A stretch of 64,000 nucleotides of DNA, from assembly GCA_020848615.1 (NCBI GenBank), contig JADLHW010000135.1:1-64000 (forward strand), written 5' to 3'. Positions 1 through 64,000 of this stretch are shown in pieces. The notes under the pieces were generated by a model. That model was not told the origin of the DNA. It saw nothing but the letters and a program-made list of their open reading frames with translations, and ran no database searches. Numbering within the stretch: the first letter of the stretch is position 1; each line of letters starts with the position of its first letter. A program made the translations under genes and the position numbers. Source of the stretch: Thermoleophilia bacterium. Lineage in GTDB: Bacteria > Actinomycetota > Thermoleophilia > Miltoncostaeales > Miltoncostaeaceae.

Positions 1-134
1 GCGCCCGCCGCGGCGCGCGCCAGCTCGGCCGCGCCGCGAGCGGCGCGCCGCGCCGCCGCCATCGTCTCGGCGTAGAGGCGGTCCGCCTCGGCCGCGTCGA
101 GGCGCGGTGCGTCGGGGGCTGCGGGCTCGGGCAC
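1..134 (-). CDS. Unknown protein, N-terminal fragment (runs off left edge)
   Basis: An open frame begins at a GTG 20 bases after the ssb stop codon and runs off the left edge of the window. The visible 44 residues start VPEPAAPDAPRL and become an Ala/Arg-rich stretch that could be helical. Base use at third positions is strongly GC, like real genes here. No clear Shine-Dalgarno precedes the GTG, so the start is tentative. The gene would be co-directional with ssb and probably co-transcribed. No function can be assigned from this fragment. Confidence 0.4.
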   Translation of the reverse strand, partial: MPEPAAPDAPRLDAAEADRLYAETMAAARRAARGAAELARAAAG

Positions 135-153
135 GAGGCTGAGGGTCGGGACA

Positions 154-561
154 CTAGAAGGGGATGTCGTCGCCACCGGCGGCCCCCTTCCCGTTGGCGG
201 CGCCGACCGGCGTCGGATCCGTGCTCTTGGTCGGTGCGTCGAGGTACTGCACCGATGACGCCATGATCTGGACGGCCTCGCGGCGTGAGCCGTCGTCGGT
301 CGTCCACTCGCGCCAGGCGAGGCGACCGGCGACGCCGATCCGCCGTCCCTTGGCCAGGTGCTCGGCGGCGGCCTCGCCGCCCTTGCCCCACACCGAGACG
401 TCGAAGAAGTTCGGCCGATCCTCCCAGCCCTCGTCGGCGCGGGTGCGGGTCGAGACGGCCAGGCGCAATGCGCACACGGCCTCGCCGGCGGCGGTGTAGC
501 GCAGCTCGGGGTCGCGGGTCAGTCGGCCGACCAGGCCGACGGTGTTGAGGTCAGCGGACAT
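154..561 (-). CDS. ssb: Single-stranded DNA-binding protein
   Basis: A 135-residue SSB that coats single-stranded DNA during replication, repair and recombination. The OB fold covers about residues 5-105, opening with NTVGLVGRLTRDPELRYT. The tail ends in the acidic tip DDIPF, the usual docking site for SSB partner proteins. The linker between fold and tip is very short, so it is smaller than the typical actinobacterial housekeeping SSB (about 150-180 residues), and it lacks the usual rpsF/rpsR neighbours. It sits beside a defence island, so it is probably an accessory copy belonging to a mobile or defence region. The ATG is preceded by GAGGAAG about a dozen bases upstream. Confidence 0.9.
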   Translation of the reverse strand: MSADLNTVGLVGRLTRDPELRYTAAGEAVCALRLAVSTRTRADEGWEDRPNFFDVSVWGKGGEAAAEHLAKGRRIGVAGRLAWREWTTDDGSRREAVQIMASSVQYLDAPTKSTDPTPVGAANGKGAAGGDDIPF

Positions 562-769
562 GGGTGGCCCCGCTTCCTCGTGCGGGCATGGCGGCGCGCG
601 CGAGCGCGGCCCTCCGCCCGTTGGTACGGTCGAAACGCATCCGAAGTCTCCCTTCGGTTGCCACGGCCCGGGGCGTTCCTAGCGCCGCCGGGCCTCTTTG
701 GTTGGTGCCGCGACGCTACATTCGACGGGCCGTTTTTGTCAAGCATCTCTAAAGCTGTAACGCCAATCT
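562..769. other. Intergenic, AT-richer stretch, possible ssb promoter
   Basis: No gene is seen here. About 710-785 is clearly richer in A and T than its surroundings, and it lies upstream of ssb on the minus strand and downstream of the double-HTH gene. It would be the natural place for the ssb promoter, but I cannot pick out convincing -35 and -10 boxes. Confidence 0.3.
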
Positions 770-1336
770 CTATCGAGATGCAAATGCGCCGTTGGTCGAA
801 TTCGTGGCGTCTCCTCGTGTGCCTGAGCGAGCGATGACGGAGACGGACGCAGGAGTCATTCCGATGGCGCGCGCGGTTTCGGAGACCCCGGCTCCACTGG
901 TCACGGCGGTGGCGATGGCCTTGTCGCGGCGGTCCCTCGATTGGCGGCTCTGCTTCCTCGCCTCCGCAAGGTCATGCGCGGCCACCGAGACAGCGTTGAG
1001 AGCATGCGCGGTGCCCCGGCGACGCAAGTAGGGACCGCCCCTTCCGGGACGGGCGGCGAGAGTTCTGCGGGCCGCGAGCGAAATGGCCGCGCGCGTGACC
1101 GAGGCGGCCTCTGCGATCTCCTCTAGTCGAGCACCAGCGCGGACTGCATCTGCGATGGCTCGGTCTCGATCGTCGAGCAGGGTAGCTTCGTGCTCCCGCG
1201 CCATCCGATGGGCGTCGAAGGCAGCAGCGGCCCTATTGATCAACGCCTCGAGCTGCTTGTGACTGGAAGCCCTGGCTGTCATGGCAGGGACGGTACGCCC
1301 GAACTTCGTCCCGGACCAGTGAAAACCGTGCACCAA
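770..1336 (-). CDS. Small double helix-turn-helix protein
   Basis: A basic protein of up to 188 residues with two similar halves. Each has a charged helix (DDRDRAIADAVRAGA and RDRRDKAIATAVTSGA) followed by a helix-turn-helix-like segment (LEEIAEAASVTRAAIS and VSETARAIGMTPASVS). This internal duplication suggests a DNA-binding protein that recognises two half sites as one chain. The frame opens at TTG 1336 with GTG 1333 next to it, but ATG 1282 (MTARASSHKQ) fits the start of the ordered region better and gives 170 residues. It lies divergent to the methyltransferase gene, so it could regulate the restriction-modification operon, although it does not look like a classical C-protein. The exact family was not recognised. 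Confidence 0.65.
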   Translation of the reverse strand: MVHGFHWSGTKFGRTVPAMTARASSHKQLEALINRAAAAFDAHRMAREHEATLLDDRDRAIADAVRAGARLEEIAEAASVTRAAISLAARRTLAARPGRGGPYLRRRGTAHALNAVSVAAHDLAEARKQSRQSRDRRDKAIATAVTSGAGVSETARAIGMTPASVSVIARSGTRGDATNSTNGAFASR

Positions 1337-1428
1337 GGTGTGCCGAAAGGGCGCCGGCGCGACGAGTCCGACCGACGGCCGTCATAGGATGGACGGGTGC
1401 CCGATGCCCCCCATCCGTCCGCCGCGAC

Positions 1429-3477
1429 GTGCTGAGCAAGACCTCACGCATGCACCGCGATCCCGCAGCTGCCCCGGAGCGCTACAGGGCAAGCCACGCA
1501 ACGGCGAACGGAACGGAGGCGATGGGCGAAGCCCTCCAGGACCTCCACACCGACGTCGGTCTCGCCAGCAGCAGCGCAGAGGCCCGAATTTCTGCCGCCG
1601 CGTGGCGCGAGAGCCCCGGCGGCCAGCTGGCCGGCGACCTGGCCAGCGAGACCTTCGTCTCAGAGGTTGCGTTCGCCGCACTTGCGCGGACTCTGCTCGA
1701 GAGCCTTGACGGCGGCGCCAGCGGCACGCGGCTCCTGGCCAGTGTCTTTCCCCACGTTTTCGGATCGCCACTGTTCGGCTGGTACGAGCCGGCGCCGGCG
1801 ATTAGGTCTGAGCTGTTGCAGCTCTCCCAAGCAGCGAAGGGCTTCGGATACGAGCCGGTCGAACTCATCGGCTGGCTCTATCAGTTCACCGTTCCAGATC
1901 CCGTCCGAAGGAGATTCGGCGGCTTCTACACCCCGCAGTCGTTGGTCGAGTTCATGCTCGATCGCGTCGGCTTCGGCGGCGCCCCCTGCACAACCACCCG
2001 CCTGATCGATCCGGCCTGCGGCGCCGGGGCCTTTCTGATCGGAGCCGCACGACGGATGCTCGAGGCCGCCGGCCCGGAGAGCGCTGAGGCATGCCGACTC
2101 CTCCAGCGGTCCCTTCACGGGCTCGACATAAACCCGATGGGCATCCTCCTCGCCGAGGCCACGATCGGTGCTCTCATGCTCCGTAGGCTGGTGGGCGACC
2201 CCCTGCCAGCCGACTTACCCCCGCTTCACCTGTACGTCACCGACAGCCTCGAGCGCGACGCACTGGAGGCCGTCGAGCGTGCCGAGGTGACTGCGATCAA
2301 ACGCGCGGAGGGGACCTGGTCGGCGGGCTTCGACGTCGTGATCGCGAATCCGCCGTACGGCAAGCACCCCTCCCGACTCCTCAGTGAGGTTCAGCGCGAG
2401 CGGTTCTCGGCGACCACCTTCGGACATCCAAACCTCTACGGCCTCTTCCTCCAGGTCGGCCTGGAGCTCCTCGGCGATGGTGGACGTCTCTCGTTCATCA
2501 ACCCAAAATCCTTCGCAAGCGGGCTCTACTTCCGGAAGCTTCGTCGCTTCATCACCGAGCGCCTCACAATCGAGGAGCTCGACTCCTTCACGAGCCGAAG
2601 CGGGCTCTTTGACGGCGTGCTGCAGGAGGTTGTCATCCTCTCGGGAGTCCGCACTGTTGCAGGCGGATCCGACAGCATCACTCTGTCCGAGCACGCCGGT
2701 CCCCCGAGCCGCCGCCCGGCGCGGCGCATCGTGGTCGATCGCGCGTCGGTTCAGCTCGGTGATGCCTTCGACCGAGCCTTCTTCATCAGTGCCGATCCCC
2801 TCGCGCATCGCCTTCTTGACGCCATGTGCGAGCGGGGGACGCCCCTGGCCCAGCTCGGGGTTCGGGCCAGCACCGGGACGATCGTCTGGAATCGTGAGCG
2901 CTCCCTGATCGGAGACGGGCCCGCCGAGTCGGGGCGCCCGCTCGTATGGGGCAATGGAATCCGAGCCTTTCGCTTCCTCGGGCTCGGCAACCGTCGGGGG
3001 GCCGCCACGCACGTTCGGTTGACTGAGAGGACGCGAGGTCTGCTGGTCCGGGGCGACGCTCTTCTCGTCAAGCGGATGACCGCTAAGGAGGAGCGTCGGC
3101 GATTGGTGGCCTGTCGCGTGCCGACCGACCTCGCGCATACCGGCTATTTCGCCGAGAACCACGTGAACGTCCTGCGACCGGACGAGGACGCACAGATCGG
3201 TCTCGACGCCCTCCTCGGTCTCCTAAACTCGAGCTTGTTCGACTACGTCTTCCGAGCCCTGAACGCGAACACCCAGGTATCGGCGACCGAGCTCGAGATG
3301 CTGCCGATCGCACTCGGACCGCCACTCGAGGAAATTGGACGCCTTGCCCGCCAGCTCAGCAGTGAGGCATTCGACGAGGAGCTCTGGCGGGCGCTCGACC
3401 TGGCAGTGGCCGACCTGTACGGCATCACCGAGGCCGACTGCGCTCTCTTGATGCCGGTGTTCCCCGTCGCCGCGTAG
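1429..3477 (+). CDS. N6-adenine DNA methyltransferase (PstI/Eco57I-like)
   Basis: Modification half of a type II restriction-modification system: it transfers a methyl group from SAM to adenine N6 so that the host DNA is not cut. SAM motif I, DPACGAGAF, lies at residues 194-202 and the catalytic motif NPPY at 307-310. The C-terminal third resembles the TaqI/Eco57I-type target-recognition region, with a conserved LLNSSLFDYV segment. Residues are numbered from GTG 1429. ATG 1522 (preceded at very short spacing by GGAGG) is an alternative start that would remove 31 poorly ordered residues. It ends 9 bp from the stop of the nuclease gene, which is convergent, the usual PstI/BsuBI-style pair. The recognition site cannot be read from the sequence. 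Confidence 0.88.
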   Translation: MLSKTSRMHRDPAAAPERYRASHATANGTEAMGEALQDLHTDVGLASSSAEARISAAAWRESPGGQLAGDLASETFVSEVAFAALARTLLESLDGGASGTRLLASVFPHVFGSPLFGWYEPAPAIRSELLQLSQAAKGFGYEPVELIGWLYQFTVPDPVRRRFGGFYTPQSLVEFMLDRVGFGGAPCTTTRLIDPACGAGAFLIGAARRMLEAAGPESAEACRLLQRSLHGLDINPMGILLAEATIGALMLRRLVGDPLPADLPPLHLYVTDSLERDALEAVERAEVTAIKRAEGTWSAGFDVVIANPPYGKHPSRLLSEVQRERFSATTFGHPNLYGLFLQVGLELLGDGGRLSFINPKSFASGLYFRKLRRFITERLTIEELDSFTSRSGLFDGVLQEVVILSGVRTVAGGSDSITLSEHAGPPSRRPARRIVVDRASVQLGDAFDRAFFISADPLAHRLLDAMCERGTPLAQLGVRASTGTIVWNRERSLIGDGPAESGRPLVWGNGIRAFRFLGLGNRRGAATHVRLTERTRGLLVRGDALLVKRMTAKEERRRLVACRVPTDLAHTGYFAENHVNVLRPDEDAQIGLDALLGLLNSSLFDYVFRALNANTQVSATELEMLPIALGPPLEEIGRLARQLSSEAFDEELWRALDLAVADLYGITEADCALLMPVFPVAA

Positions 3478-3486
3478 ACCAGCCGA

Positions 3487-4461
3487 TTAGCCGATCAGCC
3501 CCTCAACGCGGATCAGACGCCCGGCGTCCTCACCGATCCAGACGCTCGTGCCGGGCGCAAGATTCTTCATCCGTGTCTGACGTCCGGCGAAGCGCTTGTA
3601 GCTGGAGTACGCAGTCGTGAGGCCCTCAACCTTCCATCCGCAGCGCCGGGCCCAAGCAGTGATCTCCCGCTGCCGTATGGGGTCGACCCCCCCGTCGGAC
3701 ACAACGGCGTCGACAAGCCATAAGGAGCGGTCGTTCTCTCGGGCGAGGATCGCATCGGGGTAGCGGTCCTCGAGGCCAAGTTCCAGACCCAGCTCAGCCA
3801 GGCGCGGGAACCGGTCAACGGAAACTCGATCACCGTCGGCATCGTCGATGTAGACGAGCTCGAAGTCGGCGAGCTTCTCGGCCTTCAGAGACTCGACGCA
3901 AGTCCGGATCAACGCCGAGTGGGCGCCCTCTCCGACGCGGACTGCGGCAGTCCTCTGGTGTACCCGCCGCCGTCGGTCAGGAGCACCCTGAAGCCACTTC
4001 TCGAGGCGCTCGGACCACTCACCTGAGCGGGCCTCGAGAAGCTCACCCGCATCCTCGCTAAGCACATAGCACGAGTTGGCGGACTTCGGAACGATGTGCG
4101 AGCCGTGGTGGACAAGCGCTCCGTCCGGGCCCTTGCCCCTCGGGTACACGTAAGCGGGAAGGACCAACCCGCACTCCCGTAGTGGCAGGATCGCGTAGTC
4201 GCGCTGCTCGCGGTCAATCCGCGTCACCCCCATGAGGACGGCCGCGTAGTCCAGCAGGTGCTTTGTGCTCGCCCCTGCCGCGATGGGGAGCCCTGCCTCT
4301 CGGAGGGTTGCGTAGCGGTTCGGCGTCGCCGTGTCGGTGAGCGCCAGCAGTACGCCGACTTGCTGGGGCGTCCCCAGGTCCAGTCGGCCGAGCAGGGTTT
4401 CAATGCGCTCCTGCGCGCCCTCACGGCCAGATATCGGCGGCAGTACGACGATGCGGTGAGC
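3487..4461 (-). CDS. Type II restriction endonuclease, BsuBI/PstI family (start unclear)
   Basis: Restriction nuclease partner of the convergent methyltransferase. The C-terminal half carries the family's PD-(D/E)xK-like core: YPDAIL, then LWLVDAVVSDGG, then DPIRQRE. Where I recall Glu in relatives (LIEAV) this protein has Asp. The first ATG, at 4233, would give only 248 residues and cut into the N-terminal domain. Upstream, the same frame stays open for 76 more codons and reads like the family's N-terminal domain (IETLLGRLDLG, QQVGVLLALTDT), giving about 300-324 residues, the normal family length. That extension has no ATG, GTG or TTG. Its first codon directly follows the TAG stop of the Abi_C frame, which is in the same phase. 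The protein may start at a rare codon (CTG 4443, ATT 4404, CTG 4395), or may once have been fused to Abi_C. Confidence 0.8.
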   Translation of the reverse strand, partial: AHRIVVLPPISGREGAQERIETLLGRLDLGTPQQVGVLLALTDTATPNRYATLREAGLPIAAGASTKHLLDYAAVLMGVTRIDREQRDYAILPLRECGLVLPAYVYPRGKGPDGALVHHGSHIVPKSANSCYVLSEDAGELLEARSGEWSERLEKWLQGAPDRRRRVHQRTAAVRVGEGAHSALIRTCVESLKAEKLADFELVYIDDADGDRVSVDRFPRLAELGLELGLEDRYPDAILARENDRSLWLVDAVVSDGGVDPIRQREITAWARRCGWKVEGLTTAYSSYKRFAGRQTRMKNLAPGTSVWIGEDAGRLIRVEGLIG

Positions 4462-5346
4462 CTACGGGTCAGTCGGTCGAGGCGCGCGATCGTCCAACGT
4501 CAAGAGGTACCTCACGAGAGTGATGGCGGCTCCGCTCGCAAGCTCGGCATCTGCCGCGGTCGCTGATGAGGGCTGAGCCCGACCGTGACCGCTGCCGGCC
4601 TCGTTGCGCAGGACGGCCAGGGCATCGGCGACGCTCGCGAGTCGTCGAGCCAGACTCTGGACGCGCTTCGAGGGTTGCTGGTCATTGCCCATCACGTCTT
4701 TGACGAGCGCAGTGAGGCCCTCGCTTGGGGTCGGCGCATCGCCCCCAGCCGTGAGGATCACCCGGCAGGCCGCTTCGAGGAGCTCCTTCGCCGAGCCAAT
4801 CGCTGCAGCGTGGCGTTCATCTCGCAGGGCCTGCTCAAGCGCGCTCGCCGGCTCCTCGAGGGCGGCACGGCCTTCCTTAGACAGCGCAGCCAGCGCCCGC
4901 TCCGGGATAAGGGCGACGAGCGCCCTGTCTCTCGATTCAAGTCTGCGCGTCTCGGCCGCGTCCGCGCTGCCGACATCGGTGACGAAGTACCAGTGGTGGA
5001 TCTGGAGCTCACCCTCGTTCCACACCGACCCGACCGGTAGCGGCCGTGCACCACCGCTCGTGGCATGGAAGCCGAGCATGCCGGCCCCGACAAGCTCTCC
5101 CACCCACTGCGCGATCCGGGCCTCAGAGCCTTGCCCGACCAACCCATCATCCACTGCGGCCTGGAGGATGCCAAGGCCACTCGCGAGGGCCTGCTCGCCG
5201 CGCGGATCGCGACGAAGCCGATCAAGGAGTTCGAGCAAGCTGGCCGCGGTTCCCATCACTCTATTGTCGCGATCGGCCCGGTCGGAGTCTCGACCGACCG
5301 CGGGGTGTCGCGGCGGCGCATCCGAGCCAGGAGGCCCGCCGGCCAT
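4462..5346 (-). CDS. Abi_C-domain protein (abortive-infection C-terminus)
   Basis: Up to 294 residues. The C-terminal third (KELLEAACRVIL, LARRLASVADALAVLRN, GSGHGRAQPS, then a hydrophobic helix) matches the pattern of the Abortive infection C-terminus domain, found in many phage-defence proteins and thought to be RNA- or nuclease-associated. The N-terminal part has a motif-poor region with HHWYFVTDVG and is not recognised. The frame opens at ATG 5346, but the GTG-ATG pair at 5259/5256 (MGTAASLLELLDRL) starts where the ordered region begins and is the better start. It follows the HEPN gene by a few bases and runs in phase into the restriction nuclease through a single TAG. The cognate trigger is unknown. 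Confidence 0.7.
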   Translation of the reverse strand: MAGGPPGSDAPPRHPAVGRDSDRADRDNRVMGTAASLLELLDRLRRDPRGEQALASGLGILQAAVDDGLVGQGSEARIAQWVGELVGAGMLGFHATSGGARPLPVGSVWNEGELQIHHWYFVTDVGSADAAETRRLESRDRALVALIPERALAALSKEGRAALEEPASALEQALRDERHAAAIGSAKELLEAACRVILTAGGDAPTPSEGLTALVKDVMGNDQQPSKRVQSLARRLASVADALAVLRNEAGSGHGRAQPSSATAADAELASGAAITLVRYLLTLDDRAPRPTDP

Positions 5347-5357
5347 CGGTGGTCAAG

Positions 5358-6368
5358 TCAACTTCGCAGGACGTCGGGGTCGCCCGATGGTCGCCTGGCC
5401 GTTTGATGGAGCTCCTGAAGGAGGACAATCACGTCGTACGCCGCCTTCAGAGCCTCGCCTGGCCGAACGCCGGCCTGAGGTAGCTCTTCCTCACCATGCG
5501 CCACGGCATTCCGAAAATCTATGACCGCACGCGTCTTCTCGGCCAGCCGAGGGTCGGTCTCGGCGAGGGACTGGCCGAAGACTTCTCTCATCCCCTTGTC
5601 CAGGAGACTGCGCGTAGCCATCCGACCTCTGCGGGGTAGTCGTGTGCCAATGACTTGCTGGGCCTGCACCTCAAGGGCGACGCCTGCGAGGAGAAGCGCA
5701 TGACGGAGATCCCGCGCTGGCTCGGCGGCACCGAGGTAGTACGCATCGGCGATGAGTCGGAAGGGGAGCGGAGGTCTGACGCCTGTGGCCACCTGATCGA
5801 GGGCGTGATTCACATGCTCTGGCGCCGCCGCCCATGACTCGAGGGGTGTGTGCTGAATGAGTTCCACCATCGGCCCGCATATACGCCTGCCCGTCGTCGC
5901 GTCCTCGAGCCACATCTCCTCGGTGAGCGGCGGCGGCTCTTCAGTTCGACCGATCCAGGTTTGGACGGGTCGGATCTGATCGACGAGCTCGGCCGCGATC
6001 TTCTGGGCAACCCGGCGGGCCCGTCGGTAGAAGCCCTCGCGGCCATCGTCCCGGTACGAGATCGCCGTGCCCTCGTCCACCTCTTTCCCCGTCACGACGA
6101 TCCGCAGCTTGTAAACCGACAGGCAGGTGGCGTCCTCGAGGGTCGCTCCAAGATAGGGCGGACCGAGGGCCGCCTCGGAAGCCGGGAGGTAGCGGATCTC
6201 CTGCGGGTCATCGACTCCGATGCCCTCCGGGTAGCCCTCAGGCCCGGGCGGGAAGACGACGCACACCCGCAGCTCTTCGTAGTCGATCCAACGGATCTGC
6301 CCAAGGACACCGTTCGTAACCCAGAGTCCTTGCATGCGGAAGTGGAAAATTGCTCTGAGGGCGATCAC
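5358..6368 (-). CDS. HEPN-domain protein, putative RNase
   Basis: A 336-residue protein (GTG start; ATG 6335 gives 325). Its C-terminal region is helical and contains FRNAVAHGEEE, an R-x4-H motif (Arg286, His291) typical of HEPN domains, many of which are metal-independent RNases in toxin and defence systems. The preceding helix (LRHALLLAGVALEVQAQQ) also fits a HEPN bundle. The N-terminal 220 residues, including a WIDYEELRVCVVF segment, match nothing I know and may be the sensor. It lies 72 bp after the qatD stop and 11 bp before the widest Abi_C frame. No adjacent MNT-type nucleotidyltransferase antitoxin is seen, which argues against a plain HEPN-MNT module. Confidence 0.65.
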   Translation of the reverse strand: MIALRAIFHFRMQGLWVTNGVLGQIRWIDYEELRVCVVFPPGPEGYPEGIGVDDPQEIRYLPASEAALGPPYLGATLEDATCLSVYKLRIVVTGKEVDEGTAISYRDDGREGFYRRARRVAQKIAAELVDQIRPVQTWIGRTEEPPPLTEEMWLEDATTGRRICGPMVELIQHTPLESWAAAPEHVNHALDQVATGVRPPLPFRLIADAYYLGAAEPARDLRHALLLAGVALEVQAQQVIGTRLPRRGRMATRSLLDKGMREVFGQSLAETDPRLAEKTRAVIDFRNAVAHGEEELPQAGVRPGEALKAAYDVIVLLQELHQTARRPSGDPDVLRS

Positions 6369-6440
6369 TCCGCCAGCGTAGATCCCATTCGGACCGAGTT
6401 AGGCACGGGCACCGCGCGTCGTCCGCGCCCACCCCTTAGT

Positions 6441-7232
6441 TCAGCCGCCCGACAACTCACTGCAGCTTTCGTGTGGGCCGCCACAGCGTGGGCTGACGGG
6501 CAGGCTTTGACGGACCCCCAGGGGAAGAAGGTCGGCTACTGACGCGGTTGTCGATAGCTCGCCTAGGTTCTCGAAGAAGCAGTCCCGCACGTCAGTCGGG
6601 CCACGGCCCCAGATGCTGCCGAGTCTTCTCTCGAGAGCGCCGATGTCACCAGGGAACCGCGCGTGACCCGCCGGGAAATCGGTCTCAGGAAGCGCCCGGC
6701 TGACCGGGATCCGCTCGAGCTGCTCATCCGTCATCGCCGAGTTAACGGAGAACCAGCAGCCGAGGTTCTTCGCCTCGGCGACCGTTTCGCTCGCCCCGGT
6801 GAACCAGTGGAGCACGGGAGCGGCAACTGGGTTCTTTCGGAGGAGCGTCACGACCTCTTCGGAACAGCCGGCGCTGTGTAGGGAGCAGATGGCCGGCGCC
6901 GCACCCACCCGGCTGAGGATCTCACTCAGGATGGACTGCTGCACGCCAAGTCTGCCGGCCCTCCGATCGAGCCCAATCTCGCCAACCAGAGCGAAATGAG
7001 GCAGGAGGCGGGAGAAGATCTCCGGGTCAAAGTCAGCGATCGCCTTGCGTGATCCCGGGTGGACACCGAGACCCCAAAGCAGGGTTGGGTCCGGGGGACG
7101 CTGCAGGGCCCATGCCGACTCCGCGAGCGAACGCGAGACGGCGAAGACCAGAGCTCCTCCAAGGCCCCTAACCTGCTCCGCCGACACGTCGGGGGCGAGG
7201 TGGGCGTGGCAGTCGAGCGCCGGCCTAGACAT
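6441..7232 (-). CDS. qatD: QatD, TatD-family metal-dependent nuclease
   Basis: A 263-residue TatD-like hydrolase, the last gene of a QatABCD anti-phage system. Metal-binding HxH is at residues 9-11 (DCHAHLAP). Further conserved stations follow: LGVHPG, LVGEIGLD with the bridging Glu, CSLHSAG, LHWFTG and LPETDFP with the final Asp. ATG 7232 overlaps the qatC stop by 8 bases, so the two are translationally coupled. A longer open frame upstream is a shadow of qatC. TatD enzymes are 3'-5' exonucleases or DNases; in Qat systems the exact substrate is not settled. Confidence 0.88.
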   Translation of the reverse strand: MSRPALDCHAHLAPDVSAEQVRGLGGALVFAVSRSLAESAWALQRPPDPTLLWGLGVHPGSRKAIADFDPEIFSRLLPHFALVGEIGLDRRAGRLGVQQSILSEILSRVGAAPAICSLHSAGCSEEVVTLLRKNPVAAPVLHWFTGASETVAEAKNLGCWFSVNSAMTDEQLERIPVSRALPETDFPAGHARFPGDIGALERRLGSIWGRGPTDVRDCFFENLGELSTTASVADLLPLGVRQSLPVSPRCGGPHESCSELSGG

Positions 7233-8442
7233 CGGGCAGCGGCACCGCCCCCAGCTCGGCGATGCCGCGGTTGCAGAGGTCGACTGCCGCGTCGAAGTCG
7301 AAGCCCGGCGGGAACGACGCAGTCGCCGTGAGGTCGGCCTCGACGATATGGCCCTCGGTGGCCCAGGCGACCGCCGCAATGTCTCCGCGCCGGGCGCGGA
7401 GCAATCGTTCGTGGCGATCGCCAACCGCGTGGTCGCACGAGTAGTCGGTCACGTCGGGATGTCCGTCAATGACAATAGAGGCGCGGCGGACAAGGCACGC
7501 GACACAGAGACCGCAGTTCATGTGCGGGCTGGTCCCGTAGTAGTTGCCGCCGAGCTTGGCGCAGGAGAACGTGGCGGCCATCCCCTCCTCTAGCGCGGTG
7601 CCCCCTCGTCGCGTCCTCGTGAGACGAACGAGCTCACCCTTGGTCAGCCACTCGTGGGGGTTCTCGAGCGCGACGGGAATACCGAGATCGCCCAGGATCT
7701 GCCGCAGGCGCCAGAACGTCCACGGGTGGGTAGACCGTGTGGTCAGCGCGCCACCGCGGTTGGGGCTGAGGGGCGGGTTGAGGCTGGTGAAGCCGTTCTC
7801 CGGGACGATCACCCGCCTCGCCCCGATTCCGGCCGCCACGGCCACCGCAAGGCCGACGAACAAGAATGACCGGGTCCGCGTGCTCGGCTCAGGCCTTCGC
7901 CCGGTCGTCCAGAGCCGGGTGGTCAGCTGTCGCAGATCCGGAGCGAGGTTTGACCTGAGCCACGGAAGCGTCCTTAGCTGGGATGCGGCAACCGGATTGC
8001 TGTCCGAGTGACTGAGAAACAGCCTCTCGCTCGCCTCGCGGCCGCCGAGCTCGAGAACCGCGCCGCAGAAGGAGTCCAGGCCGCCACTAAGCAACACGAC
8101 CGCATCCGCCGTCTCCAGCTCGACCGCCGGATCGGACGGCACGACGGCGTCCGGCGCCACGTACAGGTCCCAGGTGTCGCCGGTGAGGTAGCTCAGCAGC
8201 TCCTCGAGCTGGTCGAGGCGTTCGGTCCCGTCCCAGGACGCCGGCTCCCGAAGCTGGAGCGAAACGGACAGGCTGCGCGAGAAGGTCGTCGGCCGCGGAG
8301 AGGCGCAGTCGATCGCATAGACAGAGGTGGCGATCCGGGCAAGATCCTCCGCTGGCGCCGGGATCTTCCCGACGCGAGAGAGAAAACGCTCAAGTGCAGA
8401 GAGCGCCTCCGCGTTCGAGCTCGCGACCGAGGGCGTGCTCAT
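7225..8442 (-). CDS. qatC: QatC, QueC-like ATP-pyrophosphatase
   Basis: A 405-residue protein related to QueC, the enzyme that makes 7-cyano-7-deazaguanine. The PP-loop SGGLDS is at residues 119-124, and a cysteine cluster in the last third (a Cys about 20 residues upstream, then CGLCVAC) should bind zinc. It is much longer than housekeeping QueC (about 220-240 residues), and no queF, queD or queE lies nearby, so it serves the defence system rather than queuosine synthesis. ATG 8442 overlaps the qatB stop as ATGA. The frame also allows a start 15 bases earlier. In the Qat system QatC may modify or activate a partner protein, but this is not established. Confidence 0.88.
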   Translation of the reverse strand: MSTPSVASSNAEALSALERFLSRVGKIPAPAEDLARIATSVYAIDCASPRPTTFSRSLSVSLQLREPASWDGTERLDQLEELLSYLTGDTWDLYVAPDAVVPSDPAVELETADAVVLLSGGLDSFCGAVLELGGREASERLFLSHSDSNPVAASQLRTLPWLRSNLAPDLRQLTTRLWTTGRRPEPSTRTRSFLFVGLAVAVAAGIGARRVIVPENGFTSLNPPLSPNRGGALTTRSTHPWTFWRLRQILGDLGIPVALENPHEWLTKGELVRLTRTRRGGTALEEGMAATFSCAKLGGNYYGTSPHMNCGLCVACLVRRASIVIDGHPDVTDYSCDHAVGDRHERLLRARRGDIAAVAWATEGHIVEADLTATASFPPGFDFDAAVDLCNRGIAELGAVPLPDV

Positions 8443-9272
8443 GAGCCGGTCTTGCACATCATGTCGACGGCGACAGCGGTCAGTGTTTGCGTGGTCGCCG
8501 CCAGAGTGGACAGGTCAATGCTCTCGCCGCGCACCCCGAGGTCAACGCCCGGTAGACGTGCGTCCAGCCAGTCCTTCAGGGCCTTCTCCGCGCGCTCGGC
8601 GTCACGACGCGAGAGTCGCTTCTCCTGAAGGCCCTCTGTGAGTGGCACGACGGCCATCTGGAAGATGAGAGCACCGGCAAACTCGCGCACGACCGCCGCC
8701 GGGTCTGGCTCAACCTCGGCCGTCAGGATCCGCTCAAGAAACCCGTCAGCCGCGCGCCGGACGGCTGCATCATCCGGGTGGTTGGGCCGTCCGAGAAACT
8801 CATCAAGCAGCCGCTGCTTCTGTTCGACCGGGCGGAGACCGCCGAAATCAGCCAGATCGAGCCCAAGATCGCGCAGCGCCGCTGCATCACCACTACGGAT
8901 GGCGTAGGCACCCGCGATTGCCCGTCCGGCCGATGCGGCTCTCCTGCCGACTTCGCGCCGTCCGCGCCGGCCTCCGCCTCCGCCCCCGTCACCCGAACTG
9001 CCTCCGCCTCGCCCGGCTCCGCGGAGCGACGGATCTCCCCGTCGCAGTGCGCGCCCGACTCCACGGATGAACTGGTCGGGGCTCGGCCTGGCGGGCGGGT
9101 TCCGCCCGCTCCCCTGGTCGTTGCCGGCGCCGTCTCCGTTCCCGTCCGCTGACGATCCGTCTCCGTCGGCAGACGACGCCTCGCCATCCCCGCCGAGGAA
9201 GGCATTCAGTGCGTCCGCCGCCGCGTTCCAGGGGCGCCCGCTCGCTCCGCCATAGCTGCCCGATGTGCCCAT
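8439..9272 (-). CDS. qatB: QatB, Qat system linker protein
   Basis: A 277-residue protein in the qatB position, between the KAP ATPase and the QueC-like gene. The first 120 residues are low complexity: Gly, Ser, Asp and Arg runs (for example DGDGSSADGNGDG). The C-terminal 160 residues are ordered and helical (LRDLGLDLADFGGLRP, VVREFAGALIFQM), with a tail near MCKTGS. No catalytic motif is visible. The start is ATG 9272, overlapping the qatA stop by one base (TGATG). The assignment comes mainly from gene order; QatB proteins diverge a lot. A disordered Gly-rich head followed by a helical tail fits what I remember of the family. Confidence 0.75.
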   Translation of the reverse strand: MGTSGSYGGASGRPWNAAADALNAFLGGDGEASSADGDGSSADGNGDGAGNDQGSGRNPPARPSPDQFIRGVGRALRRGDPSLRGAGRGGGSSGDGGGGGGRRGRREVGRRAASAGRAIAGAYAIRSGDAAALRDLGLDLADFGGLRPVEQKQRLLDEFLGRPNHPDDAAVRRAADGFLERILTAEVEPDPAAVVREFAGALIFQMAVVPLTEGLQEKRLSRRDAERAEKALKDWLDARLPGVDLGVRGESIDLSTLAATTQTLTAVAVDMMCKTGS

Positions 9273-10996
9273 CAAGAGGGCCCGAGTGCGTCGGTCAGAG
9301 CAACCTTCGCCGGCCCGGAGAGGTCCGGATCCTCATGCAGGGACCGAGCATGGGCGACGAGCGCCTCGACACCGGACTGGGCGAGCACCACCATCGCGGC
9401 CGGGGTGAGATCGCGCGTGGGCACGCGCCTGACGGCCTCCTCGGCCTCCGGCACCAGCATTGGATCGGCCCCGGCGAGAAACACGAGGGCACGGATGAAG
9501 GGGGCGGGTTCGTCACTGCGGCGCAGACGCTCGGAGATCTCGCTGGTAAGCCGCTGGCGATCTGCGCCACCGATCTGCCCGACCCGCCCCTGGGCCGCCT
9601 CCCGGACCGAGGTGACAGAAGAGCACAGGTCATTGACGGCCTCGAGGAGCTCGGCAGGCAGAGAGACGACCGAGGTCGCCCCGGCGAGGGACGCCGCAAG
9701 CGTCAGATAGGACGCGAGCTCAACCCCCACCAGACTGGGATCCCGACGGGCCCAGTCGTGTGTCCCGGCGAGATCAATGTGAGGCGGTGGCTTGTCGGCG
9801 TCGTCGGCGCCCCAGGCTTCCCACGCCTCGATGAGGCTGGCCTGCTCGGCCGGGACACGGCTCACGAGATGCGCGAATGCGGGCCGGTGCCGGTCCTCGA
9901 GCAGCAGGAGCTTCACCAAGACGAGTGCGTCGATGCCGACCGAGCGGGCGGTCGCAATGCTCTGGCGGACACCGAAGAGGTTCAGAAACCGCTTGATGTC
10001 TCGAGGGTTCCCGGCGCGCTCGGGACCCAGGCCGTGCACAACCTGGGCGGCAAGGCGTGCGGCCTCCGTCGGAAGTCCGAGATCCACCGCTCCGGCGAGG
10101 GGCGTCTTGCCCTCCGCTCGCCTGGCTCGGCAGTGCACCCGGAGGGCCTCCATCTCAGGCTCTCCGAGCTCGTGGCCCGCGATCAGCAGGGCGACGTATG
10201 CCTCGGCGTCATGGGCCGGGATGCGGGGCAGCAGGATCGGGATCTGGATGATCTTGTCCAGGTAGTGCCTCGCCACGTTCTCGAGGTCCCGTCCACCCGA
10301 GAGGTGGAACGAGATCGCGGCCCGTACCGCGTCCTGGTCGGCGGCGATCACGAACGCAATCTTCTCGACGGACAAGAAAAGCTTGATCGCCTCGAGACTC
10401 TGGACGACTGCGGGAGGAAGACACCGGTCGAGGTCATCGACGAGGACCACGACCCTGTCGATCCCGGCCAGCTGGGCGAGAAAACCAGCGAACTCACCCC
10501 GGAAGCCGGCCAGCGTGAGCGGCTGTTCCTCGGTCGGCGTGAGCGCATCGGCAAGGGCGCCAAGGTCGGGGGTCATGGTGACCGCACTGCGCAACAGAAC
10601 CTGGCCTGCGCGGGCCCAGCTCACCCTCCTCAGCAGGCCAGCGACGCCCTTGAGGGCCTCGTTGAAAGCTCCCTGATCCTCGCTGAGCTTGGTCCGCAGG
10701 CTTGCCAGGACCGCATCGATCAGCGCGCCTTTGACGTCAGCGCTGTCCTCGAACTCCCAGGGATTCACCCTGACCACGATGTACCGGTCGTGACGGTTGA
10801 GGCGGTCGTCAAGAAGCTCGAGGACGGTCGACTTCCCGCCTCCCCACGCCGCGTGGACGCCGATCGCGATCGGGTCGAGACCCTTCGTCTGGAGGATCTC
10901 GACCACTGGAGCGACTACCGCGTCGAAGCCCAGGAGGTCGATCGATGCGGGGTTGTCGTCGAAGAGCCTCGCGTGCTTGGACAAGTTTCCGGTCAC
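9272..10996 (-). CDS. qatA: QatA, KAP-family P-loop ATPase
   Basis: A 574-residue KAP NTPase, first gene of the QatABCD system. Walker A GGGKST lies at residues 52-57, and Walker B VVVLVDDLDRC at about 182-192 with the KAP-type double Asp. Downstream motifs (FVIAADQDAV, NPRDIKRFLNLF) are also typical of KAP proteins. No clear membrane segments are seen, so it is probably cytoplasmic. The start is GTG 10996. No Shine-Dalgarno precedes it, but CATACT lies some 12 bases upstream, as for a leaderless transcript. All four qat genes overlap, indicating one transcript from here leftward. Confidence 0.9.
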   Translation of the reverse strand: MTGNLSKHARLFDDNPASIDLLGFDAVVAPVVEILQTKGLDPIAIGVHAAWGGGKSTVLELLDDRLNRHDRYIVVRVNPWEFEDSADVKGALIDAVLASLRTKLSEDQGAFNEALKGVAGLLRRVSWARAGQVLLRSAVTMTPDLGALADALTPTEEQPLTLAGFRGEFAGFLAQLAGIDRVVVLVDDLDRCLPPAVVQSLEAIKLFLSVEKIAFVIAADQDAVRAAISFHLSGGRDLENVARHYLDKIIQIPILLPRIPAHDAEAYVALLIAGHELGEPEMEALRVHCRARRAEGKTPLAGAVDLGLPTEAARLAAQVVHGLGPERAGNPRDIKRFLNLFGVRQSIATARSVGIDALVLVKLLLLEDRHRPAFAHLVSRVPAEQASLIEAWEAWGADDADKPPPHIDLAGTHDWARRDPSLVGVELASYLTLAASLAGATSVVSLPAELLEAVNDLCSSVTSVREAAQGRVGQIGGADRQRLTSEISERLRRSDEPAPFIRALVFLAGADPMLVPEAEEAVRRVPTRDLTPAAMVVLAQSGVEALVAHARSLHEDPDLSGPAKVALTDALGPS

Positions 10997-11528
10997 AGAC
11001 CGGGAGTATGGAACCCACGACGGACGCTAGGCACTCCGCGCTCCCTAGATCCCGCTCCGGCTTGCCGGGCCCGACCACGGCAGGAAGACGCTGCCGTCGG
11101 TTGTCCCGTCACTGTCGAAACGCCGACGGTCGCCTGGTAGACGAAGCGCCGTTCGAGAGCACCGTCGCCTCGGGGCTTGCCCCGATCTGGCGCGGCCGGA
11201 CGGGCCCTCTGCCGACCGGGCGGGCGCGCGCTCTTTAATGGGCTCCTTGGGAGCCTCTGGAGGAAGCCTGATCGCCTTCCTGAAGCCCCGTCTCGCGAGA
11301 CCACCTAGCGGGGGCGGCACCAGTAACGGCGTCGCTGCAGCGACTGTTGCAGATGCAGCCGTCGACGGATGCGACAGCCTCGCCCCGACGGCTCGTGCGC
11401 CAGCGGTGCCACCACCCCGAAGCAGGTCCAACGCCTCGCTGGGCGAGCGGATCGCCACTCGACGGTGCGGCAGACCCACCGACCGCTCAGTGGCTCTGCG
11501 CGAGCGTTGTCTAGTGGATGCTGGAGCC
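10997..11528. other. Intergenic region upstream of qatA, no convincing gene
   Basis: About 530 bases between the qatA start and the stop of the wHTH gene. Open frames exist on both strands, but their translations are Arg/Ala/Pro-rich shadows without domain-like pattern or a ribosome site. This stretch should hold the qatA promoter at its left end. It may be the decayed remains of a gene, but nothing specific can be shown. Confidence 0.4.
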
Positions 11529-12158
11529 CTACCCGGACGGGGCGGGCGGGTCCGGGCCGGCGCGGCCGGCTCGCGCCTGGACTCGCTGCAGCATCGACCA
11601 GAGCTGCCCGGCCGCGGGTCCCGTTAGGTCCCCTGAGGTCAGGGGAGCCGTCGAAACCTCGTCGGCGCGCCCCACGTGGGAGGTCGACACCACCCGGTCG
11701 GCCTGGCGCGGAACCTTCGCGCGCGCCCTTTCCATACGGCGGCGCTCCGCGCGGGTGGCCCGCTCCTCCTTGAAGGCGGCCACCTTCTGGGTGACGGCGC
11801 GCGTGCGGACGAAGCCGAGCTCGACGACCCGTACGGCGCCGCGGCCGTAGCCGCGCGCCTCAGGATCGGGAAGCGTCCAGTCGCGGATGACGCCGGCGGT
11901 CACGGCGTCACGCCGGGCGCGCCACTCTGTCCACCGAGAGACGCCCATGCGCGCGGCGAGCGCGGCGGGGCGTACCTCGCCGCGGGAGCGCCAGGGGCCG
12001 AGGGCGAGCTGCGCGACGACGAACCAGCTGAGCACATTCGCGCACCGGCGGGCGCTCAGGCCCGACTCGGCCAGAGCGGCGAGAAGCGCGCCACCGACCG
12101 CGGCAAAGCGCTCGCTGGCGAGGACCTCGACCTCGGCGGCGTAGCCGCGGTCGGTCAC
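11529..12158 (-). CDS. Putative winged-helix DNA-binding protein
   Basis: A 209-residue protein starting MTDRGYAAEV. Residues 25-110 look like a helical DNA-binding region: a hydrophobic helix pair (GALLAALAESGL and VLSWFVVAQLAL), then a helix-turn-helix (PAALAARMGVSRWTEWRARRDAVTAGVIRDW). The C-terminal half is basic then Pro/Gly-rich and probably disordered. Proteins of this kind are found beside integrases and replication genes of actinobacterial mobile elements, but I do not recognise a named family. It sits at the right end of the defence island, next to the tRNA fragment. A regulatory or element-maintenance role is only inferred. Confidence 0.55.
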   Translation of the reverse strand: MTDRGYAAEVEVLASERFAAVGGALLAALAESGLSARRCANVLSWFVVAQLALGPWRSRGEVRPAALAARMGVSRWTEWRARRDAVTAGVIRDWTLPDPEARGYGRGAVRVVELGFVRTRAVTQKVAAFKEERATRAERRRMERARAKVPRQADRVVSTSHVGRADEVSTAPLTSGDLTGPAAGQLWSMLQRVQARAGRAGPDPPAPSG

Positions 12159-12254
12159 GTAGCCCTCACCTCATCGACGGGGCCGACCGGCGTGCTGGAG
12201 CACGGCCGGCGGCCGGAGTAGCCTTGGCGCACAGATTGTTCTCTCGTTGGAACC

Positions 12255-12290
12255 CGACCCGGGGCTGGCACCCCGGGTCGTGTCGTTTCT
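12255..12290 (+). terminator. Hairpin with T-rich tail, possible terminator
   Basis: A 10-bp perfect inverted repeat (CGACCCGGGG and its complement around a CTGGCA loop) is followed by TGTCGTTTCT. The tail is only moderately T-rich. There is no rightward gene directly upstream, so it may insulate the island or belong to a lost gene. Confidence 0.4.
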
Positions 12291-12444
12291 AGGGCCGGAG
12301 GCGCGAATGCGCGATCCCGAGGCCACGATGGCCCGGTGGGCCGCGGGCCCGAGCGACGCTCCGCCGCCGACGACTGCCGCCCTCCCGGCTGGTCACCAGG
12401 GCGGCGGTCACACGGAAGATCAACGAGGCTCTGAGGGCCTCCGG

Positions 12445-12465
12445 CGTGACCAATACGTGACCAAT
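12445..12465. repeat. Direct repeat CGTGACCAAT, two copies
   Basis: Two exact 10-base copies with starts 11 bases apart, one DNA turn, lie 107 bp left of the tRNA-Ala fragment. Their spacing and place suggest arm-type recombinase sites, though such use is inferred. Confidence 0.5.
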
Positions 12466-12571
12466 CGTGGCGTTTCGAGGCGCTTTCTGGCACCTCGTGT
12501 CACCTGGGGTCCGTGGCGCCAACCGCCCCCGGATCCCTCTTCCCGCTGATGGTCTCGAGCCTTCGAACCAG

Positions 12572-12624
12572 TGGAGGATGACGGGATCGAACCGACGACC
12601 TCCGCCTTGCAAAGGCGGAGGTGC
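12572..12624 (-). tRNA. tRNA-Ala(TGC) 3' fragment, likely att scar
   Basis: The minus strand shows the 3' half of a tRNA-Ala: an anticodon arm with loop TTTGCAA (anticodon TGC), variable loop, T arm with TTCGATC, acceptor strand ATCCTCC and discriminator A. Upstream there is no D arm and no matching 5' acceptor strand, and one T-stem pair is a T-T mismatch. It is therefore not a working tRNA. Such 3' halves are left where integrative elements insert into tRNA genes. Confidence 0.65.
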
Positions 12625-12691
12625 GGCGTCCGGGCCAGTGCCGTGACCGTCCGAGGGGTCCGGCGTCGCGGGCTGCTCCCCCGCCACTATC

Positions 12692-12715
12692 TCCCGCAAC
12701 GTCTCCCGCAACGTC
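12692..12715. repeat. Tandem 12-bp repeat TCCCGCAACGTC
   Basis: Two perfect head-to-tail copies at 12692-12703 and 12704-12715, 70 bp right of the tRNA-Ala fragment. The complement GACGTTGCGGG recurs beside the tRNA-Met gene near 51.7 kb. It resembles the short repeats that often lie between actinobacterial integrase genes and their tRNA attachment sites. Confidence 0.6.
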
Positions 12716-12790
12716 TGAGCGGCTATCCGGGCGCGCCACGACGTATCCAGACGCCTCTCCGCCTCCGCGGCGCATCGGCTTGAACAGCGT

Positions 12791-12817
12791 GAGATCGCGC
12801 TGTCTGAGCGTGATCTC
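12791..12817 (-). terminator. Hairpin after tRNA-Arg, possible terminator
   Basis: An imperfect inverted repeat, GAGATC/GATCTC with an inner CGCT/AGCG stem, lies just downstream of tRNA-Arg. No T-run follows on the minus strand, so it may be a processing or rho-assisted end. Confidence 0.4.
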
Positions 12818-12821
12818 GCTA

Positions 12822-12894
12822 TGCCCCCGGCAGGAATCGAACCTGCGACACCAGGTTTAGGAAACCTGTGCTCTATCCCCTGAGCTACGGGGGC
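12822..12894 (-). tRNA. tRNA-Arg(CCT)
   Basis: A complete 73-base cloverleaf. Acceptor GCCCCCG pairs with the 3' strand CGGGGGC, the D arm contains AGCTCAGGGGATAGAGC, the anticodon loop holds CCT, and the T loop is TTCGATT. CCA is not encoded. It decodes AGG arginine codons. Confidence 0.93.
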
Positions 12895-12950
12895 GCTCGG
12901 GCCAGGATACCCGTCCCGGCCGGTTCGACGGCCTGGACTTCGCCGGGACG

Positions 12951-13592
12951 GTGACGCAGGCTCCCGGCATGTCCGACGCCCTCGCCCGCCTCGCCCTGCT
13001 GCCCGACCAGGTGATGCCCTCCGACCAGGAGCTTACCGACCTGGTGCGGGCCCGCCTGGCGGAACGCTCCGGGCGGGGGAACCGGGCGCGCATCCGGGTC
13101 ATCGAGCCCGAGGGCGGCCTGCTGGCCCGGCACCTCGCGGCCCTCGCACCCGAGCACGACGTCGTGGACGGGGACGGGACGGCGGACGTGGTGATCGCGA
13201 ACGGGATGCTGCACCACCTTCCCGCCGCGGAGTTCGGGGCCGCGATCGACGCGCTGGCGGGGTCATTGGAGCCCGGCGGGATGCTCGTGCTGTTCGACTA
13301 CTTCCACGTGCACGACCAGGAGCTCGAGACCGTGGAGCGCACCCCCGCCCACCCCGACGGCCTGCGCCACATGGTGCGCGGCTACCGGGCGACGCGCGAG
13401 CTGCTGGAGGGCACGGGCCTGCGATGGGTGGAGTTCCACCCGTTCCGGCACCCCTTCGACCTGCCGGCATCCGAGGACTTCGACCACCTGCGCACCCACA
13501 CCGTCATGACCGAGGACAGCGGGCGCCTGTGCCTGCGGGGTTCGCTGCTGCAGCCGTGGTGCCACGTGGTGGCACACCGGCCGCCGGCCTAG
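12951..13592 (+). CDS. SAM-dependent methyltransferase (class I)
   Basis: A 213-residue protein (GTG start; ATG 12969 gives 207). The C-terminal half has a class I methyltransferase pattern: TADVVIANGMLHHLP for the post-motif-I segment, then LEPGGMLVLFDYFH. Motif I is weak (RIRVIEPEGGLLARHLA), with EPEGG in place of the usual DxGxGxG. This suggests a divergent SAM site or loss of activity. The substrate is unknown. It lies alone, divergent to tRNA-Arg, and its stop overlaps the convergent cytochrome gene by a few bases. Confidence 0.65.
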   Translation: MTQAPGMSDALARLALLPDQVMPSDQELTDLVRARLAERSGRGNRARIRVIEPEGGLLARHLAALAPEHDVVDGDGTADVVIANGMLHHLPAAEFGAAIDALAGSLEPGGMLVLFDYFHVHDQELETVERTPAHPDGLRHMVRGYRATRELLEGTGLRWVEFHPFRHPFDLPASEDFDHLRTHTVMTEDSGRLCLRGSLLQPWCHVVAHRPPA

Positions 13593-14206
13593 TCGTCCCG
13601 GCCGCCGCGGCCCTTCCCGGAATCATCGTCGTCGGAGTCGTCCCCGCTGCGGCCCCGTCCCCTGCCCGAGCCGTCATCGTCCCCGTCGTCGTCATCGGTG
13701 ACCGTGGGCGGCGGCGTGACCGGCGTCGAACGGGTGGTGGTCGCGGCCGGTGGACGAGCGATCCGGGCGACGTAGGCCGCCACGTTCCCGATCTCGGCGG
13801 ACGACAGGGCGCCGCCGAACGCCGGCATCCCGCCGCCCCCGGCCGTCACCTGGGCGCGCACCCGGGCCACGGACGGTGCCAGGGAATCCAGGTCGGGCCC
13901 CACGGTCCCACGGGCACCGGCCGCATCGAGGGTGTGGCACCCCGCGCACTCCGCGGCGAACACGGCCCGGCCGGTGCGCGCGGGCGGGGCGACCCGGGCG
14001 GCGGCGGTGCTCGCCGCGGGGGTGGCGGTCCGCACCCGGCCGTCCTCGTCCAGGGGCACCAGCGGCGTGCCCGCCGCCACCGAGTTCTGGGAGAGACCCG
14101 GGGACTCGTCGGCCGCCACCCAGTACGCGGTGGCGCCCAGCGCGACGGCGCACAACACGCCCGCCACCGCGAGGAACGCCCAGGAGAATGGTGATGGGAA
14201 CCGCAT
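13589..14206 (-). CDS. Membrane-anchored cytochrome c
   Basis: A 205-residue protein with an N-terminal membrane anchor (residues 6-28, WAFLAVAGVLCAVALGATAYW) and one cytochrome c domain at about 75-150. The haem site is CAGCH and the likely distal Met ligand is in GGGMPAFGG, as in c6/cbb3-type monohaem cytochromes. It should carry electrons on the outer membrane face. The last 45 residues are a disordered, highly charged tail of Asp runs alternating with Gly-Arg. ATG 14206 fits the anchor; a longer open frame upstream is a shadow of the kinase gene. No oxidase or complex III gene is adjacent, so the redox partner is unknown. Confidence 0.83.
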   Translation of the reverse strand: MRFPSPFSWAFLAVAGVLCAVALGATAYWVAADESPGLSQNSVAAGTPLVPLDEDGRVRTATPAASTAAARVAPPARTGRAVFAAECAGCHTLDAAGARGTVGPDLDSLAPSVARVRAQVTAGGGGMPAFGGALSSAEIGNVAAYVARIARPPAATTTRSTPVTPPPTVTDDDDGDDDGSGRGRGRSGDDSDDDDSGKGRGGRDD

Positions 14207-14216
14207 GCCCCGCACG

Positions 14217-15665
14217 TTAGGACCCCGCGGGTAACGAGTTGCCCAGGTCCGTTCCAGCTCCCGGTAAGGCCGGTCCCGCCGGGTGGTGCAGCGGCAGCGT
14301 GACCGTCGCCAGCGCCCCGCCCTCCGGGCCGTTCTTGAGCGTGGCGTCGCCGTCCCACCGGCGGGCCAGCGTCCGGACGATCGCCAGGCCCAGGCCCGTG
14401 CCGGCCTTCCCATGTCCCGCGCTCCCCCGGGCGAACCGCTCGAACACGCGGGACGCGTCCTGGGGGCTGAGCCCCGGACCCTCGTCCAGCACGGTGAGCA
14501 CCCCCATGCCCCGCGACACGCCCCAGCCCACACGGATCACCGACTGGTCCGGCGCGTACACCAGGGCGTTCTCGATGAGGTTGTCGACCACGATCCCCAG
14601 GTCCTCCGCGGGAGCGGCCACCACCGGGTGCCCCGTCCCGTCGGCCACCACGGCGGTGCCGTGCGCGCCGGCGGCGGGCCCCCAGCGCTCCGCGGCCTCC
14701 TCCGCCAGGTCCGCCAGGGACGTGGGGGCCCGCAGCGGCGGACGCTCCTCCCCCTCGCGGGCCAGCGTGAGCAGCCCCGACAGCAGCCGTCCCAGACGGT
14801 CGGCCTCCGCCTCCGCCTGCTCCAGGTCACGCCGCATCGCGGGGTCCTCCGCGCGCAGCGCCGCGGCTTCCACCCGCAGCCGCAGGCCGGTGAGCGGCGT
14901 GCGCAGCTGGTGGGACGCGTTCGCGGCGAACTCCCGCTGCGCGTTCAGGGACGCGTTGAGCCGGCCCGTCATGTCGTTGAACGCCCGGGCGACGTCCCGC
15001 TGCTCCGCCGAGCCCTCCTCCTCCACCCGCACGCCCAGGTCGCCGGCGGCGGCCTGCCGCGCGGCCTGCGCCAGCCGGGTGAGCGGGCGGGTGAGCGACC
15101 CCGCCAGGAGCCACGCGACCACCAGGCCCAGGGTGAGCGCGAACGCGGCGATCGCCCCCAGGGCCAGCTGGTCCCGGCGCACCTCCGACCGCACGGATGC
15201 CGTGCTCTGGGTCACGCGCACCGCCCCCACGCGCCGCCCGCCGTCCACCAGGGGCACCGCCGTCACCAGGATGTCGCCGCCCAGGGTGTCGCTGCTGCGG
15301 GTGTCCTGCACCGCCCGCCCCTCCCGCAGGGCCGTGAGGATCTCCGGCCGGTCCGCGTAGGAGTCGCCCTCCAGCTCCGGGCCCTCCGAGTCGGCGAGCA
15401 GCGTGCCGCGGGCGTCCACCACGATCACCCGGCCGCCCACGTCCGCGGCCGTGGACCGCAGCTTCGCGCGCAGGGCCGCGCGATCGGCGGGCGCGAGCAG
15501 GCCCGAGGCGCTCGCCGCGATGAGGTGCGCCTCGCCCGACGCGCCGGCCCGCACCTCGGCGTCCACCCGGCCCGACACGCTGGCGAGCAGGGGGATGCCC
15601 AGCACGACGGTGACCAGCACCACCACGTACGCGAACGCCAGCACCATGCGCCGGCGCAGGGTCAC
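14217..15665 (-). CDS. Sensor histidine kinase
   Basis: A 482-residue membrane histidine kinase. It has a TM helix near residues 8-30, an extracytoplasmic region of about 130 residues (Cache-like; VIVVDARGTLLADSEG), a second TM around 175-195 and a HAMP linker. The H box is ANASHQLRTPL with phospho-acceptor His, followed by an ATP-binding domain with N, DEGPGLS and GTGLGLAIV motifs. The GTG start at 15665 overlaps the response-regulator stop (GTGA), so the pair is translationally coupled. The signal is not evident. The H box has Gln after the His rather than Glu, a common variant. Confidence 0.9.
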   Translation of the reverse strand: MTLRRRMVLAFAYVVVLVTVVLGIPLLASVSGRVDAEVRAGASGEAHLIAASASGLLAPADRAALRAKLRSTAADVGGRVIVVDARGTLLADSEGPELEGDSYADRPEILTALREGRAVQDTRSSDTLGGDILVTAVPLVDGGRRVGAVRVTQSTASVRSEVRRDQLALGAIAAFALTLGLVVAWLLAGSLTRPLTRLAQAARQAAAGDLGVRVEEEGSAEQRDVARAFNDMTGRLNASLNAQREFAANASHQLRTPLTGLRLRVEAAALRAEDPAMRRDLEQAEAEADRLGRLLSGLLTLAREGEERPPLRAPTSLADLAEEAAERWGPAAGAHGTAVVADGTGHPVVAAPAEDLGIVVDNLIENALVYAPDQSVIRVGWGVSRGMGVLTVLDEGPGLSPQDASRVFERFARGSAGHGKAGTGLGLAIVRTLARRWDGDATLKNGPEGGALATVTLPLHHPAGPALPGAGTDLGNSLPAGS

Positions 15666-16414
15666 GGCGTCCCGGCCCCCGCCCCGAACTCGTCCGGCCC
15701 CGCGAACCGGAAGCCCACCCCTCGGGCCGTGTGGATGTACGCGGGCGCCGCCGGGTCGTCGCCGAGCTTCTTGCGCAGGCCGCTGATGTGGACGTCCAGG
15801 GTCTTCGTCGACCCGAACCAGTTGGTGTCCCACACCTCCTCGATGGCCTGCTCCCGGGTCACCACGGCCCCGGCGTGCCGCATGAGCAGCGCCAGCAGCT
15901 CGTACTCCTTGCGGGACAGCTCCACCGGTTCGCCGTCCAGGGTCACCTGCCGCCGGGCGGTGTCGAGGCGCACCCCGCCCACCTCCGCCGGGCCGGCACC
16001 GGCCGCGTGTTCGCCCTGGCGGGCGGTCGCCTCGAACCGGCGGAGCACCGCCCGCACCCTGGCCACCAGCTCCCGGGCCGAGAACGGCTTCACCACGTAG
16101 TCGTCGGCCCCGATCTCCAGGCCGACGATGCGGTCCATCTCGTCGCCGCGGGCGGTCACCATGATCACCGGCACGTCGCCGGCGCGGCGCACCTCCCGGC
16201 AGAAGTCGAACCCGGAGCCGTCCGGCAGGTTCACGTCCAGCAGGACGATGTCGGGGGCCTCCGCCTCGAACGCGGCCCGGGCGTCCCCCAGGGTGCCCGC
16301 CACGACCGGCCCGAAGCCCTCGCGCTCCAGCGCCGCCACCACCGGCTCCACGATGCCCGTCTCGTCCTCCACGAGCAGGACCCGTCTGCGTCCCGTCCCC
16401 ATCGCCGGGATCAT
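15662..16414 (-). CDS. Response regulator, OmpR family
   Basis: A 250-residue two-component regulator. The receiver domain has acidic residues in LLVEDE, phospho-acceptor Asp in DIVLLDVNLPDG, Thr in MVTARG and Lys in VVKPFSA. The C-terminal winged helix (ELSRKEYELLALLMRHAG, LDVHISGLRKKLG) binds DNA. ATG 16414 has GAGGA about 8 bases upstream. ATG 16402 is an alternative. It lies between the divergent kinase gene and the sensor kinase gene on the same strand, so ABC exporter, kinase, regulator and sensor may form one transcript. Confidence 0.9.
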   Translation of the reverse strand: MIPAMGTGRRRVLLVEDETGIVEPVVAALEREGFGPVVAGTLGDARAAFEAEAPDIVLLDVNLPDGSGFDFCREVRRAGDVPVIMVTARGDEMDRIVGLEIGADDYVVKPFSARELVARVRAVLRRFEATARQGEHAAGAGPAEVGGVRLDTARRQVTLDGEPVELSRKEYELLALLMRHAGAVVTREQAIEEVWDTNWFGSTKTLDVHISGLRKKLGDDPAAPAYIHTARGVGFRFAGPDEFGAGAGTP

Positions 16415-16424
16415 GACGGAATCC

Positions 16425-17198
16425 TCAGGCGCCGCCACGCAGCACCGTCGTGAGCTCCCCCAGGGCGGGTCGCCGCGCGGGGTCCGCGGCCCGGCACGCG
16501 GCCAGCGCATCGCGCACCGGCCGCGGCGGCCTGCGCCGCCGGGGCCACACCGGCGCGGCCCCGGCGGCCGGCGGGGGTTCGGTGGTGGACGCCTCGATGA
16601 GCACCCCGGCGAGCCCGAACACGTCGGTCGCGGCACTCACCGCGGCGCCGCGCTCCTGCTCGGGCGCCATGTAGCCGTCCGTGCCGACCCCCGCCCTGCC
16701 CGCGCCGGGTGCCCGGGCCACGGACAGGTCGATGAGCCGGACGGCGCCAGCCGTGCACACGATGTTCGACGGCTTGAGATCCAGGTGCAGCACGCCGTGG
16801 CCATGCAGGTACGCGAGGGCGGACGCGAGCTGGGACCCGAGCTCCCGCATGTCGTCGGGGTGCAGGCCGTCCTCGTCCTCGATGAGCCCGTCCAGGGTCC
16901 TGCCGTCCAGGGTCTCAAGCACCAGCATGGGGCGGCCGGCCTCCACCAGCGCGAACGCGCGCACCAGGTGCGGGTGGGCGAAGGCGATGAGGCGGGCGCC
17001 CTCCATGCGCAGCGCGTCGGCGGCGGACGCGTCGCCCGCCCGGTCGGGGCGGAGGGTCTTCACGACGCAGCGGCAATCCATGTCGCGGTGCCAGGCGTCG
17101 TGGACGTCCAGCGCCTCCCCGCGGCGCAGGAGCCCGAGGTCGCGCAGGCCGGGGGCGAGGTCCGGCGCATCCGCGGCGAGCAGGGCGGGGTGCGTCAC
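16425..17198 (-). CDS. Divergent Ser/Thr protein kinase-like protein
   Basis: A 257-residue soluble kinase-fold protein. The ATP-anchoring Lys is in CVVKTL. The catalytic loop reads HLDLKPSN (Leu replaces the Arg of HRD) and the DFG motif is replaced by IDLS. Asp, Lys and Asn of the catalytic loop and the metal Asp remain, so activity is possible but regulation by activation-loop phosphorylation is unlikely. The APE region is GYMAPEQ. There is no Gly-rich loop of normal form and no TM helix. The GTG start overlaps the ABC transporter stop (GTGA), so it is likely made together with the exporter. Confidence 0.78.
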   Translation of the reverse strand: MTHPALLAADAPDLAPGLRDLGLLRRGEALDVHDAWHRDMDCRCVVKTLRPDRAGDASAADALRMEGARLIAFAHPHLVRAFALVEAGRPMLVLETLDGRTLDGLIEDEDGLHPDDMRELGSQLASALAYLHGHGVLHLDLKPSNIVCTAGAVRLIDLSVARAPGAGRAGVGTDGYMAPEQERGAAVSAATDVFGLAGVLIEASTTEPPPAAGAAPVWPRRRRPPRPVRDALAACRAADPARRPALGELTTVLRGGA

Positions 17199-19006
17199 CC
17201 GGCCTCCGTCCCACGGGCCGCCCACAGGTGGGCGTACCGGCCGGCGCGGGCGAGCAGCGCCTCGTGCGTGCCCTGCTCGACGATCCGCCCGGCGTCCATC
17301 ACCACGATCCGGTCCGCGGTGCGCACCCACTCCAGGTCGTGGGAGGCGATGATCGCGGCCCGTCCCGCCGCCAGGCGTCGCAGCGGGGCGCGCAGGCGGG
17401 CGGCGGCCGCGGCGTCGAGGCCGGTGGTGGGCTCGTCGAGCACCAGCACCGGGGCCCCGGCGACCAGGGCCCGGGCGATGGAGATGCGCTGCCGCTGACC
17501 GCCGGACAGCCGGGCGCCGCGCTGCCCCAGGGCCGTGCCGTACCCCTCCGGCAGCGCCGCGATGAAGCCGTGGGCGTCCGCCGCGCGGGCCGCGGCCTCG
17601 ATGCGCTCGCGGGAGGCGTTCGGATGGGCGAGCGCGATGTTCTGCGCGACGGTGCCGTCCAGCAGCACCGTCTCCTGCGCCACCAGCGCGACGTTGCGCC
17701 GCAGGTCGTGCAGGCGCAGGTCCCGCACGTCGGTGCCGTCCAGGGTCACGGCCCCGTGGTCGGCGTCCATGTAGCGCAGCAGCAGGCGCATGAGCGTGGA
17801 CTTCCCCGACCCCGAGGCCCCCACCAGCGCGACCGTCTCGCCCGGGTCGACGCGCAGTGACACGCCGTCCAGCGCCGGCCGCAGGGCACCCGGGTACCGC
17901 AGGGTGACGTCGCGCAGATCCACGACCCCGCGGGCGCGGCTCATGGGACGGGCGTCCGGGCGGTCCGTGACGGCCGGCGGCGTGTCCAGGACCTCCAGCA
18001 CCCGCTCGGCCCCCGCCGCGGCGTAGTGCAGCCCGGTGAGCAGCGACCCCATGCTCCGCACGGGCTCGAACAGCTGGGTGAGGTAGGTCATGAACGCCAG
18101 CAGGCCGCCCACGCTGAGCCGGCCCTGCTGCATCTCCCAGACCCCCACCAGCACCACGGCGAGGGCCCCGGCCACCTCGATGAGGTCGACCGCAGGGCCG
18201 TACAGGGCCCGCAGCCGCGTGCCCGACAGCTGCGCCCGCAGGATCGCCTCGCCCTCGCGGTGGAACCGGTCGGCCTCCCCGCCCTCACGGCGGGCCGCCT
18301 GCACCAGGGCCACCGCGGACAGGCCCTCCTCGGCCAGGGCGGTCATGGAGCCCGAGCGGCGCCGCCGCTCCCGCGACGCCGCCCTGATGCGGGCCGAGAA
18401 CGACTGCGCCACCCAGCCGAACAACGGCACGGTCACCGCGGCCACCAGCGCCAGGCGCCAGTTGAGGTACGCCAGCAGCCCGGCGAACAGCAGGATGCGC
18501 ATGAGGTTCGCCACGGCGTCCACGGGGCCGGAGAGCACGAACCCCTCCACCGCCCCCACGTCACCGGTGAGGCGGGCCACCAGGTCGCCGGTGCGCCTGC
18601 CCTCGAAGAACGCCGGGGACTGGCGCTGCAGATGCCGGAACAGGTCGGTGCGCAGATCGAGTGAGAACCGCCCGCCGAGCCAGTCGCCCAGCAGGTCGTC
18701 CACGTAGCCCACGACGCCGGAGGCCACCGTGAGGCCCAGGTAGGCGGCGGCCAGCCACCACAGGGGCTCCAGGGTCCTCGGGATCACGACGTCGTCGACC
18801 AGCAGCTTGAACAGCCAGATCTGCGCGGCGTCCACAACCGGGGCGACCATCACCGCCAGCAGGGTGAGCGCCAGCAGCGGCCGGTACGGGCGCGCGTACG
18901 GCCAGAAGCGCCGCGCGATGCCCCGCAGGGGCACGCGCGGCGCCTCGGCCACCACGCCGCCGCCGTCCGAGGAGAGTGATCCCACGAACGCGCGGCGCAA
19001 TGACAC
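17195..19006 (-). CDS. ABC exporter, fused permease-ATPase
   Basis: A half-transporter of up to 603 residues: a type I exporter membrane domain with six TM helices (about 30-320) and an ATPase domain (about 355-595). Walker A is GASGSGKST, the signature LSGGQRQR, Walker B VLVLDEPT, and the switch His is in ASHDLEW. It should work as a homodimer exporting lipids, peptides or drugs. The first possible start, GTG 19006, lies inside the closing arm of a very stable 15-bp hairpin. A start further in, at GTG 18985, 18955 or 18952, is more likely. Its stop overlaps the divergent kinase gene. Confidence 0.9.
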   Translation of the reverse strand: MSLRRAFVGSLSSDGGGVVAEAPRVPLRGIARRFWPYARPYRPLLALTLLAVMVAPVVDAAQIWLFKLLVDDVVIPRTLEPLWWLAAAYLGLTVASGVVGYVDDLLGDWLGGRFSLDLRTDLFRHLQRQSPAFFEGRRTGDLVARLTGDVGAVEGFVLSGPVDAVANLMRILLFAGLLAYLNWRLALVAAVTVPLFGWVAQSFSARIRAASRERRRRSGSMTALAEEGLSAVALVQAARREGGEADRFHREGEAILRAQLSGTRLRALYGPAVDLIEVAGALAVVLVGVWEMQQGRLSVGGLLAFMTYLTQLFEPVRSMGSLLTGLHYAAAGAERVLEVLDTPPAVTDRPDARPMSRARGVVDLRDVTLRYPGALRPALDGVSLRVDPGETVALVGASGSGKSTLMRLLLRYMDADHGAVTLDGTDVRDLRLHDLRRNVALVAQETVLLDGTVAQNIALAHPNASRERIEAAARAADAHGFIAALPEGYGTALGQRGARLSGGQRQRISIARALVAGAPVLVLDEPTTGLDAAAAARLRAPLRRLAAGRAAIIASHDLEWVRTADRIVVMDAGRIVEQGTHEALLARAGRYAHLWAARGTEAG

Positions 19007-19037
19007 CCGGGACCCCGCCGAAGCGGGGTCCCGGGTG
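19004..19037 (-). terminator. 15-bp hairpin with UUCG tetraloop
   Basis: Positions 19004-19018 and 19023-19037 are perfect complements. In minus-strand RNA the loop is UUCG closed by C-G, one of the most stable tetraloops. It sits between the small Arg-rich ORF and the ABC exporter. There is no T-run, so it could be an intrinsic end, an RNA-stability element or a translation block on the exporter. Confidence 0.6.
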
Positions 19038-19056
19038 ACCGATGCGGACGTGGCGC

Positions 19057-19224
19057 TCAGCGCCCGGTCCGGGTCCGGGTCGACGTGCCCCCGCGGGTGC
19101 GCGTCGAGGTGGACGAGCCACGGCGGCTCGAGGAGCTCGCCGGGGCGGGTGAGGAGATCACCCGGCCGCCGCCGCGGCGGCGGCGACGGCGACGGCGACG
19201 GCGGTCATCGGATCCGTGGGACAT
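19057..19224 (-). CDS. Small Arg-rich basic protein (55 aa)
   Basis: A short open frame with a good ribosome site (AAGGAG 8 bases before ATG 19224). The product begins MSHGSDD, has ten consecutive Arg and three Gly, then a Ser/Thr/Arg/Pro-rich tail ending GTSTRTRTGR. It is very basic and without hydrophobic segments, so it could bind nucleic acid or be a secreted cationic peptide. It follows the secreted-protein gene by about 65 bases and is followed by the 15-bp UUCG hairpin, so the hairpin may end its transcript. I do not recognise the family. Low-complexity composition means chance is not excluded, but the ribosome site favours translation. Confidence 0.5.
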   Translation of the reverse strand: MSHGSDDRRRRRRRRRRGGGRVISSPAPASSSSRRGSSTSTRTRGGTSTRTRTGR

Positions 19225-19288
19225 GTCGATGCTCCTTGCTCGTGGGGGGCGGCCGCGGGGGTGCGGCCGCCTCGGGGGGTGCGGGGGA

Positions 19289-19678
19289 CTACCGGGTCCA
19301 GGTCGCCGCGGCGCGGCACACCTGGCCGGAGGGACTCGTGGCCCGGGCGCGGATCACCTCGCGGCCCGCGCCGTCGGCCAGGACGCGGCGCAGGGAGAAC
19401 GAGCCGCTGGGGGCGCGGGTGGTGCGGACGCCGCTGAACACCCGGGCGCCGTTCCTGGTGATCACGACCCGCCACGGCACGCCGTTGCGGTTCTGATCGA
19501 CCTCGAACTCCATCTCGATGCGCCCGTCCTCGTCGTCGAGCTCGATCTTCGACGTGGCGCTCGCGCTGCAGGTGCCCGCCCGGCGGATGTCGTCATCGCC
19601 GCGGGCCATCGCGACCGAGGGAACCGCCACGGCCGTCGCGACACCCAGTGCAACCGCCATCCGCGTCGTGCGTCCCAT
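19289..19678 (-). CDS. Secreted protein of unknown function
   Basis: A 129-residue exported protein. The signal peptide covers about residues 1-26 (MGRTTRMAVALGVATAVAVP, cleavage after AMA). The mature part has two Cys that could pair (GTCSAS and GQVCRA) and alternating beta-type segments (SKIELDDEDGRIEMEFEVDQN, trimmed here to its pattern, then VPWRVVITRNG). ATG 19678 has GGAGG 8 bases upstream, better than the GTG directly before it. No known domain was recognised; a small beta-sandwich is likely. It probably shares a transcript with the Arg-rich small ORF. Confidence 0.75.
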   Translation of the reverse strand: MGRTTRMAVALGVATAVAVPSVAMARGDDDIRRAGTCSASATSKIELDDEDGRIEMEFEVDQNRNGVPWRVVITRNGARVFSGVRTTRAPSGSFSLRRVLADGAGREVIRARATSPSGQVCRAAATWTR

Positions 19679-19807
19679 CACCCCTGCCTCCTGTCCGGTG
19701 CCCGGTCCGTCCGGGCGACTGGGTGCAGGCTCCCACCGGGTGGGTTACGAGCCGGTTCGCCGCGAGTAATGGGAGTCCATGGGTTGGCCCAAGCCCTCCG
19801 GGCGGGC

Positions 19808-21259
19808 TCAGCTGTGCGGGGGGTGCTCCCTGGCCCAGGGGCGCACGGACTCGAAGACGGCCGCGGCGCGCAGCACCGCGGCGTCGCCCAGGTGGCCGCC
19901 GGCGAGGTGGAGCCCCACCGGCAGCCCCGCCGAGGTGCGGCCCACGGGCACCGACGCGGCGGGGGTGCCGGTCATGTTGAAGGGGTAGGTGTTCACCCAG
20001 CCCAGGAGCCGCCGGGACAGCGGTTCGCCGGCGAGCGCGGGTGGCCCGAACTCCCCGACGGGGAACCCCGCGACCCGCAGCGTCGGGCACACCAGCAGGT
20101 CGTGCTCCGACATGAACGCCGCGAACGCCCGGTACACGCGGCCGCGGACCAGGTCCGCGTCGGCGCGCGCGATGCCGGTCGAGGCGGCGCCGGCCCGGAT
20201 GATCTCGACGAGGTGCTCGTCCACCTCGCCCTCCAGCGCGTCCCAGTCCAGGTACCCGTGGTCGGGGGCGTAGGCGGGCAGCCAGCACCCGCTCCACATG
20301 GCCTGCTCCGGGTCCGGCCAGTCCGGGGCTGCCTCCACCACCGTCGCGCCCAACGTGGCGAAGGCCTCCACGGCCCGTCGGCACAGCGCCAGCACCTCGG
20401 GGTCGGTGGCGACCTCGCCGATGCCGAGGTCGGGAGACCAGGCGATCCGCCACCCCCGCAGATCACCCGCCACCGCCGCCCCCGCGTAGTCCGTGCCGTC
20501 GCACGGCAGGCTCAGCGGGTCCGCGGGGTCCGGGCCGGCCTCCACGCTCAGCATCAGGGCGGCGTCCGCCACGGACCGGGACAGCACCCCGTGGCTGATG
20601 AACGTGACGTGGCGGTCCGGCATGAACTCCTGCGGGATCCGCCCCGAGCTGGGCTTGAACCCGAACACGCCGCACATCGCCGCGGGGATGCGGATCGAGC
20701 CCGCCCCGTCGCTCCCGTCGGCCAGCGGCCCCAGCCCGGCGGCGACCGCCGCGGCGCCGCCGCCGGTGGACCCGCCGGGCGAGCACGACGGGTCCCACGG
20801 GTTCCGGGTGGGGCCGTACAGGTGGTTGTCGGTGCCGCCCCAGTAGCCGGACTCCGGCAGGTTGGTCTTGCCGAGCAGCACCCCGCCGGCGACCGCCAGC
20901 CGGCGGGCCACCGCCGAATCGCGCGGCGCGAGCGTCCCCTCGAGCGGCCTGAGCCCGCCGGTGCAGGGAAGACCCGCCGCGGCGGTGCTCTCCTTCAGCG
21001 AGTACGGGACCCCCGCCAGCGGGCCGGGATCCCCGCCGGCCGCGATGACCGCGTCGATCTCCCCGGCCCGCGCCAGCACACGGCCGGGATCGTGATGGAC
21101 GAAGGCGTTGAGCCCCGGGTCGAGGCGTGCGACCCGCTCGACGAAGTGCGCGGCCACCTCCCGTGCGCTCACGTGCCCGGCGCGCACCATCCCGGCGATG
21201 CCCACCGCCGTCGCCCAGGTGAGGCCGGAATCGTCGTCCTGCGGGAGTGTCGCGGTCAT
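19808..21259 (-). CDS. Amidase (amidase-signature family)
   Basis: A 483-residue amidase-signature hydrolase. The catalytic Lys lies in GVPYSLKES, the first Ser after the Gly-rich SPGGSTGGGAAA stretch, and the nucleophile region reads GSDGAGSIRIPA, giving the Ser-cis-Ser-Lys triad. It hydrolyses amide bonds with little substrate specificity readable from sequence. ATG 21259 (MTATLPQDDD) is preferred to ATG 21289. It is divergent to the FadR-type regulator, so it may belong to the neighbouring amine-catabolism cluster and release amines or ammonia. Confidence 0.87.
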   Translation of the reverse strand: MTATLPQDDDSGLTWATAVGIAGMVRAGHVSAREVAAHFVERVARLDPGLNAFVHHDPGRVLARAGEIDAVIAAGGDPGPLAGVPYSLKESTAAAGLPCTGGLRPLEGTLAPRDSAVARRLAVAGGVLLGKTNLPESGYWGGTDNHLYGPTRNPWDPSCSPGGSTGGGAAAVAAGLGPLADGSDGAGSIRIPAAMCGVFGFKPSSGRIPQEFMPDRHVTFISHGVLSRSVADAALMLSVEAGPDPADPLSLPCDGTDYAGAAVAGDLRGWRIAWSPDLGIGEVATDPEVLALCRRAVEAFATLGATVVEAAPDWPDPEQAMWSGCWLPAYAPDHGYLDWDALEGEVDEHLVEIIRAGAASTGIARADADLVRGRVYRAFAAFMSEHDLLVCPTLRVAGFPVGEFGPPALAGEPLSRRLLGWVNTYPFNMTGTPAASVPVGRTSAGLPVGLHLAGGHLGDAAVLRAAAVFESVRPWAREHPPHS

Positions 21260-21466
21260 CGGTAGCCCCGGTCCGGGTGGTGCCGGCACGGTACGAGGTA
21301 CGGCCGGAACGGGTCAACGCGCCGCCGCTCCCGCACCGAAATGGACCGCTCGGACTCCATTCAGGCCGCGGCCGAGCGCCGAGTGGACGGCGCGGCACGC
21401 GGGCCGGGGAAGCATGATGCGGACAAGGGTCTTGACACCGGTGAGCCCGGCAGGAAATGGTTCGCC

Positions 21467-22237
21467 ATGGCACCTATGGGCAAGGTGGTTCCGCTGCCGG
21501 GGCGGGATGGAGGGCTGCCGGACGCCGTCCTGCGGCCGATCCGTGACGGGAACGCCTTCGAGTCGACCGTCGAGCACCTCGCCAATGCCATCCGGGTGGG
21601 GGTGTTCGCACCGGGCGAACGCCTTCCACCGGAACGCGAGCTCGCCGAGCGCCTGGGCGTGGGCCGCGCGACGCTGCGGGAGGCCATCGGGGCGTTGCGC
21701 CAGGCGGGCCTGGTCACCACCACGCGCGGGCGCGCGGGCGGCACCGTGGTGGTGCACCCCGGGGAGGCGGTCCCCGAGGGCGCGTCCGGGCCCGTCGGCC
21801 GCGTCCGCCCCACGCCCACCGCCGAGGAGGTCGCCGACGTGCTGGTGTTCCGGCGCGTGGTGGAGCCCTCGGCCGCGGCCCTCACCGCCGGCGCGGCCCT
21901 CACCGGGGAGGCCCGGGCGTGGCTCACCCGGAGCCTCGACGAGGCGGTCGCCCCCAAGGACGACGCGGCGCGCCGCGTCGCCGACGCGCGCCTGCACCTG
22001 GCCGTCGCCGCGCTCGCCGGGTCCCCCCTGCTGCTGGACGCGGTGACGCGGGTGCAGGCACGCGTGTCGAAGCTGCTGGCCGCGATCCCCGTGCTGAAGG
22101 CCAACATCGAGCACTCCGACCTGCAGCACGCCGCCATCGTCGAGGCGATCCTGCGCGGCGACGCCGACGGGGCCCGGCGTGTGATGGAGGAGCACTGCGA
22201 CGCCACCTCCGCCCTGCTGCGCGGGCTCATCGGATGA
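21467..22237 (+). CDS. FadR/GntR-family transcriptional regulator
   Basis: A 256-residue regulator from ATG 21467 (the frame is open from 21341). The N-terminal winged helix has the GntR hallmark LPPERELAERLGVGRATLREAIGAL (cut here by its parts: PPERELAERLG, ATLREAIGAL). The C-terminal FCD domain has DARLHLAVAALAG, with the His expected to bind metal or ligand. A TTGACA box at 21432-21437 lies just upstream without a good -10 partner. It likely controls the downstream ligase-dehydrogenase-hydrolase-permease genes and perhaps the divergent amidase. The ligand may be a glutamylated amine or another amine-derived acid. Confidence 0.85.
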   Translation: MAPMGKVVPLPGRDGGLPDAVLRPIRDGNAFESTVEHLANAIRVGVFAPGERLPPERELAERLGVGRATLREAIGALRQAGLVTTTRGRAGGTVVVHPGEAVPEGASGPVGRVRPTPTAEEVADVLVFRRVVEPSAAALTAGAALTGEARAWLTRSLDEAVAPKDDAARRVADARLHLAVAALAGSPLLLDAVTRVQARVSKLLAAIPVLKANIEHSDLQHAAIVEAILRGDADGARRVMEEHCDATSALLRGLIG

Positions 22238-22277
22238 GCCGCCACCCCCGACCGCACGCGCGAACAGGAGCACCTGA

Positions 22278-23639
22278 TTGCCCGCGACTCCGCCGCTGAC
22301 CCTCGAGGCCCTCACCACGGCCGTCGAGGAGGGCGCCATCGACACCGTCCTGGTCACGTTCACCGACGTCCAGGGCCGCCTGCAGGGCAAGCGGCTGCAC
22401 GGCCGGTACTTCCTGGAGGAGGGCGTCCAGCACGGCGCGGAGGGCTGCAACTACCTGCTGGCCGTGGACGTCGACATGAACACCGTCGGCGGCTACCAGA
22501 TGAGCTCCTGGGAGCGCGGCTACGGCGACTTCCTGCTGCAGCCCGACATGTCCACCCTGCGGCTCGCCACGTGGCTGCCGGCCACCGCCCTGGTGCAGTG
22601 CGACCTGCTGTGGCTCGACCATGCCCCGGTGCGCCAGTCGCCCCGGCAGATCCTCAAGGAGCAGGCCCGGCGGGCCGCCGAGATGGGCTTCACGGCCCTC
22701 GCCGGCACCGAGCTGGAGTTCATCCTCTTCGACACCACCTACGAGGAGGCGTGGGACCGCGGCTACCGGGACCTCACCCCCAGCAACCGGTACAACGTCG
22801 ACTACTCCATCCTGGGCACGACCCGCGTGGAGCCCGTGCTGCGGGACATCCGGAACCACATGCACGCGGCCGGCATGGTGGTGGAGAGCGCGAAGGGCGA
22901 GTGCAACTTCGGCCAGCACGAGGTGGCGTTCAGGTACGCCGACGTCGTCACCACCGCCGACCAGCACTCGGTCTACAAGAACGCCGCGAAGGAGATCGCC
23001 GCCCAGCACGGCAAGGCCCTCACGTTCATCGCCAAGTACGACGAGCGGGAGGGGAACTCGTGCCACATCCACCTGAGCCTGCGCGGCGACGACGGGAGCA
23101 CCGTGTTCACCGACGGGCCCGGTGGGCGCAGCGCGGTGTTCGGGTCGTTCGTGGCGGGCATCCTCGCCACGCTGCGCGAGTTCACGCTGCTGTACGCGCC
23201 GAACATCAACTCGTACAAGCGGTACCAGTCCGGCAGCTTCGCCCCCACCACCATCGCCTGGGGCGAGGACAACCGCACGTGCGCGGTGCGGGTGGTGGGC
23301 CACGGCCCGTCGCTCCGCGTGGAGAACCGCACCCCCGGCGGTGACGTGAACCCCTACATCGCGGTCGCCGGCATGCTGGCCGGCGGCCTGTGGGGCATCG
23401 AGCAGGGCCTGGAGCTGGAGGCCCCCTACGTGGGCAACGCGTACCTGTCGGAGGACCGCTCCCGCGTGCCGGTGACCCTGCGGGAGGCGCGGGAGTCGTT
23501 CGCGTCGTCGGAGGTCGCGCGGGCCGCGTTCGGCGAGGACGTGGTGGCGCACTACGTGAACGCCGCGGACGTGGAGATCGCCGCATACGACGCGGTGGTC
23601 ACCGACTGGGAGCTGCGGCGCGGGTTCGAGCGCCTGTGA
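22278..23639 (+). CDS. Gamma-glutamylpolyamine synthetase (glutamine-synthetase family)
   Basis: A 453-residue type I-like glutamine synthetase fold. It has the ATP/metal signatures GTELEFILFD, CNFGQHEVAFRYAD and KYDEREGNSCHIHLSL, with the catalytic-domain motif NPYIAVAGMLAGG. It is closer in pattern to PuuA/GlnA3-type ligases that glutamylate putrescine or other amines than to GlnA. The start is TTG 22278, with AGGAG 7 bases upstream. Genes downstream encode aldehyde dehydrogenase, SDR, PuuD-like hydrolase and permease, the expected partners. Substrate is inferred from that context. Confidence 0.88.
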   Translation: MPATPPLTLEALTTAVEEGAIDTVLVTFTDVQGRLQGKRLHGRYFLEEGVQHGAEGCNYLLAVDVDMNTVGGYQMSSWERGYGDFLLQPDMSTLRLATWLPATALVQCDLLWLDHAPVRQSPRQILKEQARRAAEMGFTALAGTELEFILFDTTYEEAWDRGYRDLTPSNRYNVDYSILGTTRVEPVLRDIRNHMHAAGMVVESAKGECNFGQHEVAFRYADVVTTADQHSVYKNAAKEIAAQHGKALTFIAKYDEREGNSCHIHLSLRGDDGSTVFTDGPGGRSAVFGSFVAGILATLREFTLLYAPNINSYKRYQSGSFAPTTIAWGEDNRTCAVRVVGHGPSLRVENRTPGGDVNPYIAVAGMLAGGLWGIEQGLELEAPYVGNAYLSEDRSRVPVTLREARESFASSEVARAAFGEDVVAHYVNAADVEIAAYDAVVTDWELRRGFERL

Positions 23640-23667
23640 CCCGCGCCGCCGCGATGAGGAGGGCCGC

Positions 23668-25044
23668 ATGAGCACGATGCACGACGTCATCGACCCGTCC
23701 ACCGAGCAGGCCTTCACCAGCGTCCGGGGGACCACCGTCGACCAGGCCGACGCCGCCATCGAGCGCGCCCACGCGGCCCTGGCGTCGTGGCGCGCCGTGA
23801 CCCCCGCCGACCGGGGGCGGCTGCTGCGCCGGTTCGCCGACGCCGTGGACGGCGCCACCGACGAGCTCGCGCGGCTGGAGGTGCGGGGGTCCGGGCACAC
23901 GATCGGCAACGCCCGCTGGGAGGCCGGCAACGTCCGCGACGTCCTGCACTACTACGCGGCGGCGCCCGAGCGGCTGTTCGGCCGGCAGATCCCGGTGGCC
24001 GGCGGCCTGGACGTCACGTTCAGCGAGCCGGTGGGGGTGGTGGGCGTCATCGTGCCGTGGAACTTCCCCATGCCGATCGCGGGATGGGGCTTCGCCCCCG
24101 CGCTCGCCGCCGGGTGCACCGTGGTGCTGAAGCCCGCGGAGATCACGCCGCTCACCGCGATCCGCATCGGGGAGCTGGCGCTGGAGGCCGGCATCCCGGA
24201 GGACGTGCTCCAGGTGCTGCCCGGCAAGGGCAGCATCGTGGGGCAGCGGTTCACCGACCACCCCCTGGTGCGCAAGATCGTGTTCACGGGGTCGACGGAG
24301 GTGGGCACCCGCGTCGCCGCGGACGCGATGCGCCAGGTCAAGCGCCTCACCCTCGAGCTGGGCGGCAAGAGCGCGAACATCGTGTTCGCCGACAGCGACC
24401 TGGAGCAGGCGGCGGCCACCGCGCCGTACGGGGTGTTCGACAACGCCGGCCAGGACTGCTGCGCGCGCAGCCGCATCCTCGTGGAGCGCACGGCGTACGA
24501 CCGGTTCCTCGCCCTGCTGGAGCCCGCCGTGAAGGGCGTGCGGTGCATGCATCCGGCCAGCGAGGAGGCCGAGATGGGGCCCCTCATCTCCGCGGGCCAG
24601 CGCACCGCGGTGCGGTCGTTCGTGGAGGACGCCGCCGAGCCCGTGGACGTCGCGTTCCGCGGCACCGCTCCGGACGGCCCCGGCTACTGGTACCCGCCCA
24701 CGGTGGTGCTGCCGCGCAGCGACCGCGACCGCGTGTGGCGGGAGGAGGTCTTCGGCCCCGTCGTCGCGGTGATGCCGTTCGACGACGAGGCCGACGCCGT
24801 CGCGAAGGCCAACGACACCCCGTACGGCCTGTCCGGGTCCATCTGGACCCGGGACGTGGGCCGCGCGATCCGCGTCGCCCGCGGCGTGGAGACCGGGAAC
24901 CTGTCGGTGAACTCCCACTCCTCGGTGCGCTACTCGACGCCGTTCGGCGGGTTCAAGCAGTCCGGGCTGGGACGCGAGCTGGGGCCCGACGCCCTGGCCG
25001 CCTACACCGAGACCAAGAACGTCTTCATCGCGACCGACGACTGA
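23668..25044 (+). CDS. Aldehyde dehydrogenase
   Basis: A 458-residue NAD(P)-dependent aldehyde dehydrogenase. The cofactor site is seen in VIVPWNFPMPI and FTGSTEVG, the general base Glu in LELGGKS, and the nucleophile Cys in NAGQDCCARS. The Rossmann and catalytic domains are of normal length. ATG 23668 is preceded by GAGGAGG. In this cluster it probably oxidises gamma-glutamyl-aminoaldehyde to the acid, the PuuC step. A PuuB-type oxidase that would make the aldehyde is not present in the window. Confidence 0.92.
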   Translation: MSTMHDVIDPSTEQAFTSVRGTTVDQADAAIERAHAALASWRAVTPADRGRLLRRFADAVDGATDELARLEVRGSGHTIGNARWEAGNVRDVLHYYAAAPERLFGRQIPVAGGLDVTFSEPVGVVGVIVPWNFPMPIAGWGFAPALAAGCTVVLKPAEITPLTAIRIGELALEAGIPEDVLQVLPGKGSIVGQRFTDHPLVRKIVFTGSTEVGTRVAADAMRQVKRLTLELGGKSANIVFADSDLEQAAATAPYGVFDNAGQDCCARSRILVERTAYDRFLALLEPAVKGVRCMHPASEEAEMGPLISAGQRTAVRSFVEDAAEPVDVAFRGTAPDGPGYWYPPTVVLPRSDRDRVWREEVFGPVVAVMPFDDEADAVAKANDTPYGLSGSIWTRDVGRAIRVARGVETGNLSVNSHSSVRYSTPFGGFKQSGLGRELGPDALAAYTETKNVFIATDD

Positions 25045-25077
25045 CCCCCCGCCGCCCCCCTCCCTCCTAGGAGTGCC

Positions 25078-25842
25078 GTGCAGCGTTTCGCCGACCGTGT
25101 CGCCCTCGTCACCGGAGCCGCCAGCGGCATCGGCGCGGCCACCTCCCGCCGCCTCGCCTCGGAGGGCGCGACCGTGGTGGTGGTGGACACCAACGCCGAG
25201 GCCGGCGCGGCCCTCGCCACCGAGATCGCGGGGATGTTCATCCCGGCGGACGTCACCAGCCCCGAGGACAACGAGCGGATGTACGCCCAGACGGTGCGGG
25301 CGTACGGGCACGTGGACGTCGCGTTCCACAACGCCGGGATCAGCCCGCCAGACGACGACTCCATCCTCGACACCGGCCTCGACGCGTGGCGGCGGGTGCA
25401 GGAGGTCAACCTCACCTCGGTCTACCTGGGCTGCAAGGCCGCCCTGCCCCACATGCTGGAGCGCGGGAGGGGCAGCATCATCAACACGGCGAGCTTCGTG
25501 GCGACCGTGGGCGCCGCCACCAGCCAGATCTCCTACACCGCCAGCAAGGGCGGGGTGCTCGCGATGACCCGGGAGCTGGGCGTGCAGTTCGCCCGGCGGG
25601 GCGTGCGCGTGAACGCCCTGTCCCCCGGGCCGGTGGCCACGCCGCTGCTCATGGAGCTGTTCGCGAAGGACCCCGAGCGGGCGGAGCGTCGCCTGGTGCA
25701 CGTCCCCATGGGGCGGTTCGCGGAACCCCACGAGATCGCCGCGGCCGTCGCGTTCCTCGCCAGCGACGACGCGAGCTTCATCACCGCCAGCAACTTCCTG
25801 GTGGACGGCGGGCTCACCGGCGCGTACGTGACGCCGCTGTGA
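25078..25842 (+). CDS. Short-chain dehydrogenase/reductase
   Basis: A 254-residue classical SDR. The nucleotide motif is TGAASGIG, followed by NNAG-like HNAGIS, catalytic Ser in NTASFVA and the YxxxK pair in YTASKGG. The C-terminus FLVDGGLTG is typical. The GTG start at 25078 has AGGAG four bases upstream. Its stop overlaps the GTG start of the next gene, so expression is coupled. Its role in the amine pathway is not clear; it may oxidise an alcohol or amine-derived intermediate. Confidence 0.9.
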   Translation: MQRFADRVALVTGAASGIGAATSRRLASEGATVVVVDTNAEAGAALATEIAGMFIPADVTSPEDNERMYAQTVRAYGHVDVAFHNAGISPPDDDSILDTGLDAWRRVQEVNLTSVYLGCKAALPHMLERGRGSIINTASFVATVGAATSQISYTASKGGVLAMTRELGVQFARRGVRVNALSPGPVATPLLMELFAKDPERAERRLVHVPMGRFAEPHEIAAAVAFLASDDASFITASNFLVDGGLTGAYVTPL

Positions 25843-26690
25843 CCCCCCGCGCCGCACACGACCGGGCGCCGCTCATCGGGCTCACCGCCTACTCCGCGCG
25901 TGCGCGGTGGGGGGTGTGGGACCAGCACGCCGTCCTCCTGCCGTGGTCGTACGTGCGGCGGGTGGCGGACGCCGGGGGCGTGCCGGTGCTCCTGCCGCCG
26001 CTGCCGGGGGTCATCGAGGCGGCCCTGCCCCGCCTCGACGGGCTGCTGCTCACCGGCGGCCCGGACGTGGACCCCGCCCGGTACGGGCGGGAGACCGGGC
26101 CGGACACCCAGCCGGCCCAGCCGGATCGGGACGACGCGGAGACCGCGCTGCTGCACGGCGCCGTCGCGGACGGCCTCCCGGTGCTCGGCATTTGCCGCGG
26201 GCTGCAGCTCGTGAACACCGCCCGCGGCGGCACCCTCATCCAGCACCTCCCCGACGTGCTGGACGACGACGGCCACGCCCCCGAGCCCGGCGTGATGGGC
26301 ACCCACCCGGTGCGGGTGGTGCCCGGCACGCTCCTGGCCGGGATCCTGGGGACGCCGTCCGCGGAGGGCGTCCCGACGTACCACCATCAGGCGGTCGAGT
26401 ACGTGGGCCGTGGCCTGGTGGTCACCGCGTGGTCGCAGGACGGCGTGATCGAGGCGGTCGAGGACCCCTCGCTGCCGTTCTGCGTCGCGGTGCAGTGGCA
26501 CCCCGAGGAGGGCGACGACCCCGCCCTGTTCGACGCGCTCGTGCGTGCGGCCGCGGACCGGCTCGCCGCGCGGGGACCCAACGACCCGGACCCGGATGCC
26601 GGCGGCCCCCGCCGCAATGGCCGCCGGCACGACGAGCCGGCCGGAGCCGGCTCCCCCCGCCACCCCGAAGGAGGCACGCATGGCCCATGA
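25839..26690 (+). CDS. Gamma-glutamyl-GABA hydrolase-like amidotransferase
   Basis: A 283-residue class I glutamine amidotransferase (peptidase C26, PuuD-like). The nucleophile Cys is in LGICRGLQL and the His-Glu pair in QWHPEEGDD. The substrate pocket motif LLTGGPDVDP is also present. It would free GABA or a related acid from its gamma-glutamyl form. The GTG start at 25839 overlaps the SDR stop (GTGA). About 40 residues at the C-terminus are Pro/Gly-rich and probably disordered, and the permease start lies inside this tail. A longer frame upstream is a shadow of the SDR gene. Confidence 0.87.
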   Translation: MTPRAAHDRAPLIGLTAYSARARWGVWDQHAVLLPWSYVRRVADAGGVPVLLPPLPGVIEAALPRLDGLLLTGGPDVDPARYGRETGPDTQPAQPDRDDAETALLHGAVADGLPVLGICRGLQLVNTARGGTLIQHLPDVLDDDGHAPEPGVMGTHPVRVVPGTLLAGILGTPSAEGVPTYHHQAVEYVGRGLVVTAWSQDGVIEAVEDPSLPFCVAVQWHPEEGDDPALFDALVRAAADRLAARGPNDPDPDAGGPRRNGRRHDEPAGAGSPRHPEGGTHGP

Positions 26691-28263
26691 TGACGTGACC
26701 GCCCCACCCCCGGAGGGTCACGAGCACCAGCACCGGCTCCACATGCCGCACCTGCACCGCACCAAGGACGAGCAGCGGCTGCACGAACTGGGGTACGCCC
26801 AGGAACTGCATCGCCACATGAGCGGGTTCTCGAACTTCGCGGTGTCGTTCACGATCATCTCGATCCTGTCCGGCTGCCTCACCCTCTACGGGTTCGGGCT
26901 GAACACCGGCGGCCCCGCGGTGATCGTGTGGGGATGGCCCATCGTCGGCGTCCTCACCCTGTTCGTCGCCCTCGCCATGGCGGAGGTCTGCTCCAGCTAC
27001 CCCACGGCCGGCGGCCTGTACTACTGGGCCGCGAAGCTCGCGCCGCGCAACGGCCCGGCGTGGTCATGGTTCACCGGCTGGTTCAACTTCCTGGGCCAGG
27101 TCGCGGTGACCGCGGGCATCGTGTTCGGGTCGGCGTTCTTCATGAACGCGTTCCTGGACCTGCAGTGGGGCTTCTCGGCGACCCCGGAGCACACGATCCT
27201 GCTGTTCGGGATCATCCTCGTGGTCCAGGCGGTGCTGAACAGCTTCGGCGTGAAGGTCATCGCCATGCTGAACAACATCAGCGTGTGGTGGCACCTCATC
27301 GGCGTCGCCGTGATCGTGGCGGTCCTCATCATCGTCCCCGACGACCACCAGGACCCCTCGTTCGTGTTCGGCGAGTTCGTGAACAACACCGGCTGGGGCT
27401 CGTCGGTGTACGTCGCCCTGCTGGGCCTGCTGCTCGCCCAGTACACCCTCACCGGCTACGACGCCTCGGCGCACATGACCGAGGAGACCCACGACGCGGA
27501 GATCGCCGGCCCCAAGGGCATCGTGCGCTCGGTGTGGGTGTCGGTGATCGCCGGCTGGGTGCTGCTCGTCGGCCTCACGTTCGCCATCCAGAGCTACGAC
27601 TCCGCCACCGGCACCGAGACCGGCGTCCCGCCGGCACAGATCTTCATCGACGCGGTGGGCGATACCGGCGGCAAGCTGCTGCTGCTCATCGTGATCGGCG
27701 CGCAGCTGTTCTGCGGCGCCGCGTCGATCACGGCGAACTCCCGCATGATCTACGCGTTCTCCCGCGACGGCGCGCTGCCGGCCGCGAACTTCTGGCACAA
27801 GATCAACCCCCGCACCCGCACCCCCACCAACGCCATCTGGCTGGCCGCGGTGGGCGCGTTCATCCTGGGTGCCCCGTACCTGTGGAACGTCACGGCGTAC
27901 GCCGCCGTGACCTCCATCGCGGTCATCGGGCTGTACATCGCGTACGTGCTGCCCACGTTCCTGCGGCTCCTGCAGGGCGACAACTTCACCCGCGGCCCGT
28001 GGCACCTCGGCAGGTGGAGCCGGCCCATCGGCACGATCGCCGTGGTGTGGGTGTGCTTCATCACGATCCTGTTCATGCTCCCCACCGTGTCCCCCATCAC
28101 CAGGGACACGTTCAACTACACGCCCGTGGCGGTGGGCGTGGTGGTGCTGTTCTCCGGCGGGTGGTGGCTCATCTCCGCCCGCAAGTGGTTCAAGGGCCCG
28201 AAGGTCCAGGGCACCCCGGAGGAGCTGGCGGCGATCGAGCGGGAGCTCGAGTCGCTCGGATGA
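26680..28263 (+). CDS. Amino acid/polyamine permease (APC family)
   Basis: A 527-residue integral membrane transporter with about 12 TM helices. The first TM region contains SFTIISILSGCLTLYG, the unwound-helix motif of APC transporters. It is most like the GABA/choline-type amino-acid permeases. A His-rich head (GHEHQHRLHMPHLHR) precedes it in the cytoplasm and could bind metal. ATG 26680 has AAGGAGG 5 bases upstream and overlaps the hydrolase gene by 11 bases. It likely imports the amine or amino acid used by the cluster. A strong hairpin follows its stop. Confidence 0.88.
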   Translation: MAHDDVTAPPPEGHEHQHRLHMPHLHRTKDEQRLHELGYAQELHRHMSGFSNFAVSFTIISILSGCLTLYGFGLNTGGPAVIVWGWPIVGVLTLFVALAMAEVCSSYPTAGGLYYWAAKLAPRNGPAWSWFTGWFNFLGQVAVTAGIVFGSAFFMNAFLDLQWGFSATPEHTILLFGIILVVQAVLNSFGVKVIAMLNNISVWWHLIGVAVIVAVLIIVPDDHQDPSFVFGEFVNNTGWGSSVYVALLGLLLAQYTLTGYDASAHMTEETHDAEIAGPKGIVRSVWVSVIAGWVLLVGLTFAIQSYDSATGTETGVPPAQIFIDAVGDTGGKLLLLIVIGAQLFCGAASITANSRMIYAFSRDGALPAANFWHKINPRTRTPTNAIWLAAVGAFILGAPYLWNVTAYAAVTSIAVIGLYIAYVLPTFLRLLQGDNFTRGPWHLGRWSRPIGTIAVVWVCFITILFMLPTVSPITRDTFNYTPVAVGVVVLFSGGWWLISARKWFKGPKVQGTPEELAAIERELESLG

Positions 28264-28273
28264 CCCGGAACGT

Positions 28274-28303
28274 CCCGGTGCCGGCCCTGCGGCCGGCGCC
28301 GGG
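28274..28303. terminator. Bidirectional hairpin terminator
   Basis: A 13-bp stem with one G-T pair (CCCGGTGCCGGCC around CTGC) lies between the convergent permease and carbonic anhydrase genes. There is no T-run, but its place and strength suggest a shared end for both transcripts. Confidence 0.6.
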
Positions 28304-28311
28304 GCACCCGG

Positions 28312-28740
28312 TCAGATCCCGCTGAGCACGTCCTTGCCGCCCTCGTTGCCGGTGTCGAGGACGAAGCCGCGGATGTGGTCGCGGTGCGGCAGGCGCGGGT
28401 CGTTGCGCAGCTGCTGCACCACCCACTCCGCCGTCTGGAACGGGGAGTAGCCGGGCGCCCGGTCCGCATGGGCGAGGCAGTTGGTGTGGTGGATCACCAT
28501 GACCCGCTCGGTGCCCGTCATACGCTGGGAGATCGCGATGCCCTCCACGACGTCGTCGGTGACCATGCCGCCGGCGTTGCGCAGGATGTGGGCGTCGCCC
28601 AAGCCGATGCCGAGCAGCTGGTGCGGGTCGATGCGGGCATCCATGCACGTGAGGATCACCAGCCCGAGCGCGGGGATGGGGTCCGGGAACTCGTAGGGGT
28701 TCGTGTTCGCCGACGCGTGGAGGCGTTCGATGAGGTCCAT
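28312..28740 (-). CDS. Beta-class carbonic anhydrase
   Basis: A 142-residue enzyme converting CO2 to bicarbonate. Zinc ligands and helpers are visible: CMDAR (Cys, Asp, Arg) and HHTNC (His and Cys). It is shorter than plant-type beta enzymes and resembles compact actinobacterial forms such as Rv1284 (about 160 residues). ATG 28740 has a pyrimidine-rich leader without a ribosome site, so initiation may depend on coupling to the upstream HNH gene, whose stop lies about 38 bases away. Longer frames upstream are shadows. Confidence 0.9.
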   Translation of the reverse strand: MDLIERLHASANTNPYEFPDPIPALGLVILTCMDARIDPHQLLGIGLGDAHILRNAGGMVTDDVVEGIAISQRMTGTERVMVIHHTNCLAHADRAPGYSPFQTAEWVVQQLRNDPRLPHRDHIRGFVLDTGNEGGKDVLSGI

Positions 28741-28778
28741 TGGGCGTGAGGGGGAGGGGAGGGGACGGGGCGTGGCCG

Positions 28779-29279
28779 TCACGCGCTCCGCAGGTACGGC
28801 TCCCAGCTGGTGGGACGGCGCGGGGCGGCGACGGCGATGAACACATCCTGGGGCGGCGCCTTGGGGGTGACCCTGGGGTGCATGCCCACCTCGTCCGGCA
28901 GGCGGTCGGCCTTCCGGACGTTGCACGGAGCGCAGGACGTGACCACGTTATCCCACGTGGACGACCCGCCGCGGCTCCTCGGGATGACGTGGTCCACGGT
29001 GAGGTGCGAGGACACGCCGCAGTACTGGCAGCGGTAGTCGTCGCGGGCGAACACGGCCCTGCGGGAGATCTTGCGCTTCTCGTTGCGCGGCACCCGCACA
29101 TAGCTCACCAGGCGGATCACCAGCGGGTAGGCGAAGTTCGCGGTGGCCGAGCGCAGGTGGCGGGCGGCCCGCTCCAGCACCTCGGCCTTCTGCTTGAGGA
29201 CGAGCACGACGGCGCGCTGCAACGTGCAGACGTTGATGGGTTCATAGGTCGCGTTGAGTACGAGGACCTGCTGCGCCAT
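28779..29279 (-). CDS. HNH endonuclease
   Basis: A 166-residue protein with a C-terminal HNH nuclease domain. The zinc Cys pair is in CQYCG, the catalytic His in VDHVIPRSRGG, followed by NVVTSCAPCN with the Asn and second Cys pair. The N-terminal half (QVLVLNATYEPINVC) is shared by a widespread actinobacterial/cyanobacterial family that is chromosomal rather than phage-borne. Its target is unknown; a repair role is plausible. ATG 29279 (MAQQVLVLNA) is chosen over the upstream frame, which lacks conserved sequence. Confidence 0.88.
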   Translation of the reverse strand: MAQQVLVLNATYEPINVCTLQRAVVLVLKQKAEVLERAARHLRSATANFAYPLVIRLVSYVRVPRNEKRKISRRAVFARDDYRCQYCGVSSHLTVDHVIPRSRGGSSTWDNVVTSCAPCNVRKADRLPDEVGMHPRVTPKAPPQDVFIAVAAPRRPTSWEPYLRSA

Positions 29280-29299
29280 GCGCATCGCCCTGTGCCGCG

Positions 29300-29327
29300 T
29301 TGTCAAGCGTCGCTCGGCGCCAATAGT
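29300..29327 (+). promoter_or_regulatory. Putative sigma70-type promoter
   Basis: TTGTCA (29300-29305) and AATAGT (29322-29327) are separated by 16 bases, close to consensus for a housekeeping promoter. It would drive the secreted-protein gene about 95 bases downstream. Confidence 0.35.
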
Positions 29328-29425
29328 AGCCGGAGGAGCGGCGCAAAGCCCAAGGCATCGGCAATGTGACGGCACGGTGACCGCCGGGGTGTGGTGCCCG
29401 GCCGGGTCTGCCGATCCAATTGGGG

Positions 29426-30382
29426 ATGACGCGACGCGCCGCCCTCCTCGCCCTCGCCGTGCTCGCCGTGGCCGCTCCCCCGGCCCCGGCGGCCACGAGC
29501 CCCATCACCCTGGTGTACGACGTCACGGACGTCGTGCGGCGGCTCGTCGACCCGCCGTCCGGGCGCGGCCTCACGCCGGAACGCGGGGCCCTGCGCCAGG
29601 ACCCCGGGTCCGGCGGGATGCTCGCGCCCGGCGACAACGCCCCCTACCGGGTGGGGAAGGTGAGCGGCCGGGACCTGGAGGCCATGTCCGCCCGGGCGAT
29701 GGCGGATGCGCTGCGCCGGGAGGTCGCGGCGGGGGCGTTCGGCGCCGGGTCGCACATGGTCGCCATCGACGAGATCGGCCGGCGGTTCGGCGACGGCGCC
29801 CCGAGGGTCCCGAGGCGCGGCATGACGCTGCCGCCGGTCGACCCGTCCAGCCCCGGGGCCCGCTTCACCGCGGCGATGCGGCTGCTCGACACACCGTCGC
29901 CGTACGGCGGTACCTGGGCGTCCCGCGTCCACGTGTACCTCGCCCCCGCGGTGCACACCGCCATCGCCGCCGGACGCGGTCCGCACCGCAACCTGGGCCG
30001 TGACGGCAAGCCGCACTGGTCCACCTGGCGCGGGGTGATGCCCGGGCTCGCGCTGGCCGGCGGCGTGCACCTGCAGATGTACAGCGGCGTGGGTGGCAGG
30101 ACGGTGTCGTTCACCGCCGGCACGTGGCGCGCCGTGCCGCCGAGCTTCCTGGGGTTGTTCGCCCGGTACGGCGGGGACGCCGCCCGCGTGCACTTCCTGG
30201 TCACCGGCGGTGCGGTGCCGAGGGGCGCGCCGCGCGGATGCGGCGACGCGATGGGCTGCAAGTGGGCGCTGGCGGAGGCCACCCCCGCGGGGCGGGCCAT
30301 CCTCGCCAACGGCCCGGGCGTGTACCGCATCGGCGGCGACGCCCTCGCCTGGCTGCGGGAGTTCAACCGCCGGTTCGACTGA
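29426..30382 (+). CDS. Secreted protein of unknown function
   Basis: A 318-residue exported protein. The signal peptide is MTRRAALLALAVLAVAA followed by cleavage near PAPAA. The mature part has a defined pattern (SHMVAIDEIGRRFGDG, ASRVHVYLAPAVHTA, GVHLQMYSGVGG, ending WLREFNRRFD) and a pair of Cys near GCGDAMGC. The family was not recognised; motifs around the DEIGRRF segment suggest a folded enzyme or binding domain rather than a repeat protein. ATG 29426 is preferred over TTG 29420. No operon partner is obvious. Confidence 0.75.
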   Translation: MTRRAALLALAVLAVAAPPAPAATSPITLVYDVTDVVRRLVDPPSGRGLTPERGALRQDPGSGGMLAPGDNAPYRVGKVSGRDLEAMSARAMADALRREVAAGAFGAGSHMVAIDEIGRRFGDGAPRVPRRGMTLPPVDPSSPGARFTAAMRLLDTPSPYGGTWASRVHVYLAPAVHTAIAAGRGPHRNLGRDGKPHWSTWRGVMPGLALAGGVHLQMYSGVGGRTVSFTAGTWRAVPPSFLGLFARYGGDAARVHFLVTGGAVPRGAPRGCGDAMGCKWALAEATPAGRAILANGPGVYRIGGDALAWLREFNRRFD

Positions 30383-30438
30383 CCCGGCACGCGGTGCCAC
30401 TGGACGGCGGCCCGCCCGGCGTCGCAGAGTGCGTGGTC

Positions 30439-30642
30439 ATGAGCGGCGGCCCGGGGCACCACACGTTCGACACCGTCCGGAGCTCCGCGCGGGCCGAGCT
30501 CACGTGGTTCCTGCGCCATGCCGACGCCCTGCGCCGCTGGCCGGTGCTCGGCGAGGCCTGGGCGCAGACCGTGGAGGCGAGGCGCCTCGAGGCCCGGTCC
30601 CCGTCGCCCAGGGAGGGCGGCTCCTCCCGGCGTCCGGGGTGA
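30439..30642 (+). CDS. Small hypothetical protein (67 aa)
   Basis: A short frame from ATG 30439. The N-terminal 45 residues look ordered and helical (HTFDTVRSSARAELTWFLR, RRWPVLGEAWAQT), while the tail is basic and disordered. It lies between the secreted protein and the convergent phosphatase gene. The family was not recognised and no clear ribosome site is seen. The amphipathic helix pattern and third-position GC favour a real protein. Confidence 0.45.
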   Translation: MSGGPGHHTFDTVRSSARAELTWFLRHADALRRWPVLGEAWAQTVEARRLEARSPSPREGGSSRRPG

Positions 30643-30652
30643 CCGACGCGGC

Positions 30653-31288
30653 CTACCCGGCGGCCCGGGTCCGGGCGGCCCGTTCCACCGCCGCCAGGAT
30701 CTGGGGCAGCAGCCCGGCGTAGTCCGGGGCGTGCAGCACCGCGCCGTCCGCCCGGATCTCGGCGTTGTGCGGCCAGGCGATGGTGAGGGCCTCCAGGCCC
30801 CTTGCGACCGCGAGCTCGAGCGTGGACGGCATGTCGTCCACGATCACCGTGGCCCCCAGGGCGCCGCAGGCGGCGACCTTGCAGTCCGCCCCCACGCGCA
30901 GCTCATCCCAGTGGAACCCGGCCTCGTCGAGGAACCGCTCGGTGTCGGCCGCGGTGTCGGGCGGCCGGTGGGTCATCACCACCACCCGCGCCCCCGCCGC
31001 GCGCACCGCATGGGTGGCCTCCACCGCTCCCGGCAGCGGCCCGTACCGCACCATCCAGTCGGCGGTGTGCACCCTGGGGAGCACGGCGACCGCGTTCTCG
31101 TGGCCGATGCGCTCGCACACCCAGCGCCACGTGACCTCCCCCGGGGGCGGTGCCTGCGGGAGGTGAACGTGGATCTCACGGCACGCGTCGTAGAACGCGC
31201 GGTGGAAGTCCCACATCGTCGCGTCCACGTCCCACGCCACCACGGCGCGCTCGGTGCCTGAGGGGGGATTGCGGACGACCACACGCAT
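30653..31288 (-). CDS. HAD-family phosphatase (5'(3')-nucleotidase-like)
   Basis: A 211-residue HAD hydrolase. Motif I is AWDVDATMWD (DxDxT, the nucleophile and acid Asp), motif II VVMTHRP and motif IV TVIVDDMPST with two Asp. The cap insertion between motifs I and II is small. The pattern resembles NT5C-type deoxynucleotidases. Substrate is not known. ATG 31288 is used. It runs in the same direction as pheA but ends before it, with about 18 bases between. Confidence 0.75.
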   Translation of the reverse strand: MRVVVRNPPSGTERAVVAWDVDATMWDFHRAFYDACREIHVHLPQAPPPGEVTWRWVCERIGHENAVAVLPRVHTADWMVRYGPLPGAVEATHAVRAAGARVVVMTHRPPDTAADTERFLDEAGFHWDELRVGADCKVAACGALGATVIVDDMPSTLELAVARGLEALTIAWPHNAEIRADGAVLHAPDYAGLLPQILAAVERAARTRAAG

Positions 31289-31306
31289 CCCTCCAGCGTA
31301 GCCCGC

Positions 31307-32155
31307 TCAGTCGGGGGCGCCCACCGGGTAGGACCCCAGCGAGATGACCCGCGCGAGGTTCTGGTCCTCAAGCGCCCGGACGGCGGCGCTCACGGGCAGG
31401 TCGCGCTGCATGCTGCCGTCGATGTCGATGAAGAACAGGTAGCGGCCGAGGCCCTGCTTGGTGGGCCGGCTCTCCAGGCGCGACAGGTTCACGGCCCGCA
31501 TCGCGAACTCCTGGAGGATGGACAGCAGCGCGCCCGGGCGGTCGCGGCCGAGCATGCACACGATCGAGGTGCGGTACCGGCCGGGACCGGACGCGGCGAC
31601 CGGCTCGGTGCCGATGAGGATGAAGCGCGTGCTGTTGCGGTCGTTGTCCTCGATGTCCTCGGCGATGACCTCCCCGCCGTAGATGTCCGCGGCGCGCAAC
31701 GTCCCGATCGCCGCCCACGACTCGTCCGGGGCGGAGGCCACCTGGCGCACCGCCTCGGCGGTCGAGTTCGCGGCGACGAACTCCACGTCGGGAAGGTTGC
31801 GGCGCAGGAAGCGCGAGCACTGCGCCGGCACCACCGGGTGGCTCACGATGCGCGCGATGTCGCCCAGGGCCATCCCGGGGCGGCCGATGAGGTGCTGCCG
31901 CACCGGCAACACGACCTCCGCCCGGATCACCAGCCCCCGGGGCCCGAAGGCCAGCTGGTCGAGGGTGGTGCTCACCGCCCCCTCGATGCTGTTCTCGATG
32001 GGCACCAGGGCCTCCGGCACCTGGCCCGTGGACACCGCCTCGAAGCAGTCCGCCACCGACGGGTAGGGCTGGCCCTCGATCTCCGCGCCGGCGAACAGGG
32101 TGAGCAGGGCCTCCTCGCAGAACGTCCCGGGCGGACCCAGGTAGCCCACCCTCAT
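31307..32155 (-). CDS. pheA: Prephenate dehydratase
   Basis: A 282-residue enzyme converting prephenate to phenylpyruvate in phenylalanine synthesis. The catalytic domain has GYLGPPGTFCEEA, IENSIEGAV and the NSTRF motif with the essential Thr-Arg-Phe. A C-terminal ACT domain (DRPGALLSIL, LESRPTK) should bind Phe for feedback control. ATG 32155 overlaps the DUF4446 gene stop (ATGA), so the two are coupled. There is no chorismate mutase domain. Confidence 0.95.
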   Translation of the reverse strand: MRVGYLGPPGTFCEEALLTLFAGAEIEGQPYPSVADCFEAVSTGQVPEALVPIENSIEGAVSTTLDQLAFGPRGLVIRAEVVLPVRQHLIGRPGMALGDIARIVSHPVVPAQCSRFLRRNLPDVEFVAANSTAEAVRQVASAPDESWAAIGTLRAADIYGGEVIAEDIEDNDRNSTRFILIGTEPVAASGPGRYRTSIVCMLGRDRPGALLSILQEFAMRAVNLSRLESRPTKQGLGRYLFFIDIDGSMQRDLPVSAAVRALEDQNLARVISLGSYPVGAPD

Positions 32156-32661
32156 GCCGCCGCCTGCTGGGGCTCGATGCCGGTGGCCATCGTGATGGCG
32201 CGCTGCTCCTCGGGGGACAGCCGCTGCGCGGAGCGGCCGCCCACGACCTCCTTCAGGTACACGCGGGCGTGGTCGCGGGCGTGCAGGCAGCTGATCACGG
32301 TGCCGTTGCCCGACTCGTCGAGCAGCGCGATGGACCACGACTGGCTGCCGCCCATGTCCCCGTACGCGTCGTACCGCACCAGGCCCTGGAAGCGCAGGGA
32401 CTTCCCGAGCTCCCGGGCGGTGTGCTGGGCCTGGGCGTCCACCAGGGCGCGCAGGTCGGCGAGGTTGCGCTCGAGCGTGCCGAGGTCCTCGCGCAGCTCC
32501 GCCTGACGCTCGGCCAGCGGCACCGTCGCGCCGTCGGGCAGCAGCACGGCGTGGGCGGCGCGCAGACGGCGCAGGCGCACGGCGAGGACGATCGCGACGA
32601 CCAGGGCGACGAGCCCCGGCGCCGCGGCCCCCGCGACCGCTGCGATGACGGCGGGCTCCAC
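32152..32661 (-). CDS. DUF4446 family membrane protein
   Basis: A 169-residue protein. It has one N-terminal TM helix (APGLVALVVAIVLAVRL), a coiled segment (LREDLGTLERNLADLR) and the conserved DUF4446 block YDAYGDMGGSQSWSIALLD, followed by VISCLHARDHARVYLKEV. The family is common next to spo0J or pheA genes in Gram-positive bacteria. Its function is unknown. It is translationally coupled to pheA downstream and lies 6 bases after the next membrane protein gene's stop. Confidence 0.85.
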   Translation of the reverse strand: MEPAVIAAVAGAAAPGLVALVVAIVLAVRLRRLRAAHAVLLPDGATVPLAERQAELREDLGTLERNLADLRALVDAQAQHTARELGKSLRFQGLVRYDAYGDMGGSQSWSIALLDESGNGTVISCLHARDHARVYLKEVVGGRSAQRLSPEEQRAITMATGIEPQQAAA

Positions 32662-32667
32662 TCCCGC

Positions 32668-34131
32668 CTACCCGAAGGTGATGGTGACCGGGTAGGTGGC
32701 GGAGTTGTTGCCGGTGTTCTGCTCGCCCTTGACGGGGGCCACGGACACCTGGAGCTCACCCTTCTGGCCCAGCTGCACGGCGTCCTGCGGCGGCCCCGGG
32801 ATGGACACGCTGGCCTCCTTGTCGGGCGAGATCGTCGTGATCGTCGCCTCCTGGGAGTCCACCGGCGTGTTCGAGGACGGGTAGGTGAGCGTGACGGTGA
32901 CCTTGATGCCGGACTCGACGAAGTTGCCGCCGTTCAGGATCGTGATGCGCCACTGGAATTCGGACGACTGGGTGACCGTCGCGCCGGAGGTGGACAGCTG
33001 CGTGCCCGACGGCTCGGCGACGACCGACACCAGGCGGGTGCCGCGCAGGTTCCCGGTACTGCTGCTGTTGTTCCCGGTGCCGGTGCCCTTCTGGCGCTTG
33101 AGCGGCTGCACCAGCTGCTTGGCCCCGGCGTCGGACGCGAACCGGTCGTTGGCGCCGCGCAGGAACGCGGAGGCCGCGCGGTCGGGCCCCTGGATGCTCG
33201 TGATGTCCTCGTCGCGCAGGGCCGCGGAGGTGGGGTCGATGAAGCTGTCGCGCATGATCACGTCCGACGCCAGGAACCGCTGCATCGAGCCCTTGATCGT
33301 GCGGGCCGCCGCCGTCTCGTCGCTCTGCTGGATGATCTGCGGCAGGAACTTCTCCAGCTCCCGCAGGCCGTTGGCGCGGTACCGCAGTGACAGCAGCAGC
33401 GCGTTGTCGGCGTCGCCGAGCTTGCCCGGCGCGCTGAGGCCCTCCGCGCGGTCGCGCAGCTCGTCGGCCTGGTTGGCGAGCGACCGCACCTGCCGCTGCA
33501 GGGCCGCGGCGTCCTCACCCTTGGAGTTCTGCATGACGACCAGGAGCTTCTGGCCCTGGGTCGCGGAGTCCTCGCTGATCTGCGCGGCCGAGTTGACGTA
33601 CTGCTTGTAGCTGTCGACCAGGGCGTCGTGGCGGCAGTCCTTGATGACGAACGCCAGCACGACCACGAGCAGGATGACGAACAGGGCGATGCCGCCCATG
33701 CGCACCAGCGGGCTGTTGGCCGACAGGCCCCCGCCGCCCGACGAGGCGGGCCTGCGGCCGCCGCCACGTCCCCCGCCGCCACCGCCCCGCGTCCGCGCGA
33801 CGCTGCCCCGGGCGCGGGCGCTCAGGCGTCCCGCCGCCGCACCGGCGCGGCCGCCGCGGCCACCCGCCCGGCCGCGTGCGCGGCTGCGGGCCCGGTCGCG
33901 TGCGGAGCCCGGCTCGGGCTCGTCGTCGCCCACGGCGATGTCGTCGAAGCCGAAGTCCTCCGGCTCGGGCCGCGCGGCGGCCGGCTCCTCGTACTGCTCG
34001 GCGTACTCCTGGAAGAACGTGGAGCCGCGTTCGCTGAACGAGTCGTCGAGGTCCTCGAACTCGCGGTCGGGCCGCGGGATGGGCTTGCGTCCCGTGTCGC
34101 CCTCGTTGCCGTAGCGGTCGTCGTCCGCCAT
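32668..34131 (-). CDS. Single-pass membrane protein with basic linker
   Basis: A 487-residue protein. Residues 1-80 are acidic and disordered, 85-155 are Arg/Gly-rich low complexity, and a TM helix at about 165-190 (ALFVILLVVVLAFVIK) is followed by a large extracytoplasmic part. That part has a helical bundle (SYKQYVNSAAQISEDS, SLANQADELRDRAEGL) and a C-terminal beta domain (FQWRITILNGGNFVESG, CARDB-like). The charge pattern suggests a cell-envelope scaffold. ATG 34131 is chosen; function is unknown. It probably heads the DUF4446-pheA operon. Confidence 0.75.
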   Translation of the reverse strand: MADDDRYGNEGDTGRKPIPRPDREFEDLDDSFSERGSTFFQEYAEQYEEPAAARPEPEDFGFDDIAVGDDEPEPGSARDRARSRARGRAGGRGGRAGAAAGRLSARARGSVARTRGGGGGGRGGGRRPASSGGGGLSANSPLVRMGGIALFVILLVVVLAFVIKDCRHDALVDSYKQYVNSAAQISEDSATQGQKLLVVMQNSKGEDAAALQRQVRSLANQADELRDRAEGLSAPGKLGDADNALLLSLRYRANGLRELEKFLPQIIQQSDETAAARTIKGSMQRFLASDVIMRDSFIDPTSAALRDEDITSIQGPDRAASAFLRGANDRFASDAGAKQLVQPLKRQKGTGTGNNSSSTGNLRGTRLVSVVAEPSGTQLSTSGATVTQSSEFQWRITILNGGNFVESGIKVTVTLTYPSSNTPVDSQEATITTISPDKEASVSIPGPPQDAVQLGQKGELQVSVAPVKGEQNTGNNSATYPVTITFG

Positions 34132-34194
34132 GGCCTCTAGGAGGACCCTGTCCGGTCCGGAGTGGTGATGATCATCTTCAAGCGGCGTCCTGAG

Positions 34195-34277
34195 TGGGCG
34201 AGGGGGGACTCGAACCCCCACGCTCGATGAGCACTAGACCCTGAACCTAGCGTGTCTACCAATTCCACCACTCGCCC
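34195..34277 (-). tRNA. tRNA-Leu(CAG)
   Basis: A complete 83-base type II tRNA with a long variable arm. Acceptor GGGCGAG pairs with CTCGCCC, the anticodon loop contains CAG and the T loop TTCGAGT. CCA is not encoded. Confidence 0.93.
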
Positions 34278-34385
34278 AGGACATCCTGCTTGGGACAGGG
34301 TTCGCGAAGGCTACCACGCGGCCTCCCCGGCCCCGTGGACCCGGGCTCGCGAGGGTCCCGGGCCGAATGGTCGAATCTGGACGGG

Positions 34386-36032
34386 ATGGCCTCCCGCCCC
34401 CCAATCGTCATGGGCCGCTACCGCCTGGGCGCGCTGCTCGGTCGCGGTGCGACATCCAGCGTGCGCCGGGCGTCCGACGCACGCGGCGGCGCCGACGTCG
34501 CCGTGAAGACGGTGCCCGCCGACCCCGACCTGCTCGCCCGCGTGGGCGTGGAGATACGGGCCGCGCAGCGCCTCGACCACCCGAACGTGGTGCGGCTCCT
34601 CGACTGGGGCGAGGGCGACGAGTGCGTCCACCTGGTGTGGGAGCTCGTGGACGGCCCGAGCCTCCGCGAGGCCCTGCCCGAGGGCGGCGCCGCCGACGGA
34701 TGGTGCTTCGCGCGGATGGCGGAGGTGATGGAGGCCCTCGCCCACGCCCACTCCCGCGGGGTGGTGCACCGGGACGTGAAGCCCGCCAACGTGCTGCTCG
34801 ACCCGCGCGGCCGGGCGCGCCTCACGGACTTCGGGGTGGCGCGGCTGGTCGACGAGCGCGGCCTCACCCGCGTCGGCAGCATGGTGGGCACCGTGGCCTA
34901 CATGGCGCCCGAGCAGGCGCGCGCGGAGGCGGTGAGCCCCGCCACCGACGTGTATGCCGCCAGCCTCGTGCTCTACGAGATGCTCACCGGGCGGAACCCG
35001 CTGAACCACCGTTCGCCCGCCGAGGCGGCCCGCCGCGCCGCCGCCGCCGAGATCCCCCCGCTGGCCGGGCTGCGGCCGGACCTCCCCGGCCGCGCCGTGG
35101 CGATCGTGGAGCGCGGCCTGCAGCCCGATCCCTCCCGGCGTCCGTCCGCCGCGGACATGGCGCGGGCGATGCGCGAGGCCTCGGTGCGCCTCACCCCCGC
35201 CGCCCGCCGGGGCGTCGCCGCGCGCCGCCTGGCGCCCGTGCTGGCGCCCGCCGCGCTGTGGGCCCTGCTCGCGGGGCTGGCCGTGCACGCCTGGTCGGCG
35301 GCCGGGCCGCTCGAGACCATGGCCGCCGCGGTGGCGGCGGGCGGGGCGGCGGCGCGCTGGCCGCGGGTGAGCGCGGCGGTGACGGTGGCGGCGGCGGCCC
35401 TGATGCTGGGCGGCACCTCCGCCGGCGCGGGGCTGCTGCTGGGCGCGGGCGGCATCCTCATGCTCCTCACCGGGCTCCGCTGGCCGCGGCTGCTGGGCGT
35501 GCCCGCGCTGGCGCCGATCGCGGCGTCGGTGGGGTTGCTGCCCCTCGCGCTGGCGGGGGTGGCGGCCCTGCGCACCTGGCCGCAGCGCATCTGGGCGGCG
35601 TCGTGCGGCATCGGCCTCACCGTCGCATGGCAGCTGTGGGCCGGCGGGTCCCGCGTGCTGCTGGGCCCCAACCCGCCTCGGGCCGGCGCGGTCGCGCTGG
35701 ACGGCGAGGACAACCTGTTCCGGGTCGCCGACGTGCTCACCGCCGACCTGGGGCCGTGGGTCGCCTGGCAGGGCGCCGCCCTGCTGGCCGGGGCGCTTGC
35801 GGCGGTGCTCATCGCCCGTGCCCCGGCCGGTCCGCCGGCCGCCGTCGTGGCCGGGGCGTGGTCGGCGGCGCTGCTGGTGGCCGGCGCCGCGGCGAGCCCC
35901 GCGCCGGCGGAGGCCGTGGGCGCGGTGCTGCCCGGTGCCCTGCTGGTGGTGCTGTGGGCGTGGCGCCCGTGGCGCACCCTCGGCCGCCTCGGAGGCGAGC
36001 CGGCGTCCGCTACGCTGCGCGAACCCGTCTGA
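34386..36032 (+). CDS. Membrane Ser/Thr protein kinase (PknA-like position)
   Basis: A 548-residue kinase. The catalytic domain (about 10-275) has a Gly-rich loop LLGRGATSSV, Lys in VAVKTV, HRDVKPAN, DFG and YMAPEQ, all intact. The rest is Ala/Leu-rich with roughly eight to ten TM segments, unlike PknA or PknB, which have one. It resembles kinases whose C-terminus is a polytopic membrane domain. It stands first in the fha-pstP-ftsW-pbpA-pknB operon and its stop overlaps fhaA (TGATG). It may sense the membrane and phosphorylate the FHA proteins. Confidence 0.87.
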   Translation: MASRPPIVMGRYRLGALLGRGATSSVRRASDARGGADVAVKTVPADPDLLARVGVEIRAAQRLDHPNVVRLLDWGEGDECVHLVWELVDGPSLREALPEGGAADGWCFARMAEVMEALAHAHSRGVVHRDVKPANVLLDPRGRARLTDFGVARLVDERGLTRVGSMVGTVAYMAPEQARAEAVSPATDVYAASLVLYEMLTGRNPLNHRSPAEAARRAAAAEIPPLAGLRPDLPGRAVAIVERGLQPDPSRRPSAADMARAMREASVRLTPAARRGVAARRLAPVLAPAALWALLAGLAVHAWSAAGPLETMAAAVAAGGAAARWPRVSAAVTVAAAALMLGGTSAGAGLLLGAGGILMLLTGLRWPRLLGVPALAPIAASVGLLPLALAGVAALRTWPQRIWAASCGIGLTVAWQLWAGGSRVLLGPNPPRAGAVALDGEDNLFRVADVLTADLGPWVAWQGAALLAGALAAVLIARAPAGPPAAVVAGAWSAALLVAGAAASPAPAEAVGAVLPGALLVVLWAWRPWRTLGRLGGEPASATLREPV

Positions 36033-36838
36033 TGAGCGTTCTACGGAAGATCGAACAGTCCATCGAGTCAGTGGTCGAGCGGGGGTTCCGGCGGGCGTTC
36101 CGCAGCCAGCTGCAACCCGTCGAGCTCGCCCGCAAGCTGGCCCGGGAGATGGACGACCACAAGACCGTTTCGGTCGCGAAGGTGTACGTCCCGAACGAGT
36201 ACACCGTGTACCTCGCCTCCGCCGACCGCGAGGCGTTCTCCAGCTACGAGGCCACCCTGGTGGCGGAGCTCGCCGCCTACCTGGAGGCCCACGCCCGCGG
36301 GAACGGCTTCTCGCTGGTCGCGCCGCCCACGGTGCTGCTGGAGACCGACGGCGACCTGCGCCCCGGGGAGTTCGGCATCGCGTGCCGCATGGTGGACTCC
36401 CCCGCCCCGGCGGCCCCGCCCGTCCCGAACCCGCTGGCCGCCCCCGAGCCCGCCGCGCCGCGGCCGGCGCCGCCGCCGGCCCCCGCGAACGCGGCGCTGG
36501 CGGGGGTGAGCGGCACGCAGGTGATGTCCGCCGAGGACGCCCGCGCCGCGGGGCTGCACGCGGAGGCCATGAGCCTGGTGGTGAACGGCACCCGGTACCG
36601 GCTCACCAAGCGCATCACGGGCATCGGCCGCAGCCGTGACCGCGACGTGGTGATCCCCGACCCCAACGCCAGCCGGGCGCACTGTGAGATCCGGCACGTC
36701 GGGTACGACTACTTCCTCATCGACCTCGACTCCACCAACGGCGTCGAGGTGAACGGCAAGCTCGTGAAGCGCCACGCGCTGGCGCACGGGGACGTGATCA
36801 CCATCGGGACCACCGAGATCCGCGTGGAGGTGTCGTAG
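36032..36838 (+). CDS. fhaA: FHA-domain protein with DUF3662 head (FhaA-like)
   Basis: A 268-residue phosphothreonine reader. The N-terminal DUF3662 domain (residues 1-120, MSVLRKIEQSIESVVERGF cut to its start, then QPVELARKLAREMDD) is followed by a Pro/Ala linker and a C-terminal FHA domain (about 180-265) with IGRSRD, SRAHC and STNGVEVNG motifs. In mycobacteria FhaA binds phosphorylated MurJ and controls wall synthesis. ATG 36032 overlaps the kinase stop by one base. Confidence 0.9.
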   Translation: MSVLRKIEQSIESVVERGFRRAFRSQLQPVELARKLAREMDDHKTVSVAKVYVPNEYTVYLASADREAFSSYEATLVAELAAYLEAHARGNGFSLVAPPTVLLETDGDLRPGEFGIACRMVDSPAPAAPPVPNPLAAPEPAAPRPAPPPAPANAALAGVSGTQVMSAEDARAAGLHAEAMSLVVNGTRYRLTKRITGIGRSRDRDVVIPDPNASRAHCEIRHVGYDYFLIDLDSTNGVEVNGKLVKRHALAHGDVITIGTTEIRVEVS

Positions 36839-36859
36839 GCGCCGCGAGGCGCCGTCACC

Positions 36860-37630
36860 ATGACCGAGACCGGGTTGCTCATCGCCCAGGCGGCGGTCCT
36901 GCTGCTGTTGTTCGGCTTCATGGCGGCCGTCGTGCGGTCCTCCGGGCGGCAGCTGTCGCGGGCCACCCCGCCCCCGGCCCCCCTGGAGGATCCCGTGGAC
37001 CGCGACACCGCGGCCCACGCGATCGTGGTGCCGAGCGAGCCGGCCTCGCCGCCCACGCCCACGCCCGTGCTGCCGGATCCGGACCCCGTGGCCGGCGTGC
37101 CCGCCGGCTGGGATGACGACGTCCCGGACTGGGGCGCCCCCGGCGCCGTCGTGCCCGAGACGGTCGCCGAGGACGCGCCGGACGCGCCGCCGATGCCCAC
37201 CGACCCGTTCCCGGACCTCGGGGAACCCGTGCACGTGGAGTCCCTGCCGCCCGGTTCCACCGACCCCGGCGGCGAGCACGCCGTGCTGCCCGGGGAGGGC
37301 GGCGACGACGGCACGTTCCTCAACCTCTCGGCCAACCTCCAGCCACGCCTCATCGTCGAGAACGGCCCCGGCATGGTGGTGGGCACCGTGTTCCCGCTGG
37401 GACAGGGCCTCACGATCGGCCGTTCCCGCTCCAACGAGCTCCACGTGGACGACTCGTTCGTCTCCCACATGCACGCCCGCATCCTCAAGCGCGGCCCGTT
37501 CTACTACGTCGAGGACCTCGGCTCCACGAACGGGACGTTCGTGAACGACGGCCGCGTCGAGGGCAGCAGCCAGCTGCGCGTGCGCGACACCCTCCGGATG
37601 GGCGAGACGATCCTCCGCTACGAGGAGTAG
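36860..37630 (+). CDS. fhaB: FHA-domain protein with TM anchor (FhaB-like)
   Basis: A 256-residue protein with an N-terminal TM helix (LIAQAAVLLLLFGFMAAVV), a long Pro/Asp-rich linker and a C-terminal FHA domain (about 165-250) with IGRSRSNELH, SHMHARI and STNGTFVND motifs. It should bind phosphothreonine on a partner near the membrane, as FhaB/GarA-type neighbours of ftsW do. The gene order fhaA-fhaB-pstP is the classic actinobacterial one. Confidence 0.88.
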   Translation: MTETGLLIAQAAVLLLLFGFMAAVVRSSGRQLSRATPPPAPLEDPVDRDTAAHAIVVPSEPASPPTPTPVLPDPDPVAGVPAGWDDDVPDWGAPGAVVPETVAEDAPDAPPMPTDPFPDLGEPVHVESLPPGSTDPGGEHAVLPGEGGDDGTFLNLSANLQPRLIVENGPGMVVGTVFPLGQGLTIGRSRSNELHVDDSFVSHMHARILKRGPFYYVEDLGSTNGTFVNDGRVEGSSQLRVRDTLRMGETILRYEE

Positions 37631-37634
37631 GGCG

Positions 37635-38906
37635 ATGCCCGACGACCCCCTGCGCGTCGTGGAGCTGGCGGAGCGGTCCGACACCGGCAGGGTCCGCGAC
37701 CACAACGAGGACCGGTCCTACGCGTCGCCCGGCCTGGTGGCCGTGGCCGACGGCATGGGCGGTGCGCTGGCCGGCGAGGTCGCCGCGCAGATCGCGGTCG
37801 ACGCGATGGACAACCTCACGGCGCCCCAGGACGCGCGGGAGGTGCAGCGCGCCATCGAGCAGGCCAACCGCACGATCCGCGACATGGCGGCTCGCGACGC
37901 CGGGAAGGCCGGCATGGGTACCACCATGACCGCCGTGGCCGTGGAGGGCGCCCGCGCCGACATCGTGCACGTGGGCGACTCCCGCGCGTACCTGTGGCGC
38001 GGCGGCGCGCTCCGGCAGCTCACCGAGGACCACTCCGTGGTGGCCGAGCTGGTGCGCCGCGGCAGCATCAGCGAGGAGGAGGCCGAGCACCACCCGCACC
38101 GCAACGTCATCACCCGCGCACTGGGCGCGGAACCCGACGTGCAGGTGGACCGGGTGAGCGAGGACCTTCAGGACGAGGACGTGCTGCTGCTGTGCAGCGA
38201 CGGCCTGTACGGCGAGGTCGGCGACGCCGAGATCATCGAGGTGCTCACGGAGGCCGCGTCGCTGGAGGCCGCCGCCGAGGCGCTGGTGGAGCGCGCCAAC
38301 CGCAACGGCGGGTCCGACAACGTCACCGTCGTGCTGGCGCGCCTGGGCCACGGCCCGGCCGCCGAGCCGCTGTCGTCCAACCGCTCGCCCGACACCGCTG
38401 AGTTCCCGGTGCTGGGCCACGGGGAGCCCATCGCGAACCGCACCACCACCGTCATCGGCGGCCTCAGGGCCTCCCAGCCGGAGGGCGCGGCCCCCGCCGG
38501 CCCCGCCCGCGTGCTGCAGCCCATCGCCCGCAAGCGCCGCGTCGGCCCGCCATTGGCGGCCGGGATCGTGGTGCTGGCGCTCATCGCCGGGGCGGCGGCC
38601 TGGGCGGTGTCCCGCTCATACGCCATCGAGACCGGGCCGGGCGGCACCCTCTGGGTGCGGCAGGGCCTGGCCCTCGGCCCCCTGGACCTCAGCTCCGACT
38701 GGCAGGACACCGGCATCCCGGAATCCGAGGTCACCGGCGGGCCACGGGCCGGCGCCATCGGCGACGTGGGCGGCCAGGGCGCCACGGTCCTGCGCGCCAC
38801 GCGCATCATCTGGGGCGACGGCATCCCCGACACGCCCACCCTGAAGGCCGCGCAGCCCGACCGGCGTGTGCCGGGCCTCGGTCCCCTCGCGAACGGCGCC
38901 GGCTGA
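37635..38906 (+). CDS. pstP: PP2C-type Ser/Thr phosphatase (PstP-like)
   Basis: A 423-residue phosphatase that reverses kinase signalling. The PP2C domain (residues 8-240) has RVRDHNEDR, ADGMGGALAGE, GDSRAYL and DGLYGEV with the metal Asp residues. A cytoplasmic linker, one TM helix (VLALIAGAAAWAVS) and a short outer domain follow. The stop overlaps the ftsW start (TGATG). ATG 37635 is 5 bases after the fhaB stop. Confidence 0.93.
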   Translation: MPDDPLRVVELAERSDTGRVRDHNEDRSYASPGLVAVADGMGGALAGEVAAQIAVDAMDNLTAPQDAREVQRAIEQANRTIRDMAARDAGKAGMGTTMTAVAVEGARADIVHVGDSRAYLWRGGALRQLTEDHSVVAELVRRGSISEEEAEHHPHRNVITRALGAEPDVQVDRVSEDLQDEDVLLLCSDGLYGEVGDAEIIEVLTEAASLEAAAEALVERANRNGGSDNVTVVLARLGHGPAAEPLSSNRSPDTAEFPVLGHGEPIANRTTTVIGGLRASQPEGAAPAGPARVLQPIARKRRVGPPLAAGIVVLALIAGAAAWAVSRSYAIETGPGGTLWVRQGLALGPLDLSSDWQDTGIPESEVTGGPRAGAIGDVGGQGATVLRATRIIWGDGIPDTPTLKAAQPDRRVPGLGPLANGAG

Positions 38907-40273
38907 TGGCCCTCTCCACCCGGAGCCGGGAGCTGACGTTCATGCTCCCGGCCGCGATCGTGGGCGTCGTGGGTGCCGCCAGCGTCGCCAGCGCCGAGGC
39001 CGACGAGCTGCGCGCCGGCCCCGTCCCGGTGGTCGTGATCGCCGCCGGCCTGTTCCTGCTCATGCACATCGCCCTGCGCATGCGGGCCCCGGAGGCCGAC
39101 CCGTACCTGCTGCCGCTGGTGGGGACCATCTCCGCGCTCGGCCTGGTGACGCTGTACCGCATCAACCCGGACCTGGCGCGCGACCAGCTGCTGTGGCTGG
39201 CGGTGGCGACGGCCGTGTTCGTGGGCGTGCTGGTGCTGCTGCCGGACCACCGGATCCTGGAGCGCTACCGGTACATCCTCGGCGTCACCGCCGTCGTGCT
39301 CCTGCTGGTGACGATGGTGTTCGGCACCGAGATCAACGGCGCCCGCCTGTGGATCGAGCTGCCCGGCGGCCAGACGGTCCAGCCCGGCGAGATCGTGAAG
39401 GTGCTGCTGGTGTTGTTCCTCGCCGGGTACCTGCGCGACAAGCGGGAGCTGCTGGCGGTGCCCACACGCAGCATCGGCGGGGTGCCGATGCCACCCATCG
39501 CGGTGCTCGGCCCCCTGCGGCTGCTGGTGGGCCTCGCCCTGGCGCTGGTGGTCGTGCTGAACGACTTCGGGACGGCGCTGCTGTTCTTCGGGGTGTTCCT
39601 GGCGATGCTGTACGTCGCCGCCGGCCGCGGCGCGTACGCCGGGGTGGGCCTGGGGATCTTCCTGGTGGGGTCGGTGGCGGTGTGGCTGGCGGTGCCGCGC
39701 ATCCAGGACCGCGTGGACACCTGGCTGCACCCCTTCGACGACCCCCAGGACCGCGGGTTCCAGCTGGTGCAGTCCCTGTACGCGCTCGCCGACGGCGGTG
39801 TCCTGGGTCCCGGCTGGGGCCAGGGCTTCCTGGTGCGCGCCAACGGGTCCACGGTGGTGCCCGTGCTGGACACCGACTTCATCTACACGGCGGTCGCGGC
39901 GGAGCTGGGCTTCATCGGCGCGCTGGCGCTGCTGTGCCTGTTCGTGCTGCTGGTGGCCCGCGGCTTCACGATCGCCGCCGCCGCGCCGGACGGCTTCTCG
40001 AAGCTGCTCGCGGTGGGCCTCACCACCGTGGTGGGGCTGCAGGCGTTCATCATCATCGGCGGCGTGGTGCGCCTCATCCCGCTGACCGGCGTGACCCTGC
40101 CGTTCATGAGCTACGGCGGCTCCAGCGTGGTCACGAACTTCGCGATCGTCGCGCTGCTCGCCCTGGTGAGCCACCGCACCCGCCGGCCGTACCGGCCCCG
40201 TGCCCGGCGCGCCGCGCAGGAGTGGAAGCGCGCCGTCCCCGCCGGGTTCCCGGAGGACGACGACGATGAATAG
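38906..40273 (+). CDS. ftsW: FtsW/RodA-family peptidoglycan polymerase
   Basis: A 455-residue SEDS protein with about ten TM helices. Conserved marks include GARLWIELPG, QPGEIVKVLLVLFLAGYL (given as its QPGEIVK part) and a C-terminal TGVTLPFMSYGGSS. It polymerises lipid II glycan strands together with the class B PBP encoded next. The gene overlaps pstP before it and pbpA after it. Whether it serves division or elongation cannot be decided from the sequence. Confidence 0.94.
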   Translation: MALSTRSRELTFMLPAAIVGVVGAASVASAEADELRAGPVPVVVIAAGLFLLMHIALRMRAPEADPYLLPLVGTISALGLVTLYRINPDLARDQLLWLAVATAVFVGVLVLLPDHRILERYRYILGVTAVVLLLVTMVFGTEINGARLWIELPGGQTVQPGEIVKVLLVLFLAGYLRDKRELLAVPTRSIGGVPMPPIAVLGPLRLLVGLALALVVVLNDFGTALLFFGVFLAMLYVAAGRGAYAGVGLGIFLVGSVAVWLAVPRIQDRVDTWLHPFDDPQDRGFQLVQSLYALADGGVLGPGWGQGFLVRANGSTVVPVLDTDFIYTAVAAELGFIGALALLCLFVLLVARGFTIAAAAPDGFSKLLAVGLTTVVGLQAFIIIGGVVRLIPLTGVTLPFMSYGGSSVVTNFAIVALLALVSHRTRRPYRPRARRAAQEWKRAVPAGFPEDDDDE

Positions 40274-41705
40274 GTCGATCTCCCGCCTGTACGTGGTGCT
40301 CGCCGCCGGCTTCGGGCTGCTGGCGCTGCTGGTGGGGTACTGGCAGGTCGTCGCCGCGCCGGACCTCAACGACCGGGCCGACAACACGCAGGCCATCCAG
40401 CGCGATCGCACCGTCGACCGCGGCAGGATCACCATGGCGAACGGCCTCGTCGTGGCGCGCAGCGCGGCCGGCAAGGAACGCGGCCAGACGGTGTACCGGC
40501 GGGTGTACGAGGACGGGGCCCTCGCGCCGCACGTGATCGGCTACGCGTCGCCGCAGCAGGGCACCACCGGCCTGGAGCGGCGGTACGACGACTTCCTGAA
40601 GGGCGACTACGGCACCGAGCCCATCCTGGTGCGGCTGCGGCTGCGCACCGCCCGCGGGGCGAACGTGCAGACCACCCTACGGCCGGCCGCGCAGCGGGCC
40701 GCCAACCAGGGCCTGCTGGGACAGCGCGGCGCGGTGGTCGCCCTGGACCCCGCCACCGGCGCGGTCCTGGCGATGGCGTCGTCCCCCGGTTTCGACCTGT
40801 CGGAGGTCGCGAAGGACTTCGCCACCATCCGCACCCGCGAGGGCAACCCGCTGTTCAACCGGGCCACGCAGGGCCGGTATGCGCCGGGCTCCACGTTCAA
40901 GGTGGTCACCGCCACCGCCGCCCTGGAGGCGAACCTGGGCTACACGCCGGACTCCGAGTTCGACGACACCGGCAGCATCCAGGCATCCGGCCGCCCCATC
41001 ACGAACTTCGGCGGACGGCGGTTCGGGGAGCACACGCTCACCAGCGCGCTGACGTTCTCGGTGAACACCACCTTCGCGCGGCTGGGCCTCACCCTCGGCG
41101 CGGACCGCCTGGGGAACACCATGAACGCGTTCGGGTTCGGCGACCGGCCGCCCATCGACCTGCCCGAGGGGCAGGTGGTGCCGTCGGGGCGCCTCGGGGA
41201 CGACGGGTCGATCCTGGCGAACGACGAGCGCGGCGAGGACGCGGCCCGTATCGCCATCGGCCAGGAGCGGCTGGCCGTGACGCCGCTGCAGATGGCCATG
41301 GTGGCCGCCGGCATCGCGAACGACGGCACGCTCATGAAGCCCTTCCTGATGCAGCGCGTCGTGGACCGCGGCGGCTCGGCGGTGCGCGAGACCCGCCCGC
41401 AGGAGCTCGCGCAGGTCGCGTCCCAGGCGAACGCCAACGCGGTGCGCGACATGATGAAGAACGTGGTGCGCGAGGGCACGGGCACGGCGGCGGCGCTGGC
41501 GGGCCTGGACGTGGCCGGCAAGACCGGCACGGCGGAGACCAGCACCGACGGCATCAACGACGCCTGGTTCATCGGCTTCGCCCCCGCGGACGACCCGCGG
41601 GTGGCGGTGGCCGTGGTGATCGAGGGGACCACCCAGACCGGCGGCGCGGCCGCCGCACCGGTGGCCCGTGAGGTGATGAAGGCCGCGATCGGAGGAGCGC
41701 CGTGA
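40266..41705 (+). CDS. pbpA: Penicillin-binding protein, class B transpeptidase (PbpA-like)
   Basis: A 479-residue transpeptidase anchored by an N-terminal TM helix (LYVVLAAGFGLLALLVGYW). The transpeptidase motifs are intact: SxxK in PGSTFKVV, SxN in FSVNTTF and KTG in AGKTGTAE. It cross-links peptidoglycan, partnered with the SEDS protein upstream. ATG 40266 overlaps the ftsW stop by 8 bases. The last bases overlap the pknB start (GTGA). It lacks a separate PASTA region. Confidence 0.94.
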   Translation: MNRSISRLYVVLAAGFGLLALLVGYWQVVAAPDLNDRADNTQAIQRDRTVDRGRITMANGLVVARSAAGKERGQTVYRRVYEDGALAPHVIGYASPQQGTTGLERRYDDFLKGDYGTEPILVRLRLRTARGANVQTTLRPAAQRAANQGLLGQRGAVVALDPATGAVLAMASSPGFDLSEVAKDFATIRTREGNPLFNRATQGRYAPGSTFKVVTATAALEANLGYTPDSEFDDTGSIQASGRPITNFGGRRFGEHTLTSALTFSVNTTFARLGLTLGADRLGNTMNAFGFGDRPPIDLPEGQVVPSGRLGDDGSILANDERGEDAARIAIGQERLAVTPLQMAMVAAGIANDGTLMKPFLMQRVVDRGGSAVRETRPQELAQVASQANANAVRDMMKNVVREGTGTAAALAGLDVAGKTGTAETSTDGINDAWFIGFAPADDPRVAVAVVIEGTTQTGGAAAAPVAREVMKAAIGGAP

Positions 41706-43678
41706 GCGTCGACGACCTGCGGCCGGGGGAGATCCTCGGCGGGCGGTACGAGATCATCGAGCAGCTCGGGCAGGGCGGGATGGCCCGCGTGTACCGGGCC
41801 CACGACCCGCGGCTGGGCCGCGACGTGGCAGTGAAGGTGCTGTCGGCGCGGTACGCCGCGGACCCCACGTTCGTGGAGCGGTTCCGGCGGGAGGCGTCGG
41901 CCGCCGCGCAGCTCAACCACCCGAACATCGTGCAGGTGTTCGACCGCGGCGAGGCGGGCGGCACGTACTTCATCGTGATGGAGCACCTGCCGGGCCCGGA
42001 CCTGAAGCAGGTCATCCGCCGCGACGGCCCGATGGACCCGCTGATGGCCGTCGACAACGCCCTGCAGATCCTCGCCGCGCTCGCCGTGGCGCACCGCAAC
42101 GACGTGATCCACCGGGACGTGAAGCCCCAGAACGTCCTGCGGTCCGCGGACGGCACGCTGAAGGTCACGGACTTCGGCATCGCCCGGGCCGGCGCGTACT
42201 CCGACGTGACGGAGGCCGGGTCGGTGATCGGCACCGCCCAGTACCTGTCCCCCGAGCAGGCCCGCGGGGGCGAGGTGACCCCCGCCAGCGACTGCTACTC
42301 GGTGGGCATCGTCCTGTACGAGATGCTCACGGGCCGGGTGCCGTTCGACGGGGAGCGGCCGGTGGTGATCGCGATGAAGCAGATCAACGAGCCGCCGGTG
42401 GACCCGCGGGTGTACGAGCCGGACATCCCGCAGCCGCTGGAGGCCGTGGTCCTGAAGTCGCTGGCCAAGCGGCCGTCGGAGCGGTACCGCACCGCGGAGG
42501 AGTTCACCGCCGCGCTCATGAACGTGCGGGGCACCCTGGAGGGCGCCACCGGCCAGACGATCCCCATGAGCGCCCTCGGCGGATCCGCGGCCGATCAGAC
42601 CCGCGTGATGGAGACCCCCACCCAGGCCACCCGCATCCAGCCGCCGCCGCAGCGCCCCGGCCCGCGCCCCGTTCCGCCCGACGAGCCGCCGCCCCGGCGG
42701 CGCAGCGCGACCCCGGTGGTGGTGGCCCTCATCGTGCTGCTGGGCCTGCTCGCCGTGGCCGCGTTCGCCCTGTTCGGCAACGGCGGGGGCGACGGCGACA
42801 AGGTCACGATCCCGGCCGGCGTGATCGGCCTGTCCGCCGCCGAGGCCCAGACGCAGCTGACGGCCCTGGGCCTGGAGAGCACCACGGAGCTGAAGGAGAG
42901 CACCGAGGAGGAGCGCGGGAACGTCGTGGAGACGGTCCCCGGGGTGGGCAGGGAGGTCGAGAAGGGCGAAACGGTCGTCCTGCGGATCGGCGGCGGCCCG
43001 GCGGCCAAGCCGGTGCCCAGCGTCGTGAACCTCAAGCGCGCCGACGCCATCGCGGACCTGCGCCGCAATGGCTTCAAGGTGAAGGTGCAGGAGGAGTTCA
43101 GCGACAGCGTCGCCGAGGACGTCGTGATCCGGCAGAACCCGCCGGCCGGCGACGAGCTCGCCGAGGGCGGCACCGTCACGATCTTCGTGAGCAAGGGCAC
43201 CGAGAAGGTGAAGGTGCCGGACCTCCGCCAGAAGTCGCTGGAGACCGCGCGGCAGCTGCTGAATGACGCCGGGCTCACCCTGGGCGGCATCAGCGAGGAG
43301 CCCAACTCGGACTTCGACGCGGGCACCATCATCCGCCAGAACCCGGGGCCCACCGCCAACGTCGATCGCGGCACCAGCGTGAGCGTCGTCGTGGCGAAGC
43401 AGCCGGATCAGATCCAGGTGCCCAGCGTGATCGACCTGGATGCCGTGACCGCCCGGGACAAGCTCACCGCGAACGGCTTCGAGGTGGTGAGCGAGGGAGT
43501 GAACGACGATGCGCCCGAGGGCACCGTCGTGGACCAGTCCCCGGCGGCCGACACGTTCGTCGATCCCGGCGCCCCCATCACGATCACCGTGAGCCTCGGC
43601 CCGGCCACCGACACCGACCCGTCGCTGCCCAGCGGCACCACCCCGACCATCCCCTCCCCGCAGGTGCCCAGCCCGTGA
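41702..43678 (+). CDS. pknB: Ser/Thr protein kinase with four PASTA domains (PknB-like)
   Basis: A 658-residue kinase. The catalytic domain (about 12-275) has LGQGGMARV, VAVKVL, HRDVKPQN and DFG. A TM helix (VVVALIVLLGLLAVAAFALF) at about 340-360 is followed by four PASTA domains. These sense muropeptides or lipid II outside the cell. It phosphorylates wall-synthesis regulators, with PstP opposing. GTG 41702 overlaps pbpA (GTGA), and its end overlaps ddl (GTGA). Confidence 0.95.
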   Translation: MSVDDLRPGEILGGRYEIIEQLGQGGMARVYRAHDPRLGRDVAVKVLSARYAADPTFVERFRREASAAAQLNHPNIVQVFDRGEAGGTYFIVMEHLPGPDLKQVIRRDGPMDPLMAVDNALQILAALAVAHRNDVIHRDVKPQNVLRSADGTLKVTDFGIARAGAYSDVTEAGSVIGTAQYLSPEQARGGEVTPASDCYSVGIVLYEMLTGRVPFDGERPVVIAMKQINEPPVDPRVYEPDIPQPLEAVVLKSLAKRPSERYRTAEEFTAALMNVRGTLEGATGQTIPMSALGGSAADQTRVMETPTQATRIQPPPQRPGPRPVPPDEPPPRRRSATPVVVALIVLLGLLAVAAFALFGNGGGDGDKVTIPAGVIGLSAAEAQTQLTALGLESTTELKESTEEERGNVVETVPGVGREVEKGETVVLRIGGGPAAKPVPSVVNLKRADAIADLRRNGFKVKVQEEFSDSVAEDVVIRQNPPAGDELAEGGTVTIFVSKGTEKVKVPDLRQKSLETARQLLNDAGLTLGGISEEPNSDFDAGTIIRQNPGPTANVDRGTSVSVVVAKQPDQIQVPSVIDLDAVTARDKLTANGFEVVSEGVNDDAPEGTVVDQSPAADTFVDPGAPITITVSLGPATDTDPSLPSGTTPTIPSPQVPSP

Positions 43679-44703
43679 AACGCCGTGTCCTGGTCCTCAT
43701 GGGGGGCCGCAGCAGTGAACATGAGGTGTCCCTGTCGTCCGCGCGCAGCGTCATGGCCGCACTCGACCCGGATCGCCACGATCCCATCGCGGTGCTCATC
43801 GACCGGGAGGGCGCCTGGACCCGCGACGGCCGCGGTGTGGCGCTGTGCCCCGGCCCCGACGGCCGCGGCGTGCTGGTGCCCCTGGAGGGCGGCACGCCGC
43901 AGCCCGTGGACGTGGTGTTCCCGGTGCTGCACGGCCCGTTCGGCGAGGACGGCACCGTGCAGGGCCTGTGCGAGATCGCGGGCCTGCCGTGCGTGGGCGC
44001 CGGCGTGGCGGCGTCGGCCATCGCGATGGACAAGGCCCTGTTCAAGCACCTGGCGCAGCGGTCCGGCATTCCGGTCGCCGACGCCGTGGTGGTGACCGCG
44101 GGTGACTGGGCGGACGACCCGGACCGCATCCGTCGCGACGCCGCCGCCCTGGGCGACGTGGTGTTCGTGAAGCCCGCCCGCCTGGGCTCCAGCGTGGGCA
44201 TCAGCCGCGTCATCGGACCGGAGGGCCTGGACGACGCCATCCGCCTGGCCCTGGAGCACGACGAGCGGGTCCTGGTGGAGCGCGGCGTGCGTGGCCGGGA
44301 GGTGGAGGTGGGCGTGCTGGGCGACCACGAGCTGGTGGTGTCCCCGCCGGGGCAGATCAGCTACGACGCCGAGTGGTACGACTACGAGACCAAGTACCAG
44401 GCGGGCCGCGCCGAGCTGCGGGTGCCCGCCGACCTGCCGCACGAGGTGGCCGAACGCGCTCGGGGGCTGGCCGAGCGGGCGTACCGGGCGGTGGGATGTG
44501 AGGGCATGGGCCGCATCGACTTCTTCGTGACCGACGCCGGGGAGGTGCTGGTGTCGGAGCTCAACACCATCCCGGGCTTCACCCCCACCAGCGCCTACCC
44601 GTCGCTGATGGGCGCCGCGGGGATCGGCTACTCCGAGCTGGTGACGCGCCTGGTGGACCTCGCCGTCGCGCGCGCCGAGCGGACGGCCCGCCTGCGCCGG
44701 TGA
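43675..44703 (+). CDS. ddl: D-alanine-D-alanine ligase
   Basis: A 342-residue ATP-grasp enzyme joining two D-alanines for peptidoglycan. It has the N-terminal signature GGRSSEHEVSLSS, HGPFGEDGT, and ATP-binding KPARLGSSVGIS, plus metal-binding ELNTIPGFT. The GTG start at 43675 overlaps the pknB stop. Its place in the pknB operon is uncommon; it is usually near murF or alone. Confidence 0.95.
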   Translation: MKRRVLVLMGGRSSEHEVSLSSARSVMAALDPDRHDPIAVLIDREGAWTRDGRGVALCPGPDGRGVLVPLEGGTPQPVDVVFPVLHGPFGEDGTVQGLCEIAGLPCVGAGVAASAIAMDKALFKHLAQRSGIPVADAVVVTAGDWADDPDRIRRDAAALGDVVFVKPARLGSSVGISRVIGPEGLDDAIRLALEHDERVLVERGVRGREVEVGVLGDHELVVSPPGQISYDAEWYDYETKYQAGRAELRVPADLPHEVAERARGLAERAYRAVGCEGMGRIDFFVTDAGEVLVSELNTIPGFTPTSAYPSLMGAAGIGYSELVTRLVDLAVARAERTARLRR

Positions 44704-45365
44704 TCACGCGCTCCGGCCGCACGGTGCGCGTGGGGCTGGTGGCCGACACCCACGTCGGGGAGTTCCTGGACGAGCTGCCGGACTGGGTGCCGCACGTGCT
44801 GGAGGGCTGCGACCTGATCCTCCACGCGGGCGACCTGTCCCACGCATGGGTGCTGGACCGCCTGGCGCTGGTGGCCCCCGTGAAGGCCGTGCGCGGCGAC
44901 CACGACGTGGACTGCGGGCACCTGCCGGAGGCCCTGGTGGTGTCGGTGGCGGGGTGGCGCATCGGCCTTGTGCACGGGGGGCTCGGCAGGCCGTGGGACA
45001 CGCGCACCGTGGTGCGCCAGGCGGCGCTCGGCGCCTACGACTGGCACGCGCGGCTGCACCGGCGGCTGCACCGCCGGCTCGGGGCCGTGGACGCCGTGGT
45101 GTACGGGCATTGGCACATCCCGCTGGCCGAGCGTGTGGGCGGCACGCTGTTCGTGTCGCCGGGGGCGGTGTGCCCGTGGGGCAGCCTGGAGGGCGGCCGC
45201 CCGCCGCGACCCGGGGCCGCGGGGGTCGCCGACGTCGTGGTGCGCCGCTTCCGGGAGCGCCTGGACCCGGAGGCCATGGAGCCCACGGTCGCGATCATGG
45301 AGGTGGGGTCCTCCGGGCTGCGTCCGCGACATCTGCGCATGCGGCCGCCCGGCGGGGATGGTTGA
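44700..45365 (+). CDS. Calcineurin-like phosphoesterase (YfcE/MJ0936-type)
   Basis: A 221-residue metallophosphoesterase. Metal ligands are visible in LVADTHVGE, LHAGDLSH, RGDHD and GHWHIPL. The fold is normal length for the YfcE group, which hydrolyses phosphodiesters, but the natural substrate is not clear. The GTG start at 44700 overlaps the ddl stop (GTGA). It is followed at once by a membrane-protein gene (TGA-ATG adjacent). Confidence 0.9.
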   Translation: MITRSGRTVRVGLVADTHVGEFLDELPDWVPHVLEGCDLILHAGDLSHAWVLDRLALVAPVKAVRGDHDVDCGHLPEALVVSVAGWRIGLVHGGLGRPWDTRTVVRQAALGAYDWHARLHRRLHRRLGAVDAVVYGHWHIPLAERVGGTLFVSPGAVCPWGSLEGGRPPRPGAAGVADVVVRRFRERLDPEAMEPTVAIMEVGSSGLRPRHLRMRPPGGDG

Positions 45366-46094
45366 ATGCCGTCCGCCGTGGAGCACCTCACCCGCCAGCC
45401 CCTCCTGTCCGCCGGCCTCGGCCTGGGCGTCATCTCGGCGCTCATCGCGATGTTCGCGCCGGGCGGCGTCATCGCCACCGGTCCGGCGAGCGCCCCCGAC
45501 CTCGGGGAGACATCGGTCGAGCTGCCGAGCGGCGTGATCGTCGTGTTCATCATCGCGGTGCTGCTGCTCGCGGCGGCCCTGTCGATCCCGCAGCTGTGGG
45601 CGAAGATCGCGGGCCTGGGGCTGCTGTGCGCCCTGGCGACCACCGAGGGCCTCATGGTCATCATCGGCCGGTCCTCGGAGCGCTTCGTGGACGAGGCGGA
45701 CCTGTCGCTGGGCCGCGCGGGCGGGGTCCTCGCGATCGCGTTCGGGGTGGCCGTGGCGGGAATGGTCCTCGCCCTGGTGGGCAGCCGCGTGCTGGCGACC
45801 CCGCCGCGGGTGCCCATCGGGCCCGACGGCCAGGCCCTCACCGGCCCCCAGACCTCCGGCCACGCGACCGCCGCGATGGTGCTGGGCATCTGCGCCCTCC
45901 TGGCGATCCCGGCCGCCGCGCTCGCCATCGGGTTCGCCAACCTGGCCCTGGGTCAGATCGCCCTGTCGAACGGTCATCGCACCGGCCGCGGGATGGCCGT
46001 CGCCGGGCTGGTGCTCGGCATCGTGTGGCTCTCCCTGTGGGGGCTGTTCATGACCGTCGGCATCTTCGTCGCCTCGCCCAGCTCCAGCGGGTGA
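45366..46094 (+). CDS. Membrane protein, DUF4190-like C-terminus
   Basis: A 242-residue integral membrane protein with about five TM helices. The C-terminal pair (MVLGICALLAIPAAALAIGF, then GRGMAVAGLVLGIVW) matches the DUF4190 pattern of two helices around a GQIALS loop. The first part has separate TM segments and a short outside loop. Function is unknown. It lies directly after the phosphoesterase stop and its own stop overlaps the lipoprotein GTG. Confidence 0.8.
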   Translation: MPSAVEHLTRQPLLSAGLGLGVISALIAMFAPGGVIATGPASAPDLGETSVELPSGVIVVFIIAVLLLAAALSIPQLWAKIAGLGLLCALATTEGLMVIIGRSSERFVDEADLSLGRAGGVLAIAFGVAVAGMVLALVGSRVLATPPRVPIGPDGQALTGPQTSGHATAAMVLGICALLAIPAAALAIGFANLALGQIALSNGHRTGRGMAVAGLVLGIVWLSLWGLFMTVGIFVASPSSSG

Positions 46095-46918
46095 CCCGCC
46101 GCGCGGGCCCGGCCTGCGCGATGCTGGCGGCGGTCCTGATGGCCGGCTGCGGCGGCGGCAGGGACGGCGATGCCCAGCGGCAATGGCGCGACCGCTGCGG
46201 TGACGCCCGGCTGCGCATCGCCGCGCTGCCGGTGACGGGCCCCAGGGATCGCCTGGCGCTCGCCTCGGGCGCGGCGTCGCAGGAGCTGCGGTCGCTGGCG
46301 GCCGACCTCGACGGCCTGGGCGATCCCGGTGACGCGGTCGCCGCCGCGAACCTGCGGAACGCGGTCGCGGCCGCCGCGGTGGGCTTCGCGGACGTGCAGG
46401 CCTCCATCAGCGGCATCGGCACCGGGGGCCGTGCCCGCGTGGTGCGCGACACCACGGCCGCGTACGCGCGCATCGACGCCGCGGCCGCCACGCTGGGGCT
46501 GCCGGAGTGCGGTGCCGGACCCCTGGGGCGGGCGAGCTTCACGTCGTGGGCGACGGCCGACGAGTCCGCGCGCTCCGAGCCCCTGCCCGCCGTGCTCGCG
46601 CGCGCCTGCACGCGCATCCGGGAGGCGTACGGTCCCACCGCGACCGCCGTTGACGAGGGCGCCGCCCTCACGCAGCTGCGGCGCTCGCAGGACGTGCTGG
46701 GCGACGTGCGCCGCGACCTCGCCGGGCGCGCCGAACCGGCGGCGGTGTTCGTGCGGACCGCGGCGGTCGCGGCCTCCAGCACCCTGCGCGCCGCGGAGCG
46801 CAGGGTGCTGGGCGGCGCCGGGCCGGCGCCCACCACGGTCGAGGCGTTCGGCGCGGCCACGCCGGTGCTTCGCGCCGGGTTCCGGAGGGCCGGCGCGCCC
46901 TGCTCAGCCCTGGGCTGA
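46091..46918 (+). CDS. Putative lipoprotein
   Basis: A 275-residue exported protein with a lipobox (AVLMAGC) near residue 20. The mature part is Ala-rich and helical with several Cys (DRCGDA, LPECGAG, LARACTRI, APCSALG) that may pair. It probably sits on the outer face of the membrane. The family was not recognised. The GTG start overlaps the previous stop (GTGA). It ends 15 bases inside the convergent recombinase gene. Confidence 0.75.
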   Translation: MTRRAGPACAMLAAVLMAGCGGGRDGDAQRQWRDRCGDARLRIAALPVTGPRDRLALASGAASQELRSLAADLDGLGDPGDAVAAANLRNAVAAAAVGFADVQASISGIGTGGRARVVRDTTAAYARIDAAAATLGLPECGAGPLGRASFTSWATADESARSEPLPAVLARACTRIREAYGPTATAVDEGAALTQLRRSQDVLGDVRRDLAGRAEPAAVFVRTAAVAASSTLRAAERRVLGGAGPAPTTVEAFGAATPVLRAGFRRAGAPCSALG

Positions 46919-47929
46919 GGCCCGGGCCCGGGGGTGGGCGCGGTCGAAGTCCGATTTGAGGTGCGCGGCGGTGACGTGCGTGTACACCTCGGTGGTCACC
47001 GGGGACGCGTGGCCCAGGTGCGCCTGGACGTACCGGATGTCCACGCCGGCCTGGATGAGGTGCGTGCCGCAGCTGTGCCGCAGGGCGTGGGGGAACACAC
47101 GGCCGCCGTCATCGGTGAGCCCCGCCCGTGACGCCGCCCGGGTGACGACCCGCCAGATGTCGGCGCGGCCCAGACGCCGCCCGCGGGCGGACAGGAACAC
47201 GGCGTCGGCGTCGCCGCGGGCCCCGCGTCCGGCCGCGGCGCGCAGCCGCGGGCGGGCGACGCGCAGGTAGGCCACCAGGGCGTCCCGGGCGGCGACGGGG
47301 ACGGCGACGGCGCGCACCTTGGCGCCCTTCCCGGTGACCACCACGTACGGGTCGTCGGCGTCGTCCAGGTGGCAGCGCGACACGTCCAGGGAGGAGGCCT
47401 CCGAGGCCCGCAGGCCGCAGCCGTACAGCACCTCCACCAGCGCGGCGTCGCGGGCACCCAGCGGCCCGGGGCGGCGGGCGGCCTCGCACAGCCGGCGGGT
47501 GGCGGCCGGCGCGAGCGCCACGACCTCCTGGCCGGGACGTCCCCGGCGCACGCCGCCGCCCCCGGGCGGGCGCAGGTCCCGCACCGGGTTCTCGGTGTCG
47601 AGCGCGCGGGACCACCACCGGCAGAACGCCCGCACCGCCGCGACGCGCCGGCGACGGGTGGCGGGGCTGCCCTCCAGGGCGTCGCGCCAGTCGGCCCACC
47701 AGTCCGGCGGCAGCGCGGCGAGCGCGCGCGCGGCGTCCCTCACGGCGGGGTCGTCCTCGATGCCGAACGCGCCGGCGATGTGCTCGTCGTCGGGCACCGC
47801 CTCGGGCACGGCCAGGGCGGCGGCGAGGTGGGCGAGGTCCCGCCGGTACGCGTCGCGGGTGCCCTGGGACGCGCGGCCGGCGAGGAATCCGGCCAGCAGG
47901 GTGCGCAGGGCGTCCGCGTCGACCGTCAT
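46904..47929 (-). CDS. Tyrosine recombinase (second of a pair)
   Basis: A 341-residue Xer-type recombinase. The N-terminal core-binding domain is longer than usual, with an Asp/Glu-rich insertion. The catalytic residues are complete: Arg in YGCGLRASE, Lys in GKGAKVR, HALRH, LGHAS and nucleophile Tyr in TEVYTH. ATG 47929 overlaps the stop of the upstream recombinase gene (ATGA). It could act with that paralogue as a XerC/XerD-like pair at a dif site, or on an unknown target. No dif-like site was found by eye in the window. Confidence 0.9.
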   Translation of the reverse strand: MTVDADALRTLLAGFLAGRASQGTRDAYRRDLAHLAAALAVPEAVPDDEHIAGAFGIEDDPAVRDAARALAALPPDWWADWRDALEGSPATRRRRVAAVRAFCRWWSRALDTENPVRDLRPPGGGGVRRGRPGQEVVALAPAATRRLCEAARRPGPLGARDAALVEVLYGCGLRASEASSLDVSRCHLDDADDPYVVVTGKGAKVRAVAVPVAARDALVAYLRVARPRLRAAAGRGARGDADAVFLSARGRRLGRADIWRVVTRAASRAGLTDDGGRVFPHALRHSCGTHLIQAGVDIRYVQAHLGHASPVTTEVYTHVTAAHLKSDFDRAHPRARASAQG

Positions 47930-48852
47930 CCGCGGGGGTGGCCGCGGCGCAGCTGCCGCTGGATGTCGCGGGTGGTCACGCCGGTGTACCGCTGGGTGGT
48001 GGCGAGGCTGGCGTGCCCCAGCACCTCCTGCACGACGCGCAGGTGGGCGCCCTCCCCACCGGGCGGGCCCTCCAGCAGGTGGGTGGCGGCGGCGTGGCGC
48101 AGCAGGTGCGGGCCGCCGGCCCGGCCCATCTCCCGCAGCACGGGGGCGACGGCCCGGTAGACGGCGCTGCCGTCCAGGGGTTTCCCGGTGCGGGACACGA
48201 ACACCTGGTCGAGCACCCGGGACTCCGGGTCCAGCAGCCGCGGGCGGCCCTCGGCGAGCCAGTCCCGCAGCGCCGCCACGGCGGGCTCGGTGAGCGGCAC
48301 GGTCCTGGCCTTCCCGCCCTTGCCCACCAGGCGCACGGTCTCGTGCTCGAAGTCCAGCCCGGCGAGCACCAGGTCGCACACCTCCTGGCGGCGCAGGCCG
48401 CTGCCGTACAGCAGCTCCACCATCGCCCGGTCACGCAGGCCCAGGGCGCGCCGTGGACCGTCCGCGTCGGCCCGGGTGGCGACGGCCTCCACCAGCTCGC
48501 GGGCGTCGTCCTGCGACAGCCGCGGCACGAGCGGCGGGGTGACGCGCGGGCGTTCCACCCGCTCGGCGGGGCTGCGCCCGGGCGGGAACAGCGGCGACAG
48601 CCACTCGCGGGCGGCGGTGAGGGCCCTGGCCCGGGTGGACGCCGACCAGCCCAGGCCGCGCAGCGCGGCGGACAGGGCGGAGGGGGTCACGCGGCCGGGT
48701 TCGGGCACGCCGTGGGCCTCGAGCCACGCGGCGAGCATGCGGGCGTCCTTGAGGTACGCCCGGCGCGTGCGCTCGGACAGGACCGCCCCCCGTGACCCCT
48801 GTCGCGCGAGCCGCGCCTCCAGGTCGTCCAGGGAGGTGCTCCAGTCGCTCAC
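47926..48852 (-). CDS. Tyrosine recombinase (first of a pair)
   Basis: A 308-residue Xer-type recombinase. It has the SAM-like N-terminal domain (TRRAYLKDARMLAAWL), Arg in YGSGLRRQEV, Lys in GKGGKAR, HLLRHAAATH, LGHAS and Tyr in TTQRYTG. All catalytic residues are present. The GTG start at 48852 overlaps the kinase stop (GTGA) and its own stop overlaps the second recombinase. An enormous open frame across this and the kinase gene is only a GC-driven shadow. Confidence 0.9.
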   Translation of the reverse strand: MSDWSTSLDDLEARLARQGSRGAVLSERTRRAYLKDARMLAAWLEAHGVPEPGRVTPSALSAALRGLGWSASTRARALTAAREWLSPLFPPGRSPAERVERPRVTPPLVPRLSQDDARELVEAVATRADADGPRRALGLRDRAMVELLYGSGLRRQEVCDLVLAGLDFEHETVRLVGKGGKARTVPLTEPAVAALRDWLAEGRPRLLDPESRVLDQVFVSRTGKPLDGSAVYRAVAPVLREMGRAGGPHLLRHAAATHLLEGPPGGEGAHLRVVQEVLGHASLATTQRYTGVTTRDIQRQLRRGHPRG

Positions 48853-50375
48853 GATCCGGTGTTCGCCACCCCCCGCACCGACACCTCCCCGATGCCGGCC
48901 CAGAACTTGGTGGCGTCGTCCGGTACCGGCACCAGGCGGGTGATCCACACCACCAGCCGCTGCGGCATGCCGTCGGGCAGCGCGATCTTCTGGAGCTTGC
49001 CGTCGAACGTCCCGGAGGCGATGGGCGGCTTGGTCGCGTCCAGTTCGTTCTCGCGGCGGATCTCGAACGTCGCGCCCGGCGTGGTGGACGTGATGTCGAT
49101 CTCCGTGGGGCGCGTGCCCGCGTTCGTCATCAGCAGCAGCCCGACGCCGGTCTTCGGGTACCCGCCGAACTCCGGGACGCCCTGGTACTTCTCCGTCGTC
49201 CAGGCGGTCATGAGGTTGTTGTCCGAGGCGGAGGGCAACGCCCCGCGGTTCTCGCCGTCGCCACCCTGCGGGTCGAAGTCCTTGACCGTGATCGGCAGCG
49301 TGGTGATGACCGGCGTGGGCTTCGACGCGCCGTCGCCGCCGAGGGCGCTGATCAGCACATAGCCGCCGGTCGCCACGACGGCGGCGGCGATCACGCCGGC
49401 GAGCACCCCCAGCCGGGCCTTCCGCGTCCGCTTGGGCTCCCGGCGGACCCGTCCGGTGACGTCCTGATCGCGGTGCCACGGGTCGTCGACGGGGGGGAGG
49501 TTCGCGGTGTCGCCCCCCCCGGGCTCCTCCAGCGCATGGGCGAAGGACCCGGCGCCCTGGAAGCGCTGCTCGGGGCGCTTGGCGGCGGCGCGCATCGCGC
49601 AGGCCGCCAGCTGGGCCGGCACGCCGGGCGCCGCGGACCGCGGGTCGGGCAGTGCGTCGGTGACGTGACGCATGGCGACGCTCACGAAGCTCTCGCCGGG
49701 GAACGGCAGCTTCCCGGTGAGGCACTCCCACAGCACGATCCCGAGCGCGTAGATGTCGGTGCGGCCGTCCACCGCGCGGCCCTCGGCCTGCTCGGGGGCG
49801 AGGTAGTCGCTGCTGCCCACCATCATCCCGGTGCGGGTGAGGCCGGAGTCGGCGGGGCCCTCCATGAGGCGCGCGATGCCGAAGTCGGTGAGCTTGGCGT
49901 TGCCCTCGGCGTCCAGCAGGACGTTCTGGCTCTTGATGTCGCGGTGCACGAGGCCGCGCCCGTGCGCGTACTCCAGTGCGCGGGCCACCTGGGCGCAGAT
50001 GCGGCGCGCGTCGTCGGGCGGCAGCGGGCCGTCCCGCTTGATGCGCGCCTTCAGGTCCTCGCCCTCCACCAGCTCCATCACCAGGAAGGGCCCCTCGGCG
50101 TCCTCGCCGCGGTCGAGCATCCGCACGATGCCGGGGTGCGACAGGCCGGCGACGGCCTCCGCCTCCCGACGGAACCGCTCGGCGATCTCGCCGTCGTCGA
50201 GCAGCGCCGGGCGCAGCCGCTTGAGCGCGACGTCCCGTTCCAGCACGGTGTCGTGCGCCTTCCACACGGTGGCCATCCCGCCGCGGCCGATCTGGCGCTC
50301 GGTGACGTAGCGGCCGGGAGCCGACGTGCTGCTCACGGCGCCGCCCGGCCGTGGCGCTGGTTGCGCTGAGTCCAC
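48849..50375 (-). CDS. Ser/Thr protein kinase with extracellular discoidin-like domain
   Basis: A 508-residue kinase. The catalytic domain (about 22-290) has IGRGGMATV, VALKRL, HRDIKSQN, DFG and YLAPEQ. A basic stretch and TM helix (ARLGVLAGVIAAAVVATGGY) at about 325-345 lead to an outer domain of 150 residues (SASDNNLMTAWTTEKYQG). This resembles the F5/8-type galactose-binding domain seen at the C-terminus of MviN/MurJ proteins and some mycobacterial kinases. It may bind a wall sugar. It heads an operon with two recombinases, an unusual partner choice. Confidence 0.88.
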   Translation of the reverse strand: MDSAQPAPRPGGAVSSTSAPGRYVTERQIGRGGMATVWKAHDTVLERDVALKRLRPALLDDGEIAERFRREAEAVAGLSHPGIVRMLDRGEDAEGPFLVMELVEGEDLKARIKRDGPLPPDDARRICAQVARALEYAHGRGLVHRDIKSQNVLLDAEGNAKLTDFGIARLMEGPADSGLTRTGMMVGSSDYLAPEQAEGRAVDGRTDIYALGIVLWECLTGKLPFPGESFVSVAMRHVTDALPDPRSAAPGVPAQLAACAMRAAAKRPEQRFQGAGSFAHALEEPGGGDTANLPPVDDPWHRDQDVTGRVRREPKRTRKARLGVLAGVIAAAVVATGGYVLISALGGDGASKPTPVITTLPITVKDFDPQGGDGENRGALPSASDNNLMTAWTTEKYQGVPEFGGYPKTGVGLLLMTNAGTRPTEIDITSTTPGATFEIRRENELDATKPPIASGTFDGKLQKIALPDGMPQRLVVWITRLVPVPDDATKFWAGIGEVSVRGVANTGS

Positions 50376-50451
50376 CCCGCCATCTTCGGCGGAGGATAAC
50401 CCCGCCCTGCCGGGGAGTCCCCATACGGCCGTCCGGTTGGATCGCCGGCGT

Positions 50452-50463
50452 TAGACTCGCGGG
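50452..50463 (+). promoter_or_regulatory. -10-like box just before the regulator start
   Basis: TAGACT at 50452-50457 lies 6 bases before GTG 50464, the layout of a leaderless transcript. No Shine-Dalgarno is seen ahead of that GTG. Confidence 0.45.
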
Positions 50464-51186
50464 GTGACCACTCCCCTCACCGTCCTGGTCGTGGAGGACG
50501 ACGAGGCGATCGCCGAGTCCGTCGCCTACCACCTGGGCCGCGCCGGCTACCGGGTGCTCACCGCGGGCGACGGCGTGCACGGCATGCGGCTGTTCACCGC
50601 GCAGCGGCCCGACCTGGTGATCCTCGATCTCATGCTCCCGCAGATGGACGGGTGGCGGTTCACCCAGGAGCTGCGCGCGAAGGACCCCCACGTGCCGGTG
50701 ATCGTGTGCTCGGCCAGGAACAGCGAGTACGACCGGGTGCACGGCCTGGAGCTCGGCGCGGACGATTACGTGGTGAAGCCCTTCTCCATGAAGGAGCTCG
50801 TCGCCCGCGTGAGCGCACACCTGCGGCGCCTGGAGGCGGCGCGGCACCCGGTGGGGCGCGAGGCCATCGAGGCCGACGGCCTGCGGATCGACCCGGAGCA
50901 GGTGCAGGCGTACACGGCAACGGCGCCGGTGGGCCTCACGCCCCGCGAGTTCGAGGTGCTGTTCGCCCTCGCCCGGGCCGGCGGGAAGCCCGTGCAGCGG
51001 AACCGCCTGTACCGCGAGGTGTGGGGCTACGAGATGCTCGCCGGCGACCGGTCCGTGGACGTGTTCGTGCGGAAGGTCCGCCAGAAGCTCGCGAGGGCCG
51101 TCCCCGACCGCACGTACCTGCAGACCCACTACGGCGTGGGGTACCGGTTCGAGGTGCTCCGCGGGGACACGTCGGAGGAGAACTGA
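50464..51186 (+). CDS. Orphan response regulator, OmpR family
   Basis: A 240-residue regulator. The receiver domain has VVEDDEA, phospho-acceptor Asp in LVILDLMLPQMDG, Ser in CSARNS and Lys in VVKPFSM. The winged-helix effector has LTPREFEVLFALARAGG and a wing ending in HYGVGYRFE. No histidine kinase gene is next to it. It is divergent to the kinase-recombinase operon and may be regulated by cross-talk or by Ser/Thr phosphorylation. The GTG is probably leaderless. Confidence 0.9.
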   Translation: MTTPLTVLVVEDDEAIAESVAYHLGRAGYRVLTAGDGVHGMRLFTAQRPDLVILDLMLPQMDGWRFTQELRAKDPHVPVIVCSARNSEYDRVHGLELGADDYVVKPFSMKELVARVSAHLRRLEAARHPVGREAIEADGLRIDPEQVQAYTATAPVGLTPREFEVLFALARAGGKPVQRNRLYREVWGYEMLAGDRSVDVFVRKVRQKLARAVPDRTYLQTHYGVGYRFEVLRGDTSEEN

Positions 51187-51248
51187 CCGGGTCCCGCCGC
51201 CTTGCGACCGGGCCTCGCCGTGGGCTACCCTTCCCGTCGCTCTGCGCT

Positions 51249-51330
51249 GGGGGGATGCCCGAGCGGCCAAAGGGAACGGTCTGTAAAATCGTCGGCTACG
51301 CCTACGGAGGTTCGAATCCTCCTCCCCCCA
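51249..51330 (+). tRNA. tRNA-Tyr(GTA)
   Basis: An 82-base type II tRNA with acceptor GGGGGGA/TCCCCCC, anticodon GTA in CTGTAAA and a long variable arm. The T arm is GGAGG-TTCGAAT-CCTCC. CCA is not encoded. Confidence 0.93.
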
Positions 51331-51432
51331 CTCCACCCCCTCACGGATGAGGGCCGGCAGGGGAATCGCCACCCGTCAGCTATATTCCGGCCGGTGGCGG
51401 CCGATCGGAACGGAAGCCACCCGCAGCGACCC

Positions 51433-51505
51433 GCCCAGTTAGCTCAGTTGGTAGAGCACCTCCATGGTAAGGAGGGGGTCAACGGTTCGAGTCCGTTACT
51501 GGGCT
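51433..51505 (+). tRNA. tRNA-Thr(GGT)
   Basis: A 73-base tRNA with acceptor GCCCAGT/ACTGGGC, D arm AGCTCAGTTGGTAGAGC, anticodon GGT and T loop TTCGAGT. Confidence 0.92.
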
Positions 51506-51518
51506 TCACCACGGACGT

Positions 51519-51592
51519 GGCGGAGTAGCTCAGTCGGTTAGAGCAGCGGAATCATAATCCGCGTGTCGGGGGTTCGAGTCCCTCCTCCGCTA
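51519..51592 (+). tRNA. tRNA with CAT anticodon (Met or modified Ile)
   Basis: A 74-base tRNA with acceptor GGCGGAG/CTCCGCT, anticodon CAT and T loop TTCGAGT. CAT may be elongator Met or the Ile-2 type modified by TilS. The sequence alone does not decide; elongator Met is more likely given the cluster. Confidence 0.9.
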
Positions 51593-51596
51593 CTCG

Positions 51597-51622
51597 AAAA
51601 GGCCCGCAGATGCGGGCCTTTT
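51597..51622 (+). terminator. Intrinsic terminator after the tRNA cluster
   Basis: AAAAGGCCCGC, loop AGAT, GCGGGCCTTTT is a perfect hairpin with a T-run. It ends the Tyr-Thr-Met transcript. Confidence 0.9.
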
Positions 51623-51922
51623 GTGTTCCCGGCCTCGGACGGCGAAATCGACCGGGCGCATTGGGGAGTGCGGGAATACGTTGCGGCGGCAGCGGGGACG
51701 TTGCGGGGCGCGTTGCGGGAAACGGCCGGACGGATGTCCTTGACCGGCTCCCCGGCGTACCCGGATGAGACGCCCTCCGCTCTGGACCGAGCCGCGCGGC
51801 AAGCGCGGGTGCTCACCGGCCGCTGAAGAACGCACCAGGCTGCTCGTCCTCCCCGAGATCCTCCCTCGGGTCGGTCGAACGGCAACAGGAGGGCGCACCG
51901 GTGAGTCGGCGGCCGGCGCTGG
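51623..51922. other. Intergenic, TTGCGG repeats, no clear gene
   Basis: About 300 bases between the tRNA terminator and the end of the anti-sigma-like gene. A rightward open frame here (ending LTGR) has no start of its own, since it begins inside tRNA-Met. Three CGTTGCGG copies (51678-51720) resemble integrase-arm repeats. It may be the remains of an integrated element at the tRNA. Confidence 0.45.
51678..51720. repeat. Three CGTTGCGG repeats beside tRNA-Met
   Basis: Copies begin at about 51679, 51699 and 51711. The middle one, GACGTTGCGGG (51697-51707), is the exact complement of the repeat at 12693-12703. Confidence 0.5.
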
Positions 51923-53059
51923 CTAGCCGAGACCAGCGTCGAGATTGATGGTGCGCCGGCCGGCCGGCCCAACGAGGGTCAACCGGGTACCCTGAGGCGC
52001 CAGGACGGTGACCGCGCCATTCCGAACCCGGAACCGGCGGCCACCAACGAGTGCCGTCGCGAAACCCGAGCGCACCAGATATGTGCGCCACCGGCCGTCG
52101 GCATCAACCATGAGCGCCGGAAGCGCGTTGAACCGCGTTTGGTCGTTGGCGTCGTTGATCATGGGGGTTGCGGCGGACACGCGACCGATCCCACGCCGCA
52201 CAACGACCACCGTGTCTCGAAGGTGTCCGCCGCTCGCGGCCGTGCCCACCACCACACGAACCCCCCGAGTGGTCGGCCCGTAGCTTCGCGATCCGGTTTC
52301 CGCGAGTCGTACACCGGTGGCCCCGAGTGCCCAGAGCGGCGTCGGTGCTCCGGGGTACAACAGGATCCACGCCGGCCTGACCAGGGGCGAGCGACCAGCG
52401 GGTGTCGCCTCCGCGCGAAGGGCCGCGAGGGTGGCGCGCACGTCACCCGGCCCCGGTCCTCCCCAGCTGGGCGCCGCCGAGACCGAGGCGGCGATCCGTC
52501 CGTCTTTGCCAAGCAGCACGGTTGTCGGGCGGGACTCGACTCCGAGTGCGCCGGCCAGATCGCCGTCATCACCTACGAGCCCGTACCGGTGGCCCACGCG
52601 CTGGAGTCCCGCGGCGCCTTCCATGCCCCCTCGAGCGACGGCGAGCACCTGGACGTCCCGGTCCGACGTGTACCGATCCAGATCACCCAGTTGATCGATC
52701 TCGTCCGCGAATACCAACATCACGACCGACCCGCGGAGATCGTCCAGCGAACCCGGAATGAAACTCAGCCCAACATCGCCGCCGTGCGGAGCCCACACGA
52801 ACGAGGCGTTGTTGCGGGGACGCTCCAACGCTCCGGAAGGCCCATCCGTCCCCCTGGGCATGGCGAACACCAGCAGCGAGCCGAGGGCGAGCAGGCCCGT
52901 GAGCGGGACCAACGCGCGCAGAACACGTCGCGTGGGCCTCCGCGGCTGAGGCAGCGCATCGAGGGCCGCCGCCCGTGCCTCCGCCCGGCGATCATCCGGC
53001 GCGCCCGGGGCTTGGGCGAACGCCTCCGCCAGGCGGCCTTCAAGAGCGTCGTCAGACAT
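51923..53059 (-). CDS. Membrane protein, anti-sigma-like head and Cys-less thioredoxin fold
   Basis: A 378-residue protein coupled to the upstream ECF sigma gene (8-base overlap). Residues 1-40 are a charged cytoplasmic head, residues 45-70 a TM helix (VLRALVPLTGLLALGSLLVFA). Outside, residues 95-230 have the layout of a TlpA/AhpC thioredoxin fold: VVMLVFADE, VQVLAVARGG and the cis-Pro site SRPTTVLLGKDG. There is no Cys, so it cannot be a thiol enzyme. The C-terminal 120 residues are beta-rich. It probably holds or releases the sigma factor upon an outside signal. ATG 53059 starts where the sigma gene stops. Confidence 0.7.
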   Translation of the reverse strand: MSDDALEGRLAEAFAQAPGAPDDRRAEARAAALDALPQPRRPTRRVLRALVPLTGLLALGSLLVFAMPRGTDGPSGALERPRNNASFVWAPHGGDVGLSFIPGSLDDLRGSVVMLVFADEIDQLGDLDRYTSDRDVQVLAVARGGMEGAAGLQRVGHRYGLVGDDGDLAGALGVESRPTTVLLGKDGRIAASVSAAPSWGGPGPGDVRATLAALRAEATPAGRSPLVRPAWILLYPGAPTPLWALGATGVRLAETGSRSYGPTTRGVRVVVGTAASGGHLRDTVVVVRRGIGRVSAATPMINDANDQTRFNALPALMVDADGRWRTYLVRSGFATALVGGRRFRVRNGAVTVLAPQGTRLTLVGPAGRRTINLDAGLG

Positions 53060-53570
53060 CCGCGACCTCCAGGTGCACGCGAAGCGCCGCGAGTGCGCGG
53101 GCAAGGCGCGAGTTGACCGTTCCCAGGGCGACGCCAAGGGCACCGGCGATCTCCGGGGGGCTGAGGTCCAGTCCGTACCGAAGGCGAAGTGCCACCTGCT
53201 GGTCGGTCGGCAAGGAGGCCACAGCCCGCCGCAGAGCGGGATCGGGAAGCGGCAGGCCGCCGAGATCGGCAAGCGAAGCAGCGTCCTCCAGAGGGACGAA
53301 CCGCCGCTCGAATCGAAGCGCGTTCAGGCCGCGAGTAACGACGATCCGGCGCAGCCAGGCCCCGAGGGGTCCATCACCCCGGAAGTCCCGGATCGACGCG
53401 AACGCCTGCACCATCGCCTCCTGGGCTACCTCATCAACAAGGGTTTCGCGCCCGCAGACCGCGCGCGCCACCCGTCGGGCTTCATCCCAGTACCGGTCGA
53501 ACAGCTCGCCGGCGGCCTCGCGGGACCCTCGCTTCGCAGCCCGCACAAGCTCGATCTCGGGTTCGTTCAT
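53052..53570 (-). CDS. ECF RNA polymerase sigma factor
   Basis: A 172-residue ECF sigma factor from ATG 53570 (MNEPEIELVR), with AGAGGAG close upstream. Region 2 contains ELVRAAKRGSREAAGELFDRYW (start of that block) and DEVAQEAMVQAF; region 4 ends LPTDQQVALRLRYGLDLSPPEIAGAL in pieces and GTVNSRLARAL. A frame opening at 53633 would add 21 residues. Its membrane partner follows directly. It is divergent to a lipoprotein gene that may be its target. Confidence 0.88.
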   Translation of the reverse strand: MNEPEIELVRAAKRGSREAAGELFDRYWDEARRVARAVCGRETLVDEVAQEAMVQAFASIRDFRGDGPLGAWLRRIVVTRGLNALRFERRFVPLEDAASLADLGGLPLPDPALRRAVASLPTDQQVALRLRYGLDLSPPEIAGALGVALGTVNSRLARALAALRVHLEVADV

Positions 53571-53805
53571 CACTCCTCTGACACGCGACCCGTCGATCCT
53601 CGTCCATGACTCGCCGGACACCGCCCGTGTCATCGAACCGGAATTCGGTAGGCACCACCGAACGGGATCGGACTACTCCCGCTCTGGTTACTGGGACGGC
53701 CCCTGCGGAGACTCGTGCGCACGATTGCCTGGCGATGCACGCCGACCCCGAACCGCCCCTCTTCGTCGTGACCACGCCGAGGTTCGCGACGGAGACGGGG
53801 TGACC

Positions 53806-54411
53806 ATGCGAATCGTCCGTCCAGGGAGCTTCCGTCTCGCCGGGGTGCTCGCGCTCACCGCGGCGAGCCTCACGCTCTTGAGCGCCTGCGGCGGGGACGC
53901 GGCCGCTCCTGAGCAGCCGGTCGCTGAGTCCCGGCCGCACCGCTGCACCGACGCGCCGGGATTCATCACCGACCTGAGCGCCGAGCCTCGGGCATGGCGG
54001 AGCGCGGCGAGTGGGCGCTTCTGGACCACCACCGACGGCTGCCTCGTCCGCATGGACGTTGTCGCGGACTGCAGCGGCCCTGACCACTGCGGCTGGGCGT
54101 CCGCCCGCTATGTCGTGGTGGCCCACCCGCCGGGCGGCATCTGGCGCCTGGAGCGCCCGAACGAGCGACTGGCCGAGTCAGCACGCCCGCGTCACTACGT
54201 CCGGGATCCTGAGGGCGTCTACGACCGGCCCGACACGACGCGCCTGCTGGATCTCGACGCCACACTGCCGGCAGACGCGAAGGACTCCGGACTTCGCCAT
54301 GGCGCGGAGGAGCTCTGGTTCGTTCCCGGCGACGCGGCCGCCGTCTTCGTGAAGGACGAGAGCGGCGTCGAGCGCTGGCCGCTCGACGACAACCTCCCGC
54401 TCTGCAGCTAG
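53806..54411 (+). CDS. Lipoprotein, unknown function
   Basis: A 201-residue exported protein with lipobox LLSAC near residue 26. The mature part has several Cys (RCTDA, GCLV, DCSG, HCGW, PLCS) and a mixed beta pattern (RYVVVAHPPGG, AEELWFVPGDAAAVFV). Cys residues could form two disulfides. ATG 53806 has purine-rich GGAGACGGGG upstream. It is divergent to the ECF sigma gene. The family was not recognised. Confidence 0.7.
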   Translation: MRIVRPGSFRLAGVLALTAASLTLLSACGGDAAAPEQPVAESRPHRCTDAPGFITDLSAEPRAWRSAASGRFWTTTDGCLVRMDVVADCSGPDHCGWASARYVVVAHPPGGIWRLERPNERLAESARPRHYVRDPEGVYDRPDTTRLLDLDATLPADAKDSGLRHGAEELWFVPGDAAAVFVKDESGVERWPLDDNLPLCS

Positions 54412-54777
54412 CGCCGAACACCGGCCCCGTGGGAGCGGGGCGGGGGCGCTCGTCGCCGGACGGCGCCTGATGGTGCGGGAGGACCACCTCGACGCCTGGG
54501 AGCGCGCCCAGGCGACGCCCTGGCCGGCGACCCCGGAGCGTCGTCGCCCAGTGCGATGCAGACGGACGCCTCCGCGACGAAACGGGCAACACGTCCACGC
54601 TCGACGAGCAGGTGACCATCACCGCCGCGCGAGTCGCACCGTGAACTGAGCGACCGCGCCCGGCCGCGTCTCAGCTCAGAGGGCGCTCCCGAGAACGCGG
54701 TGCATGAGGCATCTCTGTCGGCATGCGTTGGAAGCAGCCCGTGACACCCTCGGCACTTTTTGTAATACGGTTTGTTC
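54412..54777. other. Intergenic, possible excisionase remnant
   Basis: No whole gene. A short rightward frame at about 54450-54520 reads GRRLMVREDHLDAWERAQA, which looks like the C-terminal end of excisionase-type MerR/HTH proteins. Its N-terminal half is missing. The AT-richer sequence at 54757-54777 (CACTTTTTGTAATACGG) is a plausible promoter for the toxin-antitoxin pair. Confidence 0.4.
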
Positions 54778-55044
54778 GTGAGCGTCCATCGCTCCGCCCG
54801 CAAGCACGGCGTCAGCGATGCGGACATCCGCCACGCCTTCGACCACCAGCTCGCCCAATAGGACATCACCGATGACGATGGGCCGACACGCTTCCTGGTC
54901 ATCGGAGCCGACCGCGCCGCCAACCTGCTCGAGGTGGTCCTGATCGAGCGCGACGACGGGTCGCATATCGCGATCCATGCGATGCCCCTCCGTCCCGGCT
55001 ACCGGCACCTCCTGCCCACCCCGCCCGAACGAGACACACCATGA
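54778..55044 (+). pseudogene. Toxin gene with internal TAG (toxin-antitoxin module)
   Basis: The frame from GTG 54778 reads VSVHRSARKHGVSDADIRHAFDHQLAQ in sections: VSVHRSARKHGVSDAD, then IRHAFDHQLAQ, then TAG at 54859-54861. It resumes in phase as DITDDDGPTRFLVIGADRAA and LLEVVLIERDDG, ending at TGA 55044, which overlaps the antitoxin ATG. The whole (88 codons) looks like a small RelE/BrnT-like toxin family often paired with RHH antitoxins. The stop removes two thirds of the protein. A sequencing error is possible. Confidence 0.65.
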
Positions 55045-55313
55045 CCGCGAAGGACAACCCCGGGATCTCCAAGGGAATCCCGCTCGCCGACGACCTCCTC
55101 GACCGCCTCGCCGCCGAGGCGGAGGCTGGATACGCGCCCGAGCGCCTGCGCCGCCGGGGCCGCCCACCACTCGGCGAGGGACCGTCCGAGGTCGTCCCCG
55201 TGCGCATGGACCCGGAGCTGCGCGCCCGGTTGGACGACCGTGCCGCCGACGAGGCCATCACGGCGAGTGAGCTCATCCGCCGCGCCCTGCGCGCCTACCT
55301 GGACGCAGCATGA
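55041..55313 (+). CDS. Ribbon-helix-helix antitoxin
   Basis: A 90-residue protein. The C-terminal half is an RHH domain (VVPVRMDPELRARLDDRAAD, ITASELIRRALRAYLD in parts) that binds DNA as a dimer. The N-terminal half (KGIPLADDLLDRLAAEAEAGY) likely contacts the toxin. ATG 55041 overlaps the broken toxin frame (ATGA). Such antitoxins repress their own promoter. With the toxin interrupted, it may now be an orphan regulator. Confidence 0.82.
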   Translation: MTAKDNPGISKGIPLADDLLDRLAAEAEAGYAPERLRRRGRPPLGEGPSEVVPVRMDPELRARLDDRAADEAITASELIRRALRAYLDAA

Positions 55314-55405
55314 CCGGCTGAGGATCTCGCCCCCTCATCCGGCGTCACTGCAACGGCTGCGCGACACGCCGCTGAGCGGGCCCTGGCCGTTCACCCGACC
55401 GGGGG

Positions 55406-55777
55406 ATGCGGTGCACGCGTCGTGCAACCGACGTGTCCCGCGTGACCGGGACCCCTCACCGCGCGTGGCGAAGGTTCGTGCTCGCGCCGTTCCTCATCCT
55501 GGCTGCGTCGGGCACCGCGGTGACCTGGTTGACGGCGTCCAAGGCCGTCCCGACGGCGGTTCCCGCCGGATGGTCCATTCCCGAGATCGTCCCGCGGCCG
55601 CCGGGTGGCACCTACGTGACGTCGCCCCGGCCGAACGGGCGCACCCGGCTGACCGCGCATGCGCGAACGGGAGCGCGGCTGTGGTTCGCGGAACGGGGTC
55701 CCGGCGGCATCGAACGCATCGAGGGCGTGACGCCCGGCCCGGACCACGATGACACGGTGTGGTCGATCGACTGGTGA
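55406..55777 (+). CDS. Small membrane or secreted protein, unknown
   Basis: A 123-residue frame. A hydrophobic segment (RRFVLAPFLILAASGTAVTW) at about 22-42 is a TM anchor or signal. The outside part ends with LTAHARTGARLWFAERG and TVWSIDW. GTG 55433 is an alternative start. It is convergent with the propeller-protein gene. Not recognised. Confidence 0.5.
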   Translation: MRCTRRATDVSRVTGTPHRAWRRFVLAPFLILAASGTAVTWLTASKAVPTAVPAGWSIPEIVPRPPGGTYVTSPRPNGRTRLTAHARTGARLWFAERGPGGIERIEGVTPGPDHDDTVWSIDW

Positions 55778-55848
55778 CGTCGTCCCTCGGCCCGCCGGGC
55801 CGGCACACTCGCGGGGCGCATCGTGTGCGCCACGCAGATTGGTGGGAG

Positions 55849-56859
55849 TCAGCCGATCCGGCGTACCGGTCCCGGCGCCGGCGCCGTCTCCAATCGCACG
55901 GACCCGTCGGGCGCTTGGATTCCGAGCCAGGTGCCCTCAGGTCCTGAGGCGACTCCCTCGATGCTGGCCGGTGGACAGACGCGGGAAGCGACGGTGGCGC
56001 GCCCCGTGCCTGCGCCGACCCGCCAGAGGGTGGATCCATCGACCACCCAGACGGCATCCTTGTCTGCGGCCATTCGGAGATCCCGCGCCCGGCGCCCTCG
56101 CTGGGCGCCGGGCAAGGTGATCGGCGGCCCCACCTGCCGGCCGATGCGGGGGCGGATCCGGGTGATCGTGCCGTCCCAGGCGTTCGCCACCCACCCGATG
56201 TCCGCGGTCATGACCAGCGCTGTGGGGACCCTGCCCACGCGGGTTCGTGACATCACCCGCCGCGATGCCGGGTCGATGCGCAGCAGCCACCCGGGTCCCC
56301 GGTCCCAGGAGGGGCGACCGGGTCGGCGCGCCCCCCAGGTCGTGACCCAGACCGCACCGGCGCCCACCGCCACGACGAGGGGGCGCAGCGGGGATGGGCG
56401 GGTCCAGCGGCCGGAGACCCTGGCGCGGGCGGCGTCGATGCGCCACAGCCGGTCGCGCACCGTGTCCAGCGCCCAGACGCCCTCATCGCCGGCGGTCACC
56501 TGGTCCACCGCGGTCAGGCCGGTGACCGCACCGAGCACCCGTCCGGTTCGGGAGTCCAGGCGAAGGAGACGATGCCCCGTGACCCACGCGTGGGGACCGG
56601 CGATCGCCAGCCGGTGGTTGCCACCGGGCAGTGGCTCGGTGCTCAGCACGCCGCCGCCCTGGTCGTGGCGCCGCACCGCCCAGACACGCTTCCCGGAGCC
56701 GCTGCAGGCGAGGGTGATCTCCCACAGGGCGTTCCGACCCGACCGCAGGTCCAGGAGGGCGTCTCCGGACGGGCAACCACCGTCGGCCGACCCACCGGGT
56801 GCGAGCCCCAGGGCTGCGACGAGCACGACCGCGACGCCTCGCGGGTTCACGAGCCGCAT
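55849..56859 (-). CDS. Secreted beta-propeller-like protein
   Basis: A 336-residue exported protein. The signal peptide is MRLVNPRGVAVVLVAALG and cleavage lies near GGSA. The mature part is built of repeats with patterns such as AVWVTTWG, WLLRIDPASRRV, IGWVANAWDGTITRI and AVWVVDGSTLWRV, typical of YVTN/Vgb-like propellers. Two Cys near the start may pair. ATG 56859 has GAGGG upstream. It is divergent to an ECF sigma gene and may be in its regulon. Confidence 0.75.
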   Translation of the reverse strand: MRLVNPRGVAVVLVAALGLAPGGSADGGCPSGDALLDLRSGRNALWEITLACSGSGKRVWAVRRHDQGGGVLSTEPLPGGNHRLAIAGPHAWVTGHRLLRLDSRTGRVLGAVTGLTAVDQVTAGDEGVWALDTVRDRLWRIDAARARVSGRWTRPSPLRPLVVAVGAGAVWVTTWGARRPGRPSWDRGPGWLLRIDPASRRVMSRTRVGRVPTALVMTADIGWVANAWDGTITRIRPRIGRQVGPPITLPGAQRGRRARDLRMAADKDAVWVVDGSTLWRVGAGTGRATVASRVCPPASIEGVASGPEGTWLGIQAPDGSVRLETAPAPGPVRRIG

Positions 56860-56903
56860 CGCGCTCACCCTCGGACGGTTCTGGCCACTGAACGAGCACG
56901 ACG

Positions 56904-57581
56904 GTGGGGATCCCATGGCTCTCGGAATACGATCGACGTCCGCCACCACGTCCCGGCCGGGACGGAACTCGATGGGTCGGCCGTACAGGGGTTGTGGGCT
57001 TCGCCGAGACACCGACCGATGCCAGTGCTCCCGCCACGTCGCGCCCTGCCGCCGGGGTGAGCCGGCCTCCTGATGACGCTCGCCTGATCGCGCGGGCCCG
57101 TCGGGGCGATCGGCAGGCGTGTGGGCGACTGGTGGAGTTGCACTGGGATGGGGCGTGGCGGGCGGCGCTCGCCATCACCGGGCGCACCGCCATGGCCGAG
57201 GACGTCGCCCAGGACGCGTTCGAGCGGGCGTTCGCGGCCCTCGGTCGCTTCGACGAGCGCCGGCCGTTCGCTCCCTGGCTGCACCGGATCGTGGTGAACC
57301 GCGCCCTCGACCTGGTGCGGGCGGAGCGCCGCCTGGTCGGGCTGGACGAGGCGGCGGCCCTGCAGGCCTGGGGTCCGGACGGCGGCGGTGACCGCGACGC
57401 CCTCACCGCCCTGGCGGCGCTGTCGGCCGAACGACGGGCGGTCGTGGTGCTGCGCCATCTGCTGGGCTACTCGCCACCTGAGATCGCCGAGATCCTGGGT
57501 GTGCCGGTCGGCACGGTGAACTCCCGGCTCGGCCGGGCGCTGACCGAACTGCGCGTGGCGCTGGAGGTCCGAGATGCCTGA
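56904..57581 (+). CDS. ECF RNA polymerase sigma factor
   Basis: An ECF sigma factor; the frame is open from GTG 56904 (225 residues), but conserved sequence begins only near 57070 (DDARLIARARRGDRQACGRL). GTG 56994 and GTG 57057 are alternative starts; 57057 would give a 174-residue protein of usual length. Region 2 has MAEDVAQDAFERAFAAL and region 4 LGYSPPEIAEILGV and GTVNSRLGRAL. The end overlaps the next gene by 8 bases, as in the first module. Confidence 0.85.
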   Translation: MGIPWLSEYDRRPPPRPGRDGTRWVGRTGVVGFAETPTDASAPATSRPAAGVSRPPDDARLIARARRGDRQACGRLVELHWDGAWRAALAITGRTAMAEDVAQDAFERAFAALGRFDERRPFAPWLHRIVVNRALDLVRAERRLVGLDEAAALQAWGPDGGGDRDALTALAALSAERRAVVVLRHLLGYSPPEIAEILGVPVGTVNSRLGRALTELRVALEVRDA

Positions 57582-58521
57582 CCTCGACGACCGGATCGGG
57601 CGGGCGCTCCGAGGGCTCCCCGATGCGGCGCCGAACGTGCGCGAGCGGGTCGCGCGACGCGCGGGGGACCTGGCACCGTCACCCCCGCGGTCGATGCGGG
57701 GACGGCGACTCGCCCTGGCCGGCGTCGCGGCGGCCGCGGTCATCGGAACCGGGGCGGCCCTCGCCGGTACCGGAGCGATCCACGTGACCGTCGGCTCCCG
57801 GACACAACCCGACGCGCGCCCGGCGTCGCCGCAAACCGGGCTGTCGCTGCCTCCTCGAGCGCACGGCATCGCCGTGCTCGCCGGCGGACGGCTGCACCTG
57901 AGGACCACCGGCGGTGTCGGCATCGACGGCCTCCGGGCGACGGCGGCGGAGATCTCACCCAACGCGCTCTACGTGGCCCTCGGCCAGCGGCGGTCCCTGA
58001 CGGTTCTGAGCCCCTCGGGCCGGCGGGCGTGGACGCAGGCGACCGCGGGGCCGGTCGTTGCCGTCAGCTGGGCCCCCTACCCCGTGTGGATCGGCTATCT
58101 CGTGATCCTGCCGGACGGCCGCGTCCAGCTCAGGGTGATCGAAGGCGACGGGGACCACGACCGTCCCGTGGCCACGGGCGTCGCCCGGTCACGACCGTAC
58201 TGGTCACAGGACGGCACGCGCCTGTACTTCGCGCAGGACGGCGGGTGGATGACCCACACGCCGTCGGTCGGCCGCACCGACCGCGGCGGACCCTGCGGGG
58301 AGTCGTGCGGTGTTGCCGAGCCCGACCGGGTCCGGCAGCTGCGACGGGAGGGCGCCGAGCAGGTGGGATTCAGCCGGACGACGGACGGCGCGATCTGGGC
58401 ACTCCGCAGGAACGGGGCCATGGAGGTGTGGTGGGGCCCGACGCGTCCGGGTGGCGGCAAGGCGCTCCTGGTGATGCGCGGCACGTCCGCGCCGGGGCGG
58501 GTCCAGGTGTCGCTGAGATGA
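57574..58521 (+). CDS. Membrane propeller protein, putative anti-sigma factor
   Basis: A 315-residue protein. Residues 1-40 form a cytoplasmic head (LDDRIGRALRGLPDAAPNVR) like the small anti-sigma domains of this lineage, and a TM helix lies at about 45-65 (LALAGVAAAAVIGTGAALAG). The outer part has propeller-like repeats (GGRLHLRTTGGVG, TRLYFAQDGG, GAIWALRRNG). It likely inhibits the sigma factor encoded upstream. Its stop overlaps the next ATG (ATGA). Confidence 0.75.
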   Translation: MPDLDDRIGRALRGLPDAAPNVRERVARRAGDLAPSPPRSMRGRRLALAGVAAAAVIGTGAALAGTGAIHVTVGSRTQPDARPASPQTGLSLPPRAHGIAVLAGGRLHLRTTGGVGIDGLRATAAEISPNALYVALGQRRSLTVLSPSGRRAWTQATAGPVVAVSWAPYPVWIGYLVILPDGRVQLRVIEGDGDHDRPVATGVARSRPYWSQDGTRLYFAQDGGWMTHTPSVGRTDRGGPCGESCGVAEPDRVRQLRREGAEQVGFSRTTDGAIWALRRNGAMEVWWGPTRPGGGKALLVMRGTSAPGRVQVSLR

Positions 58522-59772
58522 GGTCCACGACCCTGAGCACCCTGGCCGCGGCCCTGGTTGCGGCCGTGCCGGGGGGAGGGTCGGCGGCGAGTTGCCCACG
58601 GCCCTCAGGCCAGCGCCGGGATCCGGATGCTGCCCGCACCGGTCGTCCTGGCGACGGCGAACCGAACCGCCTGCGGGCGGATCGTGGTGAGCCGCTCCGG
58701 CACCCGACGCGGCGCCTGGCGGCCCTCGGCGCCGAGCCTGCCGCCCGGGTCGGTGATGTTCGCCGCGCGTGATCTGGTGGTCACCTCGAACGACGGCCAC
58801 ATGGTGATCCGACGTGGCGGGCGCCCGATCTGGACCTCCACGGGGCGATTCCGGCTCCTCGGGGTCGACGCGACTCCCCTGTCCGGTGTCGCCGCGGCCT
58901 CGGGTCACGTCGCCTTCTCGACGTTCACGGCGGCGGACCGGAGGTCGCACGCGCTCTGGGTCGCCACCAACGGCGGGAGCGAGCGGATCGTCGCCGACAG
59001 CGCGGAGATCCCGCTCGGGTTCACCGCGACCGGCGCATTGTTCACGGTCCCCGACCGCCCCGGCGTCGGAACGCTGATCAGACGCGACGCGCCGTACGAC
59101 GTCGCCATCCCCATCGCCGACGGCGTGCGATCGCCCGTCTGGAACCCCGTGGCCGGGGCGGTGCAGTACCTCGACCGAGGCCTCTGGACCACCACCGCCG
59201 CCGGAGGCGTGCGGCGGCTGCAACGGCTCGGGCGGATCGGACTCACCGCCGACGAGCGCCGGTACGTGCTCCAACCGATCGAGCGCGGACTGCTGACGGT
59301 TCGCGGTGGCCGGCGGTTCGCCGTCCTGGGCGCCGACGGGCGACTCCTGCGGTCGGTGCGCCTGGGCTTCACCGTCGCCTTCGGTGACTTTGGAGGCGGC
59401 CCACGCCTGGCACCCGACGGGACGGCGGTCGCGGTGCCGATCGCGTGGATGCACGCGGTGCGCGGCGGCGTGGGTCCGGACGGTCGAATCGCCGTCCTGG
59501 TGATCGACTTCGCCGGCGGCCCTCGCATCCTGGCTCCCACCCAGGTCCCGCCGCGGCGCCTGAAGGCGACGCTCGCCGGGTGGAGTGTCGCGGTCGCATG
59601 GCACGGCCGCTGGGTGCTGCTGTCCAGCAGCGACGGGACCACCATGGCCGTCGACTCCCGCAACGCCACGGCGGTCGATCTCACCCCGGCGGCGCTGGCC
59701 GCGGTGCCCGGGGGTCAACCGGCGGCCAGGCACCGGCTGGTCGCCCGCTGGGGCCACTCCTCCCGCCGGTGA
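58518..59772 (+). pseudogene. Secreted propeller protein with a probable frameshift
   Basis: ATG 58518 overlaps the previous stop (ATGA) and starts a signal peptide: MRSTTLSTLAAALVAAVP with cleavage near GSAAS. That frame soon fails. The +1 frame instead carries a long, well-patterned mature protein (MLPAPVVLATANRTACGRIV at 58627 and on to 59772). A one-base change between about 58570 and 58605, which contains a run of six G, would join them into a protein of about 417 residues. The body has propeller repeats (HVAFSTFTAADRRSHALW in pieces, GLWTTTAAGGVRR, GRWVLLSSSDGTT). If real, the gene is broken; if a sequencing slip, it is intact. Confidence 0.65.
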
Positions 59773-59816
59773 ACGGCACGGATGGCAGCCCGGCATCCGT
59801 CGGACGCCGGAGCACG

Positions 59817-60887
59817 ATGCATGCCCCGACGGGCCCGATGTGGGGGGTCACCATCGGCGCCGTGCTCGCGGGCCTGCTCACCGCCCCGGGCATCGGACTC
59901 CCGGCACCGCACCCCGTCCGGCGGGCGCAGCCGGTCACGCTGGCCAGCGCCCTGGACGTCGTCGCGGGCACGACCGGGGTGTGGGTCCTCGCACAGGTCT
60001 CGGAGGTCCAGGGCCCGTCGTTCACGGACCGGGGATCGCGCCTGCAGCGCATCGATCCGAGCACGGGACGGGTGCTCCGGCGCTTCGACCTCCCCTTGAG
60101 CGCCGGGTACCTGACCCAGGGCCGCTCGGGACGGCTCTGGGTGTCAGGATCGGGCCTCGCGGTCGCGGACCCACGCACCGGCCGGGTCGAGATCGTCACC
60201 GCCGGAGCGTGCGAGACCCTGGTCGCCGACAGCACCCCCGGGATCTGGACGGCGTCCACCTGCGGCCTCCCGATCATCACCCGGCGGCGCTCCGACGGAC
60301 GACCCCTCGGCCCCGCGATTCGCCTCAGAGGCCACGGAGTGCTGGCCCTCGCCCTCGGCGTCGGCGGGCTCTACGTGGCCAGGGCCGGGAAGGGGGCAAC
60401 GCCTCCGGGCAGCGCGGTCGTCCGGCCTGGCGGCCCGGGGGTGCTGGAGCGGCGCGACCCCGGCACCGGACGACTGCTGCGGCGCGTCACCGTCGGGCCA
60501 TCGCCCGCCAAGCTGGTGCTCGGCGGCGGCAGCCTGTGGTCCCTGGGGTCCGACGCGATCCTGCGACGCATCGACCCGGCCACGCTCCGCACCACCGCAC
60601 GATTCCGGCTTCCCCGAACCGGATCCGAGTGGGGCGACCTGTCCGTCGGCCTGGACGGTCCTCGCGTCCTGGACGCCGGCTTCGGGATCGCCCGCATCGA
60701 CCCCAGAGCCGAGACCATTCGCCGCATCCGGCGCGACACGGGAGGTCCACGCGGCATGCTGCCCATCGCCATCGCGCCGGGGCGTCGCCACGTCTGGGTG
60801 GTGTTCCGCGGCGACGGCCCGGGCAGCGCCGTCTGCCGCATGAACGCCGACACGGACGTCGCGGAGCGGTGCTTCCCGCGTTCCTGA
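59817..60887 (+). CDS. Secreted beta-propeller-like protein
   Basis: A 356-residue exported protein. ATG 59817 has GGAG upstream; GTG 59769, overlapping the previous stop (GTGA), adds 16 residues. The signal peptide MHAPTGPMWGVTIGAVLAG precedes cleavage near LPAP. The mature body has several Cys and repeats such as VWVLAQVSEV, RLQRIDPSTGRV, LWVSGSGLAVADPRTGRV (in parts), LYVARAG and AILRRIDPATL. This is a YVTN-type propeller. It ends an operon with the sigma factor and its membrane partner. Confidence 0.75.
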   Translation: MHAPTGPMWGVTIGAVLAGLLTAPGIGLPAPHPVRRAQPVTLASALDVVAGTTGVWVLAQVSEVQGPSFTDRGSRLQRIDPSTGRVLRRFDLPLSAGYLTQGRSGRLWVSGSGLAVADPRTGRVEIVTAGACETLVADSTPGIWTASTCGLPIITRRRSDGRPLGPAIRLRGHGVLALALGVGGLYVARAGKGATPPGSAVVRPGGPGVLERRDPGTGRLLRRVTVGPSPAKLVLGGGSLWSLGSDAILRRIDPATLRTTARFRLPRTGSEWGDLSVGLDGPRVLDAGFGIARIDPRAETIRRIRRDTGGPRGMLPIAIAPGRRHVWVVFRGDGPGSAVCRMNADTDVAERCFPRS

Positions 60888-61013
60888 CCGCCAGCCGGAC
60901 ACCTCATGCCGTCCGGGATCCAGGGGTGAGCGAGGGCTGACGGGAGGACGGGCGCACAAACCGCCGCGGCGGCTCGGCGGTCCCGAGCCCGGGCCCTGTG
61001 CGCCGGATCCCCG

Positions 61014-63389
61014 ATGGACAAGGGCCGGGCCACACGCAACCGGCGAGACCGGTCACATTGGATTCGCCGCCGCGCTGCCGATCCAGAGAGGGTGCGTCTG
61101 CGTTCGACCGCCGCCGCGGCGCTGCTCGCGGCCCTCCTGCTGCTCACCGTGATCGCATCCGTCACGGTGTGGGGGATCGAGCGCCGTGATGCGGACGACC
61201 GCCGCGGCCGGCTCGCCGACCGGGTCGCCGCTCGCATCGAGGACTTCAACGCCCGGATGCTCCTGGGCGTCGAGGGCACGCAGGGCCTGTACGCGGCGTC
61301 GAACGAGGTCTCCCCCGTGGAGTTCGCCCGGTACGCCGACAACATCCTCCGGGAGTCCGGCCTCACCCGCATCGACTGGGTCGAGCGGGTCCCGCCCGCT
61401 CGGCGCCACCGGTGGGAACGCACCAACGGCATCGCCCTGCCGGACGCCGGCCGCGACCGCGACGCCTACCTCGTGACCTTCCAGGCCCCCGACCGCCTCA
61501 CCCACCGCGTGGTGGGCGCCGACGTGCGGCGCAGCGGGGACCGTTGGCCCGCGATGCGGATCGCGCGGGACACCGGCGTGTCGCAGTCCACGGGGCCGCT
61601 GTCGCTGCTCGACTCCCTGGAACCCGGGTTCACGGTGTACTCCCCCGTGTACGCGGGGGGCGTCACCCCTGACACCGACGACGAGCGCCGCCGCCTGCTC
61701 CTGGGGTTCGTCGCGGGCGTGCAGCGCGCCGACGCCCTCCTGCGGCACCTCCGCGAGGTCACCGACGGCGCCCGCATCACCGTGCGCGACGGCGACCGCA
61801 CGCTCGCGTCGTCGGGCGATCCCGGGCCGGGCGCCGAGACCCGCAGCGTCGCCTTCACCGGACGCGTCTGGACCATCGCCATCGACGGCGGCCCCGCACC
61901 CAGCCCGCTCACCGCCCTCATGACCGCCCTCGTCGGGCTCGTCCTGTGCGGCGCCACCGCCGTGGTGCTGGCCTCCACCGGACGCCGCGAACGGTACGCC
62001 CAGCACCTGCTGGACGAGCGGATGACCGAACGCGATCGCGCCGAGGCCGCCCTGCTGGAGAGCGAGGAGCGGCACCGCCTCATCATGGAGACCTCCGCGG
62101 ACCCGATCATCACGATGGACGAGGACGGCCTGGTGCGGTCGGCGAACGCGGCGGTGCGCACGGTGCTGCGATGGGAGCCGACCGATCTCGTGGGCCGCAA
62201 CGTCGACGTGCTCATGCCGCAGAGCCAGCGCGCCCTCCACGCGCGCCAGGTCGCCCACCGCGCCGTCGGGGGGGCATCCCAGGTCATCGGCCGGGCGAGG
62301 GAGATCCGCGCCCTCCGCGGCGACGGCGTGCAGATCCCCGTGGTCATCGCCCTCTCCGAGTCCATGGTCGGAGGACGCCTGCTGTTCACCGGGATCATCC
62401 ACGACATGACCGAGCAGCGGGCGGCGGAGGACGCCATCCGCCGCAGCGAACGCGAACAGGCCGCCCTGCTGTCCATCGCCACGGCCGTCGCCGCGAACGA
62501 GCCGGAGGAGGTCGTGTTCGACCGGATCGCCGAGGCCGCCGCCGGCATCACCGGCGCCCGGTCGGCCACGATCCTCCGCGCCGACGAACTCGGCTTCGCG
62601 CAGGTGCTCGGCGGCTGGTCGTCGGACGGCGGCGGCGCCGTCCGGGTGGGCGAACGCATCGCATTCGACCCGGATGACGTCCCCGGGCAGGTCACCAGCA
62701 GCATCCGCGTGGACGGCCGGCCCTGGGGCCACCTGGCGGTCGCCTGCGACGACCCGGCGGCCCTGCAGGGCGCGGCCGGCCGCCTGGAGCGGTTCGCGGC
62801 GATCACCGCACTGGCGGTCACCTCGGCGGAGGCCCGGCGCAGCCTCGCCCACCTCGCCGCCACCGACCCCCTCACCGGCCTGTGGAACAAGCGGATGTTC
62901 GCCGACCGCCTCGAGCACGAACTGGCGATCGCCCGGCGCCACGGCCACCCCCTCACCCTGGCGGTGCTGGACCTCGACCACTTCAAGCTGGTGAACGACA
63001 CGCACGGCCACGAGGTCGGCGACGCCGTGCTGGTGGAGGTCGCGCGCCGGCTGCACGACGTCATCCGCGAGGGCGAGGTGCTCGCGCGCGTGGGCGGGGA
63101 GGAGTTCGCGTGGATCCTGCCCCGCACCGAGGGCATCCACGGGTTCCAGGCCGCCGAGCGCGCCCGCATGAGCATCGCCCGGGAGCCGTTCCCCGGGGTG
63201 GGGGTCCTCACGATGTCGGCCGGCGTCTGCGACGTCGCGGAGGCCACGGGCGCGGACGAGCTGTTCCGGAACGCCGACGCCGCCCTGTACTGGGCGAAGC
63301 GCTCCGGGCGGGACCGCTGCTTCCGGTACACGCGGGATGCGATTGACCTGCTGTCCGTGGATGAGCGCGGCATGGGGTCCGAGCCCTGA
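61014..63389 (+). CDS. Diguanylate cyclase with CHASE-PAS-GAF-GGDEF
   Basis: A 791-residue membrane signalling enzyme making cyclic di-GMP. TM1 lies at about 30-58 and TM2 at about 298-322. The outer CHASE-type domain lies between (AARIEDFNARMLLGVEGTQG). Inside come a PAS domain (EERHRLIMETSADPIITMD), a GAF-like domain and a GGDEF domain. The active site is RVGGEEFAW (GGEEF, active type), and substrate loops LDLDHFKLVND and HEVGDAVL are intact. No RxxD I-site was made out with certainty. ATG 61014 is used. Confidence 0.92.
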   Translation: MDKGRATRNRRDRSHWIRRRAADPERVRLRSTAAAALLAALLLLTVIASVTVWGIERRDADDRRGRLADRVAARIEDFNARMLLGVEGTQGLYAASNEVSPVEFARYADNILRESGLTRIDWVERVPPARRHRWERTNGIALPDAGRDRDAYLVTFQAPDRLTHRVVGADVRRSGDRWPAMRIARDTGVSQSTGPLSLLDSLEPGFTVYSPVYAGGVTPDTDDERRRLLLGFVAGVQRADALLRHLREVTDGARITVRDGDRTLASSGDPGPGAETRSVAFTGRVWTIAIDGGPAPSPLTALMTALVGLVLCGATAVVLASTGRRERYAQHLLDERMTERDRAEAALLESEERHRLIMETSADPIITMDEDGLVRSANAAVRTVLRWEPTDLVGRNVDVLMPQSQRALHARQVAHRAVGGASQVIGRAREIRALRGDGVQIPVVIALSESMVGGRLLFTGIIHDMTEQRAAEDAIRRSEREQAALLSIATAVAANEPEEVVFDRIAEAAAGITGARSATILRADELGFAQVLGGWSSDGGGAVRVGERIAFDPDDVPGQVTSSIRVDGRPWGHLAVACDDPAALQGAAGRLERFAAITALAVTSAEARRSLAHLAATDPLTGLWNKRMFADRLEHELAIARRHGHPLTLAVLDLDHFKLVNDTHGHEVGDAVLVEVARRLHDVIREGEVLARVGGEEFAWILPRTEGIHGFQAAERARMSIAREPFPGVGVLTMSAGVCDVAEATGADELFRNADAALYWAKRSGRDRCFRYTRDAIDLLSVDERGMGSEP

Positions 63390-63514
63390 CCGGGCCGCCC
63401 CGCCGGGTTGACCGCTGGGGGCACCGGTGAGACGATCGTGCCGTGGCCGTCGCGTGCGGTGGCCGCGGTCCGCCCTGACCCCGCGGACGACGCCCCGAAG
63501 TGGAGGAGTGTCGT

Positions 63515-63898
63515 TTGTGGGAGTCCCCGGGCACCGACGCGCCGTGGCAGGAGGGCCCGCCCGAGCAGCGCGACACGCTGCACGTTCACACGTCGACGGG
63601 TGAGGACGCGTCGAACATCGCCGTGGACGGCGAGCTGGACCTGGCGACCGTGCACCTGCTCCGGCGGGCGCTGTACGACGCGGCATGGGGCCCGCCCCTG
63701 GTGCGCGTCGACCTGCGGGGGGTCACGTTCATGGACCTGCAGGGTCTGCGGGTGCTGCTGGAGGCCGACCGCACGCTCCCGGCGGACGGCCGGCGCCTGG
63801 TCGTCGTCACCACCCCCGGCCGGCGCCCCCGCGTGATGACCCTGCTGTCGCTCGCCGACGGATTGACCGTCGAGGAGCACCCGGAAGGGACGCCGTAG
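63515..63898 (+). CDS. STAS-domain protein (anti-anti-sigma-like)
   Basis: A 127-residue protein from TTG 63515, which has GGAGGAG 6 bases upstream; GTG 63500 is an alternative. The STAS fold is seen in NIAVDGELDLATVHLLRRAL (two parts), VRVDLRGVTFMDLQGLRVLL and RLVVVTTPG. The usual phosphorylatable Ser in the DxSG loop is replaced: FMDLQGL has Leu-Gln. It may therefore be a non-switchable partner. The gene is separate from any visible kinase. Confidence 0.85.
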   Translation: MWESPGTDAPWQEGPPEQRDTLHVHTSTGEDASNIAVDGELDLATVHLLRRALYDAAWGPPLVRVDLRGVTFMDLQGLRVLLEADRTLPADGRRLVVVTTPGRRPRVMTLLSLADGLTVEEHPEGTP

Positions 63899-63908
63899 AT
63901 TGCCGCGC

Positions 63909-64000
63909 ATGCCCGACAGACACCCACCGCACGTGGACGGCGACGCCCTGGGGCGCAGCATCGCCGGCCTCACCGCCCGGAACGTGCGGGCACCGGCGGG
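63909..64000 (+). CDS. Unknown protein, N-terminal fragment (runs off right edge)
   Basis: ATG 63909, 10 bases after the STAS stop, opens a frame (MPDRHPPHVDGDALGRSIAG) continuing off the window. No domain is recognisable in 30 residues. It is probably co-transcribed with the STAS gene. Confidence 0.5.
   Translation, partial: MPDRHPPHVDGDALGRSIAGLTARNVRAPA

Follow-up and report, generated by a model that had tools for sequence, protein, structure and literature searches.

A BsuBI/PstI-type restriction nuclease frame without a usual start codon, in phase behind an Abi_C gene: probably a lost or mis-sequenced start

A minus-strand frame encoding a BsuBI/PstI-type, SdaI-like restriction nuclease (3487–4461) has no usual start codon at its 5′ end, where it directly follows the stop codon of an Abi_C gene. 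The frame probably belongs to an ordinary restriction-modification pair whose nuclease has lost its start, either in the cell, by a small indel or a truncation, or through an assembly error. The window, i.e., the whole 64,000-nucleotide stretch of DNA that was analyzed, corresponds to bases 1–64,000 of contig 135 in a GC-rich assembly of 183 contigs and 3.64 Mb.

Reading of the frames confirmed the arrangement described in the original prediction, namely a PstI/BsuBI-like frame that is in phase with Abi_C across a single TAG and is devoid of ATG, GTG, and TTG upstream of 4233. From 4461 to 3487, it comprises 324 open, nuclease-coding codons; the codon directly 5′ of it is the TAG at 4464–4462, and the first ATG, GTG, or TTG in the nuclease frame, ATG 4233, is preceded by 76 codons (4461–4234) that hold none of the three. 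Stretches of 76 codons free of these start types occur at 6.3% of the positions within 156 genes of the genome, and the phase shared by the nuclease and Abi_C is a 1-in-3 coincidence. The presence of a conserved protein within such a stretch, judged from homology to eight relatives, is not a matter of chance. In the codon-usage gene call, two genes of the window were flagged because their coding signal and start disagree. The nuclease is the only one in which the signal extends upstream of every ATG, GTG, or TTG start, and the other represents the reverse case, a low-complexity stretch in the probable QatB.

The identity of the encoded protein was assigned from its C-terminal domain and its fold. 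Residues 173–321 match Pfam family PF06616 with 66.5 bits (E = 2.4e-18; curated cut-off 27). The nuclease sequence matches SdaI (PDB 2ixs) with an E-value of 2.7e-4, and the predicted fold has the same enzyme as its sole significant match (E = 1.3e-11), with 340 alignment columns covering the whole length. Since no start codon is present between 4461 and 4234 although homology extends from 4416, the protein is a member of the BsuBI/PstI group by homology and not as an intact working gene.

Eight relatives were used for comparison, including those from Cerasicoccus (L005) and Rhodobacter (L006) and six viral-contig records of IMG/VR (L017–L022), with which the nuclease shares 31–38% sequence identity over nearly its whole length. 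A profile of these relatives aligns to residues 16–320, so that homology begins at coordinate 4416; most of them align from residue 16 or 17 of the open frame, and one extends to residue 7. When taken alone, residues 1–76 score 16.6 bits against this profile. In the AlphaFold2 model, residues 1–12 have pLDDT values below 50, order sets in at residues 13–14, and a confident helix (pLDDT of about 84) runs from residue 14. The best start of the coding signal in the gene call is coordinate 4422. Homology, predicted fold, and codon signal thus agree that the structured, conserved nuclease begins at 4422–4416, and the true start would be expected between approximately 4461 and 4416, or nearby but out of phase. 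A need of the nuclease for sequence upstream of 4233, as claimed originally, is borne out by the homology, the profile, the AlphaFold2 model, and the SdaI fold match alike.

The simplest alternative would be a shortened protein of 248 residues beginning at ATG 4233 (or GTG 4227). This start is the first canonical codon and requires no special event, and 176 of the 201 bits of the profile score fall downstream of it. However, the part that would be removed (4234–4416 on the minus strand) contains, within residues 16–76, confidently predicted helices and conserved motifs (GAST-type and AL-D), the SdaI match covers the whole length, and the codon signal reaches 4422. Homologues starting at the equivalent of Met 4233, named at the outset as the observation that would speak against an upstream extension, were not found, as all eight relatives possess the upstream part. 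A start at 4233, which would delete these conserved motifs and helices, is therefore very unlikely, and the nuclease should not be annotated from that position, whether its start is near-cognate, lost, or mis-sequenced. Separately, an open reading frame in the +1 frame from GTG 4424 (4224–4424, minus strand) closes at TGA 4226–4224, which overlaps the nuclease-frame GTG 4227 in the form GTGA and so mimics translational coupling to a shortened nuclease. Because it is the other frame that encodes the conserved protein, this overlap is probably a coincidence.

Upstream of the TAG lies the Abi_C gene, which encodes a HEPN-type, AbiJ-like abortive-infection protein (4462–5259, minus strand; PF14355, E = 3.2e-13; PADLOC AbiJ, E = 1.5e-10). 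Its frame is listed as 4462–5346 and is open to 5352, but a start at GTG 5259, the best coding start, or at ATG 5256 is more likely than one at 5346; the choice does not affect the claim on the nuclease. The original prediction had raised the possibility of stop-codon readthrough, or of a fused defence gene recently split by a nonsense mutation. A shared phase is compatible with both, and a linker might be read into the residues that flank the TAG (RAPRPTDP-stop-AHRIVVLPP). Yet most Abi_C relatives in the phylum have their C-terminus no more than about 16 residues from the position equivalent to residue 282 of the 294-residue Abi_C protein. In the closest of them (G218), the protein finishes there with ALADFVLGE, and a more distant one (L031) continues for 173 residues past that position. 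Recoding of TAG was rejected, as it is a common stop that ends 40 of 156 sampled genes of the genome. RNA structure of the kind expected for readthrough is absent around the TAG (z = +2.25; 200 of 200 shuffles fold better). On the side of the nuclease, no Abi_C–nuclease fusion came to light: in all eight nuclease relatives, the nuclease is a separate gene, convergent (tail to tail) with an N6 methylase and with no Abi_C match nearby, so neither fusion nor conserved adjacency was seen among them. Across 396 genomes of the phylum, three full-domain BsuBI/PstI frames comprise 312, 316, and 320 codons, too short for a fusion, and a fourth (G042) comprises 496. Neither readthrough nor a nonsense-split fusion is supported by these data, and the view that the two genes were once one, or are still joined through the TAG, has little to recommend it. 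The TAG at 4462–4464, from the relatives' ends and the usage of TAG in this genome, is the natural end of Abi_C; the 5′ side of the nuclease is the edge of the restriction module, and it adjoins Abi_C, to judge from the relatives compared, only in the present genome.

The true start is expected in the junction at 4417–4461 (minus strand), a stretch of 15 codons with no clear homology, low model confidence, and weak codon signal; the codon-usage score of 4461–4425, −3.8 bits, fits coding and non-coding sequence alike. A rare start codon, also proposed originally, is possible in principle. In phase within the junction are ATC 4452, CTG 4443, and ATA 4434, whereas ATT 4404 already lies inside the conserved part. 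Initiation at one of the former three, probably by reinitiation after the TAG, would keep the nuclease low relative to the methylase, which would make sense for restriction-modification. The stop codon is 9–27 bases upstream of them, near enough for coupling, and such starts are known in bacteria: in Staphylococcus aureus, AUA serves infC and ccpN, and AUU serves cvfC1, at roughly 10% of the level of AUG (PMC13009471). These S. aureus starts are, however, conserved and provided with extended Shine-Dalgarno sequences (PMC13009471), whereas the codons of the junction have at most a 3-base Shine-Dalgarno match and no convincing ribosome site, and each of the eight relatives offers an ATG or GTG where its N-terminus is expected. 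CUG, moreover, accounts for approximately 0.024% of bacterial starts and is about 0.86% as efficient as AUG (PMC11497404). The Shine-Dalgarno weakness itself is weak evidence, since such motifs are hardly more frequent at gene starts in the window than at random positions; a ranking of the candidate starts by this feature was uninformative in the window and was dropped. Overall, a near-cognate start is the main rival reading; it appears unlikely, although more probable than the other two alternatives, and ranks below a lost or mis-sequenced start, and production of the nuclease specifically by termination-reinitiation at ATC, CTG, or ATA, 9–27 bases past the Abi_C TAG, is more doubtful still. 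If it did occur, restriction would be tied to Abi_C expression with the nuclease held very low. Were the sequence right and the nuclease made, the locus would be one of few in which a toxic defence enzyme is restrained through a near-cognate start that is coupled to a second defence gene.

A small indel or a truncation at the module boundary, neither of which was among the explanations first put forward, fits better. The start codon nearest to the beginning of homology is GTG 4424 (4422–4424, minus strand), which lies one frame off, in the +1 frame, at the place where nuclease homology, order, and codon signal all begin, and which has no Shine-Dalgarno match. Loss of one base just after this GTG, putting it out of phase, would explain the missing start most economically, by a single event. 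Alternatively, the gene may have been truncated at the module boundary, because an N-terminal helix (M-A-x-H-D-x-V-A-x-L-R type), present in seven of the eight nearest relatives, is not seen at this locus in any frame. The +1 frame was considered as a hidden N-terminus (RWTIARLDRLTRR...) on account of its resemblance to this helix, and was rejected, since random out-of-frame peptides score equally well (P = 0.47). Similarly, a VLPP likeness to the start of plasmid-borne BsuBI/PstI enzymes (L050, L052) was set aside as a coincidence, since that group is not close overall.

The rarity of near-cognate starts and the commonness of broken-looking genes together favor a lesion or an assembly error. 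According to work cited in PMC3488263, such genes are common, and most of those resequenced in one genome proved intact; for Brucella, the figure cited there is 109 of 138 apparently broken genes. Against this, no other gene of the window looks clearly broken in the codon-usage gene call, so that poor quality is not a general trait of the assembly. Apart from its 5′ end, the nuclease frame is open and shows good codon usage, and decay, if real, would therefore be recent. A sibling copy of the locus was sought in 60 related genomes, with short chance matches only. Neither did searches of plasmids and phages with the whole nuclease, or of viral contigs with Abi_C, the methylase, and the nuclease N-terminus, return relatives, and a plasmid search with residues 1–143 of the open frame gave nothing significant.

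The active-site motif deviates from that of the relatives. The PD of the PD ... E motif is kept (P235 and D236), but the glutamate is replaced by D251 (GAC, 3709–3711, minus strand); glutamate occupies this position in the eight relatives, the plasmid enzymes L050–L052, the PstI-like L053–L055, and SdaI, i.e., in all relatives inspected. The substitution hints at decay but proves nothing. It may weaken the enzyme, or it may represent lineage variation, as the window nuclease differs at 50 of the 118 positions that are invariant in the other eight.

The partner of the nuclease is an N6-adenine DNA methylase with Pfam Eco57I and N6_Mtase domains (1429–3477, plus strand), which is convergent with it, as in the relatives, across a 9-base gap and is presumably its cognate enzyme. 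Its sequence identity with the methylases that accompany the nucleases of the relatives is 28–31%. An N-terminal extension of approximately 140 residues distinguishes it from its counterparts, and the gene call favors ATG 1522 over GTG 1429 as its coding start. The system itself appears to be an ordinary BsuBI/PstI-class type II pair, in which the nuclease would cut a specific site and the methylase would protect it, lying beside a run of Qat, HEPN, and Abi_C defence genes whose end it abuts, with the TAG serving as the stop of Abi_C itself.

That run includes a Qat anti-phage operon on the minus strand (6441–10996), whose genes are joined by short overlaps: QatD (6441–7232), QatC (7225–8457), a probable QatB without a family match (8439–9272), and QatA (9272–10996). 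QatA, QatC, and QatD score below the NCBIfam equivalog cut-offs, pointing to a divergent member of the Qat group. Between Qat and Abi_C, a 336-residue protein (5358–6368, minus strand) has no Pfam match but carries a HEPN-like RNAVAH motif near its end and a weak PADLOC RTasHEPN match (E = 0.003); with Abi_C, it would make two HEPN-type proteins in a row.

The consequences of a lost start depend on its cause; what kind of lesion is involved, and what it does, are both inferred. A lesion that is present in the cell would silence the nuclease wholly or almost wholly and leave the methylase as an orphan, and the locus would offer a snapshot of a restriction system that is losing its nuclease. If an assembly error is responsible, the system would function normally and the locus would be ordinary.

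The locus was compared with several known systems. With SdaI, PstI, and BsuBI (PF06616), the nuclease shares a PD-(D/E)xK-type C-terminal domain, a full-length SdaI fold, and an N6-adenine methylase as a neighbor; it differs from them in the missing usual start, in D251 in place of the motif glutamate, and in its position behind Abi_C. The loci of the eight relatives (L005, L006, and L017–L022) resemble the window in the convergence of nuclease and methylase, but they have their own ATG or GTG starts, mostly the N-terminal helix, and no Abi_C neighbor, and their methylases are shorter than that of the window. Genes with near-cognate starts (infC, pcnB, and ccpN) would be of the same kind if the nuclease frame is translated although ATG, GTG, and TTG are missing from the region where it should begin; those of S. 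aureus are distinguished by conservation and an extended Shine-Dalgarno sequence, neither of which is seen for the window nuclease. Finally, orphan methylases with a decayed nuclease offer the likeness of an intact methylase frame beside a nuclease with a damaged 5′ end, a likeness that is limited in that the 5′ damage predicted in the window may be an assembly error.
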